Assembly (NCBI GenBank): GCA_027310565.1
Contig: DAIDAP010000023.1
Coordinates: 62,001-126,000 of the forward strand
Source of the DNA: Chloroflexota bacterium
GTDB lineage: Bacteria > Chloroflexota > Limnocylindria > P2-11E
DNA length: 64,000 nt
Reading direction: 5' to 3'
Part shown: in pieces, positions 1 through 64,000 of the stretch
Position numbering within the stretch: the stretch's first letter is position 1
Layout of the letters: each line of letters starts with the position of its first letter
Made by a program: the position numbers and the translations under genes
Notes under the pieces: model-generated
Told to the model about the DNA's origin: nothing
The model's input: only the letters and a program-made list of their open reading frames with translations
The model's database searches: none

Positions 1-216
1 CGCGTTCCACTTCATGACGAGCCGATCCGGCGCGTAGGTGCCGAGGTAGTCCGCCGGCAGCCCCTTCGCCAGCGACCACGACGCGCCGGTCCCCACGAAG
101 ACGCGTGCGCTGTCGTTGTAGCCGTACTCGTCGAAGCCGCCGTCGGCGGCCACGGGTATGGCGGGTGCGATGACAAGCGCGAGCGCGATGATCGATACGA
201 GCAGCGATCGCTTCAC
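1..216 (-). CDS. Secreted protein of unknown function, C-terminus beyond window
   Basis: Only the first 72 residues are inside the window. A GTG start follows a GGGGAGGG ribosome binding site with 4 nt spacing. Residues 1-24 form a textbook Sec signal peptide: MKRS, then a hydrophobic stretch, then an AxA-like PVAADG cleavage region. The mature part begins GGFDEYGYNDSARVFVGTGA and is rich in Tyr, Gly and Trp. I do not recognise the family. The protein is probably exported; nothing visible gives a function. Confidence 0.6.
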   Translation of the reverse strand, partial: MKRSLLVSIIALALVIAPAIPVAADGGFDEYGYNDSARVFVGTGASWSLAKGLPADYLGTYAPDRLVMKWNA

Positions 217-380
217 TGGACCCTCCCCAACCCCGAGATTCCCTGCGGTTGCAGTCCACTGCTGACCATCGGGAACAAGGCGGGTTCACTGAAGTCGTCC
301 GGACACGGTTCGCGTGAAGCGGACGTACCACGACCTGCGCGCGGCCGACACGGCCTGAGGAGCCGGTCCTTCGCGCCGCG

Positions 381-980
381 TCACGAGGCGAACACGACCT
401 CGGTGATCCCGTCCCGCTCGGCGTGCGTGAACGACACCGCAGGCGCGCCGCGCCGGATGAGCCGCGAGTAGCGGCTCATGGCGACCGCCTCGCCGCGCGC
501 GCCGACGGTCACCCGCGCGATCTTGGCCGCGCCGCTCGGGTGCGCGGCGGCCGCAGGCACGCGCACCTCGCGCGGGGTGACGTCCTGGATGAGGAACGGC
601 AGCGGCGAGGCGAGCACGGCGCTGCGCCAGGCGATCCTCGTCCCGTCCGGCCGCGTCCGGCCCCCGTCCGTCGGCGGCAGCGTCACCAGATCCCCGAGCG
701 CGTCCACGTCGGCCACGAGGTCGTCGGAGAGCAGCGCGAAGTCGGCCCAGCCGCCGCCCCGGTCGGCCACGTGCCACCAGCGGTGCGTCTTCGCCGCCGC
801 GCTCCGCACGTCGTGGAAGGCGATGAGCTCGAGGTAGCTCCCGTCGGCGAACGCGACCAGCGCGTTGTGCGTGAGGCCGCCGGCGTGCTCGCCGCCGGGC
901 GTGACGGTGAAGCCGCGCGCCTCGTGCGCGCGCACCGCCTCGTCCAGGTCCGGGACCACGAGGACGACGTGGTCGAGCAT
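381..980 (-). CDS. VOC (glyoxalase-like) domain protein
   Basis: 199 residues. The start MLDHVVLVVPDLDEAVRAHE is the first beta strand and helix of a vicinal-oxygen-chelate module; the open frame continues far upstream but without this pattern, so the ATG at 980 is chosen. The sequence GGLTHNALVAFADGSYLELI matches the Glyoxalase_3-like subgroup, with His/Glu candidates for metal binding. These proteins are often dioxygenases, lyases or binding proteins; the substrate cannot be told. It is divergent from the chromate transporter pair with a 34 bp gap. Confidence 0.75.
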   Translation of the reverse strand: MLDHVVLVVPDLDEAVRAHEARGFTVTPGGEHAGGLTHNALVAFADGSYLELIAFHDVRSAAAKTHRWWHVADRGGGWADFALLSDDLVADVDALGDLVTLPPTDGGRTRPDGTRIAWRSAVLASPLPFLIQDVTPREVRVPAAAAHPSGAAKIARVTVGARGEAVAMSRYSRLIRRGAPAVSFTHAERDGITEVVFAS

Positions 981-1014
981 GCGCAGCACCAGGGCAGGGT
1001 ACTCTCCGAGGCAC

Positions 1015-1539
1015 GTGACGACGGGCTCGATCCTTCGCAAGTTCCTCTGGGTCGGGCTCACCTCATTCGGCGCGGCGCGCTGGACGAACCTCCACCGCGT
1101 GTTCGTGCGCGACGGCCTCATCCCCGAGGACCTCTTCATGCGCGACCTCGCGGTGACGCAGACGCTCCCCGGGCCGGGCTTCGTCAACCTCACCGTGCTC
1201 TGCGGCATGCGCCTCGGCGGCTGGCGCATGGGGCTCGCCGCCGGCGCGCTGGTGCTCGGCCCGGGTCTGGTGGCCATCGCGCTCGCGTTGGCGTTCCTCT
1301 CCGGCGAGGAGCCTTGGGTCGCGCGCTTCCTCCACGGCATCCTCGTCGGCGCGGTCGGTGCGCTCGCGGCGGCCTTCATCCGCCTGGCGAGCCGGCGCGG
1401 CCGGAGCGTGTTCGACGCGTCGCTCGCCGCGGCGACGCTGCTGCTCATCGTCGCCGGCGTGCCGCTGTTCGCGGCGATCCTCCTCACCGGAGTCGTCGGG
1501 GCGACGCGGTATCGCATGCGTCCGGAGGAGGAGACATGA
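1015..1539 (+). CDS. chrA: Chromate transporter, N-terminal-type half (short-chain ChrA)
   Basis: 174 residues with about five hydrophobic segments. The conserved ChrA motifs are visible: SFGAARWTNLHRVFV near the N-terminus and QTLPGPGFVNLTVLCG further on. At about 170 residues it is one half of a full-length (about 400 residue) ChrA, so it belongs to the two-gene short-chain type, acting as a heteromer with the next gene. The family exports chromate or related oxyanions across the membrane. GTG start after a weak GAGG. Its stop overlaps the next ATG (ATGA), so the two halves are translationally coupled. Confidence 0.8.
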   Translation: MTTGSILRKFLWVGLTSFGAARWTNLHRVFVRDGLIPEDLFMRDLAVTQTLPGPGFVNLTVLCGMRLGGWRMGLAAGALVLGPGLVAIALALAFLSGEEPWVARFLHGILVGAVGALAAAFIRLASRRGRSVFDASLAAATLLLIVAGVPLFAAILLTGVVGATRYRMRPEEET

Positions 1540-2054
1540 CCCTCATGGACGTGGCGCTGCTCTTCGCGCGGCTGGGCGCGCTCTCGTTCGGCGGCGGTCT
1601 CTCGATCCTCGCCGAGCTGCAGCGCGAGCTCGTCGAGACGCGCGGCGTGCTGACGCAGCAGCAGTTCGCCACGGCGTTCGCGCTCGGCCAGGCGACCCCG
1701 GGCCCCGGTGTGATCTACATGGTGCCGATCGGCTACGCCATCGCCGGCGTGCCGGGGGCGGTCGTCGCGCTCGTCTCGTTCCTCACGCTGCCGCTGCTGC
1801 TCCAGCTCGTCGTCGCCGGACAGTGGGAGCGTCTCGTCCGGAGCGCGTGGATGCGCGCGGCCAACCGCGCGCTCGTGCCGATCAGCGTCGGGCTCGTGGC
1901 CTCCTCTCTCCGCTCGCTCGGCACGCCGCTCCTCGGCGACCCGGTGGACACGGCCGGGATGATCGTCGCCGCCGTCGCGATGCTCAGATTCGGCGTGAGC
2001 CCGCCGGTCGTCGTGCTCGGCGCCGGCGCGCTCGGGCTGCTCGGGCTGCGCTGA
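1536..2054 (+). CDS. chrA: Chromate transporter, C-terminal-type half (short-chain ChrA)
   Basis: 172 residues, the partner of the preceding gene. It starts with ATG inside the ATGA overlap and has a strong GGAGGAGGAG ribosome binding site. Motifs: LSFGGGLSILAELQRELVE and ALGQATPGPGVIYMVPIGYA, the second-copy signature of ChrA. Four or five membrane segments follow. The pair probably forms an inner-membrane oxyanion exporter; chromate specificity is known for the family and not shown here. Confidence 0.82.
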   Translation: MTLMDVALLFARLGALSFGGGLSILAELQRELVETRGVLTQQQFATAFALGQATPGPGVIYMVPIGYAIAGVPGAVVALVSFLTLPLLLQLVVAGQWERLVRSAWMRAANRALVPISVGLVASSLRSLGTPLLGDPVDTAGMIVAAVAMLRFGVSPPVVVLGAGALGLLGLR

Positions 2055-2185
2055 GGAGGCGCTGCGCGCGATCCGCGCCTACGGCTTCCACTCCGCCGAA
2101 GCGACCCTCGCCCTGGTCACGCTCGCCCGTGGTCCGATCACCCACGTGCCGCCCACGAGGGACTGGCCGCTGCCCCCTCAGACCC

Positions 2186-4919
<2,734 letters not shown>

Positions 4920-4932
4920 GGGGGATCTCTAG

Positions 4933-4960
4933 ACTATATCCAGATCCATAACGTTGTTAA
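4933..4960 (-). promoter_or_regulatory. furA-katG promoter and likely operator
   Basis: On the minus strand a TTAACA -35 and a TATAGT -10 are separated by 16 bp, each one mismatch from sigma-70 consensus, in an AT-rich island within GC-rich DNA. The -10 ends 13 bp before the GTG of furA, so the transcript is nearly leaderless. The island carries imperfect dyads (AACAACGTT) and is the natural place for FurA self-repression. Confidence 0.7.
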
Positions 4961-5086
4961 GATTCGCGTCGTGGCGTCCCGCGGGCCGATCGGCCAGCGC
5001 GACGTGGGACTTCTGGAGCCGGCGAAGCGGCCGGGGAACCGCGCGAGCGCGACGCATCGGCGTCCAGGCCGGGGCGTGATCAGGCG

Positions 5087-5308
5087 TCATGTCCCCAGCC
5101 TCCCCCCGTCCTCTCCGCTCCCAAGCCGCACCCCGTGAGGCGCCGACGCGACCGCGCCGCTCGCGTGCGCACACCCGAAGCGCATGCCGCCGATCCGATA
5201 GCGGTCAGCCTCCTCGAAGTGGTCGCGACACAAGGCGGCGCCGCAATGCGTACAGACACCGGTCGCCGATCGGGTCGCGCCCGCGCTCTCACACACGTAG
5301 CAGTCCAT
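5087..5308 (-). CDS. Small zinc-ribbon protein, DUF2180-like
   Basis: 73 residues. The start at MDCYVCESAG is chosen because GGGGAGG lies 9 nt upstream, while the in-frame ATG at 5338 has no ribosome binding site. Cys pairs CYVC and CTHC plus CRDHF and a later Cys-His suggest two small zinc knuckles, as in DUF2180 proteins. The C-terminal third is Gly/Ala/Ser-rich and looks unstructured. Role unknown; no operon partner on this strand. Confidence 0.6.
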   Translation of the reverse strand: MDCYVCESAGATRSATGVCTHCGAALCRDHFEEADRYRIGGMRFGCAHASGAVASAPHGVRLGSGEDGGRLGT

Positions 5309-5757
5309 GCCCCGGGACCTCCCCTTCTTGGCTCGCATCGCCGGATGCCATCAGCCCTGACCCGTTCTTCGCCCGCTCCTGCCCGGTGAGGCGTCGACGC
5401 TGTCATCGGCACCCGATGGCCCGTCATTGCCCGGCCAAGCGGGGCGCCCCGACGCTCGACAGGTTTGTCGCACTTCAAGAGACGAACCCATCGAGGAAGT
5501 CGGGGTGCGAGATACCACGGTACCGCGTCTACCGCCGGCGCCGCCCGGACCGTCCCTTCCGCACCCGAGCGGTGCACGATCGCCGGCCGGAGCGGCGGTG
5601 GCGCCACCTCGACCATCGGCGGCCGGGGTTGCCTACCGCGCGTCACCCGGCATCGGTGGGGCGGATCATCACGCGCTGGACCGGTCGCCACCAAGGCGCC
5701 GACCGGCTGTCGGGGCTCGTGCGGATCGCGGTCGAGCCGCGGCGCGGATCGGTGAAG
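5309..5757. other. Gene-free stretch, about 450 bp
   Basis: No convincing coding sequence on either strand: the open frames here are Arg/Pro-rich, lack plausible starts or ribosome binding sites, and resemble no family I know. The stretch separates the minus-strand zinc-ribbon gene from the minus-strand PfpI gene, so it may hold the promoter of the zinc-ribbon gene. I see no terminator hairpin with a T tract. Confidence 0.5.
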
Positions 5758-6282
5758 CTAGGCGCGCGCCGGCGCCTTCTCCAGCAGCCGCAGGCCCTCG
5801 CGGATGAACGCCGGGAGGTCGGCGGGCTGCCGCGACGTCACGAGGTTCCGATCGACGACGACCTCCTCGTCCACGACGTTCGCGCCGAGGCGGCGCAGGT
5901 CGCCCTGGATGGTCTTCCACGCGGTGAGGCGGCGCTCCCGGTACCGGTCCGCGGTGATGAAGATCTGCGGGCCGTGGCAGACGGCCATGATCGGCTTCCC
6001 CTCGTCGAAGAACGCCCGCACGAACGCCACCGGGGCGTCGTGCGCGCGCAGGCGGTCCGGCGAGAAGCCGCCCGGGATGAGCAGCGCGTCGAACTCGGCG
6101 GGTGTCGCGTCGGCGAACGAGCGCTCGACGACCGCGGTCTCGCGCCCCTTGTCCCCGTTCAGCTGCTGTCCGGCCTGGAGCCCGACGATGGTCACCTCGT
6201 GGCCGGCCTGACGGAGCGCGTCGTACGGCTGCCTGAACTCGGAGTCCTCGAATCCGTTCGCGAGGACGCATGCGACTCGCAT
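5758..6282 (-). CDS. DJ-1/PfpI family protein (type 1 glutamine amidotransferase-like)
   Basis: 174 residues. The nucleophile elbow AVCHGPQ gives catalytic Cys102 followed by His103, and the partner acidic residue is Glu12 in NGFEDSE. This pattern and length match the PfpI/YhbO/YraA subgroup, described as intracellular protease-like or protein deglycase/stress proteins. It is cytoplasmic, with no signal peptide. It precedes the AEC transporter on the same strand but separate transcription is possible. Confidence 0.88.
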   Translation of the reverse strand: MRVACVLANGFEDSEFRQPYDALRQAGHEVTIVGLQAGQQLNGDKGRETAVVERSFADATPAEFDALLIPGGFSPDRLRAHDAPVAFVRAFFDEGKPIMAVCHGPQIFITADRYRERRLTAWKTIQGDLRRLGANVVDEEVVVDRNLVTSRQPADLPAFIREGLRLLEKAPARA

Positions 6283-6312
6283 CGTGGTCCTCCCCGTGTG
6301 ATCTCCCCTCCA

Positions 6313-7224
6313 TCATGCGCCTGCGCTCGCCAGCAGCGCCAGCACCGCGGTCACCGTGGCGATACTCGCCACGGTGCCGGCGACGACCACGTCGCTCACG
6401 AAGCGCGGCCGCGCGTCGAACTGGGTGGCCGTGACGATCGTGTACACCGCCGTCGGCATGGCCGCGCCGACGACGAGGACGTCGCGCGCGACGCCCTCGA
6501 CCCCGAGGGCGAGCGCGAGCACCCACCCGACCGCGGTGCCGATCACCAGGCGCGTGAAGACCGCGATCGAGACGAGCGCCGGCCGCTCGACGCCCCTCGT
6601 GGTGGCGACGTTCATGCCGAGGACGAGCAGCATCACCGGGATCGCCGCCTGCGACGGGAGCGCGAGCGCGGCGCTCAAAGAGCCGGGCAGCGGCACGCGG
6701 GCGAGGTCGAGCAGCAGCGCCGCGGCGACCGCGTACGTGATGGGCTGGCGCAGCACCTCGGTGAGCGAGCGCCGGACCGACGCGCTCCCGCTCGAGGCGA
6801 TGAAGACCGCGAGGGTGACCCCGTACAGCGTCTGCGACGCGAGGAGGATCGTGCCGAGGGCGGCGCCCTCCCTCCCGTACGCCAGCAGCATCACCGACAG
6901 CCCGTAGTTGCCGAGGTTGGGGAAGGCCGCGGTGAGCAGGAGCGCCCGCGCGGTCACGCGATCCAGCCGCGCGAGCCGGGCGACGACGGCCCCGACGGCG
7001 AGCATGACCGCCGCGAGGAGGACCGCGAACAGGGCGATCGTGAGCGGCGTCCGGCTCGTGAGGTCGACGGTGAGCAGCGACGTGAACACGAAGCTGGGCA
7101 GGAGGACGTAGAGCGCGGCCTGGTTGAGGGGGGCGATCGGCGGATGGAGGAAGCGCTCGAAGAGGAACCCGATCCCCGCCACGATGAACACGGGCAGGAC
7201 GACGTCGACGAAGATGCTCAGCAC
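6313..7224 (-). CDS. AEC (auxin efflux carrier) family transporter
   Basis: 303 residues with about ten hydrophobic helices in two five-helix repeats. The N-terminus MLSIFVDVVLPVFIVAGIGF is typical of AEC permeases; LTAAFPNLGNYGLSVMLLAY holds the helix-breaking Asn/Gly of the family, repeated as AAMPTAVYTIVTATQF in the second half. Bacterial members export or exchange malonate, malate or other carboxylates. The GTG at 7224 is the first start that gives the conserved N-terminus; the ribosome binding site is weak. Confidence 0.85.
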   Translation of the reverse strand: MLSIFVDVVLPVFIVAGIGFLFERFLHPPIAPLNQAALYVLLPSFVFTSLLTVDLTSRTPLTIALFAVLLAAVMLAVGAVVARLARLDRVTARALLLTAAFPNLGNYGLSVMLLAYGREGAALGTILLASQTLYGVTLAVFIASSGSASVRRSLTEVLRQPITYAVAAALLLDLARVPLPGSLSAALALPSQAAIPVMLLVLGMNVATTRGVERPALVSIAVFTRLVIGTAVGWVLALALGVEGVARDVLVVGAAMPTAVYTIVTATQFDARPRFVSDVVVAGTVASIATVTAVLALLASAGA

Positions 7225-7256
7225 GGCGATCGCCCCACCACGCGGCGGTGGGCCGA

Positions 7257-8435
<1,179 letters not shown>

Positions 8436-8464
8436 GTGAGCGCTCCCTTGCCGCGAAACGGCGG

Positions 8465-9727
8465 TCAGCCCCATTGTCCCACCGCCGCGTCCGCCCCGGC
8501 GGGCGCCGCGAAGCGCGCGCGCGAGAGCGCGAGCGGGAGGAGCAGCAGCGCCACGGCCGCGCACGCGAGGTAGAGCGCGGGGATGCCGGCGACCGCGGCG
8601 AGCGCCGATCCGAGGATCGGCCCCACGCCCCAGCCGAGGTTCTGCGCCGCGGCGAGCGCTCCGAACGCGCGGCCCTCCCCGCCGACGGGCGCCCCGCCGC
8701 GCGTGAGCACGGCGATGGACACCGCGCTGCCGGCGAGGCCGATCCCGAGCACGAAGCGGAACGCGAGGAAGACGACCGCGCTCCGGACGAGCGCCTGCGG
8801 GATGAGCGCGACGCCGATGATGACGACCGAGGCGACGAGCACCGTGCGCGGATCGTGGCGGTCGGCGTAGCTGCCGAGGAACGGCGTCGCGACGGCGGCG
8901 GCGAGCGCGCCGAGCGCGAGCGCCAGGCCGATGGTGAGCTCGATCGAGAGGAAAGGCGGCCGCGCGAGCTGCTGCACGTAGATCGCGATGAGCGCGTACG
9001 TGGCGGCCGACACGACCTGCAGCGCCGCGCCGACGACGAGCACGCCGCGCAGGCTCGGCCAGCGGAACGGGGTCAGCATCTCGCGCATCCCGCCGCGCAC
9101 GCCGCGCTCGGCCGCGGGCGCGCGCACGACCGGCGCGTCCCGCACGAAGGCGATCGTCACGACGGCGCACGCGGCGAGCAGCGCCGCGCCGATGACGAAC
9201 GAGCCGCGCAGCCCGACGGCCGCGACCGCGACGCTGCCGACCACGGGGCCGGCGAGGTTGCCGACGTAGACGGCGGTGTTGAGCATGCCGAGCGCGAACC
9301 CGGTCCGCTCCCTGGGGACGATGACCGCGAGGAGCATCGCCGCGGCGGTCTGCGTCCCGGTGAAGGCGCCCTGCAGCACGCGGATGACGAGCAGCTCCAC
9401 GACGCTGCCGATCGTCGCCTGGATCGCGAGCAGGATCGAGCCCGCGCCGACCGATCGGATGAGCATCGCCTTGCGTCCGAAGCGGTCGGCGAGGAGACCC
9501 CACAGCGGCGAGACGAGCGCCATCGCGAGCCCGGCGCTGCCGATCGCGAAGCCCGTCCACAGAGCCAGCTCGCTCTCGTCGGTGACTCCGAGCTCCTGGA
9601 TGAACAGGGGGAGGAACGGGAACGCGAAGTTGAAGCCGACGAGGATGACGGCCTGCGTGACGACGACGACCTTGACGGTGCGGACCCATGCGGTGCCGGC
9701 GGTGGAGGGCATCGGGCCATCCATCAT
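8465..9727 (-). CDS. MFS exporter, DHA1-like (12 TM)
   Basis: 420 residues, about 12 membrane helices. Motif A is clear: LWGLLADRFGRKAMLIRS between helices 2 and 3, with a second copy FLGSYADRHDPRTVL in the second half. This is the drug:H+ antiporter layout (TetA/MdtG-like). Start MM with GAGGGGG upstream. A 24 bp near-palindrome with a GTGAC core lies 19 bp upstream of the start and is shared in type with another exporter promoter near 30 kb. Confidence 0.88.
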   Translation of the reverse strand: MMDGPMPSTAGTAWVRTVKVVVVTQAVILVGFNFAFPFLPLFIQELGVTDESELALWTGFAIGSAGLAMALVSPLWGLLADRFGRKAMLIRSVGAGSILLAIQATIGSVVELLVIRVLQGAFTGTQTAAAMLLAVIVPRERTGFALGMLNTAVYVGNLAGPVVGSVAVAAVGLRGSFVIGAALLAACAVVTIAFVRDAPVVRAPAAERGVRGGMREMLTPFRWPSLRGVLVVGAALQVVSAATYALIAIYVQQLARPPFLSIELTIGLALALGALAAAVATPFLGSYADRHDPRTVLVASVVIIGVALIPQALVRSAVVFLAFRFVLGIGLAGSAVSIAVLTRGGAPVGGEGRAFGALAAAQNLGWGVGPILGSALAAVAGIPALYLACAAVALLLLPLALSRARFAAPAGADAAVGQWG

Positions 9728-9745
9728 CCCGCACCGCCCCCTCGT

Positions 9746-9769
9746 CCGCAGTGACCTGCGTCACCGCGG
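9746..9769. promoter_or_regulatory. Palindromic operator candidate, GTGAC-N4-GTCAC (site 1)
   Basis: Arms CCGC-n-GTGAC and GTCAC-n-GCGG surround CTGC. It contains GTGA-N6-TCAC, the core of CRP/FNR-family sites. It sits directly upstream of the DHA1-type exporter and just before the end of the next exporter gene. See also 30007-30024 and 42508-42525. Confidence 0.5.
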
Positions 9770-9773
9770 ACGG

Positions 9774-11204
9774 TCACTCGCCCGTCGCGGCCTCGTCGGG
9801 CACGGGCTCCTCGATGCGGCTGCGGAAGGCGTTCGCCGGGAACCGCAGCGCGAGCAGGATGCTCGCGATGCCGACGGCGACGAGCGCGACGAAGACGGCG
9901 TGGATCCCGGTCGCGAGGAGCGCGCGCGCATCCGGCGCGGCCACGGCGCTCGGGTCGAGGACGCGCTCGAGCTCGGCGGCGCGCGGGCCGACGACGGCGT
10001 TCATCGCCGCGCCGAGCGCTCCGACGCCGATCGCGCCGCCGAGCGTCCGCGTGAAGTTCACCAGGCTCGTCACGATGCCTCGCTCGCGGTAGCCCACGGC
10101 GGTCTGCACGGCCACGATGAGCGGCGTGTTCACGACGCCCTGGCCGAGGCCGATGACCGCGGCGCCGACGACGAGGAGCCACAGCGGGGCGTCCGGGGTG
10201 AGCGTCGCGAGCAGGAGGAATCCCGCGACCGGCGCGAACGATCCGACGATCACCGCGCGACGCGCCCCGATGCGCAGCAGGTACCAGCCCGTCGTCGTCG
10301 ACCCGATGGGCCAGGCGATGCTCATCGCGCCGAGCGCCAGGCCGGCCTCGAGCGGCGTCCGCCCGAGCACGCCCTGCACGAACGGCGGCACGTAGGTCGT
10401 CGCCGCGAACTGCGCCGCTCCCATGAGCACGCCGAGCGCGAGGGCGATGCCGATGACCGGGATGCGCAGCAGGGCGAGGTCGACGAGCGGCTCCGCGGTG
10501 CGCCGCTCCCGCGCGACGAACAGCGCGGCGAGCGCGACCGATGCCGGCAGCGCGAGCGCCGGAGACGTCCCGTTCACGCCGAGGAGGAGCGACGCCGCGG
10601 CCGATCCGACGAGCGCCGCGCCGAGCCAGTCGATCCGCCCGCCGCGATGCTCCTCGCGCTCGTGAAGCGTGAGCAGGAGCGCGAGGGCCAGCAGGCCGAC
10701 CGGGAAGTTGACGTAGAACGTCCAGCGCCAGGACAGCGCCTGCGTGATGAGACCGCCGACGGCCGGGCCGACGATCGCGCTCGTCGCCCAGACCGAGGCG
10801 GTGAAGCCGACGACGCGTCCGCGCTGCTCGAGGGCGAAGAGGTCGCCGAGCATGGTGATGCCCGTGGAGACGAGCGCGCCGGCGCCGAGCCCCTGGATCG
10901 CGCGGAACGCGATGAGCTGGTCCATCGTGCGCGCCTGACCGGCGAGCACCGAGGCCAGGACGAAGACGACGAGCGCCGCCGCGTAGACGCGCTTGCGGCC
11001 GTGGATGTCGCTGAAGCGCCCGGCGACCGGGGTCGCCGCGGTGGAGACGAGGAGGTAGACCGAGAAGACCCAGCTGTAGCGGTCGATGCCGCCGAGCTCG
11101 CCGATCGCGGTGGGCATCGCCGTGCCCACCACCGTCGTGTCGAGGGCCGCGACGGCCATGCCCGTCATGACGACGACGAGCCCCACGATCTGATCGCGGG
11201 TCAT
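9774..11204 (-). CDS. MFS exporter, DHA2-like (EmrB/QacA type)
   Basis: 476 residues, about 14 membrane helices. The start ALDTTVVGTAMPTAIGELGG is the motif D region of DHA2 pumps; motif A appears as VAGRFSDIHGRKRVY and motif C as VGPAVGGLITQALSWRWTF. Predicted proton-driven exporter of hydrophobic drugs or other organics. The ATG at 11204 lacks a good ribosome binding site, but the conserved first helix begins right after it. Same strand as the DHA1 pump, 46 bp apart. Confidence 0.88.
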   Translation of the reverse strand: MTRDQIVGLVVVMTGMAVAALDTTVVGTAMPTAIGELGGIDRYSWVFSVYLLVSTAATPVAGRFSDIHGRKRVYAAALVVFVLASVLAGQARTMDQLIAFRAIQGLGAGALVSTGITMLGDLFALEQRGRVVGFTASVWATSAIVGPAVGGLITQALSWRWTFYVNFPVGLLALALLLTLHEREEHRGGRIDWLGAALVGSAAASLLLGVNGTSPALALPASVALAALFVARERRTAEPLVDLALLRIPVIGIALALGVLMGAAQFAATTYVPPFVQGVLGRTPLEAGLALGAMSIAWPIGSTTTGWYLLRIGARRAVIVGSFAPVAGFLLLATLTPDAPLWLLVVGAAVIGLGQGVVNTPLIVAVQTAVGYRERGIVTSLVNFTRTLGGAIGVGALGAAMNAVVGPRAAELERVLDPSAVAAPDARALLATGIHAVFVALVAVGIASILLALRFPANAFRSRIEEPVPDEAATGE

Positions 11205-11279
11205 CCACCGGGGGAGCGGGAGGCGGCGTGCACGGCCGCGATCACGGTCCACGTGGTCTGACAGTAGACTCGGAGACCC

Positions 11280-12269
11280 ATGTCCGCCCTCGTCGACCGC
11301 TTCTCCGTGATCCTCGTCGCGGTGGCCGCGATGCTCTGGGGCACCGACACGTTCTTCCGCGTGCCGCTCCTCCAGCGCCTCTCGCAGGATCCCACGCTCG
11401 CCGCGGTCCAGGTCGTGTTCTCCGAGCACGTCGTGCTCACGATCCTCGTCCTGCCGATCCTGTGGCTCGCGCGGCGCGAGATCGCGCGGCTGAACAGGCG
11501 GCAGTGGGCCGCGATCGTCGCGATCGGCGTGGGCGCCTCCGCGCTCGCGACGGTGTTCTTCACGCGTTCGTTCGAGTACGGGCAGTTCATCGAGACGCTG
11601 CTGCTGCAGAAGACGCAGCCGCTCATCGCGATCCTTCTCGCGCGGCTCTGGCTCCGCGAGGTGCTCCCGCCCCGCTCGTACCTGTGGTTCCCCGTCGCGA
11701 TCCTCGGCGCGTACTTCATCGCCGTGCCCGACCCGCTCCACCCCGAGAAGGCGTGGGCGGACTTCCGCATCGCCGCCGCCGCCTACGCGCTCGCCGCATC
11801 GGCGCTGTGGGGCGCGGCGACCGTGTTCGGGCGGTACGCGCTCGCGGGCGTGCGCTTCCCCACGCTCACCGCCCTGCGCTTCGTCACCGGCATGCCCGCG
11901 CTCGGCGTGGCCCTCTGGGTCCTCGGCGGCGCGCAGGCGTTCACGCAGTACCGCGCCACCGACGCGGCGCTCTACCTCGGCATCGCGGTCCTGCCGGGGC
12001 TCATCCCGATGCTCCTCTACTACCGCGGCCTCGCGAGCACGCCCGCCTCGATGGCCACGCTCGCCGAGCTCGCGTTCCCGGTCACCGGCGTCATCGTGAA
12101 CGTCTACTTCGTGTCGCCGGCGCAGACCGTCACGGTGATCGAGATCGTCGGCATCGCGCTCCTGTGGCTCGCGATCGCCGCTCTGGACATCGAGAACGCG
12201 AAGCGGCCGGCGCGGATCGAGCCCGGTGTCGAGGCCGTGCCGGGCGGGAGCCGCGCCCCCGCCACGTAG
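11280..12269 (+). CDS. EamA/DMT-family transporter
   Basis: 329 residues with ten membrane helices in two EamA repeats (first from FSVILVAVAAMLWGTDTFFR, second from YALAASALWGAATVFGRYAL). The family moves amino acids, nucleotide sugars or drugs across the inner membrane; the substrate is unknown here. A GGAG lies 5 nt before the ATG. A TAGACT -10-like hexamer ends 9 bp before the start, so the message may be almost leaderless. Divergent from the DHA2 pump; the 75 bp gap contains CCACGTGG. Confidence 0.85.
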   Translation: MSALVDRFSVILVAVAAMLWGTDTFFRVPLLQRLSQDPTLAAVQVVFSEHVVLTILVLPILWLARREIARLNRRQWAAIVAIGVGASALATVFFTRSFEYGQFIETLLLQKTQPLIAILLARLWLREVLPPRSYLWFPVAILGAYFIAVPDPLHPEKAWADFRIAAAAYALAASALWGAATVFGRYALAGVRFPTLTALRFVTGMPALGVALWVLGGAQAFTQYRATDAALYLGIAVLPGLIPMLLYYRGLASTPASMATLAELAFPVTGVIVNVYFVSPAQTVTVIEIVGIALLWLAIAALDIENAKRPARIEPGVEAVPGGSRAPAT

Positions 12270-12290
12270 CCGTTCTGCGACAGTGAGCCC

Positions 12291-13691
12291 ATGAGCGGGC
12301 CCGCCGTCCTCGCGGTCGATCTCGGCACGAGCGTCGTGAAGGCGGGCGTCGTGGCCGACGGGCGCCTCGTCGCGCTCGCCGAGCGGGATCTCACCCTCGA
12401 GCGCGGCGAGCGCGACGGGTGGCTCGAGCAGGACGCCGGCGCGTGGTGGGCGCAGGCGCAGGCGGCGATCCGCGAGGCCGTCACGCGCGCGGCGGACGTC
12501 GGGATCGTCGCGGCCTGCGTCGGCGGGCAGGGCCCGAGCGTGGTCGCGGTCGACGCGCGCGGTGAGCCGGTCGCACCGGCCCTCATCTGGATGGACGCGC
12601 GCGCGGAGCCCGAGCGCGCCGCGCTCTCCGAGCGTCTCGGCGTCGCGGTGTCCCCGTACTCGTCGCTGCCGAGGGCGATCTGGCTCGGGCGGCACACGCA
12701 GGGCGCGCGCTGGTTCGTCCAGGCGTGGGACTACCTCGCGCTGCGGCTCACCGGCGTCGCGGTCACGTCGAGCTTCGCGGGTGACGATGTGTTCCCCGAG
12801 GCGCAGGTCGCCCACGCGGACATCGACGCGTCGTGCCTGCCGCCGGCGGCGCTCATGGGCGCGCCGATCGGGCCCGTCGCCCCGGAGATCGCCCGCGCGC
12901 TCGGTCTCCCCGCCGGCGTCGTCGTCGCCGGCGGCGTGAACGACTTCACCGCCGCGGTCCTCGGCGCCGGCCTCGACCGGCGCGGTCTCGCGCTCGACCT
13001 GGGCGGCACCTCCGGCGGGCTCGCGCTCGCGCACGACCAGCGGCTCGATCGCGACGGCCTGACCGCGTGGCCCGCGCCGACGCCCGGTCTGTTCATCTGC
13101 GGAGGTCCTCTCGCCGCGGGCGGCCGCTCGGTGACGTGGCTCGCCGAGGCCGCCGGGTACGGCGGGGACCTCGCGCGCCTGGCGCGCGACGCGGCCGGCG
13201 TGCCGCCGGGCGCGGACGGCCTGGTGTTCCTCCCGTACCTCTCCGGCGAGCGCACGCCGCTCTGGGACGAGAGCGCGCGTGGCGCCTTCTTCGGGCTCAC
13301 CGTGGGACACGGCCGCGCCCATCTCGCGCGCGCGGTGCTCGAAGGCGTCGCGTTCGCCCTGCGCCACGTCGCCGACGTGCTCGCGCGACACGGCGCGCGC
13401 ATCGGCGAGCTGCGCGTCGGCGGGGGGCAGGCGCGCCTCGCCGGATGGGCGCGGATCAAGGCGGAGGTGCTCGGCGTGCCCGTCGTCGTGCCTCGCGTCG
13501 TCGAGATGAGCGTTCTCGGCGAGGCCATGCTCGCCGCGCGCGCCGTGCCGGCGGCGCGGGATGCGGCGGGGACGCGCGGCGCGGCGGATGTCGCGGAGCG
13601 GATCGAGCCGACGCGCGAGGGCGCGGAGGCCTACGCGCGGGCGTACGCGACGTACCGCGAGCTGTACCCGCGGCTGCGCGGCCTGCGGTGA
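12291..13691 (+). CDS. FGGY-family carbohydrate kinase (xylulokinase/ribulokinase-like)
   Basis: 466 residues. FGGY_N begins AVDLGTSVVKAGVV (phosphate loop 1). GGVNDFTAAVLGAG holds the likely catalytic Asp, and FGGY_C includes LDLGGTSGGLAL and LPYLSGERTPLWDE. These enzymes phosphorylate pentuloses or related sugars with ATP. The stop overlaps the ribD start as GTGA, so the kinase is translationally coupled to riboflavin synthesis. A pentulose kinase would make ribulose-5-P or xylulose-5-P, and ribulose-5-P is the substrate of the RibB domain downstream. The sugar itself cannot be read from the sequence. Confidence 0.85.
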   Translation: MSGPAVLAVDLGTSVVKAGVVADGRLVALAERDLTLERGERDGWLEQDAGAWWAQAQAAIREAVTRAADVGIVAACVGGQGPSVVAVDARGEPVAPALIWMDARAEPERAALSERLGVAVSPYSSLPRAIWLGRHTQGARWFVQAWDYLALRLTGVAVTSSFAGDDVFPEAQVAHADIDASCLPPAALMGAPIGPVAPEIARALGLPAGVVVAGGVNDFTAAVLGAGLDRRGLALDLGGTSGGLALAHDQRLDRDGLTAWPAPTPGLFICGGPLAAGGRSVTWLAEAAGYGGDLARLARDAAGVPPGADGLVFLPYLSGERTPLWDESARGAFFGLTVGHGRAHLARAVLEGVAFALRHVADVLARHGARIGELRVGGGQARLAGWARIKAEVLGVPVVVPRVVEMSVLGEAMLAARAVPAARDAAGTRGAADVAERIEPTREGAEAYARAYATYRELYPRLRGLR

Positions 13692-14761
13692 CGGACGCCG
13701 AGGACCGCACCCTCATGCGCCGCGCGCTGCGGCTCGCCGCCCGCGCCGCCGGGCGCACGAGCCCCAACCCCCTCGTCGGCGCGATCGTCGTGCGCGACGG
13801 GGTCGTCGTCGGCCACGGCTTCCATCGGGCGGCGGGCGAGCCGCACGCCGAGGTCGTCGCGCTGCGCGCGGCCGGTGCGCGTGCGCGCGGCGCGACGCTC
13901 TACACCACCCTCGAGCCGTGCGCGCATCACGGCCGGACGCCGCCCTGTGTCGACGCGATCCGCGAGGCCGCCGTGACGCGCGTCGTCGCCGCGATGCGCG
14001 ACCCCGACCCGCGGACGGACGGGAAGGGCTTCCGGCTCCTGCGCGCCGCCGGCGTGGAGGTCGCCACCGGCGTCCTGGCCGCGGACGCCGAGCGCCAGAA
14101 CGAGGGCTTCGTGACGCGGCTCGCGAAGGGCCGGCCGTTCGTGCTGGTGAAGCTCGCCACGACGCTCGACGGGCGCGTGACCGTACCCGGTTCCCGCTAC
14201 CTCTCCGGGAAGGCGGCGCTGCGAGAGGTGCACCGGCTGCGCGACCGATACGACGCCGTCCTCGTCGGAGTCGGCACGGTGCTCGCCGACGACCCGGCGC
14301 TGACGGTGCGCGAGGTGAGGGGACGCGACCCGCTGCGCGTCGTCGTCGACACCGACGCGCGGACCCCGCCGGCCGCGAAGGTCGTGCGGACCGCCGATCC
14401 CCGGCGGACGGTGATCTTCGTCGCGCGGGACGCGGACGTGCGTCGCACGAAACGGCTCCGTGACGCCGGCGTGTCCGTGGTCGCGCTGCCGCGGAGCGCC
14501 GACGGTCTCGACCTGGCCCGCGTGCTGCGCTGGCTCGCCGGGCACGGCGTGAACGCGGTCCTGTCCGAGGGCGGTCCGCGCGTCGCGTCCTCGCTCGTCG
14601 CGCGCGGCCTCGCGGACCGCCTCCTCTTCCTCGTGGCCCCGCTGGCGGGCGGTCCGGGCAGGAGCGCGCTCGAGGGGGTCACGGAGACCGCCCGTCTCTC
14701 CCGGCTCCGCGGCCGGCGGGTCGGCGACGACGTGCTGCTCGAAGGAGACCTCGGCACATGA
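13688..14761 (+). CDS. ribD: Bifunctional deaminase/reductase RibD
   Basis: 357 residues. The N-terminal cytidine-deaminase-like zinc domain has GEPHAEVVAL (His-Ala-Glu) and TTLEPCAHHGRTPPC (zinc Cys residues); the C-terminal reductase domain starts near FVLVKLATTLDGR and ends with LSEGGPRVASSL. It performs the second and third steps of riboflavin synthesis from GTP. The GTG start lies within GTGA with the kinase stop. First rib gene of the operon; I see no FMN riboswitch upstream of it or of the kinase. Confidence 0.93.
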   Translation: MTDAEDRTLMRRALRLAARAAGRTSPNPLVGAIVVRDGVVVGHGFHRAAGEPHAEVVALRAAGARARGATLYTTLEPCAHHGRTPPCVDAIREAAVTRVVAAMRDPDPRTDGKGFRLLRAAGVEVATGVLAADAERQNEGFVTRLAKGRPFVLVKLATTLDGRVTVPGSRYLSGKAALREVHRLRDRYDAVLVGVGTVLADDPALTVREVRGRDPLRVVVDTDARTPPAAKVVRTADPRRTVIFVARDADVRRTKRLRDAGVSVVALPRSADGLDLARVLRWLAGHGVNAVLSEGGPRVASSLVARGLADRLLFLVAPLAGGPGRSALEGVTETARLSRLRGRRVGDDVLLEGDLGT

Positions 14762-14778
14762 CGGGGAGGCGGCGGTAG

Positions 14779-15381
14779 GTGTTCACCGGCATCGTCGAGG
14801 AGGTCGGCACCGTCCGCCAGCTCGCCCAGACGCCGTCGGGCCGGCGCATCGAGGTGGGATGCGCCGCCGTCCTCGAGCGGCTGTCGGTGGACGACAGCGT
14901 GTCGGTGGCCGGCGCGTGCCTCACGGTCGTGGATCGCGACGACCGCTCCTTCACCTGCGACGTCGTGCCCGAGACGCTCGCGCGCACGACGCTCGGCGCG
15001 CTCGCGCGCGGCTCGCGCGTGAACCTCGAGCGCGCCGTCACGCCGACCACCGCGCTCGGCGGCCACCTCGTGCAGGGACACGTCGACGCGACCACGCGCC
15101 TGGTCTCGCGCGCGAGCGAGGGCGAGGGCGCGCGCCTGCGCTTCGCCCTCCCGCCCGGCCTCGCGCGCTACGTCGTGACGAAGGGCTTCATCGCGCTCGA
15201 CGGCACGAGCCTCACGGTCGCGCGGCTGGGGAAGACGTTCTTCGAGATCGCGCTCATCCCGCACACCGCGACCCACACGACCCTCGGCGCCCTGCGCCCG
15301 GGAGAGCGCGTGAACGTCGAGGTCGACGTCGTGGCGAAGTACCTGGAACGGATCGTCGGGACGCGCGCGACGCGTCGGTGA
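14779..15381 (+). CDS. ribE: Riboflavin synthase (alpha chain type)
   Basis: 200 residues in two lumazine-binding barrels. The N-terminus [12 protein letters not shown] is invariant in the family; GHLVQGHVD lies in the linking region and [14 protein letters not shown] marks the second barrel. It dismutates two 6,7-dimethyl-8-ribityllumazines to riboflavin and a pyrimidine. GTG start with GGGGAGG 9 nt upstream. Confidence 0.94.
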
Positions 15382-15409
15382 CGGGGGGTCGCCGACCTAC
15401 TATGACGTC

Positions 15410-16687
15410 ATGACGACCCGACGAGCGACGCGCGCGACGATCGCGCACCCGCGCCTCGTCGCGCCCGCCCCTCCCTTCGTCACGGTGGACGAGGCGATCG
15501 CCGAGATCGGCCGCGGCCGCATGGTCATCGTCGTCGACGACGAGGACCGCGAGAACGAGGGCGACCTCACGATGGCCGCGGAGCTGTGCGCGCCCGCGGA
15601 CGTCGCGTTCATCCGCCGCCACGCCAGCGGCGTGGTCTGCGTCCCGATGACCGCGGAGCGCCTCGAGGAGCTCGCGCTGCCGCAGATGGTCGAGCGGAAC
15701 GAGGCGCGCCTCGGGACGGCGTTCACCGTGAGCGTCGACGCGCGGGAGGGCATCACCACGGGCATCAGCGCCGCCGACCGCGCGCGGACGATCCGCGTGC
15801 TGGCCGACCCGCGGAGCACGCCCGCCGACCTCGTGAAGCCCGGGCACGTGTTCCCGCTCCGCGCGCGTGAGGGCGGGGTGCTCGTGCGCGCCGGGCAGAC
15901 CGAGGCGAGCGTCGATCTGTGCCGGCTTGCCGGCCGCCAGCCGGTCGCGGTGATCTGCGAGCTCACGAACCCGGACGGCTCGATGGCACGGATCCCGGGG
16001 CTCAAGCGCTTCGCGAAGCGCCACGGCCTCGCGATGATCACGGTGAAGGACGTCATCGCCTACCGCATGGCGCGCGAGCGGGTGGTCGAGCGCGTCGCGA
16101 CCGCGGCGCTGCCCACGCGTCACGGCGACTTCACGGTGCACGGCTACCGGGCGCGGTTCGGCAACACCGAGGCGGAGCACGTCGCGCTCACGATGGGCGA
16201 CGTGACGACCGACGATCCGGTCCTCGTCCGCGTCCACTCCGAGTGCCTGACCGGCGACGTGTTCGGCTCCCGCCGCTGCGACTGCGGCGAGCAGATGGAC
16301 GCGGCGCTCGAGCGCATCGCACGGGAGGGGCGTGGGGTGTTCCTGTACCTGCGCCAGGAGGGTCGCGGGATCGGGCTCATGAACAAGCTCCGCGCGTACG
16401 CCCTCCAGGACCAGGGCCTCGACACGGTCGAGGCGAACGAGAAGCTCGGGTTCAGGGCCGACCACCGCGAGTACGGCATCGGCGTGCAGATCCTGCGCGA
16501 CCTCGGCGTGCGCAGGGCGCGCATCCTGACGAACAATCCCCAGAAGGCCGGCGTCTCGCTGTACGGCTTCGAGATCGTCGAGCGCGTCCCGATCGAGGTC
16601 GCGCCGAACGCGCGGAACCGGGGGTACCTGCGGACGAAGGCGAGGAAGCTCGGCCACCTCCTGAGCGCCGTCAGCGACGACGAGTGA
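15410..16687 (+). CDS. ribBA: DHBP synthase / GTP cyclohydrolase II RibBA
   Basis: 425 residues. The N-terminal DHBP synthase domain (about 20-230) has [18 protein letters not shown] and HASGVVCVP; the GTP cyclohydrolase II domain (about 235-415) has zinc ligands in [19 protein letters not shown] and the RQEGRGIGL motif. It supplies both branches of the riboflavin pathway, from ribulose-5-P and GTP. A TACTAT hexamer ends 6 bp before the ATG, so an internal leaderless promoter is possible. Confidence 0.95.
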
Positions 16688-17184
16688 AGGCGCGTCCGGC
16701 GCCGCGTGCGAGCGGCGCCGCGGCACGCGTCGCCATCGTGCGCGCGCGCTGGAACGACGCGGTGACGCGCGCCCTCGCGCGCGCCGCGGCCGAGCGCGCC
16801 GCGGCGAGCGGTGCGACCGTGGACGAGTTCGAGGTCGCGGGGTCGTTCGAGCTGCCCGCGGCCGTGGCGCTGCTCGCGGACTCGGGGCGCTACGACGCGA
16901 TCGTGCCGCTGGGCTGCCTCGTCCGCGGCGAGACGCCGCACTTCGACGTGCTCGCGCACGCGGTGGCACGCGCGATCGTCGAGCTCTCGATCACCTATCC
17001 CGTCGCCATCCCGTTCGGTGTGCTCACCTGCGACACGATGGAGCAGGCGCGCGCGCGCTCGGGCGGCCCCGAGGGCAACAAGGGAGCCGAGGCCATGGAC
17101 GCGGCGCTCGAGCTGGTCGCGTTGCGGCGGCAGGTCCCCGGGCGTACGCGCGGAGGGCGCTCGCGCGCCCGCCGCAGCACCTGA
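16684..17184 (+). CDS. ribH: 6,7-dimethyl-8-ribityllumazine synthase RibH
   Basis: 166 residues. Motifs: [10 protein letters not shown], the ligand-binding [23 protein letters not shown] with the catalytic His, and [14 protein letters not shown]. Condenses the ribityl-aminouracil with DHBP. The GTG start overlaps the ribBA stop (GTGA). It is the last gene of the five-gene operon; it converges on metF 10 bp away. The C-terminal tail is Arg-rich. Confidence 0.94.
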
Positions 17185-17194
17185 CGCCTCGAGC

Positions 17195-18055
17195 TCAGCT
17201 CGCCGGCACCATCCCGAGCTTCGCGTAGACCTCGCGCGTCGCGCGCGAGAAGTTCAGCGTGTAGAAGTGCAGGCCGGGCACGCCGTGCTCGAGGAGCGCG
17301 GCGCAGAGCTCGGCCGCGAGCTCGATGCCGCGCTCGCGGATCGCGTCGTGGCCCTCGCCGCCCGCGGTGACGCGCGCCACGACCGCGTCGGGCACCCGGT
17401 ACCCCGAGAGCTCAGCCATGCGCTGCACCGACGCGAGCGAGGTGATCGGCATGATGCCCGCGAGGATCGGCTTCCGGACGCCCCGCTCCGCGACGTCGTC
17501 GCGGAGGCGCAGGTACTCGTCGAGCTCGAAGAAGAACTGCGTGATCGCGAAGTCGGCGAGCTCGAGCTTCGCCGCGAGGTACCTGCGGTCGGAGGCGAGG
17601 TCGGGCGAGCGGGGGTGGCCGGCCGGGTGCGCGGCGACGCCGATGGAGGGAAAGCCGAGCCGCCTGCCGAGCCGCACGAGCTCGGACGCGTAGGCGAGCT
17701 CGTGCTTCGACTGGCCCTCGGGCAGCGGATCGCCGCCGAGCGCGAGGAGGTTCTCGCAGCCGAGCGCGCGGAAGCCGCCCATGATCTCGCCGAGCTCGAA
17801 GCGCGTGTGCGCGACGCAGGTGAGGTGGGCCATCGGCACCAGGCTCGTCGTGCGCAGGAGGTCCTCGACGACGGCGGTGGTGCGGTGCCGCGATGCCGCG
17901 CCTCCGCGGTACGTGACCGAGACGAACGACGGACGCAGCGGCGCGAGGTCGCGGATGGCCTGGGTCAGCAGGCGCTGCTCGCGGTCGTCCCGGGGCGGGA
18001 AGAACTCGAACGAGAACGTCGTGCCCGCCGCGAGCATCTCGGTGATGCGCTTCAT
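17195..18055 (-). CDS. metF: Methylenetetrahydrofolate reductase MetF
   Basis: 286 residues, a FAD-binding TIM barrel. [12 protein letters not shown] is the N-terminal signature, VSVTYRGGA and [11 protein letters not shown] follow, and [11 protein letters not shown] holds the Asp near FAD. Reduces 5,10-methylene-THF to 5-methyl-THF for methionine synthesis. A TAGACT hexamer ends 6 bp before the ATG with no ribosome binding site between, so the transcript is probably leaderless. It follows leuB on the same strand. Confidence 0.93.
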
Positions 18056-18168
18056 CGCGCGAGTCTAGTGTCGCGTCACGGGATCCATGCGCGTCCGCAT
18101 CACCGCGCAACGGCACGTGACCTCCTCGAGGCGACACGAGGAACGACGGCGGCCCGCTGGCTCAGCGG

Positions 18169-19224
18169 TCAGGGAGCGGACACGGCCTCGGCGATGATCT
18201 CCGCCACCTCGTCCGTCCGCTGCGCACCCGCCTCGACCCCCTTGACCCGTCCGTCGCGCAGCCTGTCGCGGATCGCGCGCTCCACGGCGTCGCCGGCCTC
18301 GCGCTCGCCGACGTGGCGGAGCAGGAGCGCGACCGCGCCGATCGCGCCCAGCGGCGAGGCGACGCCTCGCCCCGCGTACTTGGGCGCCGAGCCGTGGATC
18401 GGCTCGAACATGCTCGTCCGGCCGGGGTTGATGTTCCCCGAGGCCGCGACGCCGAGACCGCCGCAGATCGCGGCGCCGAGGTCGGTGATGATGTCGCCGA
18501 AGAGGTTCGTCGTGACGATGGTGTCGAACCGCTCCGGCTTGAGGACGAACCACATCGTCGCCGCATCCACGTACATCGCGTCGCGCTCGACGTCGGGGTA
18601 GCCCGTGCCGACCTCCTCGAGGATGTCGCGCCAGAGCTGCTGCACCGGGATGGCGTTCGACTTGTCGACCAGGGTGAGGTGCTTGCGCGGCCGCGAGCGC
18701 GCGAGCTCGAACGCGTAGCGCACGACCCGCTCGATCCCCGGCCGGGTGAAGCGCATCGGCGCCTCGGCGACCTGGTCCTTCCCGCTGCCGGTGATCGCGC
18801 CCGTCTGCGTGTATACGTCCTCCGTGTTCTCGCGCACGACGACGAAGTCCACGTCCTCGGCGCGCTTCCCCTTGAGCGGGACGAGCCGGTCGTCGTAGGC
18901 GACGATCGGCCGCAGGTTCACGAAGAGGTCGAGGCGCCGGCGCATGCCGAGGATGACGTCGCGCTCGACCACGCCGCGCGGCGCGCGCGGGTCGCCGATC
19001 GCGCCGAAGAGGATCGCGTCGAAGCGGCGCAGCGCGTCGATCTCGGCGGGCGTGACGGCGGCGCCGCCCTCCAGGTAACGCGCCGACGACCACGGCAATT
19101 CCTCGCGCGAGGTGGAGAATCCGAACCGGCGCTCGGCCGCGTCGAGGACGCGGAGCGCCGCGCGGGTGACTTCGGGGCCGATGCCGTCGCCGCCGATGAC
19201 GGCGACCCGGTGCGCGCGCGTCAT
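18169..19224 (-). CDS. leuB: 3-isopropylmalate dehydrogenase LeuB
   Basis: 351 residues of the isocitrate/isopropylmalate dehydrogenase fold. [12 protein letters not shown] opens the protein; [14 protein letters not shown] supplies the substrate arginines, [11 protein letters not shown] follows, and [12 protein letters not shown] gives the metal aspartates. It oxidises 3-isopropylmalate in leucine synthesis; tartrate/malate-type relatives are a less likely alternative. It is separated by more than 25 kb from leuA and leuCD and has no attenuator of its own. Its start is 25 bp from the -35 of the divergent Cys-leader promoter, so the two share a control region. Confidence 0.9.
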
Positions 19225-19249
19225 GAACGGGGCAATCCTCGCAGAAGCA

Positions 19250-19277
19250 TTGACGGCGTGCAGGAGCGCGCTAGCCT
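19250..19277 (+). promoter_or_regulatory. Promoter of the Cys-leader attenuator
   Basis: TTGACG, 16 bp, TAGCCT. The -10 ends 8 bp before the ATG of the leader peptide, so the leader is translated from, or almost from, the transcript's first base. Same layout as the promoters at 43705, 45478 and 53302. Confidence 0.65.
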
Positions 19278-19285
19278 ATCTGCGG

Positions 19286-19378
19286 ATGAAGCGTTGCTGG
19301 TGCCCGATGGCCATGCGTGAGACCCGCCGCGCCTGCGTCTGTGCGGCGGGTCCCACGGTCTCGGGAGGCGGCGTGTAG
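19286..19378 (+). CDS. Cys/Met-rich attenuator leader peptide
   Basis: A 30-codon reading frame that starts MKRCWCPMAM and contains Cys at 4, 6, 17 and 19 and Met at 1, 8 and 10, an extreme bias in a genome where these are rare. A perfect 10 bp hairpin (19321-19330 with 19343-19352) carries the second Cys pair in its loop. GGGAGGC at 19363-19369, just before the stop codon, can pair with the 5' arm of the terminator at 19406. A ribosome paused at the early Cys codons would leave it free (antitermination); one reaching the stop would cover it. Confidence 0.7.
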   Translation: MKRCWCPMAMRETRRACVCAAGPTVSGGGV

Positions 19379-19405
19379 CCGGCTAGCTCGTTCGGCGATC
19401 TCAAG

Positions 19406-19433
19406 AGGCCTCCCGGAATCCGGGAGGCCTTTT
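19406..19433 (+). terminator. Attenuator terminator (Cys leader)
   Basis: Perfect 11 bp stem, AGGCCTCCCGG with its complement, 3 nt loop AAT, followed by TTTTCGTTCG. The 5' arm contains GCCTCCC, complementary to GGGAGGC inside the leader frame. It lies between leader and regulator gene. Confidence 0.85.
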
Positions 19434-19455
19434 CGTTCGTATCGGAGGTGTGGCG

Positions 19456-20112
19456 ATGTCCGAGATACGGTACCTGGCGGTGGCGTTCGCGAGCCGCGGC
19501 GCCAACGGGCACCTGCGCCCGGCGGTCGCGGCCGCGGCGCCCGCGGACGCGAAGGTCGTGCGGACCCGGTCCGACGTCGTCGCCGCGGTGTTCGAGGTGG
19601 ACGAGGATGTCGACGCGCGCGGTGAGGGGGAGCGGCTGCGGCGGACGGTGGCCGAGCGGGCCGAGGACCCCGAGCTCACCGTCGCCGTGTCGGGGCCGAA
19701 GCGCGGCAGCACCGGGGCGCACCTCGCGCTGCTGCAGGCCGAGCAGGCCGCCGTGCTGGGGAGCCGCAACGGCGGACGCGGCCGGACGACGCACTTCGAC
19801 GACCTCGGCGCGTACCGCTTCGTGCTCGGCCAGCCCGAGAGCGACATCGAGGCCTCCGCGGACCGCGCGCTCGGCGCGCTCGCCGAGGACGAGGAGCGCT
19901 ACGCGGACCTCCTCACGACGCTCGATTCGTTCATCCGCCTGCACGGGAGCGTGAACGCGGTCGCGCGCGACCTGTACCTGCACCGGAACACGGTGCGCCA
20001 GCGGCTGCGGCGGATCGCGCAGCTCACCGGCGCGGACCTCGCCGACGCGAACGACCGCCTCGCGCTGCAGCTCGCGCTCATCGGCCGGGAGGCGCTGCGG
20101 CACCTCGCGTAG
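19456..20112 (+). CDS. Short PucR/CdaR-type transcription regulator (paralogue 1)
   Basis: 218 residues. The C-terminal half matches the PucR-type helix-turn-helix (VNAVARDLYLHRNTVRQRLR, then IAQLTGADL); the middle resembles the degenerate GGDEF-like segment of CdaR/PucR proteins (ALLQAEQAAVLGSR and TTHFDDLGAYRFVL). No separate sensor domain precedes it, unlike full-length PucR. ATG at 19456 is chosen: GGAGG has 7 nt spacing to it, but only 1 nt to the in-frame GTG at 19450. Expression is controlled by the Cys-rich leader attenuator. A clear paralogue lies at 45671. The targets are unknown; sulfur or cysteine genes are a guess from the leader. Confidence 0.8.
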   Translation: MSEIRYLAVAFASRGANGHLRPAVAAAAPADAKVVRTRSDVVAAVFEVDEDVDARGEGERLRRTVAERAEDPELTVAVSGPKRGSTGAHLALLQAEQAAVLGSRNGGRGRTTHFDDLGAYRFVLGQPESDIEASADRALGALAEDEERYADLLTTLDSFIRLHGSVNAVARDLYLHRNTVRQRLRRIAQLTGADLADANDRLALQLALIGREALRHLA

Positions 20113-20119
20113 CGCGCGT

Positions 20120-20371
20120 CTACTCCACCCGGATAGCCTCGCGCTTCGGCGCGGGCTTCTCGTCCTCCATGCGCGCGATCCACCTGTCGATGAGCGAGCG
20201 GACCGCGAGGAGCTGCTCCCTCTGCGCGGCGCGCACGTGCGTGCGCGTCTCCGCCGGGAAGATCCGATCCATCAGCCCGAAGACGCCCATCGGCTCGGTC
20301 TCCGCCTGCAGCTTCGCGATCCTCCGCTCGAGCTCCGCGATGCGCTGCTCGAGCTCCGCCGGTGTCGCCAT
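20120..20371 (-). CDS. Small coiled-coil protein in the arsA cluster
   Basis: 83 residues. Residues 5-27 (ELEQRIAELERRIAKLQAE) form a short heptad coiled coil; the rest is charged and helical, without membrane segments. It lies 3 bp after the arsA stop on the same strand and is surely co-transcribed. I do not recognise a family; a partner or adaptor of the ArsA-type ATPase is possible. Confidence 0.65.
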   Translation of the reverse strand: MATPAELEQRIAELERRIAKLQAETEPMGVFGLMDRIFPAETRTHVRAAQREQLLAVRSLIDRWIARMEDEKPAPKREAIRVE

Positions 20372-20374
20372 CGC

Positions 20375-21568
20375 CTATCTCCCTTCCGCGCTCGCCGGCG
20401 CGGCGAAATGGATGCGCAGCGTGTCGCCCTCGAACTGCGCGGCGCGCGTCTCGGCCGTGACGAGCGCGCGCGGCAGGATGAGGTTGCGGCGCCACGAGCC
20501 CACCTGCACGACGAGCTCGTCGGCGTTGCGGTCGATGCTCAGCTGCTCCTTCGTCGCGAACGGGAGCTGCAGCGACAGGATGAGCTCGCCGTCGTGGCGC
20601 TCCACGCGGTAGGGCCGTCCTTTGTAGAAGAAGGCCGTCGGGTCGGCATCGGCGAAGAGCGCGTCGCCGACGCGCTCGAGCATCGCGAGGCCGACGACCT
20701 CCCGCTCGAACAGGGGCACGGTGCGGATGGGGACCGGCGCGAAGCTCTCCTCGACGAGCGGCAGGTAGCGCTCCTGGAGCTCCTTCCACTGCTCGAGGAA
20801 CGCGCCGGCGCCCGCCGGGAGCACGCGGTTCACCACGACGAGGTCGGTGGGGTACCCGAACAGGTGGAAGTAGGTGAAGGTGCGCTGCGCCTCCTTGACG
20901 ACCATCTTCTCGAGGTTGAGGACCAGGCGGATGGAGCTGTGCTCCGGGTCGGTGAGGATGTCATGGAGGCGCTCGAGGCGGTGGAAGAGCTCCTCACCCG
21001 CCGTGAACACGGCGTCCGACGGCGTCGGCATGCCGGTGACGCGGCGCACGATCGGCCCCGCGACGCGCATCGCCGCCCGCTGGATGGGGAAGATGTGCTC
21101 GAGCCACCACTCGCCGGCCTCGGGCAGCGAGAGGAGGCGCAGCGTCTCGCCGGTCGGCGCGGCGTCGACGACGATGAGGTCGTAGCGGGCCTGCTCGTAG
21201 TGCTCGCCGATCCACAGCAGGCTGGCCAGCTCGTCCATGCCCGGGAGGACGGTCATCTCCTGGGCGACGACCGCGTCGAGCCCGCGCCACGCGAACACGC
21301 TCGTGACGTAGCTCTGGATCGTGCCCCAGTACTTCTGCACGTTGTAGTAGACGTCCGACTCCTGGCCCCAGAGGTTCGGCGCGATCTCCACCGGCTCGGC
21401 GCCGAGCGCGCGGTCGAACGAATCGGCGAGCGAGTGCGCGATGTCGGTGGACAGCACGAGCGTGCGCTTGCCCCGCTTCGCCGCCAGGGCGGCGGTGGCC
21501 GCGGCGACGCTCGTCTTCCCGACGCCGCCCTTGCCGGTGTACACGATGATCCGCGGTGCCTGCGCCAT
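20375..21568 (-). CDS. ArsA/Get3-family ATPase
   Basis: 397 residues. The deviant Walker [12 protein letters not shown] is at the N-terminus, with [13 protein letters not shown] (switch I) and [18 protein letters not shown] (Walker B/switch II). The C-terminal 90 residues ([20 protein letters not shown]) look like the alpha-crystallin-type domain found in bacterial ArsA-like proteins. No arsenite Cys triad is visible, so a Get3-like protein-targeting or assembly role is more likely than arsenite export. Start at MAQAPRII with GGGAG 6 nt upstream. Its first 575 bp lie inside the recQ reading frame. Confidence 0.85.
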
Positions 21569-23237
21569 GGCGACTCCCTTGATCCGAGTGTACGGAGTCG
21601 CTCGTCTGTGGCGTGTCGGGCAGAGCATGGCGCCGCCCACGCCCACCGTCTCCGACGCACCGCGCGAGCCGGCGGAGCCGCCTCAGGACGGCGTCCGAGG
21701 CCCGCCCGTCCGCCGCGACCGCCTCGAGGAACCGCGCGCCGTAACGCTCGAGCTTCACCTCGCCGATCCCGGAGATGGCGAGCAGGCCCGCGGGGGTCCG
21801 CGGCTTGCGGTCGGCGATCTGCCGGAGCACGGCGTCGCTGAAGACGACGTAGGCGGGCACGCCCTCGGCGTCGGCGATCGTCCGGCGCAGCGCGCGCAGC
21901 CGCTCGAACAGCTCCGTGTCGAGCGGACCAGGCGGCGGCCCGGCCTCCACGGCGCGGCGAGCGTGCGTCCGCCTGCCACCCGGCGCGGGCGCGCCGAGGA
22001 CGTCGTCGAGCGTGATGCCGCGGCAGCGGTCGCAGCTCCCGCCGCACGCCGTGATCGCCTCGCCGAAGTAGGCGGCGAGCGCCTGGTGCCGGCAGCCGCG
22101 ACCCTCGAGCAGGCGAAAGAGCTCGCGTGTCCTGGACCGCGCGTCCTGCCTGATCGCCTCATCTTCGAGGTCGTCCAGGAACCGGTCGTACGCGAGGGCG
22201 TCGGGCCACGAGTACATGACGACGCAGTCGCTCGGCAGTCCGTCGCGGCCGGCCCGGCCGATCTCCTGGTACCAGCCTTCGATGTTCCGCGGCATGTCGC
22301 GGTGGATCACGAACCGCACGTTGCTCTTGTCGATGCCCATGCCGAACGCGATCGTCGCGACGATGACCTGGCACTCGTCGCGCGCGAAGGCCTTCTGATT
22401 GCGCGTGCGCTCCGCGTCTCCGAGGCCCGCGTGATAGGGCAGCGCCGTCACGCCCTCCGCGCGCAGCCACGACGCCAGATCGTCGACGGTCCGGCGCGCC
22501 AGGCAGTACACGATGCCGGTGTCGCCACGATGCCGGCGGATCAGCCCGAGGATGTCGGACCGCAGGTCGCGTCCCCGGCCCTTCTTCTGCGCCGTGATGA
22601 GGAGGTTCGGGCGGAAGAACGACCCCTTGAAGCCGTCGGGCCTGCGCATGCCGAGCTGCCTCAGGATGTCGCCGACGACGCGCCGCGTGGCGGTCGCGGT
22701 CAGCGCGAGGATCGGCACGCCGCCGAATCGCGCCTTGAGGTCGTGCAGCTGGCGGTACGTCGGCCGGAAGTCGTGCCCCCACTGGCTGATGCAGTGCGCC
22801 TCGTCGACGACGACGAGCGACGGGCCGCAGCTCGCCAGGCGCGCGCGCAGCGAGTCGGTCAGCGCCTCCGGCGCGACGTAGAGAAGCTCGAGCTCACGGC
22901 GCCGCAGCGCTTCGAAGCGCGCGAGGCGCTCGTCCGGCGAGAGCGTGGAGTTGAGCACCGCCGCGCGGAACCCGAAGCGCACGAGGGCGTCGACCTGGTC
23001 CTGCATCAGCGAGATGAGCGGCGAGACGACGATGACCGGGCCGCTGAGGATCTTGGCCGGGATCTGGAACGTCAGGCTCTTGCCCGCTCCGGTGGGCATG
23101 AGCGCGATGCAGTCGCGTCCGGCCAGCACGGCGTCGATGATCCTGCGCTGGCCCGGTCGGAAGTCGGCGTAGCCGAAGACCTCGTGCAGGACGTGCTCGG
23201 GATCGCGAAAGCGCGTCGCCCGCTCGGCGTCGTTCAC
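20994..23237 (-). CDS. recQ: ATP-dependent DNA helicase RecQ, reading into arsA
   Basis: The recognisable part (about 1-555) has helicase domains with [15 protein letters not shown] (Walker A), [17 protein letters not shown] (DEAH and aromatic loop), [18 protein letters not shown] and IGRAGRDG, then a four-Cys zinc site in [20 protein letters not shown] and following Cys residues, and an HRDC domain ([20 protein letters not shown]). It unwinds recombination and fork intermediates. No stop codon follows HRDC in this frame: it stays open 575 bp into arsA, so the last roughly 190 residues are Arg-rich translation of an arsA shadow frame. Either the overlap is real or a stop was lost. Start ATG at 23237. 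Confidence 0.88.
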
Positions 23238-23253
23238 CGCCGTGCCCAGGGCG

Positions 23254-23469
23254 TCAGGCCTTCGGCTTGGTCGTCGGCGTCGCTTCGAACGTGGCGGTCC
23301 CGGTCTGCTCGCGGCGGCCGGGCACGTTCTCGATCTTCGTCACGCGGTACGGTCGGTGGTTCACCTCGATGAGCGCGCCGACGGTGGCCCCGTAGGCCAC
23401 CGCCGACCGCCCGTCGAAAGGACCGCCGCGGAGCTTCACCGTGACGCTCGCGGCGGTCCTCTTCACCAC
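23254..23469 (-). CDS. Small hypothetical protein
   Basis: 71 residues if started at the first of two adjacent GTG codons, 20 bp after the upstream zinc-ribbon stop. [17 protein letters not shown] resembles the small GGPFDG-containing proteins found in phages and plasmids; the rest ([15 protein letters not shown]) looks like a small beta barrel. The Thr/Lys-rich C-terminus is unstructured. It lies between the zinc-ribbon gene and recQ in the same direction. The start is uncertain because no good ribosome binding site is visible. Confidence 0.5.
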
Positions 23470-23489
23470 GATGGTGGCTCGCTGCCCGT

Positions 23490-23825
23490 TTAGTAGCGGC
23501 TGCGCTGGGGACGCATGGTCTCGAAGCACTCGCTGCAATACACGGGCTTGTCGCCGCGTGGCTGGAAGGGCACGCGGGCCTCACGGCCGCAGTTGCTGCA
23601 GGTCGCGGTGAACATCTCGCGCGGTCCGCTCGAGTACCCACCGCCGCCGCCACCGCCGCCGCCACTCGCGCGGCGTGCCGCGCGATCGGCCGGGCAGCGG
23701 CTCGGGGCGTTCTGCAGGCCGCGGCTCGCGAAGAACTCCTGCTCGCCGGCGGTCCACACGAACTCCTGGCCACAGTCGCGACAGGTCAGCGTCTTGTCCT
23801 GGAATGACACCGAGGTCTCCTCCAT
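23490..23825 (-). CDS. Double zinc-ribbon protein
   Basis: 111 residues. The N-terminal ribbon TCRDCGQEFVWTAGEQEFF and the C-terminal CSNCGREARVPFQP with CSECF are joined by a Gly-rich linker of nine consecutive glycines. The layout (probable zinc-ribbon domain followed by a CxxC-x17-CxxC ribbon) is seen in small proteins of Chloroflexota and related lineages. Function unknown, perhaps nucleic-acid binding. First gene of the recQ-arsA cluster. Confidence 0.8.
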   Translation of the reverse strand: MEETSVSFQDKTLTCRDCGQEFVWTAGEQEFFASRGLQNAPSRCPADRAARRASGGGGGGGGGYSSGPREMFTATCSNCGREARVPFQPRGDKPVYCSECFETMRPQRSRY

Positions 23826-23994
23826 CTTCTGCCGATCGATCCGGAAGCGTGCGACGCCTGGAGGATGACCTCACCGGACGGTCCGCAAGTCCTTTGTCGC
23901 TCGACGCTCAGCTCTTCGCTGTGCCCCTACAGTCTGACGCCTCCTGTCCAGCCCCGTCGCCCGGGTTAGCAGCGGGCGCAACGCGTGTCGGGGT

Positions 23995-25944
23995 TCACGC
24001 CACGCCGGCGGCCCGGTACGCCTCGAGGAGGGCGGTGAGGCTCGCCGGGTTCGCGACGGCGCCTTCGCTCACGGCGCCCGACAGCGGCTGGCCCTGCAGC
24101 AGCCGCTTCACCGGGACCTCGAGCTTCTTCCCGTTGAGCGTCTTGGGCACCTCGGCGACCGCCAGGATCCGGTCGGGCACGTGGCGCGGCGACAGCTCGC
24201 GCCGGAGCGCGACCGCGATCCGCCGGCGGACGTCGTCGTCGAGCGCGACGTGCGGCGCGAGCACGACGAAGAGCACCAGCTGCCCCTCGCCCTCGCCGAC
24301 CTCGACGACGAGCGAGTCCCGCACCTCAGGGAGCTCCTCGACGACCCGGTAGAACTCCGCCGTGCCCATGCGCACGCCGCCGCGGTTCAGCGTCGCGTCG
24401 CTCCGTCCGTAGATCACGCACGAGCCCTGCGGCGTGAAGCGGATCCAGTCGCCGTGCCGCCAGACGCCCGGATACATCTCGAAGTACGAAGAGCGGTAGC
24501 GCGCCATGCCGGGGTCGTTCCACAGCGTCGTCGGCATCGACGGCATGGGGCGCGTGATGACGAGCTCGCCCACCGCGTCGACGACGCCGCGGCCCTCGGG
24601 CGTGTACGCCTCGACCTTCGCGCCGAGCGCCGCGCACTGCAGCTCGCCGGCGCGCACCGGCAGGAGCGGGCACGACTGCACGAACGCGGTGCAGAGGTCG
24701 GTGCCGCCGCTCACGCTGCCGACGGGAATGGGCCGTCCGAGCATCTCGACGACCCAGCGGAAGCCCTCGGACGAGAGCGGCGCCCCGGTGGATCCCACCG
24801 CTCGCAGCGCGCCCAGGTCGAGCTCGCGCCCCGGCGTGATGCCCGCCTTCATGCACGCGTGGATGAACGGCGCGGACGTGCCGAAGTAGGTCATGCGCGT
24901 GTCGGCCGCGAAGCGCCAGAGCGTGCCGAGATCGGGGTGCCCGGGGTTCCCGTCGAAGAGCAGCGCGGTGCCGCCGAGCGGGAGGATGCCGAGCAGGTAG
25001 TTCCACATCATCCAGCCCGTCGTCGTGAACCAGAAGAAGCGGTCGTCGGCGCCGAGGTCGTTGTGCAGCGCGAGCGACTTCAGGTGCTCCAGGAGGATCC
25101 CGCCGTGCCCGTGCACCAGGCCCTTCGGCAGGCCGGTCGTGCCCGACGTGTAGAGGACCCAGAGCGGATGAGCGAACGGCACCTGCTCGAACCGCAGCGA
25201 GGCCGTCTCCGCGCGCAGCGCCTCCCACGACATGCGGGCGGGATCGACGCGATCGCCGAGGTAGGGGAGCATCACCGACCGCGCGAGCGTGGGGAGCGCG
25301 CGCTCGATCTCGCCGACCTCGGCGCTGCGGTCGAAGGGCCTGCCGCCGTAGCGGTAGCCGTCGACCGCGAGCAGCACCTTCGGCTCGAGCTGCGCGAAGC
25401 GGTCGACGACCGCGCGCGTGCCGAAGTCCGGCGAGCAGGACGCCCAGGTCGCGCCGAGGCTCGCCGTCGCGAGGAACGCGACGACGGTCTCCGGGATGTT
25501 CGGCAGGTACGCGACGACGCGGTCGCCGCGCCGCACCCCGAGCGCGGCGAGGCCCGCGCGCACGCGTGCGACCTCCGCGGCGAGCTCGGCGTAGGTGAGC
25601 GTCGCCGTCGCGTCGAGGCCGCGCGTCTCGGAGCGCGCGACGAGCGCGGGGTGGTCGTCGCGCCGCGACAGCGCGTGTTCGGCGTAGGAGAGCTCCGCGC
25701 CGGGGAACCACTCGGCCCCGGGCATCGCGTCGCGCGCCAGTACCGCCGTGTAGGGCCGGCTCGCCCTGACGCCGAAGTAGTCCCAGATCGACGCCCAGAA
25801 CGCATCGAGGTCGGCCACCGACCAGCGCCACAGCGCCGCGTAATCGTCGAACGCGAGCCCGCGCTCGCGCGCGAGCCAGCGCAGGTAGTCGGTGATCCTC
25901 GCCTTCGCGACGGCCTCGGGCGTGGGTCTCCAGATCGTCTCCAT
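23995..25944 (-). CDS. Acetoacetyl-CoA synthetase
   Basis: 649 residues, the normal length for acetoacetate-CoA ligase (ANL superfamily). N-terminal ACS_N segment (DLDAFWASIWDYFGV), the AMP-binding loop LYTSGTTGLPKGLVHGHGG, SVSGGTDLCTAF, the hinge YGRSDATLNRGGVRMG, and the acylation lysine in LNGKKLEVPVKR. Activates acetoacetate to acetoacetyl-CoA with ATP, feeding thiolase (7257-8435). It stands alone on this strand. No clear regulator is adjacent. Confidence 0.92.
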   Translation of the reverse strand: METIWRPTPEAVAKARITDYLRWLARERGLAFDDYAALWRWSVADLDAFWASIWDYFGVRASRPYTAVLARDAMPGAEWFPGAELSYAEHALSRRDDHPALVARSETRGLDATATLTYAELAAEVARVRAGLAALGVRRGDRVVAYLPNIPETVVAFLATASLGATWASCSPDFGTRAVVDRFAQLEPKVLLAVDGYRYGGRPFDRSAEVGEIERALPTLARSVMLPYLGDRVDPARMSWEALRAETASLRFEQVPFAHPLWVLYTSGTTGLPKGLVHGHGGILLEHLKSLALHNDLGADDRFFWFTTTGWMMWNYLLGILPLGGTALLFDGNPGHPDLGTLWRFAADTRMTYFGTSAPFIHACMKAGITPGRELDLGALRAVGSTGAPLSSEGFRWVVEMLGRPIPVGSVSGGTDLCTAFVQSCPLLPVRAGELQCAALGAKVEAYTPEGRGVVDAVGELVITRPMPSMPTTLWNDPGMARYRSSYFEMYPGVWRHGDWIRFTPQGSCVIYGRSDATLNRGGVRMGTAEFYRVVEELPEVRDSLVVEVGEGEGQLVLFVVLAPHVALDDDVRRRIAVALRRELSPRHVPDRILAVAEVPKTLNGKKLEVPVKRLLQGQPLSGAVSEGAVANPASLTALLEAYRAAGVA

Positions 25945-26003
25945 GGCGGGTCGAGATTACGACCGCAGGCCCTGCCGTTCAGCGGAGTTTGACGCCAGGA
26001 CGC

Positions 26004-27266
26004 ATGCTGGTGGAGATGCCTCAGCCCGGCCGGCCGCGCGGTGGCGCCACGGCGGTGGTCGTCGTCGACGATCACCGTGTCGTCCGCGAGGGGCTGCGCT
26101 CCCTGCTGGAGGCGGAGCCGGACCTGACCGTCGTCGCCGAGGCGTCGAACGCGGACGACGCGTTGGCGGTCGCTCGCCGGCACCGGCCCGACGTCGTCGT
26201 CGTGGACAACAAGATGCCCGGTGGCGACGGCCTGGCACTGCTTCCGGCCCTGCGCGCCGAGCTTCCCGGCGCACGACTCGTCATGTTCAGCCTCGACCCT
26301 TCGATCGAGCATGCGGCGATCGCGGCAGGCGCCGATGCCTTCGTCTCGAAGGACGCGGCGACACAGGAGATCATCGACGCGATCCGGCCGCGTGCGGTGC
26401 GGCGGGGGCCCGGTCTGTCCGGAGCGCCGATGCCCGCCTTTCCGCGCACCGAGGAGCTCCGCCGTGCCGCGCTCGTCCTCGCCGTCGTGCTGGTCGCGTA
26501 CGCGGCGCTGTTCCTGCTCATCCAGCCGCTGGTCGGCGCGTCGGCGGGCGCCTTCTCGGCGCTCGCGGTGCTCGCCGCCGGTCTCCTCCTCGGTCCCGAG
26601 GCGGGTCTCCTCGCCGCGGTCCTGAGCGGCGGGCTCACCGTCGTCCTCTGGCTCGCGACGGGACACGTCCCGGGCGAGCCCATCCTGCGGATCGGCTTCC
26701 CCGGTGTCGGGTTCGTCGTGCTCATCGTCCTCGGTGCCGCGGCCGGGACGGTGCGCACCATGGGTCTGCGGTTCGACGCGCGGGCGCGCCGCGTCGAGGC
26801 GATCGCCGGGGCAGCGCGCTCGCTCGCGGGCCTGGAGCCCTCGGCGGTCGCGGATGCGCTCCTCGAGGCGCTGCTGCGGACCGTACCGGGTGAGGTCGCG
26901 CTGCTGGTCACCGACGGCGGTGCCGGGGCGCGGGTGCTGGCGTCCTCGATCGACCCCGGACGTCTCGATGGGCGCGCGGCCGCGCGCCTGGCATGGAGCG
27001 CGTCCGGGCGTGCCCGCGTCGTTCCCGACCTGCGCGCCGACGAGCGTCCGCTGCCCGACCTGCGGTCGGCCCTCGTCGTGCCCGTCGCGCACGGCGACGC
27101 CCAGCCCCGCGGCATGATCGTGGCGCTCGCTCGGCGGAGCGCGCGCTACAGCCTCGACGACGTCGAGCGCGTCCGGTGGTTCGCGGGCTACCTCTGGCTG
27201 CTGATGGACGCCGGGGTCAGGGATCCAGCCGCTTCGCGATCGTCCCGTCGCGCATCACGAGCCTGA
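26004..27266 (+). CDS. Receiver-membrane-GAF hybrid protein
   Basis: 420 residues. Residues about 12-125 are a response-regulator receiver: VVVVDDHRVVREGL (acidic pocket), VVVDNKMPGGDGLALL (phospho-Asp), MFSLD and FVSKDA (conserved Thr/Ser and Lys). About 145-250 hold four membrane helices of the DUF4118/KdpD type. About 265-400 form a GAF-like domain. No histidine-kinase core and no HTH output is present. ATG 26004 is preferred over the TTG at 25989. It overlaps the convergent amidohydrolase by 50 bp. Its role is unclear: a membrane-tethered phospho-acceptor, or a fusion of parts of two genes. Confidence 0.75.
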   Translation: MLVEMPQPGRPRGGATAVVVVDDHRVVREGLRSLLEAEPDLTVVAEASNADDALAVARRHRPDVVVVDNKMPGGDGLALLPALRAELPGARLVMFSLDPSIEHAAIAAGADAFVSKDAATQEIIDAIRPRAVRRGPGLSGAPMPAFPRTEELRRAALVLAVVLVAYAALFLLIQPLVGASAGAFSALAVLAAGLLLGPEAGLLAAVLSGGLTVVLWLATGHVPGEPILRIGFPGVGFVVLIVLGAAAGTVRTMGLRFDARARRVEAIAGAARSLAGLEPSAVADALLEALLRTVPGEVALLVTDGGAGARVLASSIDPGRLDGRAAARLAWSASGRARVVPDLRADERPLPDLRSALVVPVAHGDAQPRGMIVALARRSARYSLDDVERVRWFAGYLWLLMDAGVRDPAASRSSRRASRA

Positions 27267-28440
27267 TCGCCTCCGCCTTCTGCAGCACCGCGATGTCGGC
27301 GAGCGGATCGCCGGCCACCGCGATGAGGTCCGCGCGCTTGCCCGGCTCGAGCGTGCCGGTGATCCGGCCGACGCGCGCGCACTCGGCCGCCGTCTTCGTC
27401 GTCGCGACGAGCGCCTGCATCGGGGTCATCCCAAGCCGCACCATCTCCGCGAGCTCCTCGGCGTTGCTCCCGTGCTCGCCGACGCCGGTGTCGGTGCCCA
27501 TCGCGATCGGCACGCCCATCTCGACCGCCATCGCGAACATCTTCCGGTGGATCTCGAGCACCTCCTTCGCCTTGCGCACGGCGTACGGCGGGACCGAGCC
27601 GGGCCTTTGCTCGGCGCGGCGGATGACCCAGAGCGGCGCGACGAGCGTGGCCACGAGGTAGGTGCCCCTGCGCTTCATGAGCTCGGCCGTGTCGGCGTCG
27701 AGGTAGATGCCGTGCTCGATCGACTCGATGCCCGCCTCGACGGCGTTGCGGATGCCCTGCCGCGCCTGGGCGTGGCTCATCACCGTACGCCCGGCGGCGT
27801 GCGCCTCGTACACGATCGCCGCGATCTCCTCGGGCGAGAACCCGGTCGCGGTCGGCTCGTCGGAGGGGGACATCACGCCGCCCGACGTGCACACCTTGAT
27901 CTGGTCCGCCCCGGCGCGCAGCAGCTCGCGCGTCGCCCTGCGCACGCCCTCGATCCCGTCGACGACCGTCCAGGGGTGCTCGGTGTCCTCGACCCGACCC
28001 GTTACGCCGCTCGCGAACCGCTGGTCGCCGTGACCGGCGGTCTGTGAGAGCGCGCCGACCGCGATGCGGACGCGCGGTCCCGGCACCATGCCGCGGTCGA
28101 TCGCCTGCTTGACGCCGAGCGGGGTGCCGCCGGCGTCGCGCACCGTGGTGAATCCGGCCTCGAGCGTCGTCCGGGCGTTCCGGAAGGCCTCGGCGACGTT
28201 CAGCGAGTACGGCTTCTGGAGGCGCTCCTCGATCGACGACGGCGTGGACCAGAGGTGCACGTGGCAGTCGATCATCCCGGGCATCACCGTCCGGTCGGAC
28301 GCGTCGATCACGGTCGCGTCGCGCGGCGGATCGCCGCCGACCCTCGCGATCGCGTCGCCCTCGACGTGGATGGTCACGTTCCGCTTCGGGTCGGCGCCGG
28401 TGCCGTCGACGAGCATGCCCGCGCGAACGGCGATGGTCAT
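27217..28440 (-). CDS. Amidohydrolase-family metal hydrolase
   Basis: 407 residues, TIM-barrel amidohydrolase. MPGMIDCHVHLWS gives the HxH metal ligands; DQIKVCTSGGV includes the bridging Lys; MSHAQARQGIRNAVEAGIES and IEHGIYLD give further His; MGTDTGVGEHG has the final Asp. C-terminal LEPGKRADLIAVAGDPLADI is the standard cap. Closest to imidazolonepropionase/prolidase-like Xaa-Pro dipeptidase members, which hydrolyse amides, peptides or carbamates. Substrate unknown, no signal peptide. Confidence 0.88.
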   Translation of the reverse strand: MTIAVRAGMLVDGTGADPKRNVTIHVEGDAIARVGGDPPRDATVIDASDRTVMPGMIDCHVHLWSTPSSIEERLQKPYSLNVAEAFRNARTTLEAGFTTVRDAGGTPLGVKQAIDRGMVPGPRVRIAVGALSQTAGHGDQRFASGVTGRVEDTEHPWTVVDGIEGVRRATRELLRAGADQIKVCTSGGVMSPSDEPTATGFSPEEIAAIVYEAHAAGRTVMSHAQARQGIRNAVEAGIESIEHGIYLDADTAELMKRRGTYLVATLVAPLWVIRRAEQRPGSVPPYAVRKAKEVLEIHRKMFAMAVEMGVPIAMGTDTGVGEHGSNAEELAEMVRLGMTPMQALVATTKTAAECARVGRITGTLEPGKRADLIAVAGDPLADIAVLQKAEAIRLVMRDGTIAKRLDP

Positions 28441-28481
28441 CCGGCGCGCATCATGCCACGCGGTCCCGACCGGCGCCGACC

Positions 28482-29972
28482 CTACTCGGCGACGGCCGGC
28501 GCGCCCGGGGCGGCGGCCTCCGGCGCGGCGGCGGCGCGGCTCCCGCGGAAGGGGACCTCGCGGAGCGTGAGCGCGATGAGCACCGCCGCGGCGACGACGA
28601 GCGAGGCGACGAGGAAGAGCTGCTGCAGTCCCGCGGCGAGCGCCGCGGCCGAGGCCGGCGCCGCGCTCACGATCGCGCCGCCCGGCGCCGTGACGCCCAC
28701 CTGGAACGCGAGGATCGCGCCCAGGACCGCGACGCCCATGGTCTGGCCGAGCGAGCGCCAGAACTGCACCTGGCTCGCGGCGACGCCCACGACCTCGTGC
28801 GGGACCGCGCTCATCACGGCGTTCTGGTAGATGGGCTGGTTGCTCCCGAAGCCGATGCCCAGCAGCACGAGGTTCCGCGCGACGTCGCGCTCGTCGCTGC
28901 CCGGCCCGACGCGCGACATGAGGAAGAGGCCCGCGGCGAGCATCGTCAGGCCCGCGATGCTCACCCACCGGTAGTGCGTGACGCGGCTCACGATCTGTCC
29001 GCTCACGATCGAGGCCGGCACCATCGCGACCATCCGCGGCGTGAGGAGGATCCCCGACTGCGTGGCGCTGAGCCCGAGCAGCCCTTGGTAGACGAGCGGG
29101 ACGAAGATGTTCGACCCGAACATCCCGAAGGCGGACAGGAACGACACCGCGACCGCGACGCGCACGGTCGGAATGCGGAAGAGGCCGAGCGGCACGATCG
29201 GATGCGGCACGCCGCGCTCCGCCCACACGAACGCGCCGAGCATGACCGCCGCGACCGCGAGGAGCAGCGTGACGACGGCCGTCGGGCCGTCCGAGCGCGT
29301 CGCCGAGAGGCCGCTGAGGAGCGGGAGGAGGCCCGCGCTCAGGAGCACGGCCCCGCGGACGTCGATCTGCCGCCAGGTGCCGTGCGTCCGCAGCGACGGC
29401 ATCGACGCCGCGACGATCGCGAACGCGATCAGCCCGAACGGGACGTTCACGTAGAAGATGGAGCGCCAGCCGAGCGTGTCGGTGAGGATCCCGCCGAGGA
29501 TCGGCCCGGCGATGGCCGCCACCGCGAACATGCTCGTGAACAGGCCCTGGATCTTCGCGCGCGTCGCGGGGAGGTAGAGGTCGGCCATCGACGCGAAGGC
29601 GGAGGAGGTGAGGAACCCGCCGAACACCCCTTGGACCGCGCGCGCCGCGACGAGCTGCTCGATCGATCCGGCGAGCCCGGCGAGCGCCGAGGCGACGAGG
29701 AAGCCGATGGTGCCCGCCTGCAGGAAGCGCTTGCGCCCGAAGAGGTCGCCGAGCCGGCCGGAGATCGGGATGACGGTCGTCGAGGTGACGAGGTACGCCG
29801 TCGTCACCCAGGCGTAGTACTGGATCCCCGAGAGGTCCGCGATGATCCGCGGCATCGCCGTCGCGACGATGGAGCTGTCGAGCGCCGAGAGCACCAGGCT
29901 GAGCAGCGTCCCGAACGTGACGAGGACGAGCCGCGGCCGCGCGAGCTGGATCCGCGGACGGTCGATGGCCAC
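28482..29972 (-). CDS. MFS exporter, DHA2-like (EmrB/QacA type)
   Basis: 496 residues, 14 helices. First helix LVLSALDSSIVATAMPRII, motif A ISGRLGDLFGRKRFLQAG, motif C AGPILGGILTDTLGWRSIFY. Predicted multidrug efflux. The open frame continues upstream; GTG 29972 is chosen because it directly precedes the conserved N-terminus and leaves the palindrome at 30007-30024 in the intergenic region. It is divergent from the lipoprotein gene at 30094, so that site could control both. Confidence 0.88.
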   Translation of the reverse strand: MAIDRPRIQLARPRLVLVTFGTLLSLVLSALDSSIVATAMPRIIADLSGIQYYAWVTTAYLVTSTTVIPISGRLGDLFGRKRFLQAGTIGFLVASALAGLAGSIEQLVAARAVQGVFGGFLTSSAFASMADLYLPATRAKIQGLFTSMFAVAAIAGPILGGILTDTLGWRSIFYVNVPFGLIAFAIVAASMPSLRTHGTWRQIDVRGAVLLSAGLLPLLSGLSATRSDGPTAVVTLLLAVAAVMLGAFVWAERGVPHPIVPLGLFRIPTVRVAVAVSFLSAFGMFGSNIFVPLVYQGLLGLSATQSGILLTPRMVAMVPASIVSGQIVSRVTHYRWVSIAGLTMLAAGLFLMSRVGPGSDERDVARNLVLLGIGFGSNQPIYQNAVMSAVPHEVVGVAASQVQFWRSLGQTMGVAVLGAILAFQVGVTAPGGAIVSAAPASAAALAAGLQQLFLVASLVVAAAVLIALTLREVPFRGSRAAAAPEAAAPGAPAVAE

Positions 29973-30006
29973 TCGGCTCGATGATGAGGGTGCACCCCGC
30001 CCCGGT

Positions 30007-30024
30007 CCGTGACCTGGGTCACGG
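30007..30024. promoter_or_regulatory. Palindromic operator candidate, GTGAC-N4-GTCAC (site 2)
   Basis: CCGTGACC-TG-GGTCACGG, a perfect 8 bp-arm palindrome. Same GTGACCTG core as site 1 at 9746, also next to an exporter gene. It lies in the divergent region between the DHA2 exporter and the lipoprotein. Confidence 0.55.
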
Positions 30025-30093
30025 TCCATGCATCCGACCGTGCCGCCCTCGCGTATGCGGGGCAAGCGAGTACAGACCTGGGAGGGTCCGCAT

Positions 30094-30531
30094 ATGCGCA
30101 TCACGATGGCCGGAGCGGCGGCCGTGCTCCTGCTGGCGGCCTGCGGCGGCCCCGGCTCGAGCGCGGGGGCGGGCGGCGCGGCGGCGACGACGAGGCCCGC
30201 GGCGACCGTCACGACCGCGGACAACGCCAAGCTCGGCAGGATCCTGGTCGCGGCGAACGGCATGACGCTCTACACGTTCGACAGGGACACCAAGGACACC
30301 TCGAACTGCTACGACGCCTGCGCGAAGAATTGGCCTCCGCTCACGATCGCGAGCGGCTCGCCCGTCGGCGACGGCGTCAGCGGCGCGCTCGCGACGACCG
30401 ACCGCAGGGACGGCGGCAAGCAGGTCACGCTCGACGGCAAGCCGCTCTACTTCTGGGCGGCCGACAAGAGTCCCGGCGACGCGACCGGCGACGGGGTCCA
30501 GGGCGTGTGGCACGTGATCAAGATCCCGTAG
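30094..30531 (+). CDS. Lipoprotein with YxFxxD-type repeats (COG4315-like)
   Basis: 145 residues. Signal peptide with lipobox LLLAAC (Cys at about 14), then a Gly/Ala/Thr linker, then two copies of the short repeat: MTLYTFDRDTKDTSNCYDAC with KNWPPL, and KPLYFWAADKSPGDATGDG. These are the hallmarks of secreted-repeat lipoproteins of unknown function. ATG at 30094 has GGGAGGG 7 nt upstream. It is anchored on the outside of the cytoplasmic membrane. It lies divergent to the DHA2 exporter. Confidence 0.85.
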   Translation: MRITMAGAAAVLLLAACGGPGSSAGAGGAAATTRPAATVTTADNAKLGRILVAANGMTLYTFDRDTKDTSNCYDACAKNWPPLTIASGSPVGDGVSGALATTDRRDGGKQVTLDGKPLYFWAADKSPGDATGDGVQGVWHVIKIP

Positions 30532-30564
30532 GCCGCGCGCGGAACGCGCGCCCGGACGAGCGCG

Positions 30565-31467
30565 TCAGGGCTTCGGCTTCGTCCAGCCCTCGGGGAGGAG
30601 GACCGTGCCGGTCTCCTGGCTGGTGTAGTAGACCTGCCAGCCGTAGTAGCCGCGGTACGCGAGCGCGTCGTCCATCAGCACCTTGGCGTACGCCATCATC
30701 GCGTTCACGTACGGCTGCGAGCGGTTGTACGCGAAGAGCGCGCGCTGCATGTCGCCCGGAGCGCCGTTCGCCTTGAGGTAGTTCGCCGCGCCCAGGATCG
30801 CGTCGCGGTCGTCGTTCACGTCGCCCTTCCCGTACGCCGCCCAGGTGGCGGGCATGAACTGCATCGGTCCCTGCGCGCCGGCGATCGAGAGCCCGCGGAT
30901 GCGGCCCATGCGCGTCTCGATGAGGTTGATCGCCGCGAGGTACTCCCACTTCACCGCGTAGGTCCGCTCCGCCTCCTTGTAGTAGCCGAGCAGCGTGTCC
31001 ATCGGCCTTGGGGCCACGATCTTCCAGTCCGGCAGCGTCCTGGGGGTCGGCCCGCTGATCAGGCGCGTCTGCTTGATGGCGCCGAGCGCGCCGGCGACCG
31101 CCTTTCGCTGCGGCTCGGGCAGCGCGGCGAGCGCGTCGGGCTGCCACTCCGGCGAATCGGCGAGCGTGGAGTAGACGAGCTGCTGGAGGTGCCCCATCCA
31201 CGCGAGCGCCTTGCCCTCCACGGCCGGGTCGCGGATCGCGGCCTCGACCATGACGAGCTGGTCGATGAGGCCCTGCTTGCTGTTCGCGATCTTCGGCAGC
31301 TCGTCGTAGTCGGGGGTGGGCGAGGGCGTCGCCGAGGGCGTCGGGCTGGCCGTCACGGTCGCCGTGGGAGCGAGCGTGGGCGTGGCCGCCGGTGCCGTGG
31401 TCGCGACCGCCGCCGGTCCGGGCGTGCACGCCGCCAGGAGCGCGAGGAGCACGGCGAGACGCTTCAT
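30565..31467 (-). CDS. Lytic transglycosylase lipoprotein (SLT-type)
   Basis: 300 residues. Signal peptide MKRLAVLLALLAACTPG with a lipobox Cys at 14, then a Pro/Thr/Ser linker of about 40 residues (cell-wall spacing), then a helical domain and an SLT domain with NLIETRMGRIRG (catalytic Glu) and GAQGPMQFMPATW. Cleaves glycan strands of peptidoglycan, outside the membrane. C-terminal GYYGWQVYYTSQETG is typical of this subgroup. It converges on the lipoprotein at 30094. Confidence 0.9.
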   Translation of the reverse strand: MKRLAVLLALLAACTPGPAAVATTAPAATPTLAPTATVTASPTPSATPSPTPDYDELPKIANSKQGLIDQLVMVEAAIRDPAVEGKALAWMGHLQQLVYSTLADSPEWQPDALAALPEPQRKAVAGALGAIKQTRLISGPTPRTLPDWKIVAPRPMDTLLGYYKEAERTYAVKWEYLAAINLIETRMGRIRGLSIAGAQGPMQFMPATWAAYGKGDVNDDRDAILGAANYLKANGAPGDMQRALFAYNRSQPYVNAMMAYAKVLMDDALAYRGYYGWQVYYTSQETGTVLLPEGWTKPKP

Positions 31468-31475
31468 CGTCCCGT

Positions 31476-32738
31476 TCAACGCCACGCCGCGGTGGATGGC
31501 GCGCGACGGGCGACGAAGAGCCACAGCCCGGCGGTGATGACCAGCGCGACCGCGGCGCTCCACCCGAGCGACGCGTGGATCCCCACGACGCCGCCGAGCA
31601 GGCCCACGGTGGCGCCGCTGCCGACGCGCAGGCCGTTCTGCGACATCGAGAAGAGCCCGACCACGCGGCCGCGCCGGTCGGGCGGCGCGTCGAGCTGAAC
31701 GATCGTCTGCGCGAGCGCGCTGAAGCCGAGGTTCAGGAAGCCCGCCGCGAAGAGCGCGGCGACGGCGACCCCGAAGCTGCGCGTGACCGCGAACGCGACG
31801 ATCGAGAGCGCCCAGGCGACGCCCATGCCGATCGCCGGCGCGACCGCGGGGCGCCGCAGCCAGCTCCACCACTCGAGCGCCACGCCCGCGGTCACCGCGC
31901 CCGCGGCGCTCGCGGTGAGCAGCACGCTGTAGCCGATCTCCCCCTGGGCGCCGGGGATCTCCGCCGAGAACTGCGGCATCTGCGCCTGGTACGCGTTGCC
32001 GACGAGCAGGCTCGTCGCGCCGGCGAGCGCGACCATCGCCAGGATCACCGGCTGCCGCGAGACGTCGCGCATGGTGCGCCACGCGTCGGCCAGGGAGAGG
32101 CTCGTCTGCGCCACGCGCAGCGCGCCGTGGTGGACGTGCCCGGTGTACGGCGTGCGGAAGAGCCAGGCGATGAGCGGGAGGTACAGCAGGCCGTTCGCGA
32201 CGAGCCCGTAGGCGGGGCCGAGCGTGAGCAGGAGCGCGCCGCCGACCGCCGGCCCGAACAGGATGCCCAGGTTGCGGCTGGTCGCGTTGAGGCGTACGGC
32301 GCTCTGCAGCTCGTCGCGCCCGACGACGTCGTAGAAGAAGAGCTGGCTCGCGGGCGTCCAGAGCGCTCCCGCGACGCCGTGGAGGACCAGGAGGAGCGCC
32401 GCGTGCCACGCTTCGAGCGTTCCCGTCAGGAAGAGCGCCGCCCACGAGAAGGACACGACGACGAAGAGCGCCTGACCCGCCTGGATGATGCGGCGGCAGT
32501 CGTAGCGGTCGGCGAGCGCGCCGAAGGTGATGCCGAAGAGCAGGAACGGCGCCCAGTGGCTGATGACCGCGAAGCCGGCGAGCGCGGGCGACTGGAACCG
32601 CTCGTAGATGAGCCAGTACGTGATGACGTGCTCGACGTTGTCGGCCATCATCGCGACGAGGCCGACGACGAAGTAGACCCGGAAGTCGCCGTGACGCAGC
32701 GCGGCGAACGCCTCGCCCCGCGGGGCCGCGACGGTCAG
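31476..32738 (-). CDS. MFS transporter (enterobactin exporter-like)
   Basis: 420 residues, 12 helices of the MFS_3/EntS-like group: LRHGDFRVYFVVGLVAMMAD, then FGITFGALADRYDCRRIIQA (motif A) and ALWTPASQLFFYDVVGRDEL. No ATG, GTG or TTG occurs near the conserved N-terminus; the only fitting codon is CTG at 32738, which overlaps the upstream stop as CTGA. The first ATG is inside helix 1. Translation is therefore probably coupled to the small membrane gene upstream. Substrate unknown. Confidence 0.8.
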   Translation of the reverse strand: MTVAAPRGEAFAALRHGDFRVYFVVGLVAMMADNVEHVITYWLIYERFQSPALAGFAVISHWAPFLLFGITFGALADRYDCRRIIQAGQALFVVVSFSWAALFLTGTLEAWHAALLLVLHGVAGALWTPASQLFFYDVVGRDELQSAVRLNATSRNLGILFGPAVGGALLLTLGPAYGLVANGLLYLPLIAWLFRTPYTGHVHHGALRVAQTSLSLADAWRTMRDVSRQPVILAMVALAGATSLLVGNAYQAQMPQFSAEIPGAQGEIGYSVLLTASAAGAVTAGVALEWWSWLRRPAVAPAIGMGVAWALSIVAFAVTRSFGVAVAALFAAGFLNLGFSALAQTIVQLDAPPDRRGRVVGLFSMSQNGLRVGSGATVGLLGGVVGIHASLGWSAAVALVITAGLWLFVARRAPSTAAWR

Positions 32739-32887
32739 CTGCGGGGCTCTTGTTCCGTCTTCGTGCCGCGCCGGCGCGCGGCGACGGCGCCGACGACGAC
32801 GAGGACCACGGCGCCGGCGATGAGCACCTCGAGAGAGCCGCTGCCCAGGTCCGGGCTGATGCCGAAGAGCCGCTCGATCCAGTCCAT
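32735..32887 (-). CDS. Small single-pass membrane protein
   Basis: 50 residues beginning MDWIERLFGISPDLGSGSLE, then one hydrophobic helix (VLIAGAVVLVVVGAVAARRR) with a positive C-terminal side. GGAGG lies 9 nt before the ATG. It overlaps the following MFS gene by 4 bp (CTGA), suggesting translational coupling and perhaps a functional pair. No family recognised. Confidence 0.6.
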   Translation of the reverse strand: MDWIERLFGISPDLGSGSLEVLIAGAVVLVVVGAVAARRRGTKTEQEPRS

Positions 32888-33000
32888 CGGTGGGACCTCC
32901 ACTCCGTGCTGCGCCCGAGTGTACGGCGCTCCCGACGACCCGGGCATCGCCGCGCTGCACGAGGCCATCGTCGGGATGAGGGAAGCGCGCATCGTGCTCC

Positions 33001-33225
33001 GTGACGAGTGCCCCGGACGGCGGCACCGCGGAGTGTCGCGCGAAGGCGAAGGAGCTGCGTGGCGCGTTCAAGGACGCGCGCCGCGCGGCCATCGCGAGGC
33101 ACCACGAGCTCCGTCTCGCGCAGAAGGCCGCGCGCGCCGAGGCACGCGACGCCGCGACGGCCGAGGCCGGGGCCGCACGCGATGCCGCGAAGGCCGCGCG
33201 GAAGGCGGCTACTCGCCGACGGTGA
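33001..33225 (+). CDS. Small Ala/Arg/Lys-rich protein
   Basis: 74 residues from a GTG start, highly basic and alanine-rich (KAARAEARDAATAEAGAARD), predicted to be one long helix ending in AATRRR. It resembles low-complexity histone-like tails or a coiled coil, but such composition can also arise by chance in GC-rich DNA. It overlaps the end of the convergent macroglobulin gene by 17 bp. Real coding status uncertain. Confidence 0.35.
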   Translation: MTSAPDGGTAECRAKAKELRGAFKDARRAAIARHHELRLAQKAARAEARDAATAEAGAARDAAKAARKAATRRR

Positions 33226-36200
33226 ACCGCGTGCTGTCGCTCCGGCCGAAGACCTCCGGGAAGTAGCCCTCCTCCGCGACCGCAGGCGCGACGAAGAAGT
33301 CGCCGACGGTCGTGGCGCGCGCGTAGTACACGTACTCGTAGACGCCCTTCGCGAGCCGGTCGCTCGACAGCACGGCGCGGTCGTCGCGGAGCTCGACCGA
33401 CTGCCACGGGCTGTAGTACCAGCCGTACCACGGCGCGACGAACGCGCCCTGCCGCTTCTCCGCGGCCTTCTGGCGCTCCTCCTCGAGCCGCGCTCGGAGC
33501 GCCGGATCGACGTTCGCGAGGCGCGCGTCGACGGGCTCGAGCCCGGCCGGGAGCGGGTCCTCGATCCGCACGTAGGCCCGATCCGCCTCCGCGACGATGG
33601 TCATCGTCACGCGCACGACCTCGCCGAGCCTCGCGCTCGTGACCGGCGTCGCCGGGTCGTCCAGCGGCGAGTAGGAGCGCGAGATCGCGAAGCCGCGGTT
33701 GAGCGCCTCGATCTCGCGCGCCGGCGTGGCGTAGCGCAGGTCGATCGTGTAGTAGAGGCGGCCCGGCCCGCCGAGGCCGCGCTCGAAGGCGACGCGGTCG
33801 ATGGCGCCGAGCGTGAGGTCGGTGAGCGGCAGCGTCTTCTCGTCGCTCGCGGGCTCCCCGGGCCGCGCGAGCCCGGAGAGGACCTCACGCTCGCCGAGCG
33901 TGACGCGGTAGGCGAAGCTCCCGCCGAGCTCGCCCGTGGTGACGGCGTACGCGGCGAGGCTCGCCATGCCGAGCGCGCGATCGATCGTCGTGCGCCACTC
34001 GCCGGTCGAGCGCGCGACGACGAGCCAGCGCACGGTCTGCGGGAGCAGCGCGTGATCCGGAGCGACCCGCGCGAGCGCGAGCGACACGAGCGCGGTGGTC
34101 GCGGTGCTCGTCATGAACGGGCCGCGGCGATCGGCCGCGTCCTCCCAGTGATTGCCGTTCGCGCTCGGGATCGTCGCCGCGGCGAGGTCGGCCAGCAGCG
34201 CGCGCGCCGCGGCGCCGCCGCCCTGCCCGCTCTCGTCGAGGGCGAGGAGCAGGTACGCGCGGCCCCAGCTCGAGAGCAGCGCCCGGTACTGCTCGAACAG
34301 CGCCATGGCCGGCACGCGCGCGTCGCCGCTCGTCGACACGGAGGCGAGCCCCGCGAGGACCAGCGCCTTCTGGTCGAGGCTGGACGGGCGCGCGACGTCG
34401 CTCGGACGATTCACGTACGCGCGCACGTACTCCGACGCGCGCTCCGCGGTGTCGGCTCCGAGGGCGATGCCGTCGTCCTTCGCCTGGCCGAGCGCGAGGA
34501 GCACCCACGCCGTCACGTTCGGGTCGGTCGCGCACAGCGGGTCGTCGCACCAGGCCCAGCCGCCGTCGCCGCGCTGGCGGCCGATGAGCCCCGCGACGTC
34601 GCTCGCGACGCGCGCGTCGTAGGCCGGCGTCGCCGCGCCGGCGCTCCGCTCCGCGCGGCGCGCCGCCAGCGTCGCGATGAGACGGCTCGCGACGTACTCG
34701 GCCCCCTCGAGCGGCCGCGGCGCGAAGGACGGGAGCTCGTCCTTCAATGACGTCACCAGCGCCGAGCGCACCGCGATCCGCAGCGAGCCGTGCCGCTGAT
34801 CGGCGTACGCGGGAAGGTAGACGGCCTCGACCTGGCTCTCGTCGGTCACGATCCCGCCGGTCGAGACGGTCTCCGGCGTGACGTCGAGCGACGAGGGGAT
34901 CTCGAGCGTGACCGCGTCCGAGAGCCCGCCGGTGCCGGTCGCGGTGAAGGTCACTCGCACCGTGCCCTCGGCCGTCGCGAGCGCGGGCCAGCTCACCGAG
35001 GCGGTGCCGCCGGCGGGGATCGTCACGGTGCGCGGCGCGCCGTCGCCGAGCTCGATGCCCTCTGCCGCGACGCTCACGGTCGCGGTCGTGCTCGCGGACG
35101 TCTGGTCGTTCACCAGCGCACGGAGCTGCACGCGGTCGCCGACGCGCACGAAGCGCGGAAGCGCGGGGCGGAGGAGGAGCGGCTTGGTCGAGACGAGCTC
35201 GTTCGTGCCCTCGCCCACCATGGTGCTCCCGCTGACCGCGCGCGCGGCCATGCGCCACGTCGTGAGGTTGTCCGGCATGACCACGTCCACGGCCGCGCGT
35301 CCGTTCGCGTCCGTGACGACCTGCGCCGCCCAGTACGCGGTGTTGCGGAAGTCCTTGCGCGCGTCCTCGCGGCCGGCGATGGTGCCGCCCGCGCCCCCCT
35401 TGCCCTGGCGCGCGATCTCGGCGACGACGTCGTTCCAGCGGTCGACCGAGACCGAGAGCGACGACGTCGTGGAGACGGAGAGCCCGCGCTCGAACCAGAA
35501 CGCGCGCAGGCCGTCCGGCCCCCGCTCCTCCTGCAGCGAGAGCACGGCCTTGTCGACGACCGCGACCGAGACCTCGGCCCTCACCGGGCGGCCCGCGGAG
35601 TCGGTGACGCGGATCTCGTACCGCACCGTGTCGCCGGGCTTCGCCTGCGCGCGGTCGGGCGTGATCGCGACGTTCAGCGCGCGCGTCGACGTCGAGACCG
35701 GCAGCTCGACGTAGCCCACCTTGTACCGCGGGACCGGGTCCTCGGCCGTCGGCGGCCGGTAGAGCACGACCGAGACGAACACGTCGGGCACCGCACGGTC
35801 GGGGATCGGGATGCGCAGCCGCTCGCTGTTCGTCGCGAACGTGCGCACTTCGCGCGTCTGGATCTTGCCGCGCTCGACGGTGACCAGGCCCGTGGCTCCG
35901 GCGAACGGCGCGGGGACGAGGATCTCCGCCGTGTCGCCGACCTCGTAGCGCGGCTTGTCGGCGACGAGCTTGATCGTGTCGTCGTTGGTGACCTGCCAGA
36001 GCGCGAAGCCCTCGCCGGCGACCCAGGCGTACGCCGCCGAGCGCGCGACGCGCCCCGCCTCGTCGCGGATCTCCGCGACGAGGCGCAGCACGGCCGACCG
36101 GTCGGGCGTGTACGCGACGGCCGCGGTGCCGTCGGCCCCCGTCGTCGCGTCCAGCGTCGCGAGGAGCGTGTCCCTCGGCTCGCTGCGGTAGGTGCGGCCG

Positions 36201-39061
36201 CCTCCCGGGACCTCCACCTTCGTCGTGATCCACTCGCGCTGGTAGACCCTGACCGCGACGGGCCTGCCGCCGGCGAGGCGGCCCGCGACGTCGACGGTCA
36301 CGAGCCGGATCGTCGCCGGCCGGCCCGCGCTCATGACGTAGCCGTCGGTGCGGATCCCGGCCTGCAGCGCGGCGGGATGGACCGTGACCTCCGTGCTGCC
36401 GGCGACGGCCTGACCGTTCGCGTCGGTGATCGTCGCGGAGAGCGTGAAGCGCTGCGCGCCCTCGGCGGCGTTCAGCACCGCGGGGATCGCGTAGCTCGCG
36501 ACGCCGTCCGCTCCGGTCCTCGCGGTCCCCTTCGCGCGCACCGCCTCGCGCGCGACGGCGGTGAGCCAGGGGTCGTAGTCGCCGAACGAGTAGTCCTCGA
36601 ACCCCGCCACCGCCGGCACGAACGGCGCGGCGATCGCGGTGTACTCCACCGTCGCGTCCGCGACCGGGCCGCCGAAGAAGTACGACGCCTCGGTGCGCAC
36701 GCGGATCTCCTCGCCGTCGACGTACGCGGTCTTCGCGGCGGCGGTCGCGACCTGGAACTCGGGCTTGCGGAACTCGGCGACGAGGAAGCTGTTGGCCGCG
36801 ATCCACAAGCCGCGCGCGTTGCCCGTGGACTGCTCGACGCTGATGGCGTAGTCGCCGAGCGGCGCGTCCGCCGGGATCGCGAACGACCCCGCGTACGAGC
36901 CGAACGGGGAGAGGCCGATCTTCTCGCGGGTGAGCTCCTGGCCGCGCGCGTTGCGGAGCACGAGCTCGAGCGGCGGATCCTGCGCCGGGACGCGGTAGGC
37001 CGCGTCGTCGTCCGCGCGGATGATCGCCTTGTAGCGGACGGTCTCGCCGGGAAGGTAGATCGGACGGTCCGTGTAGAGCTGGCCGACCCACTGCCGCGCC
37101 TCGTACTCGCCGGGCAGCCCGTACTGGTAGGCCGACGCGCCCTGCCAGCGCGTGCTCACGACCCCGAAGCGGGTCCCGCCGCGCAGCTCCAGGTAGTAGG
37201 AGCGGTCGATGCTGCTGCCGGGGTAGGGGATCGGGACGGTCGTCCGCGCGAGGCCGCTCGCGTCGGTGACCAGCTCGGAGGCGCCGAGACCGGCGCCGGT
37301 CACGCGCACGGTCGCCCCGGGCACGGGCCGCCCGGTGTCGTGGTCGAGCGCCCACACCAGGAGCTCGTCGCTGGAGAGCTTCGTCACGAGCTCGGTGTCG
37401 ACCACCGCGAACGCGAACATCGACCGGACCTGTCCGCTCGTGCGCAGGAAGTAGTACCCGCGCGGCAGCGGGCCGCCGCCGGAGAGCGAGGTCGCGCCGA
37501 GGACGACCTGGTTCCTCTTCGCGTCGAGCGTCTCGGTCCACGCGCGCAGCGGCGTCGTCGCCGGGGTGAAGCCGCTCGCCGTCGAGCCGAAGTCGTGCAT
37601 GAGCGCGGCGCCGGTCTTCGCGTCGACCGACCAGAGCGTGAACTCGACCGACGGCGTGTTCGTCGCCTGGAAGTAGAGGACCGGCTCGGCCGACGCGGCG
37701 TACGTGGCGCTCTGGCTCCAGCCGGGCAGGGCGAGCGACACCGAGGAGGGCAGGTCGCCGGTGGTGAAGGCGAACTCCGCCGGGCCGAGCGGGCTGCCGT
37801 AGCGGTCCAGCGCTCCGGCGGCCCAGCGCACGGTGTACGAGGTCGCAGGCTCGAGCGCGACGGAGACCGACACGAGCTGCTCGCTCGTGTTCACGCGGCC
37901 CTCGAGGTCCTTGGCGGTGAAGCCCGAGATGCTGATCTTGCCATCGAGCGTCCGCTCGTCCATCGGCGTCGCGAACTGGATCGAGACGCCGTACCGGCCG
38001 GCGTTCGTCTCCCGGTCGCGCGGCTGCGTGGACTGGATCGACGGCGGCGGGGCCGTCGTGAACGACGCGCCGTACGCGGTCGTGCTCACGCCGCGCGCCT
38101 GGCCCCTCACGCCGGCGGCCACGCTCGCGGTGTAGCGCGCACCGGGCTTCAGGCGGGCCGCGGGCGTGAAGGTCGCGACCGTGTCGCCCTCGCTCCACGC
38201 GACCGTGCCCGCGACCGCCGCGGCGCCCTCCTCGGTCAGCGTGATCGCGCTCGCGCTCGCGCGGTCCATCGGCTGGTTGAACGCGATCGTGACCGGCTGG
38301 GAAGGGCCCGCGAAGAGCGTGTTGTCGCGCGGCGTGAACGAGGCGACGCCGGGCGTCACCGTGGTGAACGTGGAGGTGAAGTCCCGCTCGAGCGCGCCGT
38401 CCGCGGCGGAGGTCACGCCCTTCGGGACGACGACGGTGTACGTCGTGCTCGGCGCGAGGTCCGTCGGCACGAAGCGGTAGATGGAGGTGTTCAGCCACTC
38501 GCCCTTGCCCCGGAGCGCGGGCTCGATGCGGATCGGCACCGCGGTGCTCTGGGCGTCGAGCGTCGTGAGCGCCGCGACCGAGCGGTTGAACTGCACCAGG
38601 ATCTGGGCGCCCAGGGGGACCTCGACGTCGCCGTCGCCGGGGATCACCTGCCGCACGACGAGCTTGCCCGCGACGGTGAAGGTGCGCGACACCGCACGCG
38701 CGAGCCCCGCCTCGGGCCGCGCGGCGACGTTCACGGTGTAGGTCGCGCCGCGCACCAGCCCCGGGAACGCCGGCTGGAAGAGCAGCGTGCGCTCGCTCAC
38801 CCAGGCGTAGGTCCCCGGCGTAGCGGGCGCGAGCGCGAAGAGCGCTTCGGGCGTGCGCGCCTCGGGCGCGCGCGGGTACGTGACCTGGATCGGGTCGAGC
38901 CGGCCGACCTCGCCGCCGCCGGGCGTGATCGCGAAGCCCTCCGGATCGGGGACCCCGACCACGTCGCGGCCGGCGGTCTGGAGCAGGACGATCGCGCCGA
39001 GCAGCAGCACGCCGGTGAGGATCGCGGCGCGCAGCTCCGCGGCGCGGCGCACGGTCGTCAT
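33209..39061 (-). CDS. Alpha-2-macroglobulin-like protein without thioester
   Basis: 1950 residues. N-terminal membrane anchor (residues 8-28), several Ig-like/Big_5 repeats (each ending TYTVNVA, TYTVVVP, RYTASVA, SYTVRWA), the MG2 motif YTDRPIYLPGETVRYKAIIR, the A2M centre (AYWAAQVVTDANGRAAVDVV and MPDNLTTWRM) and a helical thioester-domain-like toroid. The CxEQ thioester is replaced by EGAEY followed by VASRLIA, near residue 1450. Bacterial members sit in the envelope as protease traps or surveillance proteins. The gene starts within ATGA of the pbpC stop, so macroglobulin and PBP1C are coupled as in yfhM-pbpC of enterics. Confidence 0.9.
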   Translation of the reverse strand: MTTVRRAAELRAAILTGVLLLGAIVLLQTAGRDVVGVPDPEGFAITPGGGEVGRLDPIQVTYPRAPEARTPEALFALAPATPGTYAWVSERTLLFQPAFPGLVRGATYTVNVAARPEAGLARAVSRTFTVAGKLVVRQVIPGDGDVEVPLGAQILVQFNRSVAALTTLDAQSTAVPIRIEPALRGKGEWLNTSIYRFVPTDLAPSTTYTVVVPKGVTSAADGALERDFTSTFTTVTPGVASFTPRDNTLFAGPSQPVTIAFNQPMDRASASAITLTEEGAAAVAGTVAWSEGDTVATFTPAARLKPGARYTASVAAGVRGQARGVSTTAYGASFTTAPPPSIQSTQPRDRETNAGRYGVSIQFATPMDERTLDGKISISGFTAKDLEGRVNTSEQLVSVSVALEPATSYTVRWAAGALDRYGSPLGPAEFAFTTGDLPSSVSLALPGWSQSATYAASAEPVLYFQATNTPSVEFTLWSVDAKTGAALMHDFGSTASGFTPATTPLRAWTETLDAKRNQVVLGATSLSGGGPLPRGYYFLRTSGQVRSMFAFAVVDTELVTKLSSDELLVWALDHDTGRPVPGATVRVTGAGLGASELVTDASGLARTTVPIPYPGSSIDRSYYLELRGGTRFGVVSTRWQGASAYQYGLPGEYEARQWVGQLYTDRPIYLPGETVRYKAIIRADDDAAYRVPAQDPPLELVLRNARGQELTREKIGLSPFGSYAGSFAIPADAPLGDYAISVEQSTGNARGLWIAANSFLVAEFRKPEFQVATAAAKTAYVDGEEIRVRTEASYFFGGPVADATVEYTAIAAPFVPAVAGFEDYSFGDYDPWLTAVAREAVRAKGTARTGADGVASYAIPAVLNAAEGAQRFTLSATITDANGQAVAGSTEVTVHPAALQAGIRTDGYVMSAGRPATIRLVTVDVAGRLAGGRPVAVRVYQREWITTKVEVPGGGRTYRSEPRDTLLATLDATTGADGTAAVAYTPDRSAVLRLVAEIRDEAGRVARSAAYAWVAGEGFALWQVTNDDTIKLVADKPRYEVGDTAEILVPAPFAGATGLVTVERGKIQTREVRTFATNSERLRIPIPDRAVPDVFVSVVLYRPPTAEDPVPRYKVGYVELPVSTSTRALNVAITPDRAQAKPGDTVRYEIRVTDSAGRPVRAEVSVAVVDKAVLSLQEERGPDGLRAFWFERGLSVSTTSSLSVSVDRWNDVVAEIARQGKGGAGGTIAGREDARKDFRNTAYWAAQVVTDANGRAAVDVVMPDNLTTWRMAARAVSGSTMVGEGTNELVSTKPLLLRPALPRFVRVGDRVQLRALVNDQTSASTTATVSVAAEGIELGDGAPRTVTIPAGGTASVSWPALATAEGTVRVTFTATGTGGLSDAVTLEIPSSLDVTPETVSTGGIVTDESQVEAVYLPAYADQRHGSLRIAVRSALVTSLKDELPSFAPRPLEGAEYVASRLIATLAARRAERSAGAATPAYDARVASDVAGLIGRQRGDGGWAWCDDPLCATDPNVTAWVLLALGQAKDDGIALGADTAERASEYVRAYVNRPSDVARPSSLDQKALVLAGLASVSTSGDARVPAMALFEQYRALLSSWGRAYLLLALDESGQGGGAAARALLADLAAATIPSANGNHWEDAADRRGPFMTSTATTALVSLALARVAPDHALLPQTVRWLVVARSTGEWRTTIDRALGMASLAAYAVTTGELGGSFAYRVTLGEREVLSGLARPGEPASDEKTLPLTDLTLGAIDRVAFERGLGGPGRLYYTIDLRYATPAREIEALNRGFAISRSYSPLDDPATPVTSARLGEVVRVTMTIVAEADRAYVRIEDPLPAGLEPVDARLANVDPALRARLEEERQKAAEKRQGAFVAPWYGWYYSPWQSVELRDDRAVLSSDRLAKGVYEYVYYARATTVGDFFVAPAVAEEGYFPEVFGRSDSTRFTVGE

Positions 39062-41343
39062 CGGCGCACCTCGAAGACGCTCGTCGCCTGCGATGTCCCC
39101 GCGCTGACGCGCAGCACGTGCGTGCCCGGGCTGAGGGTCCACAGCACGCTCGGATCGGAGGCGCCCGCCTCGCCGACGACGGTCCCGTCGATCGCGAACG
39201 TCACCCGTTCGACGCCCGGTGCGAGCGCGGCGCGCAGGACGATCGCCTGCTCGGCCAGCTCGGGCGCGAGGACGAGCACGCTCCCGGGCGCCGGCGAGAC
39301 GATGCGGACCGCGTCGCCGGCGGCGCGACCCGCGTACAGCAGCAGCCCGGCCTCGGCCGCCCAGGGGCGCGCCTCGAGCGGCGGGTCGATCACGACGCGC
39401 CCCGCGGCGTCGCGCGTGTAGTAGCGCTCGACCGCGGTCGGCTCGGTCCCGGCGACGAAGAGCTCGCGCACGGGCGTGGGGCACGCCGGTCCCGGGAGCA
39501 GGCCCGTCGGCGCGCAGACCGTCGCCTCGACGACGCCGGCCGGTCGGTCGTACCAGGTCATCGTCCTGGTCAACGCGGCGGCCATCATGATGTCGCGCCA
39601 GAGCGGCGCGGCCGCGTCCACGCCGGACACGCCGATCATCGGCGAGCCGTCGGCGTTCCCGATCCACACGCCCACCGCCACCTCCGGCGTGTAGCCGAGC
39701 GACCAGTCGTCGCGGTAGGCGGTGCTCGTCCCGCTCTTCACCGCGGCCCGGAACGGCAGCTCGAACGGCGTCGTGTAGCCGAAGCCGACGATGCGCGCGT
39801 CGGGGTCGGCGAGGACGTCGCTCAACACGTACGCGCGCTCCGGCGAGAGCACGCGTACAGGCGCCGCCGCGGGACGCTCGTAGAGGACGCGGCCGGCGCC
39901 GTCGCGCACGCGCGAGACGGCGTACGGCGCGGCGAGCTCGCCCCGCGCGCCGAGCGCGGCGTACGCGGCGGTGAGGTCGAGCAGGCGCACGTCTCCGCCG
40001 CCGAGGGTGAGCGCGAGGCCGTACGACTCGGGCGCCGAGAGCGTCGTCAGGCCGAAGCGGTTCGTGATCTCGAGCATCGCGTCGAGCCCGAGCGCGTCGA
40101 GCGTGCGCACCGCGGGCACGTTCAGCGAGCTCCCCAGCGCGATGCGCAGCGGCACGACGCCATGGAACGCGCGGTCGTAGTTGAACGGCGCGTACGGCCC
40201 CGCGGCGCCCGCGAACGCCGTCGGCACGTCGAGGAGCGGCGTGGCCGCGGTGTAGCCGCGCTCGAGCGCCGCGGCGTAGAGCAGCGGCTTCAGCGCCGAG
40301 CCGGGCTGGCGCGGCGTGACCGCCATGTTGATCGCCGCGCCGCTCCGTGGATCGCCATCCGCCGCGCTGCCCACCATCGCGAGGATGCGACCCGTGCCCG
40401 GCTCGATCGCGACGACCGCCGCGTCGGTCACGTTGCGGTCGCCCAGCGCGTCCACGCGCACGCGCGCCAGGCGCTCGGCCTCGCTCTGCAGCGCGCCGTC
40501 GAGCGTCGTCTCGATGACGAGCCCGTCGCGCCGCGCGAGGTCGGGCCGCACGCGCGCGAGCTCGGCGCGCGCGTACGCGACGAATTGCGCCGCGACCGGA
40601 GGCAGGAGCGCGGGCAGCGGCCGGATCGGCTCCGCGAGCGCCGCGTCGCCCTCCGCGCGCGTCGCGACGCCGTCCTCGACCATGCGCCCGAGCACGTACG
40701 CCTGCCGCTCGCGCGCGGCGCGCTCGGCCGCCGGCGTCGCGTAGTCGGACGGGCTCTGCGGCAGACCCGCGAGGTAGGCCGCGTGCGCGAGGTCGAGGTT
40801 CGCGGCGCTGACGCCGAAGTACACGCGTGCGGCGGCCTCCACGCCGTACGCCCCGCGGCCGTAGTAGACGTCGTTCAGGTAGAGCTCGAGGATCTCGCGC
40901 TTGCTGCGGCGCGCCTCGAGCTGGAGCGCGAGGAGCGCCTCGCGCGCCTTGCGCACGAGGAGCGGCGCGCCGTCGTCCGCGAGGTACAGCCGCCGCGCGA
41001 GCTGCTGGGTGATCGTCGACGCGCCGGACGTGCGCACCGGGAGCTGCGCGATCGCGCGGGCGATCGCGATCGGATCGACGCCGGGGTGCTGGAGGAAGCG
41101 GCGGTCCTCCGCCGAGACGGTCGCCTGCACCATCCGGGGCGCGACCGCGTCGAGCGGCACGGGGATGCGGAAGCCGTCGGCGCCGTCGCGCTCGAGGACG
41201 TCGCCCTGCGCGTCGAGCACGACCGTGCCGGGTACGGGCGCGCGCGTCTCGGGGGCGTCGAGCGGGGCGACGCGCGCGTAGCCCGCGAGCGACAGCGCCA
41301 CGAGGGCGGCCGCGAGGGCGGCGGCGCGCGGGAGACGACGCAT
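39058..41343 (-). CDS. pbpC: Penicillin-binding protein 1C
   Basis: 761 residues. One N-terminal membrane helix, a GT51 glycosyltransferase domain (SAEDRRFLQHPGVDP with catalytic Glu, then TITQQLARRLYL), a transpeptidase domain with SALK (active Ser), SSLN and KSGTST motifs, and a C-terminal BiPBP_C domain (IVSPAPGSVLVLAPE). Polymerises and crosslinks glycan outside the membrane. First gene of the pair with the macroglobulin-like protein. A strong 25 bp palindrome lies 53 bp upstream. Confidence 0.93.
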   Translation of the reverse strand: MRRLPRAAALAAALVALSLAGYARVAPLDAPETRAPVPGTVVLDAQGDVLERDGADGFRIPVPLDAVAPRMVQATVSAEDRRFLQHPGVDPIAIARAIAQLPVRTSGASTITQQLARRLYLADDGAPLLVRKAREALLALQLEARRSKREILELYLNDVYYGRGAYGVEAAARVYFGVSAANLDLAHAAYLAGLPQSPSDYATPAAERAARERQAYVLGRMVEDGVATRAEGDAALAEPIRPLPALLPPVAAQFVAYARAELARVRPDLARRDGLVIETTLDGALQSEAERLARVRVDALGDRNVTDAAVVAIEPGTGRILAMVGSAADGDPRSGAAINMAVTPRQPGSALKPLLYAAALERGYTAATPLLDVPTAFAGAAGPYAPFNYDRAFHGVVPLRIALGSSLNVPAVRTLDALGLDAMLEITNRFGLTTLSAPESYGLALTLGGGDVRLLDLTAAYAALGARGELAAPYAVSRVRDGAGRVLYERPAAAPVRVLSPERAYVLSDVLADPDARIVGFGYTTPFELPFRAAVKSGTSTAYRDDWSLGYTPEVAVGVWIGNADGSPMIGVSGVDAAAPLWRDIMMAAALTRTMTWYDRPAGVVEATVCAPTGLLPGPACPTPVRELFVAGTEPTAVERYYTRDAAGRVVIDPPLEARPWAAEAGLLLYAGRAAGDAVRIVSPAPGSVLVLAPELAEQAIVLRAALAPGVERVTFAIDGTVVGEAGASDPSVLWTLSPGTHVLRVSAGTSQATSVFEVRR

Positions 41344-41395
41344 CCGCGGATCATCCTCGCGCCTCCGGCAAGCGTCGTCAGATGCCAGATGGCCG

Positions 41396-41420
41396 AAGTG
41401 CTACGACCGTCGTAACACTT
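41396..41420. repeat. 25 bp interrupted palindrome upstream of pbpC
   Basis: AAGTG-n-TACGAC-n-GTCGTA-n-CACTT: 11 paired positions per arm, broken only by one mismatched base on each side. It lies between the LLM gene end and the pbpC start. It has no T tract on the minus strand, so it fits an operator better than a factor-independent terminator. Confidence 0.55.
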
Positions 41421-41451
41421 GCGCGTGGGGCGGATGCCCTAGTGCGTGGGG

Positions 41452-42459
41452 CTACAGGGACGTGACGAGCGCGCGCACCTCGTCCGGCGCCAGGCGCGTC
41501 GGGTCGCCGTACAGCCCGACCCGGTCCAGCACGCCGCCGTAGCGCTCGCGCAGCGTGGCGCCGAGCGCGGCGTGGTCGTCCGCGCGCGTGACGAACGCTT
41601 CGAACATCGCTTGCGTCACCAGGCGCGGAAGCTCGTCGAAGCGCCCGCGGCGCGCGAGCACGGACAGCTCCTCGCCGATCGCGCTCCAGCCGTGGTGCTC
41701 GAGCACCGCGCGATAGGCGGGGGTCGACGCGTAGAACGCGAGCTGCTGCCGGGCGTACTCCTCGTCCGCCGCGAGCGTGGGGCTCGACGCGACCACGGTG
41801 AACACCGGGCAGACGAACGAGAACGCGGCGCGCTCGCGTCCGCTCTTCGCGAGACCGCGCGTCACCGCAGGCAGCGCCACCTCGCGCAGGTAGGCCGGTG
41901 TCGAGAACGGGTGTCCGACGACGCCGTCGGCGATCTCGCCCGCGAGGCGGTACATCCGCGGGTTCACCGCCGCGAGGTGGATGGCGATGCGCGGATGGTC
42001 GATGGGGCCCGGATCGAAGAACGGCGACATGAGGTCGAACCGGTAGAAGTCGCCCCGGAAGGAGAGGCGGTGCTCGTGCTGGAACGCGCCCCAGATGTGG
42101 CGCAGCGCCGCCACGTACTCGCGCACGCGCGCGAGCGGACGATCGAAGGCCGCGGAGAAGCGACGCTCGACGTGCGCGCGGACCTGCGTGCCGAGCCCGA
42201 GGTCGAACCGCCCGCGGCTCGCCTTCGCCAGGGCCCACGCGTCCATCGCGGTCACCATCGGGCTGCGCGGGAACGCGACGGTGATGCCGGTGCCCAGCCG
42301 CAGACGCTCCGTCGCGGTCGCGGCGACCGCGAACGGAAGGAACGGATCGACCTGCGTCTCGGCCACCCACAGGCCGTGGAAGCCGCTGTGCTCGAGGCCC
42401 CGCGCGACGCCGTCGGCAGCGGCGACGTCGAGCCCGGTGAGGAACGCGTCCAGCCGCAC
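41452..42459 (-). CDS. LLM-class (F420-type) oxidoreductase, TIGR03617-like
   Basis: 335 residues of the luciferase-like monooxygenase barrel. LEHSGFHGLWVAETQVDPFL, LRLGTGITVAFPRSPMVTAM and SRGRFDLGLGTQVRAHVERRF are typical of F420-dependent actinobacterial and Chloroflexota enzymes. Likely substrate-unknown F420H2 oxidoreductase; flavin use cannot be excluded. A CRP-like palindrome lies 49 bp upstream of the ATG. A second LLM protein is at 60552. Confidence 0.85.
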   Translation of the reverse strand: MRLDAFLTGLDVAAADGVARGLEHSGFHGLWVAETQVDPFLPFAVAATATERLRLGTGITVAFPRSPMVTAMDAWALAKASRGRFDLGLGTQVRAHVERRFSAAFDRPLARVREYVAALRHIWGAFQHEHRLSFRGDFYRFDLMSPFFDPGPIDHPRIAIHLAAVNPRMYRLAGEIADGVVGHPFSTPAYLREVALPAVTRGLAKSGRERAAFSFVCPVFTVVASSPTLAADEEYARQQLAFYASTPAYRAVLEHHGWSAIGEELSVLARRGRFDELPRLVTQAMFEAFVTRADDHAALGATLRERYGGVLDRVGLYGDPTRLAPDEVRALVTSL

Positions 42460-42507
42460 GCACCGGAGCCTACCCGGGACGATCCACGCGGCGCGGGCCG
42501 AGCCGGT

Positions 42508-42525
42508 GTGTGACGCCGGTCACAC
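42508..42525. promoter_or_regulatory. CRP-like palindrome (site 3)
   Basis: GTGTGAC-N4-GTCACAC; it contains TGTGA-N6-TCACA, the exact CRP/FNR-family consensus. It lies between the divergent LLM gene (starts 42459, minus) and the small gene at 42635 (plus). Confidence 0.55.
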
Positions 42526-42634
42526 TCGGGGGCCGAATGGTGCCGTTCGTCACGTCCATCTCGGGACGCCGGGACGACGACGGACGAGCGGGCGCCGTCC
42601 AGACTTGGATGGACCAAATGTCCGGAGCACGCAC

Positions 42635-42802
42635 ATGAACCTCCTCGAAGGCCTTCTCGTCTACCGCGCGATCGAGCATCGCAACGAGAAGGACTCGTCC
42701 TCGCGCGGCACCCTGCTGATCGAGGAGGACCTCCTCCCGTACTCAGACCCGCTCGCCGAGGCCCGCCACGATCCCGAGGTCGCGAGGGCCATCGCGTCCT
42801 AG
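42635..42802 (+). CDS. Small acidic hypothetical protein
   Basis: 55 residues beginning MNLLEGLLVYRAIEHRNEK; acidic, no membrane segment, no Cys. GGAG lies 8 nt before the ATG, and a CRP-like site is about 110 bp upstream. Its TAG stop lies inside the CTAGTGTC palindrome shared with the converging gene. Family not recognised. Confidence 0.55.
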   Translation: MNLLEGLLVYRAIEHRNEKDSSSRGTLLIEEDLLPYSDPLAEARHDPEVARAIAS

Positions 42803-42816
42803 TGTCACGACACTAG
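42799..42816. repeat. Palindrome holding two convergent stop codons
   Basis: CTAGTGTC-AC-GACACTAG, perfect 8 bp arms. The TAG of the plus-strand gene (42800-42802) and the TAG of the minus-strand gene (42813-42815) are symmetrical parts of it. Probably a compact bidirectional terminator, though there is no T tract on either side. Confidence 0.6.
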
Positions 42817-43325
42817 CCGCGATCGGCGAAGGTGAACCGCGTCGCGGACGCGTTGAAGCGCTTCACGTCGAAGGCGATGAGCTTGGAGGGCCGCGCGCGG
42901 AAGATGTGGCCCTGCTCGTACTGCTCCGGCTTCGGCCGGTAGCCGAAGCCGCGTCCGTATTTCTCGCCGTACCGCTTCGCGATCGAGACCGCCAGCCGGT
43001 GCTCGACGCCGCGCACGACGTCCACGGTCGCCTCTCCGTAGGCGGCGCGGTGCACGATCTGCATCCCGAACGCCAGGCGCGGATCGCGCGCGAGGTTGCG
43101 CGCCCAGCGCGTGCGGTCGCTCCCCTCGAAGTAGAGCGTGCCGCCGACCCACACGCCCCACTGCTGCACAAGGTGCGGCGCGCCGTCGGCGTCGGTCGTC
43201 GCGATCCAGAGGTACGGGAACGTCGTGAGGAGCTTTCGTACGGCGGCCCAGGTGAGCATGCCCCCAGGCGCGGTGCTGATGTACCCGCTCGGCAGCCTCG
43301 GGCGGTCGCGCCGTGGCGCGGGCAC
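42813..43325 (-). CDS. PNPOx-like split-barrel (F420/flavin-binding) protein
   Basis: 170 residues. TFPYLWIATTDADGAPHLVQ, then WGVWVGGTLYFEGSDRTRWA and ARDPRLAFGMQIVH follow the pyridoxamine-5'-phosphate oxidase-like split beta-barrel pattern, seen in F420- or FMN-dependent reductases. RFTFADRG ends the protein. ATG at 43325 is the first start with the full domain. Substrate unknown; an F420 role fits the LLM genes nearby. Confidence 0.75.
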   Translation of the reverse strand: MPAPRRDRPRLPSGYISTAPGGMLTWAAVRKLLTTFPYLWIATTDADGAPHLVQQWGVWVGGTLYFEGSDRTRWARNLARDPRLAFGMQIVHRAAYGEATVDVVRGVEHRLAVSIAKRYGEKYGRGFGYRPKPEQYEQGHIFRARPSKLIAFDVKRFNASATRFTFADRG

Positions 43326-43357
43326 GTGCCCATCCTACGCGCGCTAGATTCGACGGC

Positions 43358-43708
43358 GTGATCGTGTGCGTGCCCGTCGCGCCGGACGGCAGCATCGACC
43401 CGCGCTGGGGCCGCGCCGCGCGCGTCGCGGTCGCGCGGCTCGGCCCCAGCGGCGTCGAGCGCTGGGACGAGCTCGACGTCGGCTGGGACCGGCTCCACGA
43501 CGCCGGGCCCGAGGGTCAGCACCACGCGCGGGTCGCCGCGTTCCTGCGCGAGCATGGCGTGCAGCTCGTGCTCGCCGGCCACATGGGGCCCGGCATGGCG
43601 CGGATGCTGCCGAGGATGGGCATCGCGGTGCGTCTTGGGGCGTCCGGGAGCGCGCGCGAGGCGGTGGCCGCGGCCGGAGCGCTTGTGCACCGTGCCCCAG
43701 GCCGTTGA
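43358..43708 (+). CDS. NifX/NafY-like cluster-binding domain protein
   Basis: 116 residues. IVCVPVAPDGSIDPRWGRA is the start of the dinitrogenase iron-molybdenum cofactor (NifX/COG1433) fold; VQLVLAGHMGPGMARMLPRM is its conserved second half. Such stand-alone proteins occur in organisms without nitrogenase and may bind metal clusters. A TAGATT hexamer ends 7 bp before the GTG, suggesting a leaderless message. Its stop codon overlaps the -35 of the Met-leader promoter. Confidence 0.75.
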   Translation: MIVCVPVAPDGSIDPRWGRAARVAVARLGPSGVERWDELDVGWDRLHDAGPEGQHHARVAAFLREHGVQLVLAGHMGPGMARMLPRMGIAVRLGASGSAREAVAAAGALVHRAPGR

Positions 43709-43734
43709 CCGTTCCGGGTCGCGGGCCGTACGGT
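43705..43734 (+). promoter_or_regulatory. Promoter of the Met-leader attenuator
   Basis: TTGACC, 18 bp, TACGGT. The -10 ends 9 bp before the leader ATG. The TGA stop of the NifX-like gene (43706-43708) lies inside the -35. Confidence 0.65.
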
Positions 43735-43743
43735 CGCCGCCTC

Positions 43744-43827
43744 ATGACGCATCGGGCGATGTCCATGTCCATGGCGATGGCCTCGGGTGGCGAGGCCTTC
43801 GTGGCGTTGGACGTGACCCGGGCGTAG
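43744..43827 (+). CDS. Met-rich attenuator leader peptide
   Basis: 27-codon frame starting MTHRAMSMSMAMAS; five Met in the first 12 residues. A perfect 7 bp hairpin GGCCTCG/CGAGGCC (43779-43785 with 43791-43797) follows the Met codons. CCCGGGC at 43817-43823, next to the stop codon, can pair with the CCCGG of the terminator 5' arm. Ribosome stalling at Met codons would free it and prevent termination. The reading frame, its bias and its position directly before a terminator argue for a methionine attenuator. Confidence 0.75.
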   Translation: MTHRAMSMSMAMASGGEAFVALDVTRA

Positions 43828-43848
43828 ACCCGACCGCGGCAGCACACG

Positions 43849-43880
43849 AAGGCCCCCGGAGCACCGGGGGCTTTTTCTTT
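43849..43880 (+). terminator. Attenuator terminator (Met leader)
   Basis: 8 bp GC-only stem GCCCCCGG with CCGGGGGC, AGCA loop, extended by GU/AU pairs, followed by TTTTTCTTTT. Lies just before the ribosome binding site of the PLP-enzyme gene. Confidence 0.88.
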
Positions 43881-43891
43881 TGGAGGGCGAG

Positions 43892-45136
43892 ATGGCGACG
43901 ACGACGATCACCCGGAGTGCGCTCCGCGGACTGCGCTGCCGCGCGTGCGGCGCGCTCGGGCCGGCCGACGAGCGCTACGTCTGCGGCGAGTGCCTCGGCC
44001 CGATCGAGCCCGAGTACGACCTCGCGTCGTTCGAGCCGGGTGCGCTGCGCCGGGACATCGAGCGCGGGCCGCGCTCGCTGTGGCGCTACGCGCCGCTCCT
44101 TCCGGTGCGGGAGCCGGGTCTCCGCCACGCCGTCGGCTGGACGCCGCTCCTCCCGGCGCCCCGGCTCGGCGCGGCCCTCCGCGTCGAGCGTCTGTACCTG
44201 AAGGACGACACGCGCAATCCGACGCTCTCGTTCAAGGACCGGCCGGTGGCGATCGCGCTCGCGCGCGCCCTCGCGCTCGGCCTCGACACGCTCGCGTGCG
44301 CCTCGACCGGGAACCTCGCCGGCGCTGTCGCGTCGGCCGCGGCCCGCGCGGGCCTGCGGGCGTTCGTGTTCGTGCCCGAGGCGACCGAGGCGGGGAAGAC
44401 CGCGAGCGCCGCAGCGTACGGCGCGACCGTCGTCCGCGTGCGCGGCACGTACGACCAGGTGAACCGGCTCTGCGGCCGGCTCGCGGACGAGCGCGGCTGG
44501 GGCTTCGTGAACTTCACGCTGCGCCCGTACTACGCGGAGGGCTCGAAGACGCTGCTGTTCGAGTGCGCGGAGCAGCTCGGCTGGGAGCTGCCGCACCACG
44601 TCGTCGTGCCGGTCGGGTCGGGGGCGCTCCTCACGCGCACCGCGACCGCCGTCGCGCAGCTCCGCGCGACGCGCCTGGCCGGCGGCGAGCACTGCCACAT
44701 CCACGCCGCGCAGCCCGCGGGCTGCGCGCCGGTGTCCGACGCCGTCCTCGACGGATGGCGGTCCGTCGCTCCGGTCCGCGCGCCGGCGACGCTCGCACGG
44801 TCGCTCGCCATCGGCGCGCCCGCCGACGGCGACGGCTCGGTCGCCGCGATCCGCGAGTCGCGCGGCAGCGCGGCGTCGGTGGACGACGACGCGATCCGCG
44901 ACGCCGTCCGGCTGCTCGCGGCGACCGAGGGCGTGCTCGTCGAGCCGGCGGGCGGCGTCGTCATAGCGGCGGCGCGCGAGCTGGCATCGCGCGGCGTGTT
45001 CCACACCGGCGAGACCGTCGTGCTCTACCTGACCGGCAACGGGTACAAAGGGGGCCCCGAGGAGATCCCGCTGCGCCCGGTCATCGACGCCGACGCCGAC
45101 GCCTTCGCCGAGGCGTACGGGGAGGTGGCCCCATGA
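43892..45136 (+). CDS. Threonine-synthase-like PLP enzyme
   Basis: 414 residues, fold-type II PLP enzyme. The N-terminal zinc ribbon (CRACG, CGEC; Cys16, 19, 31, 34) and the PLP lysine 115 in NPTLSFKDRPVAIA resemble ThrC; STGNLAGAV binds phosphate. ATG 43892 follows GGAGGG. It overlaps the sulfur-carrier gene as ATGA, and the operon is under a Met-rich leader. A plain threonine synthase would be expected under Thr/Ile control. I infer a sulfhydrylase making homocysteine from a (phospho)homoserine-type substrate with the carrier thiocarboxylate, by analogy with CysM-CysO. Threonine synthase remains the fallback. Confidence 0.8.
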   Translation: MATTTITRSALRGLRCRACGALGPADERYVCGECLGPIEPEYDLASFEPGALRRDIERGPRSLWRYAPLLPVREPGLRHAVGWTPLLPAPRLGAALRVERLYLKDDTRNPTLSFKDRPVAIALARALALGLDTLACASTGNLAGAVASAAARAGLRAFVFVPEATEAGKTASAAAYGATVVRVRGTYDQVNRLCGRLADERGWGFVNFTLRPYYAEGSKTLLFECAEQLGWELPHHVVVPVGSGALLTRTATAVAQLRATRLAGGEHCHIHAAQPAGCAPVSDAVLDGWRSVAPVRAPATLARSLAIGAPADGDGSVAAIRESRGSAASVDDDAIRDAVRLLAATEGVLVEPAGGVVIAAARELASRGVFHTGETVVLYLTGNGYKGGPEEIPLRPVIDADADAFAEAYGEVAP

Positions 45137-45399
45137 CCGTCCTGCGGCTGCCCTCGCCGCTGCGCTCGGCGGTCGGCGGGCGGACGACGGTGGAGATCGA
45201 GGCGAGCGACCTCGCCTCGCTGCCCGCGGCCGTCGCCGCGCGCTACCCGGACCTCGCCGCCCGCGTGCTGCGCGACGGGGCGTTCGGGCGGTTCGTGACC
45301 GTCTTCGTCGACGGCGAGGACGCGCGCTTCCTCGCCGCGGACACGCCGCTCGGATCGGCGCGCGTCGTCGAGCTGCTGCCCGCGATGAGCGGCGGCTGA
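45133..45399 (+). CDS. ThiS/MoaD-family sulfur carrier protein
   Basis: 88 residues with a ubiquitin-like beta-grasp pattern: VLRLPSPLRSAVGG, TVEIEASDLASLPAAVAARY, then FVTVFVDGEDARFL and the C-terminal tail LLPAMSGG. The terminal di-glycine is where an E1-like enzyme would adenylate and thiocarboxylate the protein. The start overlaps the PLP-enzyme stop (ATGA), implying equal translation of the two. No E1-like or JAMM protease gene is visible in this window. Confidence 0.88.
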   Translation: MTVLRLPSPLRSAVGGRTTVEIEASDLASLPAAVAARYPDLAARVLRDGAFGRFVTVFVDGEDARFLAADTPLGSARVVELLPAMSGG

Positions 45400-45477
45400 G
45401 CGCGGCCCGGGCTCGCGCCGCGCTTGCCACCCGCGCAAGCACGCGCCGGGACGCGAACGGCGGCGCAGCTCGGCCTG

Positions 45478-45506
45478 TTGCGTGGCCGAGCGGCGGCTGG
45501 TAGTGT
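45478..45506 (+). promoter_or_regulatory. Promoter of the Val/Ile/Leu-leader attenuator upstream of the second regulator
   Basis: TTGCGT, 17 bp, TAGTGT; the -10 ends 12 bp before the GTG of the leader. Confidence 0.55.
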
Positions 45507-45518
45507 TCGACGCTCCAG

Positions 45519-45596
45519 GTGGCTCAGCCGATCGTCATCGTCGTCCCGGTCCTCGTCCTTGCGACGAGCCAGACGGCGTTGGGAGGCGGCAGCTAG
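45519..45596 (+). CDS. Val/Ile/Leu-rich attenuator leader peptide (regulator gene)
   Basis: 25 codons from GTG: VAQPIVIVVPVLVLATS and then QTALGGGS. Nine of residues 5-14 are Ile, Val or Leu. A hairpin CTCGTC/GACGAG (45552-45557 with 45563-45568) follows. GGGAGGC at 45581-45587, just before the stop, can pair with the terminator 5' arm at 45625. Confidence 0.72.
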   Translation: MAQPIVIVVPVLVLATSQTALGGGS

Positions 45597-45624
45597 CGAA
45601 CCCGCGGAACAGCAGCAAACACGG

Positions 45625-45650
45625 AAGGCCTCCCGACAACGGGAGGCCTT
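45625..45650 (+). terminator. Attenuator terminator (branched-chain leader 1)
   Basis: Perfect 11 bp stem AAGGCCTCCCG, loop ACAA, followed by CTTCGTTG; the T tract is weak. The same 5' arm motif as in the Cys-leader terminator. Confidence 0.8.
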
Positions 45651-45670
45651 CTTCGTTGTGGAGGACGGCG

Positions 45671-46330
45671 ACGAGCGAGCGGCGGTACATCGCGATCGCG
45701 TTCGCGGGCGGCAGGCGAGCCGCCGGCGCCGCCCTGCGCGACGCCCTCCAGGCCGAGACGGAGGATGGCACGCGCGTGCTGCGCACCGCGGCGGCGGTGA
45801 CCGCGCTGGCCGAGGTGGGCGAGGGCGTGGAGGCTCGGGCGCACGCCGAGCGGCTTCGCGAGCGCCTCGCGGCCACGCTCCGCGACGGCGCGCTCTCGGC
45901 CGGCGTCGCCGGGCCCAAGCCGGGCGCCTCCGGCGCGCACTACGCGCTCGTGCAGGCCGAGCACGCGCTCGTCATCGGGCGCGCCCTGCACGGCGACGGG
46001 CGCACGACGCACTTCGACGAGCTCGGCCCTTACTGCTTCGTCCTCACGCAGCCGGCGACCGACGTGCGCGCGTTCGCGGAGCGCGTCCTCGGACCGCTCA
46101 TCGAGGACGACCGCCACAGCGAGCTCGTCGACACGCTCGAGGTCTACCTGCGCACCCAGGGGAACCTCAACGAGGTGGCCCGGCGGATCTTCCTGCACCG
46201 CAACACCGTCCGTCACCGGCTGAAGCGCATCGCGAAGCTGACCGGCGCCGACCTCGACGATCCGGACATGCGGCTCGCGTTCCAGCTCGCGATCCTCGGC
46301 CGGCGCGCGCTGAGCCGGATGACTTCGTGA
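45671..46330 (+). CDS. Short PucR/CdaR-type transcription regulator (paralogue 2)
   Basis: 219 residues if started at ACG 45671. Paralogue of the protein at 19456: HYALVQAEHALVIGRAL and TTHFDELGPYCFVLTQ align with it, and the helix-turn-helix is VARRIFLHRNTVRHRLK. No ATG or GTG occurs in frame; ACG sits exactly where paralogue 1 has ATG, with GGAGG 6 nt upstream. The in-frame TTG at 45656 is the alternative. It lies under a Val/Ile/Leu-rich attenuator and directly upstream of the attenuated ilv operon, so it probably controls branched-chain genes. Confidence 0.78.
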   Translation, partial: TSERRYIAIAFAGGRRAAGAALRDALQAETEDGTRVLRTAAAVTALAEVGEGVEARAHAERLRERLAATLRDGALSAGVAGPKPGASGAHYALVQAEHALVIGRALHGDGRTTHFDELGPYCFVLTQPATDVRAFAERVLGPLIEDDRHSELVDTLEVYLRTQGNLNEVARRIFLHRNTVRHRLKRIAKLTGADLDDPDMRLAFQLAILGRRALSRMTS

Positions 46331-46359
46331 TGCACACCGCACAACAACGCCCGCGTGCC

Positions 46360-46391
46360 TTGACCGCGCGGCGCCCGGCCGCGTTCACTCT
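46360..46391 (+). promoter_or_regulatory. Promoter of the ilv-operon leader
   Basis: TTGACC at 46360-46365 is clear; the -10 is poor (TTCACT at 18 bp spacing, or CACTCT at 20 bp). The leader ATG is at 46399, so again there is little or no untranslated region. Confidence 0.45.
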
Positions 46392-46398
46392 GGACGGC

Positions 46399-46470
46399 AT
46401 GGGCCGCCTCGTCCTCGTCCTTATCGGGATCGTCCTCGTCGAGAGGGCGTACGTCCGTTCGGGAGGGTAG
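46399..46470 (+). CDS. Leu/Val/Ile-rich attenuator leader peptide (ilv operon)
   Basis: 23 codons, MGRLVLVLIGIVLVERAY and then VRSGG: nine Leu/Val/Ile among residues 4-14, next to ilv genes, the classic ilv leader pattern. CGGGAGG at 46460-46466, before the stop, is complementary to the terminator 5' arm at 46505. Confidence 0.85.
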   Translation: MGRLVLVLIGIVLVERAYVRSGG

Positions 46471-46504
46471 CGGCTCACACCACGCACCACACGGCAGCAC
46501 AGAG

Positions 46505-46529
46505 AAGGCCTCCCGAACCGGGAGGCCTT
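46505..46529 (+). terminator. Attenuator terminator (ilv operon)
   Basis: Perfect 11 bp stem AAGGCCTCCCG, loop AAC, followed by CTTCGTTCT. Located 50 bp before the ilvB-like start. Confidence 0.82.
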
Positions 46530-46578
46530 CTTCGTTCTCACGGACAGGCCGAGACGAGCGCGAGAAAAGGAGACGGCG

Positions 46579-48357
46579 ATGGCGATCAGACTCGAACGCG
46601 AGCCCCGCGAGCGCCAGGCCACGTGGGCCGAGAGCGGGAACTCCGTCGTCGTCGACATCCTGCGCTCCTGGGGCGTGACGTTCTTCGCCGGCGTGAACGG
46701 CGGCGGGGTCGTGCACGTCGCAAAGAGCTTCGAGCCGTTCGACGACCCGGCGCAGGCGCACGACGGCGTGTCGCGGCTGCTCACGATGAGCGAGTACGTC
46801 GCGGGCTTCGCGCCGCTCGGCTACTGGCTCGCTTCCGGGCGCGTCGCGGGCTGCCTCACCACGACCGGCGCCGCGACGAAGCTCGGCGCGAGCGGGCTGT
46901 CGGACGCGAAGCTGCACAACATCCCGGCGGTCTACCTGGTGGCCCTCAACTCCACGCTGTCGATCGGGAACGGGCCGCTCCAGGACGTGTCGGAGCACGG
47001 CATGAACATCGTCCCCCAGCTCGAGGCCGAGCTCGGCGAGGGGTGCGTCGTCATCGACAACATCAACCGCCTCGAGGACGGAATGCGGCGCGCGCAGCAC
47101 ATGCTGAAGCGCAGCAAGCCCGTCGCCATCGCGTTCCACCCCGACGTGCTGTCGCGTCCGACCGACGCCGCGGCGCCGTGGACCTCCAACCCGGCCACGT
47201 TCGCCGCGCGCGACGTCGCCGAGTTCCTGGAGGAGTTCCCGCGGGTCTCGCGCGGCAGGCGCGTCGTCATCTACGTCTCCGGCGAGGCCGCCTTCGTCCC
47301 CGGCATCCGAGAAGCGACGACCCACCTCTCTCATCTCCTGCGCGCTCCCACGGTGTGGTCGGTGAACGGAGCCAACGCCGTCTCGCCGACCAACCCGTGG
47401 GGGTACGGCTACATCTCGTTCGGCGGCAACGACGCCGCGATGGAGCTGTGGCGCGGGCTCACCGCGGACGACGTGGTCGTCACGCTCGGCTTCGATCCCG
47501 GTGAGTACTCGCTCAACCTGGGGCGCATCCCGGCCGGCTGGGTGTACCACTTCACCGACCTGCGCGACCCGTACGGGCACAAGCACGGCGAGTTCCGTCA
47601 CCGTGCCGCGCACGAGTACCGCATGGTCCGCGGCGACATCGGGATGGTGCTGCGCGAGATCCTCCCGCGCCTCGAGCGCACCGTCGGCGAGCGGCCGCAC
47701 ACGCCGATGGCGCCGCGCGACCTCAACACGCGCGAGATCTCGCGCGACACGCGGCCGGGCACCGTCGACGCCGTGGAGTTCTACGGCCGCCTCCACCGGA
47801 TGTGGCGGCCGGGGTCGATCGGGTTCGACGACGTCTGCACCGCCTACAAGGACCGGCAGTACGTCGCGCAGCGGCCGAGCGAGGCGATCCGGTTCTTCAC
47901 GACGCACGACGGCTCGGCGATGGGCGGCGGCTTCGGCCTCGGTGTCGGCGCGAAGTGCGCCGAGCCCGACCTGCACACGTTCGTCTTCACCGGCGACGGG
48001 TGCTGGCGGCTCTTCGGCGGAGCGCTCGCCGACGCCGCGAACCTCGGTCTCAACGTCTTCGTCGTGAACAACGGCGTGCTCGGCATCGTCGACAAGGGCC
48101 TCGAGGTGATCATCCCCGACGTCGAGAAGCGCAGGTACCACAGCCGGCTGCCGCGGATCGACTTCACCAGGGCCGCCGAGGCGCACGGCTGGGAGGCTGC
48201 CCGCGTGGCCCCCGACCTCTCCGACCTCGGCGACATCGTCGACGCGTGCTACGAGCGGCGCGGCCGCTCGCTCCTGGTGGAGGTCCCGGTCGACCCGGAC
48301 CAGCTCATCGGGCTCAATCCGCGGCTTGCCAACCTGACGACGAAGACCTACCTCTAA
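46579..48357 (+). CDS. ilvB: Divergent acetolactate-synthase-like ThDP enzyme
   Basis: 592 residues. ThDP-binding motif VFTGDGCWRLFGGALADAAN with FVVNN; the N-terminal catalytic-Glu region reads LLTMSEYVAGFAPLGYWLAS instead of the usual RHEQ-containing form. The overall match to IlvB is weak: no recognisable FAD-type central domain and no ilvN next to it. Context (ILV leader, then ilvC, leuA, ilvD) makes acetolactate synthase the best call; other ThDP decarboxylases or ligases are possible. AAAAGGAG precedes the ATG. Confidence 0.7.
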   Translation: MAIRLEREPRERQATWAESGNSVVVDILRSWGVTFFAGVNGGGVVHVAKSFEPFDDPAQAHDGVSRLLTMSEYVAGFAPLGYWLASGRVAGCLTTTGAATKLGASGLSDAKLHNIPAVYLVALNSTLSIGNGPLQDVSEHGMNIVPQLEAELGEGCVVIDNINRLEDGMRRAQHMLKRSKPVAIAFHPDVLSRPTDAAAPWTSNPATFAARDVAEFLEEFPRVSRGRRVVIYVSGEAAFVPGIREATTHLSHLLRAPTVWSVNGANAVSPTNPWGYGYISFGGNDAAMELWRGLTADDVVVTLGFDPGEYSLNLGRIPAGWVYHFTDLRDPYGHKHGEFRHRAAHEYRMVRGDIGMVLREILPRLERTVGERPHTPMAPRDLNTREISRDTRPGTVDAVEFYGRLHRMWRPGSIGFDDVCTAYKDRQYVAQRPSEAIRFFTTHDGSAMGGGFGLGVGAKCAEPDLHTFVFTGDGCWRLFGGALADAANLGLNVFVVNNGVLGIVDKGLEVIIPDVEKRRYHSRLPRIDFTRAAEAHGWEAARVAPDLSDLGDIVDACYERRGRSLLVEVPVDPDQLIGLNPRLANLTTKTYL

Positions 48358-48369
48358 AGGAGGATCGCC

Positions 48370-49419
48370 ATGGCCACCGTCTACTACGACAGCGACGCGG
48401 ACCCGAGGGCGCTCGCGGAGAAGACCATCGCGGTCATCGGCTACGGGAGCCAGGGCCACGCGCACGCGCAGAACCTGCGCGACAGCGGCCACCAGGTGAT
48501 CGTCGGGCTCCAGGAGGGGTCGCGGTCGTGGGCCAGGGCCGAGCACGACGGCTTCACCGTCCGGGAGGTGAAGGACGCGGCGTGCAACGCCGACGTCGTC
48601 GCGCTCCTCGCGCCGGACCAGCACCACCGCGCGATCTACGAGCGCGCGATCAAGCCCTGCCTGCGCCGCGGGTCGACGCTCGTCGTCGCGCACGCGTTCT
48701 CGGTGCACTTCAAGGAGGTCGTGCCGATCCCCGAGGCCGACGTCGTGCTCGTCGCGCCGAAGGCGCCGGGTCACCGGATGCGTGAGGTGTTCGTCGAGGG
48801 GAAGGGCGTTCCGGCCCTCGTCGCCGTCCACCAGGACGCCAGCGGGAAGGCCGAGCGCACCGCGCTCGCGTACGCGCGGGGGATCGGCGCGACGCGCGCC
48901 GGTGTCATCAAGACGACGTTCGCCGAGGAGGTCGAGACCGACCTGTTCGGCGAGCAGGCGGTCCTCTGCGGCGGCGTCTCGGAGCTGGTGAAGGCGGGGT
49001 TCCAGACGCTCGTCGACGCCGGCTACCAGCCGGAGGTCGCGTACTTCGAGTGCATGAACGAGCTGAAGCTCATCGTGGACCTCTTCTACGAGGGCGGCCT
49101 CAGCTACATGCGCTACAGCGTGAGCGACACGGCGGAGTTCGGCGACTACACGCGCGGCCCGCGCGTGATCGACGAGCGCGTGCGCGAGTCGATGCGCCGG
49201 ATCCTCGCCGAGGTGCGCGACGGCACGTTCGCGCGGGAGTGGATCGCCGAGTACCGCAGGGGCGCGCCGCGGCTCTACGAGACGCGCGCGCGTGAGCAGC
49301 GGCAGCCGATCGAGGAGGTCGGCCGCGCGCTGCGCCGGATGATGCCGTGGCTGCCGAAGAAGGACGTCCCGATGCAGGAGCCGGCGCGAGCCGGCGCGAC
49401 CGCGGCGGCCGCCGAGTAG
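48370..49419 (+). CDS. ilvC: Ketol-acid reductoisomerase IlvC
   Basis: 349 residues, class [25 protein letters not shown] binds [36 protein letters not shown] and [20 protein letters not shown] give the metal ligands; [20 protein letters not shown] is the C-terminal signature. Acts on acetolactate or acetohydroxybutyrate. Second gene of the operon, 12 bp after ilvB, with AAAGGAGG before the start. Confidence 0.95.
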
Positions 49420-49452
49420 GCGACGCTGAGCGCGAGAAAGAAGGAGAGAGCG

Positions 49453-50655
49453 ATGCGCGATGTGCAGATCTTCGACACGACCCTCCGCGACGGCGAGCAG
49501 GCGCCCGGCGCGGCGCTCCCCGCGGCGTCGAAGCTCGCCTTCGCGCAGGCGCTGGCCGAGCTCGGGGTCGACGTGATCGAGGCGGGCTTCGCCGCGGCGT
49601 CCGAGGGCGAGGCACGGGCGATCCGCGAGATCGCGACGCGGGTCGAGGGTCCGACGATCGCCGCGCTCGCGCGCGCCACCGATGCGGACGTCGATGCGGC
49701 GGCCCGCGCCCTCGCGCCCGCGCGCCGCAAGCGCATCCACGTGTTCATCGGGACGAGCGAGATCCATCTGGAGCGCAAGCTCCGCATCACGCCGATCGAG
49801 TGCATCGAGCGAACCGAGAGGGCGGTGCGGCGCGCCGTCGAGCACGCCGACGAGGTCGAGTTCTCGGCCGAGGACGCGACCCGCACCGACATCCACTTCC
49901 TCGGCGCCGTCTGCCAGGCCGCCGCGCGGGCCGGTGCGCGGATCATCAACATCCCGGACACCGTCGGGTACGCGCAGCCGCAGGAGTACGCGAAGCTCGT
50001 GTTCGCCGTGCGCGGCGCGCTCGCGTCGTTCAACGCCGGGCTGCGCGTCTCGGTCCACTGTCACGACGACCTCGGCCTGGCCGTCGCGAACACCCTGGCG
50101 GGCATCGAGGCGGGTGCGCAGCAGGCGCACGTGTGCGTGAACGGCATCGGGGAGCGGGGCGGGAACGCGTCGCTCGAGGAGGTGGTCATGGCGCTCCAGG
50201 TGCGCCGGGAGCACTACCAGGCCCGGACCGGGGTGCGCACCGAGCGTCTCGTCCCGACGAGCCGCATCCTCACGGAGCTCACCGGCATCCCGGTGCAGCC
50301 GAACAAGGCCGTCGTCGGGGCGAACGCGTTCGCGCACGCCTCCGGCATCCATCAGGACGGCGTGCTCAAGGACGCGGGGACGTACGAGATCATGGCCCCC
50401 GAGAGCGTCGGCTGGGAGTCGCGGCGCTTCGTCGTGACCAAGCTCTCGGGCCGCCGCGGGCTCGCGGCGCGGATGGGCGAGCTCGGGCTGTTCATGGAAG
50501 GCGACGCGCTCGACCGCGCGTACGCGCTCGCGATGCGCCGCGGCGACGAGGTGCACGAGCTCAGCGACCGGGACCTCATCGACATCGCCGCCGTCGCGCG
50601 GCGCCGCGACCCCACGGTGCCCGCGCCCGCCTCGTTCGAGACCGCGGCATCATGA
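49453..50655 (+). CDS. leuA: 2-isopropylmalate synthase, short form lacking the regulatory domain
   Basis: 400 residues. [16 protein letters not shown] (metal Asp and catalytic Arg), [14 protein letters not shown] (metal His), [15 protein letters not shown] and [14 protein letters not shown] are classical LeuA. It ends after the linker subdomain; the roughly 110-residue leucine-binding domain of usual LeuA is absent. So it should not be feedback-inhibited by leucine in the ordinary way, leaving control to the attenuator. Homocitrate/citramalate synthase is the alternative. Confidence 0.88.
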
Positions 50656-50692
50656 GGCCCTGAGCACCGACACCCGCGGCCGCAGCCGCGTC

Positions 50693-52336
50693 ATGATCGA
50701 CGGACCGGACCGCGCGCCGGCCCGCGCGATGATGCGCGCCGTCGGCTACCGCGACGAGGACTTCCGCCGACCGCTCGTCGGCGTGGCCCACTCGTGGATC
50801 GAGATCATGCCCTGCAACATCCACCTGCGCGGCCTCGCCGAGCGCGTGAAGGAGGGGATCCGCGAGGCGGGCGGCACGCCGGTCGAGATCAACACCATCG
50901 CCGTGTCCGACGGCATCGCGATGGGGACCGAGGGCATGAAGGCGTCGCTCATCTCACGCGAGGTCGTCGCCGACTCGATCGAGCTCGCCGCGCGCGGCCA
51001 CCTGCTCGACGCGCTCGTCTGCATCAGCGGCTGCGACAAGACGATACCGGGCACGGTGATGGCGCTCGCGCGCCTCGACATCCCGGGGCTCATGGTCTAC
51101 GGCGGGTCGATCCTGCCCGGCCGCTTCCAGGGCCGCGACGTCACGATCGGCGACGTGTTCGAGGCGGTGGGGAAGCACGCCGTCGGCGCGATGAGCGACG
51201 CGGAGCTGCGCGAGCTCGAATCGGCCGCCTGTCCGGGGCCGGGCGCGTGCGGCGGCCAGTTCACCGCGAACACGATGGCGACCGCGTTCGAGGCGCTCGG
51301 GATCTCGCCGGCCGGATCGAGCGGCGTCCCCGCGACCGCGGCGGAGCGCGACGACGTCATGCGCGCCGCCGGCCGCCGCGTCATCGCGATGCTCCGCGAG
51401 GACTTCCGCCCCTCGCGCGTGCTGGCACGCCCCAACTTCGAGAACGCGATCGCCGCGGTGATGGCGACGGGCGGCTCGACGAACGCGGTGCTGCACCTGC
51501 TCGCCTGCGCGCGCGAGGCCGGCACCCCGCTCTCGATCGACGACTTCGACCGCATCAGCGCGCGCACGCCGCTCCTCGCGGACATGAAGCCGTGGGGCCG
51601 CTTCACCGCGCCCGACCTGCACCGCGCCGGCGGGATCATGCTCGTGCTCCGGCGCCTCCTCGACGCCGGGCTGCTCGCGGCGGACGCGATGACCGTGACC
51701 GGTCGGTCCGTCGGAGACGAGGCGCGCGCCGCGCACGAGACGCCGGGACAGGAGGTGGTGCGGCCGCTCGCGTCGCCCATCGCCGCGAGCGGCGGCATGG
51801 TCATCGTGAAGGGCTCGCTCGCGCCGGAGGGCGGCGTCATGAAGGTGGCCGGCCACGCCGGCGGTGCGCGCACCTTCCGCGCGAAGGTGTTCGACCGCGA
51901 GGAGGACGCCTTCGCCGCGGTCGTGGGGAAGCGCATCGTGGCGGGCGACTGCGTCGTCATCCGCTACGAGGGACCGAAGGGCGGCCCCGGGATGCGCGAG
52001 ATGCTCGGCGTGACCGGGGCCATCGTCGGCGCCGGTCTCGCCGACCAGGTCGGGCTCGTCACCGACGGTCGCTTCAGCGGCGCGACGCACGGCCACGTCG
52101 TCGGGCACATCGCACCGGAGGCCGCGGTCGGCGGGCCGATCGCGCTCGTACGCGACGGCGACGCGATCCTCTTCGATCCCGCGAGGCGCGTGCTCGACCT
52201 GCAGGTCGACGCCGCCGAGATCGGACGCCGCCGCGCCGCGTGGCGGGCCCCCGCTCCGCGCTACACGAGCGGCGCGATGGCGAAGTACGCGCGGCTGGTG
52301 TCGAGCGCGAGCGAGGGTGCGATCACCACCGGCTAG
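50693..52336 (+). CDS. ilvD: Dihydroxy-acid dehydratase IlvD
   Basis: 547 residues from ATG 50693; [20 protein letters not shown] and [20 protein letters not shown] carry the cluster Cys, and [15 protein letters not shown] is the C-terminal signature. Dehydrates dihydroxyisovalerate in Val/Ile/Leu synthesis. The usual N-terminus ([17 protein letters not shown]) extends upstream of this ATG: RSR is encoded before it, and the only near-cognate start is CTG at 50660, 4 bp after the leuA stop. The true start is probably there. The stop shares CTAG with the converging methyltransferase. Confidence 0.92.
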
Positions 52337-53043
52337 CCGGCGGACGGGCGCCGCGCCAGGATCGCCCAGTCGAACGGGGTGCGGCGGCCGGACGGGCGCC
52401 CGTCGGCGAGCTCTTCGCTCCACGGGTAATGGACCTGCTCGATGCGCACGATCTCGAGGCCGTGCGCGGGGACGACCTCGGCGAGCTCGTCGCGGGTGAA
52501 GTACTTCTGCGCGCTGCCCTCGGTCTCGACGTGGCTCTCGGCCCTGCCCTCGCCGATGCTCACGCGGTCGTCCAGCGCCGCGATCATCTGCGCCGACTCG
52601 AGCGCCGGGACGACGACCAGCGCGTGGCCGCCGGGCCTGGTGATCTCACGGAGCGCGTCCCAGATGGCCGCACGCTTCGCCGCGCTCGTCGAGGTGATGA
52701 CGTTCAGGCACACCACGAGGTCGCCGCGGCCGGAGAGCGACTCCGCGGCGCGCGGGATGTCGCTCACGATCCATTCGACGTCCTTCATGTCGGCGAGGCG
52801 CTCTCGCGCGCGCTCGATCATGACCGGGGAGAAGTCGAGCGCGACGACCTTGGCGAAGCGATCGCCGAACGCTTTCACGAACGTGCCGATCCCGCAGCCG
52901 AGGTCGATGAGGGTGTCGCGGGTCCGGCGGGGCCGGGCGTGGTCCACGAGGTCCGAGAGGACGCCTCGCGTATCGGTGGCGACGATGTCGTAGACGCTGC
53001 TCTCGAACTCCGGCGCGAGCTTGTCCCACGCTCGTCGATCCAC
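52333..53043 (-). CDS. Class I SAM-dependent methyltransferase
   Basis: 236 residues. Motif [18 protein letters not shown], motif [20 protein letters not shown], motif [23 protein letters not shown], followed by [13 protein letters not shown]. Substrate unknown. GTG start. On the minus strand a TATATG-like -10 lies about 10 bp before the start with TTGCCT further upstream. It converges on ilvD, with a 4 bp overlap of the stop codons. Confidence 0.85.
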
Positions 53044-53301
53044 TCACACCGACCATATACGTTCGCACCGCCGTGAGGCAAGAGAGAAGACGGATCGACT
53101 CGCGATCGCACGCCACAGCTCGGCAGCGGACTCACACCGCACCGTGTCCCGACCCATGAGGTCACGCCTGCCGACGGCGCGGGAGCCTGGATGCGCTACC
53201 CGGTCAGGCGATCGTCGCTCCCGCCGCGCGACCCGCGCACCGTGGAGCGTCGGGTCGGAGCCTCCGGCGTTGTGCACGATGACCAACTCCCCGCCGGCGC
53301 G
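53044..53301. other. Intergenic region between methyltransferase and attenuator
   Basis: About 260 bp with no supported gene. At its left end is an AT-rich stretch with a TATATG/TTGCCT promoter pattern reading left into the methyltransferase; at its right end begins the promoter of the branched-chain attenuator. The middle shows nothing I can name. Confidence 0.5.
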
Positions 53302-53331
53302 TTGACCCTCGGTCCCCGCGGTCCCTAGCCT
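53302..53331 (+). promoter_or_regulatory. Promoter of the Leu/Ile-leader attenuator
   Basis: TTGACC, 18 bp, TAGCCT; the -10 ends 7 bp before the leader ATG. Confidence 0.68.
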
Positions 53332-53338
53332 GCTCGTG

Positions 53339-53419
53339 ATGACCTTCGGCCTCCCGCTCCCGATCCTCATCCCGGCCCCGCTCGAGGGGGCCCGAGCGAG
53401 CGCGGGAGGCGCGACCTAG
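53339..53419 (+). CDS. Leu/Ile/Pro-rich attenuator leader peptide
   Basis: 26 codons starting MTFGLPLPILIPAPLEG, then ARASAGGAT; Leu/Ile occupy six of residues 5-15, with four Pro. Hairpin CGCTCG/CGAGCG (53379-53384 with 53393-53398) follows. GGGAGGC at 53404-53410, near the stop, can pair with the terminator 5' arm at 53448. Confidence 0.75.
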   Translation: MTFGLPLPILIPAPLEGARASAGGAT

Positions 53420-53447
53420 ACGACAGCGCGGCACCGGACACACGCAG

Positions 53448-53473
53448 AAGCCTCCCGAGACGGGAGGCTTTTT
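53448..53473 (+). terminator. Attenuator terminator (ilvA-leuCD operon)
   Basis: Perfect 10 bp stem AAGCCTCCCG, loop AGA, then five T in a row. It ends 28 bp before the GTG of the aminotransferase gene. Confidence 0.87.
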
Positions 53474-53501
53474 CGGTTCCACACGCGGAAAGGAGGCGAC
53501 C

Positions 53502-54710
53502 GTGGCGATCAGGGAAGTGGTGGCGGGCAGGCCGCCGCTCAACGACGTCTTCGGATCGTTCATCGACGAGACCATCGGCATCGTCGCGCGGCAGACCCGC
53601 GACACGGTCTCGTTCGCGGTCGGCTCGCCCGCGCGCGAGGCGCTCGACCTCGTCGGCGCCGACGACCTCGCCGCGACCGTCATCCGCCGCGAGGGAGCCA
53701 GCGCGCTCGGATACACGATCACCGAGGGCGATCCGGAGCTGCGCGCCGCCGTCGCCGAGCAGGCGCGGCGCCGCGGCGTGCGCGCCGACCCGGATGACGT
53801 GCTGGTCAGCGCGGGCGCGCTCCAGGGCATCGACCTCCTCTGCCGCGTCTACCTGCGACGGGGCGACGTCGTCGTCGCGGAGTCGCCGGCGTTCGCGAAC
53901 GCGCTCTCGGCGTTCCGCAACAGCGGCGCGCGCGTGCTCGAGGTGCCGGTGGACGAGGAGGGGATGGACGTCGCGCAGGCGGCGCGGATGATCCGGCGGC
54001 ACGGTGTGCGGCCGCGCATGTTCTTCGTCGTTCCGAACTTCCAGAACCCCACGGGTGAGACGCTCTCGGAGCGCCGGCGCGAGGCGCTCCTCGCGCTCGC
54101 CGCGAGCTGCGGCGCGGTGATCGTCGAGGACGACCCGTACGGGCTGCTGCGCTACCGCGGCCGGGACCTCGCGCCGATCGCCTCGCTCGCGGTGCGCGCC
54201 GAGGTCGCGTCGGTCGGGTCGTTCTCCAAGACGTTCCTCCCCGGCCTGCGCGTCGGATGGGTCATCGCGTCGGGCGACGTCGTGCGGCGGATGGCCGCGG
54301 CGAAGCAGACGATGGATTCCTCCACCGGGACGCTCGCGCAGCGCATCGTGCTCGAGTTCCTCTCGCGGGGCGGGAACGACGCGCACGTCGAGCGGCTGCG
54401 GGGGCTGTACCGCGAGAAGCAGGACCGCGCGCGGGATGCGCTCGCGCGCGAGTTCGGCGGCACCGGCGTGACCTGGAACGATCCCGAGGGCGGCTTCTAC
54501 TTCTGGGTGCGGCTTCCGCGCGGCGTCGACGCGTCGCGGCTGCTCGAGGTGGCGCTCGAGGAGGGCGTCGCCTTCGTGCCGGGGCGCGCGTTCGCCATCG
54601 AGCGCGACCACGGCAGCGCGCTCCGCTTCTCGATCAGCGGGCCCGCGCCGGCGCGCATCGACGAGGGCGTGCGGCGGCTGCGGCGCGCCTTCGACCGGGT
54701 GGTGGCGTGA
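53502..54710 (+). CDS. PLP-dependent aminotransferase, class I (LysN/MocR-catalytic type)
   Basis: 402 residues, fold type I. VVPNFQNPTGETLSE, EDDPYGLLRY and GSFSKTFLPGLRVGW with PLP Lys243 match the 2-aminoadipate aminotransferase-like group, without a GntR DNA-binding part. Under a Leu/Ile attenuator and coupled (GTGA) to ilvA, it most likely is the branched-chain aminotransferase, taking the place of the usual fold-IV IlvE, for which no gene is seen here. GTG start with AAAGGAGG. Confidence 0.85.
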   Translation: MAIREVVAGRPPLNDVFGSFIDETIGIVARQTRDTVSFAVGSPAREALDLVGADDLAATVIRREGASALGYTITEGDPELRAAVAEQARRRGVRADPDDVLVSAGALQGIDLLCRVYLRRGDVVVAESPAFANALSAFRNSGARVLEVPVDEEGMDVAQAARMIRRHGVRPRMFFVVPNFQNPTGETLSERRREALLALAASCGAVIVEDDPYGLLRYRGRDLAPIASLAVRAEVASVGSFSKTFLPGLRVGWVIASGDVVRRMAAAKQTMDSSTGTLAQRIVLEFLSRGGNDAHVERLRGLYREKQDRARDALAREFGGTGVTWNDPEGGFYFWVRLPRGVDASRLLEVALEEGVAFVPGRAFAIERDHGSALRFSISGPAPARIDEGVRRLRRAFDRVVA

Positions 54711-55945
54711 CGCTCGTCGCCCGGCGCCTCGACGCGCAGGCGGTGGCGGAGGCGGCCCGTCGCATCGCGCCGCACGTGCGCCGCACGCCGACGGAGCGCT
54801 CCGCCCCGCTCTCGGCGCTCGCGGGGCGCGAGGTGTTCCTGAAGCTCGAGAACCTCCAGCACACCGGCGCGTTCAAGATCCGCGGCGCGCTGAACGCGAT
54901 CCTCCAGCTCGACGGGGCCGCGCGCGCCGCGGGCGTCATCACCGCCTCGGCGGGGAACCACGGGCAGGGCGTCGCCTTCGCCGCGAAGCTCGTCGGCGTC
55001 CCCGCCTGCGTCGTGCTTCCGCACGGCGTCCCCCTCGCGAAGCTCACCCAGGTCCAGCGCGCCGGCGCCGAGACGGTGCTCGCCGACGGTGGGTACGACG
55101 GCGCGCACCTCGCGGCGCGGGCCCTCGCGCGCGAGCGGGGGATGACCTACGTGCACGCGTTCGACGACGACGACGTCATCGCCGGCCAGGGGACGCTCGC
55201 GCTCGAGCTCCTCGCCGACGCCGAGGTGGACACGCTCGTCGTGCCCGTCGGCGGCGGCGGTCTCGTCGCCGGCGTCGCGCTCGCCGTGATGGATCGCCGT
55301 CCGCGCCCGCGGATCGTCGGCGTGCAGTCGTCCGGGGCGTCGGCCTTCGCCGAGTCGTTCGGGGCCGCGCACGCGGTCGAGCGCCCCGCCGCGACGATCG
55401 CCGACGGCATCGCCGTGCGCCGGCCGGCGGAGCGGACCCTCGCGATCGCGCGTCGCGCCGTGGACGACGTCATCACGGTCACCGACGAGGCGATCGCGCG
55501 GGCGATCGTGGTGCTGCTCGAGCGGCACAAGCTCCTCGCCGAAGGCGCGGGCGCCGCGGCGCTCGCCGCCGTGCTCGAGCTGAACGGACGCGTCGGCGGC
55601 CGGCGCGTCGGCGTGGTCGTCTCCGGCGGCAACGTCGACCCGAACCTGCTGGGGAAGGTGCTGCAGCAGGGCCTCGCGTCCGCCGGCCGGTACCTCGCGT
55701 TCCGCACCTGGCTCGACGACCGCCCGGGCATGCTCCACGAGCTCACCGGGATCCTCGCCGCCGAGCGGATCAACATCCTCCACGTGGGCATCCACCGCCT
55801 CGGTCCGTACGCGGCCCTCGGCCGGGTCGGGCTCGACGTCATCGTCGACACGCGCGACCGCGCGCACGCCGCGGAGGTCCTCGCGCTGGTGCGCGGACGG
55901 GGCTTCCCGGCCGAGGAGATCCTCGACACGGCGCCCGCGGCATGA
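54707..55945 (+). CDS. ilvA: Threonine dehydratase (biosynthetic-type) IlvA
   Basis: 412 residues. Fold-type II PLP enzyme with Lys57 in [36 protein letters not shown], and the [14 protein letters not shown] phosphate loop, followed by a single ACT-like regulatory domain ([20 protein letters not shown]). Makes 2-ketobutyrate for isoleucine. The short (about 400 residue) form with one ACT domain is common in actinobacteria-like lineages. GTG start overlaps the aminotransferase stop. Confidence 0.92.
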
Positions 55946-55964
55946 CGACCGCGATCCGCCGCTC

Positions 55965-57359
55965 GTGACGCCGCGCACGCTCTCGGAGAAGGTCTGGGAG
56001 CGTCACGTCGTGCGTCGCGCCGAGGGCGAGCCGGACCTCCTCTACGTGGACCTGCACCTCGTCCACGAGGTCACCTCGCCGCAGGCGTTCGAGGCGCTGC
56101 GGCTCGCCGGGCGCCGCGTCCGCCGGCCGGACCTCGTGCTCGCGACGGCGGACCACAACGTGCCGACGTCGGCGGCCACGCCCGCCGACGAGATCTCGTC
56201 GCGGCAGCTCGAGGCCATGACAGGAAACGCGCGGGAGTTCGGGCTCACGCTCTTCCCGATGGGCTCGCCCGGCCAGGGCATCGTCCACGTCATCTCGCCG
56301 CAGCTCGGGATGACGCTCCCCGGGATGACGATCGTCTGCGGCGACAGCCACACCTCCACGCACGGCGCGTTCGGCGCGCTCGCCTTCGGGATCGGCACCA
56401 GCGAGGTCGAGCACGTGCTCGCGACGCAGACGCTGTGGCAGCGACGCCCGGGGACCATGGCGGTGACCGTCGAGGGCGACCTCGCGCGCGGCGTGTGGGC
56501 GAAGGACGTGATCCTCGGGATCATCGCGCGCATCGGCGTGTCCGGCGGCGTCGGCACCGTCGTCGAGTACCGCGGGTCCACCATCCGCGCGCTCTCGATG
56601 GAGGGTCGCATGACCGTCTGCAACATGTCGATCGAGGCCGGCGCGCGTGCCGGCATGGTCGCGCCCGACGACGTGACCTACCGGTACGTCGAGGGACGGC
56701 CGCGCGCCCCGACGGGCGCGGACTGGGAGCGCGCGCTCGACGAGTGGCGCGCGCTCGCGACCGACGACGGCGCGCGCTTCGACCGCGAGGTGCGCGTCGA
56801 CGCCCGAGAGCTGCGACCGTACGTCTCGTGGGGGACGAACCCCGCGCAGACCGTGACGATCGACGACGCCGTCCCCGATCCCGACGCGTTCGACGATCCG
56901 TCGCGCCGCGAGGCCGCGGCGCGCGCGCTCCGCTACATGGACCTGCGGCCGGGGATGCCGGTGCGCGACATCGCCGTCGACGCCGTGTTCCTCGGCTCGT
57001 GCACCAACGCGCGGCTCGAGGACCTGCGCGTCGCCGCGGAGGTGGTGCGCGGCCGGCGCGTGAAGCGCGGGATCCGCGCGCTCGTCGTCCCGGGGTCGAT
57101 GCTCGTGAAGGCCCAGGCGGAGCGCGAGGGCCTGGACCGCGCGTTCCGCGAGGCCGGCTTCGAGTGGCGCGACGCGGGCTGCTCGATGTGCCTCGGGATG
57201 AACCCGGACGTGCTCCGCCCCGGCGAGCGCTGCGCCTCCACCTCGAACCGCAACTTCGAGGGTCGCCAGGGCCCCGGTGGCCGGACGCACCTGGTGTCGC
57301 CGGCGGTGGCCGCGGCGACCGCGATCGCCGGGCACTTCGCGCTGCCGGACGAGCTGTGA
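55965..57359 (+). CDS. leuC: 3-isopropylmalate dehydratase large subunit LeuC
   Basis: 464 residues, aconitase family. [29 protein letters not shown] (first cluster Cys), [16 protein letters not shown] and [11 protein letters not shown] (remaining cluster Cys), [20 protein letters not shown]. Isomerises 2- to 3-isopropylmalate with LeuD. GTG start 19 bp after ilvA. A second aconitase-family gene lies at the right edge of the window. Confidence 0.95.
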
Positions 57360-57375
57360 GCGCGCGGGGGCCGCG

Positions 57376-58017
57376 GTGAAGCCCGTGCGTCGCGTGGCCG
57401 GGCGCGTCGTGCCGCTCGACCGGGAGAACGTGGACACCGACCAGATCATCCCCGCGCACTGGCTGAAGCGCGTGGAGCGGACCGGCTACGCGCCCGGCCT
57501 GTTCGAGGCGTGGCGCCGCGACCCGTCCTTCGTGCTGAACGACGCGCGCTACGCGGGCGCGGCGATCCTCGTCGCCGGGCCGAACTTCGGGAGCGGCTCG
57601 TCGCGCGAGCACGCGGTGTGGGCGCTCCAGGAGTCGGGCTTCTCGGCGGTGGTGTCGTCCAGGCTGGCCGACATCTTCAGGAGCAACGCGCTGAAGAACG
57701 GCCTCCTGGCGGTCGAGGTCGCGCCGGACGTCGCGCGGCGCCTCATGGACGCCGCGACGCGTGAGCCCTCCACCGAGGTCGCGATCGACGTCGCCGCGCG
57801 CACCGTCGACGCGCCGGGGCTGCACGCGACGTTCGCGCTCGACGACCACGCGCGGCGGCGGCTGCTCGAGGGGCTCGACGACATCGCGCTCACGCTGCGC
57901 CACGAGGCCGACATCGCCGCGCACGAGCGCTCCCGCCCGCGCTGGCTCCCCCGCGCGCCCCGGCCCGGCACGGCCGATGCGGTACCGTCGGGAGAGCGTC
58001 GCAGGGGAGGTGCGTGA
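57376..58017 (+). CDS. leuD: 3-isopropylmalate dehydratase small subunit LeuD
   Basis: 213 residues, swivel domain. VDTDQIIPAHWLKRVER and AILVAGPNFGSGSSREHAVW are diagnostic; SSRLADIFRSNALKNGLLAVE follows. GTG start 16 bp after leuC. The C-terminal tail after residue 190 is Arg/Pro-rich and probably disordered. Followed immediately by the OsmC-type gene. Confidence 0.95.
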   Translation: MKPVRRVAGRVVPLDRENVDTDQIIPAHWLKRVERTGYAPGLFEAWRRDPSFVLNDARYAGAAILVAGPNFGSGSSREHAVWALQESGFSAVVSSRLADIFRSNALKNGLLAVEVAPDVARRLMDAATREPSTEVAIDVAARTVDAPGLHATFALDDHARRRLLEGLDDIALTLRHEADIAAHERSRPRWLPRAPRPGTADAVPSGERRRGGA

Positions 58018-58475
58018 TGGCGGCGACACGGCAGGCGCGCGCGGTGTGGACCGGCGATCTCATGAGCGGGTCGGGCGAGGTCTCCGCGGTCTCGAGCGGG
58101 AAGTTCGGCGCGCTCCCGTTGTCCTGGGCGGCGCGCACGGAGGCGCCCGGCGGGAAGACCAGCCCCGAGGAGCTCCTCGCGGCGGCGCACGCGAGCTGCT
58201 TCTGCATGGCGCTCTCGAACGGGCTCGCGAAGGGCGGCACGCCGCCGACGCGGCTCGAGTGCACGGCGACGGTCACGTTCGACCGGGTGGGCGACGGCTG
58301 GGGGGTCACCGCGAGCGCGCTCGAGGTGCGCGGAACGGTGCCCGGCATCGACGCGGAGTCGTTCGCGAAGGCGGCCGAGGCGGCCAGGGATGGCTGCCCG
58401 ATCTCCCGCGCGCTGAAGGGGAACGTGAAGCTCTCCGTGAAGACCGCGCTCGTCGCGGAGACGCCGGCCCGCTGA
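58017..58475 (+). CDS. OsmC/Ohr-family peroxiredoxin
   Basis: 152 residues. The two redox Cys lie in AAAHASCFCMALS and DGCPISRALKG, the normal spacing for OsmC-type thiol peroxidases that reduce organic hydroperoxides. ATG 58017 is preferred over GTG 58014: GGAGG lies 6 nt away. It overlaps the leuD stop, so it is cotranslated with the branched-chain operon; LeuC/D and IlvD contain oxidant-sensitive Fe-S clusters, which may explain the link. Confidence 0.88.
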   Translation: MAATRQARAVWTGDLMSGSGEVSAVSSGKFGALPLSWAARTEAPGGKTSPEELLAAAHASCFCMALSNGLAKGGTPPTRLECTATVTFDRVGDGWGVTASALEVRGTVPGIDAESFAKAAEAARDGCPISRALKGNVKLSVKTALVAETPAR

Positions 58476-58478
58476 CTG

Positions 58479-60470
58479 CTACTTGACGGTCACCAGCCAG
58501 TAGACGCCGTAGTCCTCCATCCAGGTGGCGCCCTCGACGAGCGGTCGCAGGTACAGCCGGTACGTGCCCGGGGTCGAGGGCGCCTGCACCGTGAACCGGA
58601 ACCACGACACCTGGCCCGGGCCGACCCACTCCGCGGGCTGGTCCGCGATGCGGTTGTAGCTCGGCCATCCGGTGTCGAGCGTGCCCCGCGTCCCGTCGCC
58701 GCCGAGCGGCGACGGCATGTCCTGGCCGGGGTTCGGCCGCCAGGTGCCCAGGAACGCGGCCTGGCCCATCGTCCCCTTGAGCCATCCGGCGGAGCCGGTG
58801 TTGTAGTAGGCGACGGTCGCGACCGCGGTGTCGCCCTGGCAGAGGGTCATGTAGCCGGACTGCCCGTACCACGACGCGTGGAACCCGGGGACGCCGTTCG
58901 TCGCCACGGCGGGCGGCGGGATGCCCGGTCCGACCGTGCTCGTGCAGGTGCTCGCCGCCGGCGTCACCTCGGCCACGCGGCCCGCCGTGACGGTCGCGCT
59001 CCCGATCGTTGCGCCGTTCGCGGCGACGCGGTACGTGCCGGAGGACACGTCGACGAAACCGAACCAGCCCTTTCCGTCGCTCCGCCGCGTGGCCACGATC
59101 GCGTTCGCGCCGTCGTACAGATCGACGCGCGCGCCCGGCGTCGTCGTCCCCCGGATGAGCCCGGCGACCGGCTGCGTCTTCCAGGGCATCGCCGGCACGC
59201 TCACCGACGACGGGAAGACCGGCGCGAGCGCGGCGGCGAGCGCCGCGCGGCTCGCGTCGCCGCTGCGCGTGCCGGCCGCGGACTGATCGTCCGGCGTGCG
59301 GTACGAGTACGCCACCCACCCCGCCGAGGGGTTGCCGGCGCCGCTGCTCGCGATCGCGAGCTGCGCCTGCGTCGCGCTGGCGCTCACCGGGTTGAGGTAG
59401 ATGCCGCTCCCGATGGCCGCCTGGCGCGAGAACGCGTTGTCCTTCGCGTAGTCGCTCCACTCGCGGAACATCTGCGCCTGCTTGGGATCGTCCTGACGCT
59501 TGTAGTCCATCGGGACGTTGAGGTCGAGGATCCCCTCGCGCATCCAGCCGCGCCAGTCCTGCAGCTGCTCGGCGTAGGTGCGCGTGCCCTCCCACGATCC
59601 GACCGTCTGCGGGCCGTAGCCGTAGGCGATCGTGTCCGCGGAGATGCGCACGCTCGGGCGGATCGCGTACGCCTGGACGTAGATCTTGCGGACGATCGAC
59701 GTGATCTGGTCGCGGCGCCACTGCGTCCACTGGGCGTCGGTGTTCGACGGGACGTCGGTCCGGCCGGCCTCCTGCTGGAAGCGCGCGACCGCGACGGGGT
59801 TGTAGCCCCACGACGGGACGTTCGTCCCGAGGTTCGCGTCGGGGTACCGGATGCGGTCGAGGTTGAGGCCGTCGATCGCGTAGCCGGCGACGAGCTGCGT
59901 CGCGACGTCGACGATCCACTGAGCCGCGTCGGGCACGCCGGGGTCGAGGAGCCAGTCATCGTTGTAGCGCTGCACGCCGTCCGAGCGCCTCGTCAGCCAG
60001 TCCGCGGGACCGCCGGCGGAGGGGCCGTGCAGGTTGAACGGATGGTTCGGGTCCGCGGGCGGCGTGTCGCCGCGCCAGATCGCGGTCGCGATCATCCAGG
60101 CGAACACCTGGATGCCGTTCGCGTGCGCCTTCTCGATCAGCGTCTGGAGCGGGTCGAACGGCGCCGGGGCGACGTCCTTGAGGTCGGTGCGCGGCGCGGC
60201 CGTGAGCCGGTTGCAGAGGCAGTCGCCGCGGCGGACGACCTGCGCGACGATCACGTTCAGCTTCGCGGCCTTGGTGTCGGCGACGAGCGCGTCGATCTGG
60301 GCGGGCGTGTAGAGGCCGTCGCCGAACGCGTCGACCCAGTAGGCGCGGATCTCGCCGCCGCCGGCGGCCGCGGACGCGGCCGGGAACGAGGGGTTGGCCG
60401 CGGCCGCGCTCGGCGCCGGGAGCGCTGCCATGAGCAGCGAGACGACGAGCGCGACCGTGGCCTTCCCCAT
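58479..60470 (-). CDS. Secreted glycoside-hydrolase-like protein (GHL10/DUF187)
   Basis: 663 residues. Signal peptide of about 24 residues (MGKATVALVVSLLMAALPAP), then a TIM-barrel GHL10 domain (IRAYWVDAFGDGLYTPAQID, GYAIDGLNLDRIRYPDA, ILDLNVPMDYKRQDD), a small carboxypeptidase-regulatory-like beta domain near 430-500 (LIRGTTTPGARVDLYDG), and a C-terminal NBR1-like Ig domain (YYNTGSAGWLKGTMGQAAFL). Acts outside the cell, probably on polysaccharide or peptidoglycan glycans. Converges on osmC with 3 bp between. Confidence 0.85.
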   Translation of the reverse strand: MGKATVALVVSLLMAALPAPSAAAANPSFPAASAAAGGGEIRAYWVDAFGDGLYTPAQIDALVADTKAAKLNVIVAQVVRRGDCLCNRLTAAPRTDLKDVAPAPFDPLQTLIEKAHANGIQVFAWMIATAIWRGDTPPADPNHPFNLHGPSAGGPADWLTRRSDGVQRYNDDWLLDPGVPDAAQWIVDVATQLVAGYAIDGLNLDRIRYPDANLGTNVPSWGYNPVAVARFQQEAGRTDVPSNTDAQWTQWRRDQITSIVRKIYVQAYAIRPSVRISADTIAYGYGPQTVGSWEGTRTYAEQLQDWRGWMREGILDLNVPMDYKRQDDPKQAQMFREWSDYAKDNAFSRQAAIGSGIYLNPVSASATQAQLAIASSGAGNPSAGWVAYSYRTPDDQSAAGTRSGDASRAALAAALAPVFPSSVSVPAMPWKTQPVAGLIRGTTTPGARVDLYDGANAIVATRRSDGKGWFGFVDVSSGTYRVAANGATIGSATVTAGRVAEVTPAASTCTSTVGPGIPPPAVATNGVPGFHASWYGQSGYMTLCQGDTAVATVAYYNTGSAGWLKGTMGQAAFLGTWRPNPGQDMPSPLGGDGTRGTLDTGWPSYNRIADQPAEWVGPGQVSWFRFTVQAPSTPGTYRLYLRPLVEGATWMEDYGVYWLVTVK

Positions 60471-60551
60471 GCCACGTCAACGCTACGACCCCGCCGGTGT
60501 AATGGAAGCGAGCGCGCAGGACGAGCGAGCGGGCGATCATAGACTCCGGCC

Positions 60552-61478
60552 GTGGCCCGACCATTCCGCTTCGCGGTGACCGCGCGCTGGGCGGCCGGCG
60601 GCACGCGGTGGCGCGAGCTCGCGAAACGCGTCGAGGGGCAGGGCTACGACACGCTCCTCGTCACCGATCATCTCGGGGCCCAGCTCGCGCCGATCCCCGC
60701 GATGATGGCCGCCGCCGACGCCACGACCGCGCTGCGCGTGGGGTCGTTCGTGCTCGCGAACGACTACCGCAACCCGGTGCTCCTGGCGAAGGAGATCGCG
60801 ACGATCGACGTGATCTCCGGCGGCCGCGTCGACCTCGGCATCGGCGCTGGCTGGAGCGTGCCCGACTACCGGCAGCTCGGCATCGCGTACGACCCGCCCC
60901 CGGTGCGCGTCGGCCGCTTCGAGGAGGCGACGCTGCTGCTCGACCGCCTGCTGCGGGGCGAGGTCGTCGACCACGCCGGCACCCACTACACCGTCCGCGG
61001 CGCGCGGGTGCTCCCGCGCCCGGTCCAGCGGCCGCGGCCGCCGCTCATGATCGGCGGCGGGGGGCCGCGCGTGCTCCGCTTCGCCGCGCGTCACGCCGAG
61101 ATCGTGTCGTTCATCCCGTCCTTCGACGCGCGCGGGCGGCCGAAGCTGGCGACGCTGCGCGAGGCGAGCTTCGCCGAGCGCGTCGCGCTCCTCCGCGCGG
61201 CGGCCGGCGCCCGCGCCGACCAGGTCGACGTGAACGTCTGGCTGCTCGACGCGGGCGTGAGCGATGCCGCCCGCGACTTCCGCCGCGCGGCCGCGACGGT
61301 CGCCAAGCGCGGTGCCAACGCGATCGCGGGCTTCCCGTTCCTGCTCTACGGGACGCGCGCCTCGCTCCGCGAGCTGATCCGCGAGCGCCGGGAGCGCCTC
61401 GGCGTCAACTACCTGGCGATCCCCGCTCAGGCGCTGGACGAGTTCGCGCCGATCGTGCAGGAGCTGCGCGGGACCTGA
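60552..61478 (+). CDS. LLM-class (F420-type) oxidoreductase, TIGR03621-like
   Basis: 308 residues. KRVEGQGYDTLLVTDHLGAQ, RVGSFVLANDYRNPVLLAKE and SGGRVDLGIGAGWSVPDYRQ are typical; LMIGGGGPRVLRFAARHAEI binds the cofactor phosphate. Probably F420-dependent, substrate unknown. A TAGACT hexamer ends 6 bp before the GTG start with no ribosome binding site, so the message is likely leaderless. The stop abuts the next gene's stop (TGATCA). Confidence 0.88.
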   Translation: MARPFRFAVTARWAAGGTRWRELAKRVEGQGYDTLLVTDHLGAQLAPIPAMMAAADATTALRVGSFVLANDYRNPVLLAKEIATIDVISGGRVDLGIGAGWSVPDYRQLGIAYDPPPVRVGRFEEATLLLDRLLRGEVVDHAGTHYTVRGARVLPRPVQRPRPPLMIGGGGPRVLRFAARHAEIVSFIPSFDARGRPKLATLREASFAERVALLRAAAGARADQVDVNVWLLDAGVSDAARDFRRAAATVAKRGANAIAGFPFLLYGTRASLRELIRERRERLGVNYLAIPAQALDEFAPIVQELRGT

Positions 61479-61763
61479 TCAGTCCCCGCCTTTCCCCCTG
61501 CCCTTGCCGCCGTCCTTGTCGTGCCCGGCGTTCGCGCCGCTGGGCTGCGGCGTGGCCTGCGCCGCCGTCGGCTCCGCGGCCGGCGTCGCGGCCGCGCTGG
61601 GCGAAGGCTGCGCGTCGGGGCCGGCGCGTGTCGTGGCCACGGCGGCCCCCAGCGTGATCGCGAGGACGAGCGCGATGGCCATGAGCGGATAGTCCACCGG
61701 CCGCAGGCGCGCGAGCGGAGAGCGTGTCGGGCGATCGATGCGCAGGGTGGCGTCGTCCGCCAT
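61479..61763 (-). CDS. Small membrane-anchored Pro/Ala/Gly-rich protein
   Basis: 94 residues: a basic cytoplasmic start, one membrane helix (DYPLMAIALVLAITLGAAVA), then an extracytoplasmic Ala/Pro/Ser/Gln-rich tail ending in Gly/Lys repeats (KDGGKGRGKGGD). Wall-spanning or linker-like. No family recognised; moderately confident it is a gene. Confidence 0.6.
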   Translation of the reverse strand: MADDATLRIDRPTRSPLARLRPVDYPLMAIALVLAITLGAAVATTRAGPDAQPSPSAAATPAAEPTAAQATPQPSGANAGHDKDGGKGRGKGGD

Positions 61764-61844
61764 GCGGGTCGTCCCGCAGGGCTCGTGCCGCAGGGCGTCG
61801 GGCCCGGCAGGCTGCTCGGCGTGGGTGTGAGCGCCGGCGTGGGC

Positions 61845-62222
61845 TCATGCGCATCCGATCACGCGAGCGAACGCCATCGGCGATAGCAGCATGACGGCCG
61901 TGAGTGACAGGGTGAGTACGGCGCCGAAGGCGATTCCAGCGATCGCCGCACGTCGCAGGAAGCCTGCGAGGCCGAGCGCGATGAGCAGGGCCACACCAGC
62001 GACGGCGGGGACCAGCGTCCAGCTGGCCTGCACGACCATGCCACCGAGCGATGCGCACGGTTGCGGCTGGAGCAGGATCCACAGGAAGCGATCGTAGTCG
62101 GCGCGCAACCACATTCGGAACAGCAGCGGCCAGCTGATGAGCGCGACACTCACCGCGAGTGCGAGGGCCGCCACAAGATGCTTCGCGTCTTCGCGTGCGT
62201 CCCTCGTTCTCGTTGCGCTCAC
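61845..62222 (-). CDS. Hypothetical multi-pass membrane protein
   Basis: 125 residues with three or four hydrophobic helices (LVAALALAVSVALISWPLLF, LVPAVAGVALLIALGLAGFL, LTLSLTAVMLLSPMAFARVI). GTG start with AGGAG 9 nt upstream. The local GC content is lower than in the neighbours, and a long inverted repeat lies beside it, so this stretch may be acquired. Function unknown. Confidence 0.6.
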   Translation of the reverse strand: MSATRTRDAREDAKHLVAALALAVSVALISWPLLFRMWLRADYDRFLWILLQPQPCASLGGMVVQASWTLVPAVAGVALLIALGLAGFLRRAAIAGIAFGAVLTLSLTAVMLLSPMAFARVIGCA

Positions 62223-62249
62223 TCTCTCGACTCCTCTCGGAACGTCATA

Positions 62250-62293
62250 GCACCAGGTTCAGGCCGGCGCGAGGCATGTCCTGAACCTGGTGC
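62250..62293. repeat. 14 bp perfect inverted repeat with 16 nt loop
   Basis: GCACCAGGTTCAGG and CCTGAACCTGGTGC, separated by 16 bp. It lies between the membrane-protein gene and the toxin-antitoxin pair. No T tract on either side; it could be a palindromic repeat element or the imprint of a small mobile element. Confidence 0.6.
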
Positions 62294-62315
62294 CTGGCTG
62301 ACTAGCTGGGGAGAT

Positions 62316-62334
62316 TTGTGCTACGTTGTGCTAC
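62316..62334 (+). promoter_or_regulatory. Tandem direct repeat at the antitoxin start
   Basis: TTGTGCTAC occurs twice at 10 bp spacing (62316-62324 and 62326-62334), the second copy ending directly before the ATG. The TACGTT inside could act as a -10 for a nearly leaderless message. One helical turn spacing fits cooperative binding by the antitoxin (autoregulation). Confidence 0.5.
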
Positions 62335-62619
62335 ATGCGTCGGTCGAGGGTCGGGGTCAGGGAGCTGCGCCAGAACCTCAGCGTCCACCTGCGCAGGGTG
62401 AAGGCCGGGCAGGTGCTCGAGGTGACCGAGCGGGGCGTCCCGGTCGCGCAGCTGACGCCGCTCCCCCGGTCGAGCGACCCGCTCGGACGCCTCGAGGCTG
62501 CGGGTCTGTTGATCCAGCGCCCGAGCCGGCGCCTCCAGGAGCTCCCGGAACCGATCCGTCTTCCGAAGGGCATCTCGATCTCGAAGATCCTTGACGAGCT
62601 TCGCGAGGATCGGCTGTAG
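62335..62619 (+). CDS. Phd/YefM-type antitoxin
   Basis: 94 residues. VGVRELRQNLSVHLRRVKAG and EVTERGVPVAQLTPLP are the DNA-binding Phd/YefM fold. The C-terminal part (PIRLPKGISISKILDELRED) is the disordered toxin-binding tail. It should neutralise the following PIN-domain protein and repress the operon through the repeat at 62316. ATG chosen over TTG 62326. Confidence 0.85.
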   Translation: MRRSRVGVRELRQNLSVHLRRVKAGQVLEVTERGVPVAQLTPLPRSSDPLGRLEAAGLLIQRPSRRLQELPEPIRLPKGISISKILDELREDRL

Positions 62620-63032
62620 CGAGCGTCGTCTACCTCGACGCTTCCGCTCTCGTGAAGCTCGTCGCTCGCGAGGCCGAGACGGATGCGCTGCGGGAGTGGC
62701 TGCAGGAGCGTCCGGCCCGCATCACGAGCATCGTGGGCGAGATCGAGCTGCTTCGCGCCGCGCGTCGCGCGGCGGCGGCGGTGAAGGATGCGACGGTGGT
62801 CGGCCGCGCCTCCGCCGTCGTCTCCACCCTCGCGCTCGTCGGCCTGTCGGAGGCCATCGCCGACCGGGCCGCCGCGGTCGATCCCGCGGCGCTGCGCAGC
62901 CTCGATGCGGTGCATCTCGCCACCGCGCTGCTCGCCGGTCCGCTCGAAGCCTTCGTCGCATATGACGACCGCCTGGCGCAGGCCGCGCGTGAGGCCGGTC
63001 TCAGCGTGCTCCAACCCGGCAGGGAGGGATAG
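62616..63032 (+). CDS. PIN-domain toxin (VapC-like) with no canonical start
   Basis: About 138 residues if read from GTA 62616, which overlaps the antitoxin stop (GTAG). The conserved PIN N-terminus VVYLDASALVKLV, with its first catalytic Asp, lies upstream of the first GTG (62652). EIELLRAA, LDAVHLATAL and VAYDDRLAQAA supply the other acidic residues. No ATG, GTG or TTG is in frame between the last stop (62592) and 62652. Either an unusual start, or a GTG-to-GTA lesion has silenced the toxin. Family role: RNase cutting tRNA, rRNA or mRNA. Confidence 0.75.
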   Translation, partial: VASVVYLDASALVKLVAREAETDALREWLQERPARITSIVGEIELLRAARRAAAAVKDATVVGRASAVVSTLALVGLSEAIADRAAAVDPAALRSLDAVHLATALLAGPLEAFVAYDDRLAQAAREAGLSVLQPGREG

Positions 63033-63050
63033 GTGCGCGTACGGGTCGGA

Positions 63051-64000
63051 TCAGACGAACCGCTCCGCCTTCCACTCGATGCCGAGCTCGCTCGGCGGGC
63101 CCATGTAGCCGAGCAGCGCCGAGGCCGCGACGACCGCCGGTGAGGCGAGGTAGCCGAGCCCGCCGACGCCCATGCGGTTCGTCCAGTTGCGATTGAACGA
63201 GGTGATCGCGGTCTGGCCCTTCGCCAGGGCGTCGGGGCCCTGGCCGAAGCAGGGCCCGCACCACGACTCGCGGATCTCGGCGCCGGCGGAGCGCAGCACG
63301 TCCGCGATCGACTCGCCCCCGAGACGCTGGTCGGCGCGCTCGATGTCGCGTTTCACACCGCCGGATCCGGGGAAGACGACGAGCTCGCGCGCGGTCCGCG
63401 TCGCGCCCTTCTCGCGTCCGGCGCGCAGCACCAGCGCCGCCTCGAGGAGGTCGCTGTACCCGCCGTTCGTGCACGAGCCGATGAACGCCTTGTCGAACGC
63501 CAGGCGCTCGCGCGCGACCTCGCGCGCCGGGAACGCGTTCGCGGGCGAGAACGGCTTCGCGATGAGCGGCTCGACCTGTGAGAGGTCCAGCTCCTCGTCC
63601 ACTTCCCACGCGACGTCCTCGCCCGGGGCGAACGTCGGATAGGGGAGCGCGATGCCGCGCTCGTCGAACCACGCGCGGGTCGTCTCGTCCGGCGCGAAGA
63701 TGCCGTTGGTGGCCTCGCCCTCGGCCATCATGTTCGCGATCGTGTTGCGGTAGGACATCGGGAGCTGTCGGCCGCCGTCGACGAACTCCACGCTCATGCC
63801 GCCGGCCTGCGCCGCGCCCCAGCGCGCGAGGAGCGCGAGCACGACGTCCTTCCCGCTCACCCACGGATTGAGCGCGCCGGTGAAGCGGACCCGCCGCTGC
63901 TTCGCGCAGGTGAAGTAGACATAGCCCGTCGCCCAGCCAAAGCCGAGCGCCGTCGAGCCGACGCCGTAGCCGAGCGCCCCGTACGCGCCGTACGCGCGGC
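63051..64000 (-). CDS. Aconitase-family hydro-lyase, N-terminus outside the window
   Basis: 316 residues visible; the frame runs off the right edge. YGALGYGVGSTALGFGWATG, then FTGALNPWVSGKDVVLALLA, the cluster Cys in FIGSCTNGGYSDLLEAALVL and SWCGPCFGQGPDALA, and SFNRNWTNRMG are aconitase-superfamily motifs. It differs from the LeuC at 55965 (SCTNGG with CGPC, not SCTNAR with CSMC), so it is a homoaconitase- or aconitase-X-like paralogue. Substrate open. An ATG-less internal GTG at 63860 is not the true start. Confidence 0.82.
   Translation of the reverse strand, partial: RAYGAYGALGYGVGSTALGFGWATGYVYFTCAKQRRVRFTGALNPWVSGKDVVLALLARWGAAQAGGMSVEFVDGGRQLPMSYRNTIANMMAEGEATNGIFAPDETTRAWFDERGIALPYPTFAPGEDVAWEVDEELDLSQVEPLIAKPFSPANAFPAREVARERLAFDKAFIGSCTNGGYSDLLEAALVLRAGREKGATRTARELVVFPGSGGVKRDIERADQRLGGESIADVLRSAGAEIRESWCGPCFGQGPDALAKGQTAITSFNRNWTNRMGVGGLGYLASPAVVAASALLGYMGPPSELGIEWKAERFV

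Follow-up and report, generated by a model that had tools for sequence, protein, structure and literature searches.

A probable MetM/MetO homocysteine synthase operon behind a methionine-codon leader in a Limnocylindria bacterium

We analyzed a 64,000-nucleotide stretch of Chloroflexota DNA (here called the window, meaning this whole stretch) and found an operon that very likely specifies a homocysteine synthase of the MetM type together with MetO, its sulfur carrier, under attenuation by methionine. A Met-codon leader attenuator, present at 13 loci of a single Limnocylindria family, appears to have taken the place of the SAM riboswitch otherwise found before this gene pair, and this swap seems to be new. 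The Met-codon leader occurs in the genus of the window and in a sister genus, and the SAM riboswitch occurs in less closely related members of this family and this order. The pathway itself is already known; the new elements are the regulatory swap and a set of carrier fusions. The operon and its leader region consist of the following features.

43705 to 43734, + strand: promoter-like TTGACC-N18-TACGGT, located by sequence inspection; in relatives, TTGACC...TAGCCT occupies this position
43744 to 43827, + strand: Met-rich leader peptide ORF of 27 codons, MTHRAMSMSMAMASGGEAFVALDVTRA, with equivalents in 12 related loci
43779 to 43797, + strand: hairpin 1:2 (GGCCTC...GAGGCC), directly 3' of the Met run, from sequence and fold; the arms are identical in locus L088
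43794 to 43803, + strand: antiterminator 5' arm, GGCCTTCGTG; 0 of 300 shuffles equal its duplex (z -3.2)
43845 to 43854, + strand: antiterminator 3' arm, CACGAAGGCC, which partly coincides with the terminator 5' arm and has a compensatory change in L088
43852 to 43881, + strand: intrinsic terminator with an 8-bp stem, a 4-nt loop, and a T run, from sequence and fold
43892 to 45136, + strand: metM, a ThrC-like PLP enzyme of 414 aa with a zinc-ribbon-like N-terminus and Lys115
45133 to 45399, + strand: metO, a ThiS-family sulfur carrier of 88 aa with C-terminal MSGG

Given the position of the promoter-like element, transcription probably starts so close to the leader ORF that the mRNA is nearly leaderless. 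Reading of the leader ORF places Met at positions 1, 6, 8, 10, and 12. The terminator hairpin, GCCCCCGG-AGCA-CCGGGGGC, spans 43852 to 43871 and is followed by TTTTTCTTTT; GGAGGG stands between the terminator and metM, and the metM stop and metO start share ATGA. An earlier note on this DNA had described this anatomy (the Met positions of the leader, the terminator, Lys115, an 88-residue carrier ending in GG, and the ATGA overlap), and it was right in every detail. Its proposal that a ThrC fold has been recruited to carrier-fed homocysteine synthesis is borne out, at the level of sequence comparison, by a clade of the enzyme's own, the SAM riboswitch of relatives, the replacement of MetX/MetY, and the operon at locus L043. 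The methionine attenuation that it proposed likewise gains support from the leader, terminator, and predicted antiterminator found in 13 loci.

MetM reportedly converts O-phosphohomoserine and thiocarboxylated MetO to homocysteine. In the mechanism that we propose, the single E1 that our searches of the genome found would charge MetO by adenylating and thiocarboxylating its GG end, and MetM would swap the phosphate of O-phosphohomoserine for carrier-bound sulfide to yield homocysteine, which would then be methylated to methionine. When Met-tRNA is scarce, ribosomes would stall on the Met run and open hairpin 1:2, whereupon the leader could pair with the terminator 5' arm and permit readthrough; when Met is ample, the terminator would form. 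We infer the MetM reaction, the charging of MetO, and the Met response of the operon from sequence.

The MetM family and the methionine routes of the order

The metM product matches Pfam PALP (E 6e-71) and has the PLP-lysine motif SFKDR, which includes Lys115. It scores 225 bits against an NCBIfam thrC cut-off of 167 and 45.7 bits on the CysM model, for which the cut-off is 413, and its predicted structure (pLDDT 82) has the ThrC fold and is closest to threonine synthases. We placed it in a tree of 38 proteins, comprising a 28-member clade, the two further ThrC-like proteins that this genome encodes, and eight distant relatives. The window enzyme and 27 others formed the clade (support 100/99), apart from ThrC and from both other ThrC-like proteins of the genome. 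Each of the 27 others has a carrier gene or a SAM riboswitch adjoining, and an adjacent carrier gene is present for 27 of the 28 clade enzymes, the 28th lying at a contig end; for the eight distant relatives, an adjacent carrier was sought in their loci and none was found. The motifs STGNLA and LRP(Y/F)YxEGSKT show few deviations within the clade and differ in the other proteins.

Gene neighborhoods point to the same function. Of 29 related loci, 28 have metO after metM, the exception (L045) stopping at a contig end, and an RF00162 SAM riboswitch lies directly upstream of metM in 14 loci from Actinomycetota and Chloroflexota. In the L043 operon, metM-metO is followed by a gene for a homocysteine methyltransferase/MTHFR protein, and one unannotated Nonomuraea record in a plasmid collection has riboswitch, metM, and carrier together. 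The pair in the window is very probably of the MetM/MetO type, judged on sequence, with the MetM of S. albulus entering the comparison through its published description.

The genome assembly that contains the window (2.79 Mb, 97.5% complete) has soil Chloroflexota as its nearest named relatives and was surveyed by family searches and by reading of a few stretches. A canonical thrC (L029; TIGR00260, 310 bits) is the neighbor of a gene whose GHMP-kinase motif marks it as thrB; metX and metY stand side by side (L025), both intact-looking; a CysM-CysO-JAMM set occupies another place; and one E1 was found, on contig C24, of the MoeB/MoeZ type, with a ThiF family assignment and a rhodanese domain. 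The earlier note had looked to a second, canonical thrC and to missing metX and metY genes: the separate thrC is indeed there, but so are metX and metY. A third ThrC-like gene (L024:5960-7174, - strand, contig C29), well over the NF006050 cut-off, has cystathionine beta-synthase-like and gamma-synthase/lyase-like genes as neighbors, and a metF-like methylenetetrahydrofolate reductase gene is present in the window at 17195 to 18055 (- strand), 26 kb upstream of the operon.

In a set of 29 genomes from the order, MetM occurs without MetX in 18 and MetX without MetM in 6, while 2 have both and 3 have neither (Fisher p 0.004, in a test that ignores ancestry and includes several incomplete genomes, among them the 3 with neither). 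MetM is found in 20 of the 29 (19 plus a contig-end fragment in genome G010) and MetX in 8; MetY accompanies MetX, and MetA was sought in the order genomes and not found. Canonical ThrC is present in 18 of the 20 MetM genomes, and two genera hold both MetM and MetX kinds of genome. The direction is clear: across the order, MetM replaces the acylhomoserine route and not threonine synthase. This replacement does not hold in the genome of the window, which is one of the two with both MetM and MetX.

If metX and metY already make homocysteine in this genome, metM-metO could be a redundant relic here, a reading that gains from the adjacent, intact-looking state of those two genes and from the rarity of genomes with both systems (2 of 29). 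We regard it as unlikely, since metM and metO are intact, the enzyme motifs and the GG end are retained, and the leader retains its Met run and terminator. It is more doubtful still that metM encodes a second threonine synthase feeding isoleucine synthesis (threonine to 2-oxobutyrate through IlvA), with the carrier serving otherwise. The score of MetM above the NCBI thrC cut-off and the placement of metM in one operon with ilvA, leuC, and leuD in sister genera would fit such an enzyme; however, a canonical thrC is present in the genome and the MetM clade stands apart from ThrC, the metM genes of relatives have a SAM riboswitch or Met codons before them, MetM replaces MetX/MetY rather than ThrC, and a carrier adjoins in 28 of 29 relatives.

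The leader region in the window and its relatives

Judged by comparison with relatives, the metM-metO leader is probably a ribosome-mediated attenuator. The window contains a cognate-codon leader ORF, an intrinsic terminator, and a predicted antiterminator that is mutually exclusive with it, and an Rfam search of the window returned no match, including no SAM riboswitch upstream of metM. With a local Met frequency of 1.8%, the chance of four internal Met in 26 codons is p = 0.001. In folding, the leader region surpasses 200 of 200 shuffles (z -3.1), and GGCCTTCGTG is perfectly complementary to CACGAAGGCC, forming a duplex that outdoes 300 of 300 shuffles (z -3.2). In L088, which belongs to the genus of the window, the duplex partners are GGCCTTTGTG and CACAAAGGCC, altered on both sides relative to the window. 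In the window, 21 nt separate the end of the antiterminator arm from the last base of the stop codon, a distance at which a ribosome halted at the stop might leave the arm uncovered.

Met-bearing leaders occupy the equivalent position in 12 related loci, which makes 13 with the window. The 11 loci beyond the window and L088 have a different but equivalent element, with a leader of 23 to 24 codons, a distance of 32 to 36 nt from leader stop to terminator, and a GGGAGGC that ends at the stop codon and pairs with GCCTCCC of the terminator. This pairing reaches the terminator loop; there, one U-A pair is C-G in some of the loci and is broken in three. Across the 13 loci, the antiterminator duplex is clearly above shuffles in only 6 and its core pairs hardly vary; shuffles gave no separation from chance in L086, L087, L090, L092, L093, L094, and L096.

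This lack of separation from shuffles in 7 of 13 loci, together with the fact that short ORFs with five Met are not in themselves rare (p 0.001), could be taken to mean that the Met run is accidental and that the hairpin merely terminates an upstream transcript. We give this reading very little credence, given that 13 loci of differing sequence all retain the leader, the terminator, and the alternative pairing, and that a scan of the window finds the layout solely before amino-acid or regulator genes.

Leader codons, operon content, and carrier fusions

That scan, for a leader with antiterminator and terminator, returned five elements. Three of the five leaders lie near branched-chain genes and contain IVIVVPVLVL, LVLVLIGIVLV, and LPLPILIPAPL, and the metM-metO leader reads Met. 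Three further features of the window belong here.

45519 to 45596, + strand: branched-chain leader MAQPIVIVVPVLVLATSQTALGGGS; a PucR-type HTH gene (45656 to 46330) follows
53339 to 53419, + strand: branched-chain leader MTFGLPLPILIPAPLEGARASAGGAT, before a free aminotransferase gene
53502 to 54710, + strand: the free aminotransferase, counterpart of the fusion partner of MetO in sister genera

At 46399 to 46579, a branched-chain leader, MGRLVLVLIGIVLVERAYVRSGG, and a terminator stand upstream of an acetolactate-synthase-like gene (46579 to 48357), the product of which is a divergent TPP enzyme that falls far under every family cut-off. At 19286 to 20112, the fifth element, a Cys/Met-rich leader, MKRCWCPMAMRETRRACVCAAGPTVSGGGV, with terminator and antiterminator, precedes a PucR-type HTH gene of 220 aa; this gene and the one at 45656 to 46330 are similar, both being small regulators under amino-acid attenuators.

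In relatives with metM-metO and aminotransferase-leuC-leuD (often with ilvA) as one operon, the leader mixes Leu/Ile/Val and Met codons, as in MRLVLIPPMPIAPMPGLSARPGG, although these mixed leaders have just 2 internal Met (p 0.057 each). In the genus of the window, these genes stand in separate operons, and each operon has a leader for one purpose. Leader codons track operon content, which supports a response of metM to methionine. At L097 to L099, all from one genus, metM-metO-aminotransferase lies directly behind ilvD, with neither a Met leader nor a SAM riboswitch between.

MetO belongs to the ThiS family (E 5e-9), and its nearest solved structures are CysO-type carriers. At 12 loci in 11 genomes of two sister genera, metO is fused in frame, past the GG, to the gene for a LysN-like aminotransferase of the branched-chain type, which makes the carrier an N-terminal domain (L033:6233-7705, L034, L036, L037, L038, and L040, and further L089 to L095, L097 to L099, L104, and L152, where several identifiers denote the same place). 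In the fusions, PAMSGG and the next Ala are invariant and the linker is variable. Other loci have short tails past the GG, consisting of AG, A, CC, YR, SR, or 12 residues, and in L096, which lacks the aminotransferase, GG is once more the end of the carrier. In L102 (genome G021), the carrier continues in frame past the GG into a different, membrane-bound-looking protein of ~240 residues. A structure model of the fusion had low confidence (pLDDT 60) and was not informative on the junction.

Neither MetX nor a full MetY was found in the genomes with MetO fusions, and the fused carrier therefore presumably needs proteolytic release. Of the 29 order genomes, 23 encode a JAMM protein, which adjoins CysO in the genome of the window. 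We tentatively suggest that in the sister genera a MetO-aminotransferase precursor may have to be cut after the GG, in the manner of a ubiquitin precursor, for MetO to be charged, possibly by JAMM, and that the mixed-codon attenuator may co-set branched-chain and methionine synthesis; we hold this with somewhat more doubt than belief.

Relation to known systems and meaning

In Wolinella, HcyS, HcyD, and MetY carry out carrier-fed homocysteine synthesis with an enzyme of the MetY fold. The proposed system of the window is likewise carrier-fed, and several relatives resemble Wolinella in having residues past the carrier GG; the enzyme has the ThrC fold, in contrast to the MetY fold in Wolinella. 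Canonical ThrC and MetM have in common the fold, the PLP lysine, and most probably the substrate, O-phosphohomoserine, whereas MetM has its own clade, other active-site motifs, and an adjacent carrier, in a genome that also has a canonical thrC. Mycobacterial CysM/CysO resembles the pair in that a PLP enzyme is supplied by a thiocarboxylated carrier, but MetM falls on the ThrC branch, not with CysM. Although MetO is closest in sequence to CysO-type carriers of known structure, it is extremely improbable that MetM and MetO form another cysteine synthase like CysM/CysO, given the separate CysM-CysO-JAMM set elsewhere in the genome, the far better fit of MetM to threonine synthases than to CysM, and regulation by SAM or Met. 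We rejected both a duplicate of CysM/CysO and an additional threonine synthase as candidates on profile scores, the presence of canonical ThrC, and the tree.

The closest known system is the Streptomyces one. Hasebe et al. 2024 (Appl Environ Microbiol 90:e01247-24), cited and discussed in PMC12172450, reported MetM and its carrier MetO from Streptomyces; in S. albulus, a SAM riboswitch precedes metM. Because that route was published in 2024 and the operon matches it, the pathway is not new, and the claim of the earlier note to a distinct methionine pathway is not supported. Of the two substrates that the earlier note had named, O-phosphohomoserine fits the published MetM/MetO and O-acetylhomoserine does not. 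The window and Streptomyces are alike in having a ThrC-like enzyme, a homocysteine synthase in Streptomyces and very probably in the window, followed by a carrier, and the window enzyme falls in one clade with SAM-riboswitch-controlled actinobacterial copies. They differ in the Met-codon leader attenuator of the window as against the riboswitch of S. albulus, in the carrier-aminotransferase fusion of sister genera, and in the presence of metX/metY in the genome of the window.

An RF00162 riboswitch also precedes SLIV_16930-16925 of S. lividans, annotated as "threonine biosynthesis" (PMC8079986). These genes are probably the same metM-metO pair. In S. lividans, metL is a Met leader of metNIQ without a clear terminator (PMC8079986). 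Like metL and the classical ilv/leu/trp attenuators, the window has a short cognate-codon leader ORF upstream of amino-acid genes; however, metL precedes a transporter, whereas in the window the Met leader, terminator, and antiterminator precede a biosynthetic operon. A literature search for a Met leader on a homocysteine synthase found no report, which is weak evidence of novelty.

For the same gene pair within one family, the sensor class appears to have been swapped, from a SAM riboswitch, which senses product, to a Met-codon leader, which senses charged tRNA. The findings extend the MetM/MetO pathway of 2024 to a lineage of soil Chloroflexota and add evidence of function from genomes, in that two methionine routes are largely mutually exclusive across one order, and the MetO-aminotransferase fusions turn carrier maturation into a testable question. 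Because MetM scores over the thrC cut-off, automatic annotation will misname it as threonine synthase, and genomes of this kind will consequently be reported as unable to make methionine.
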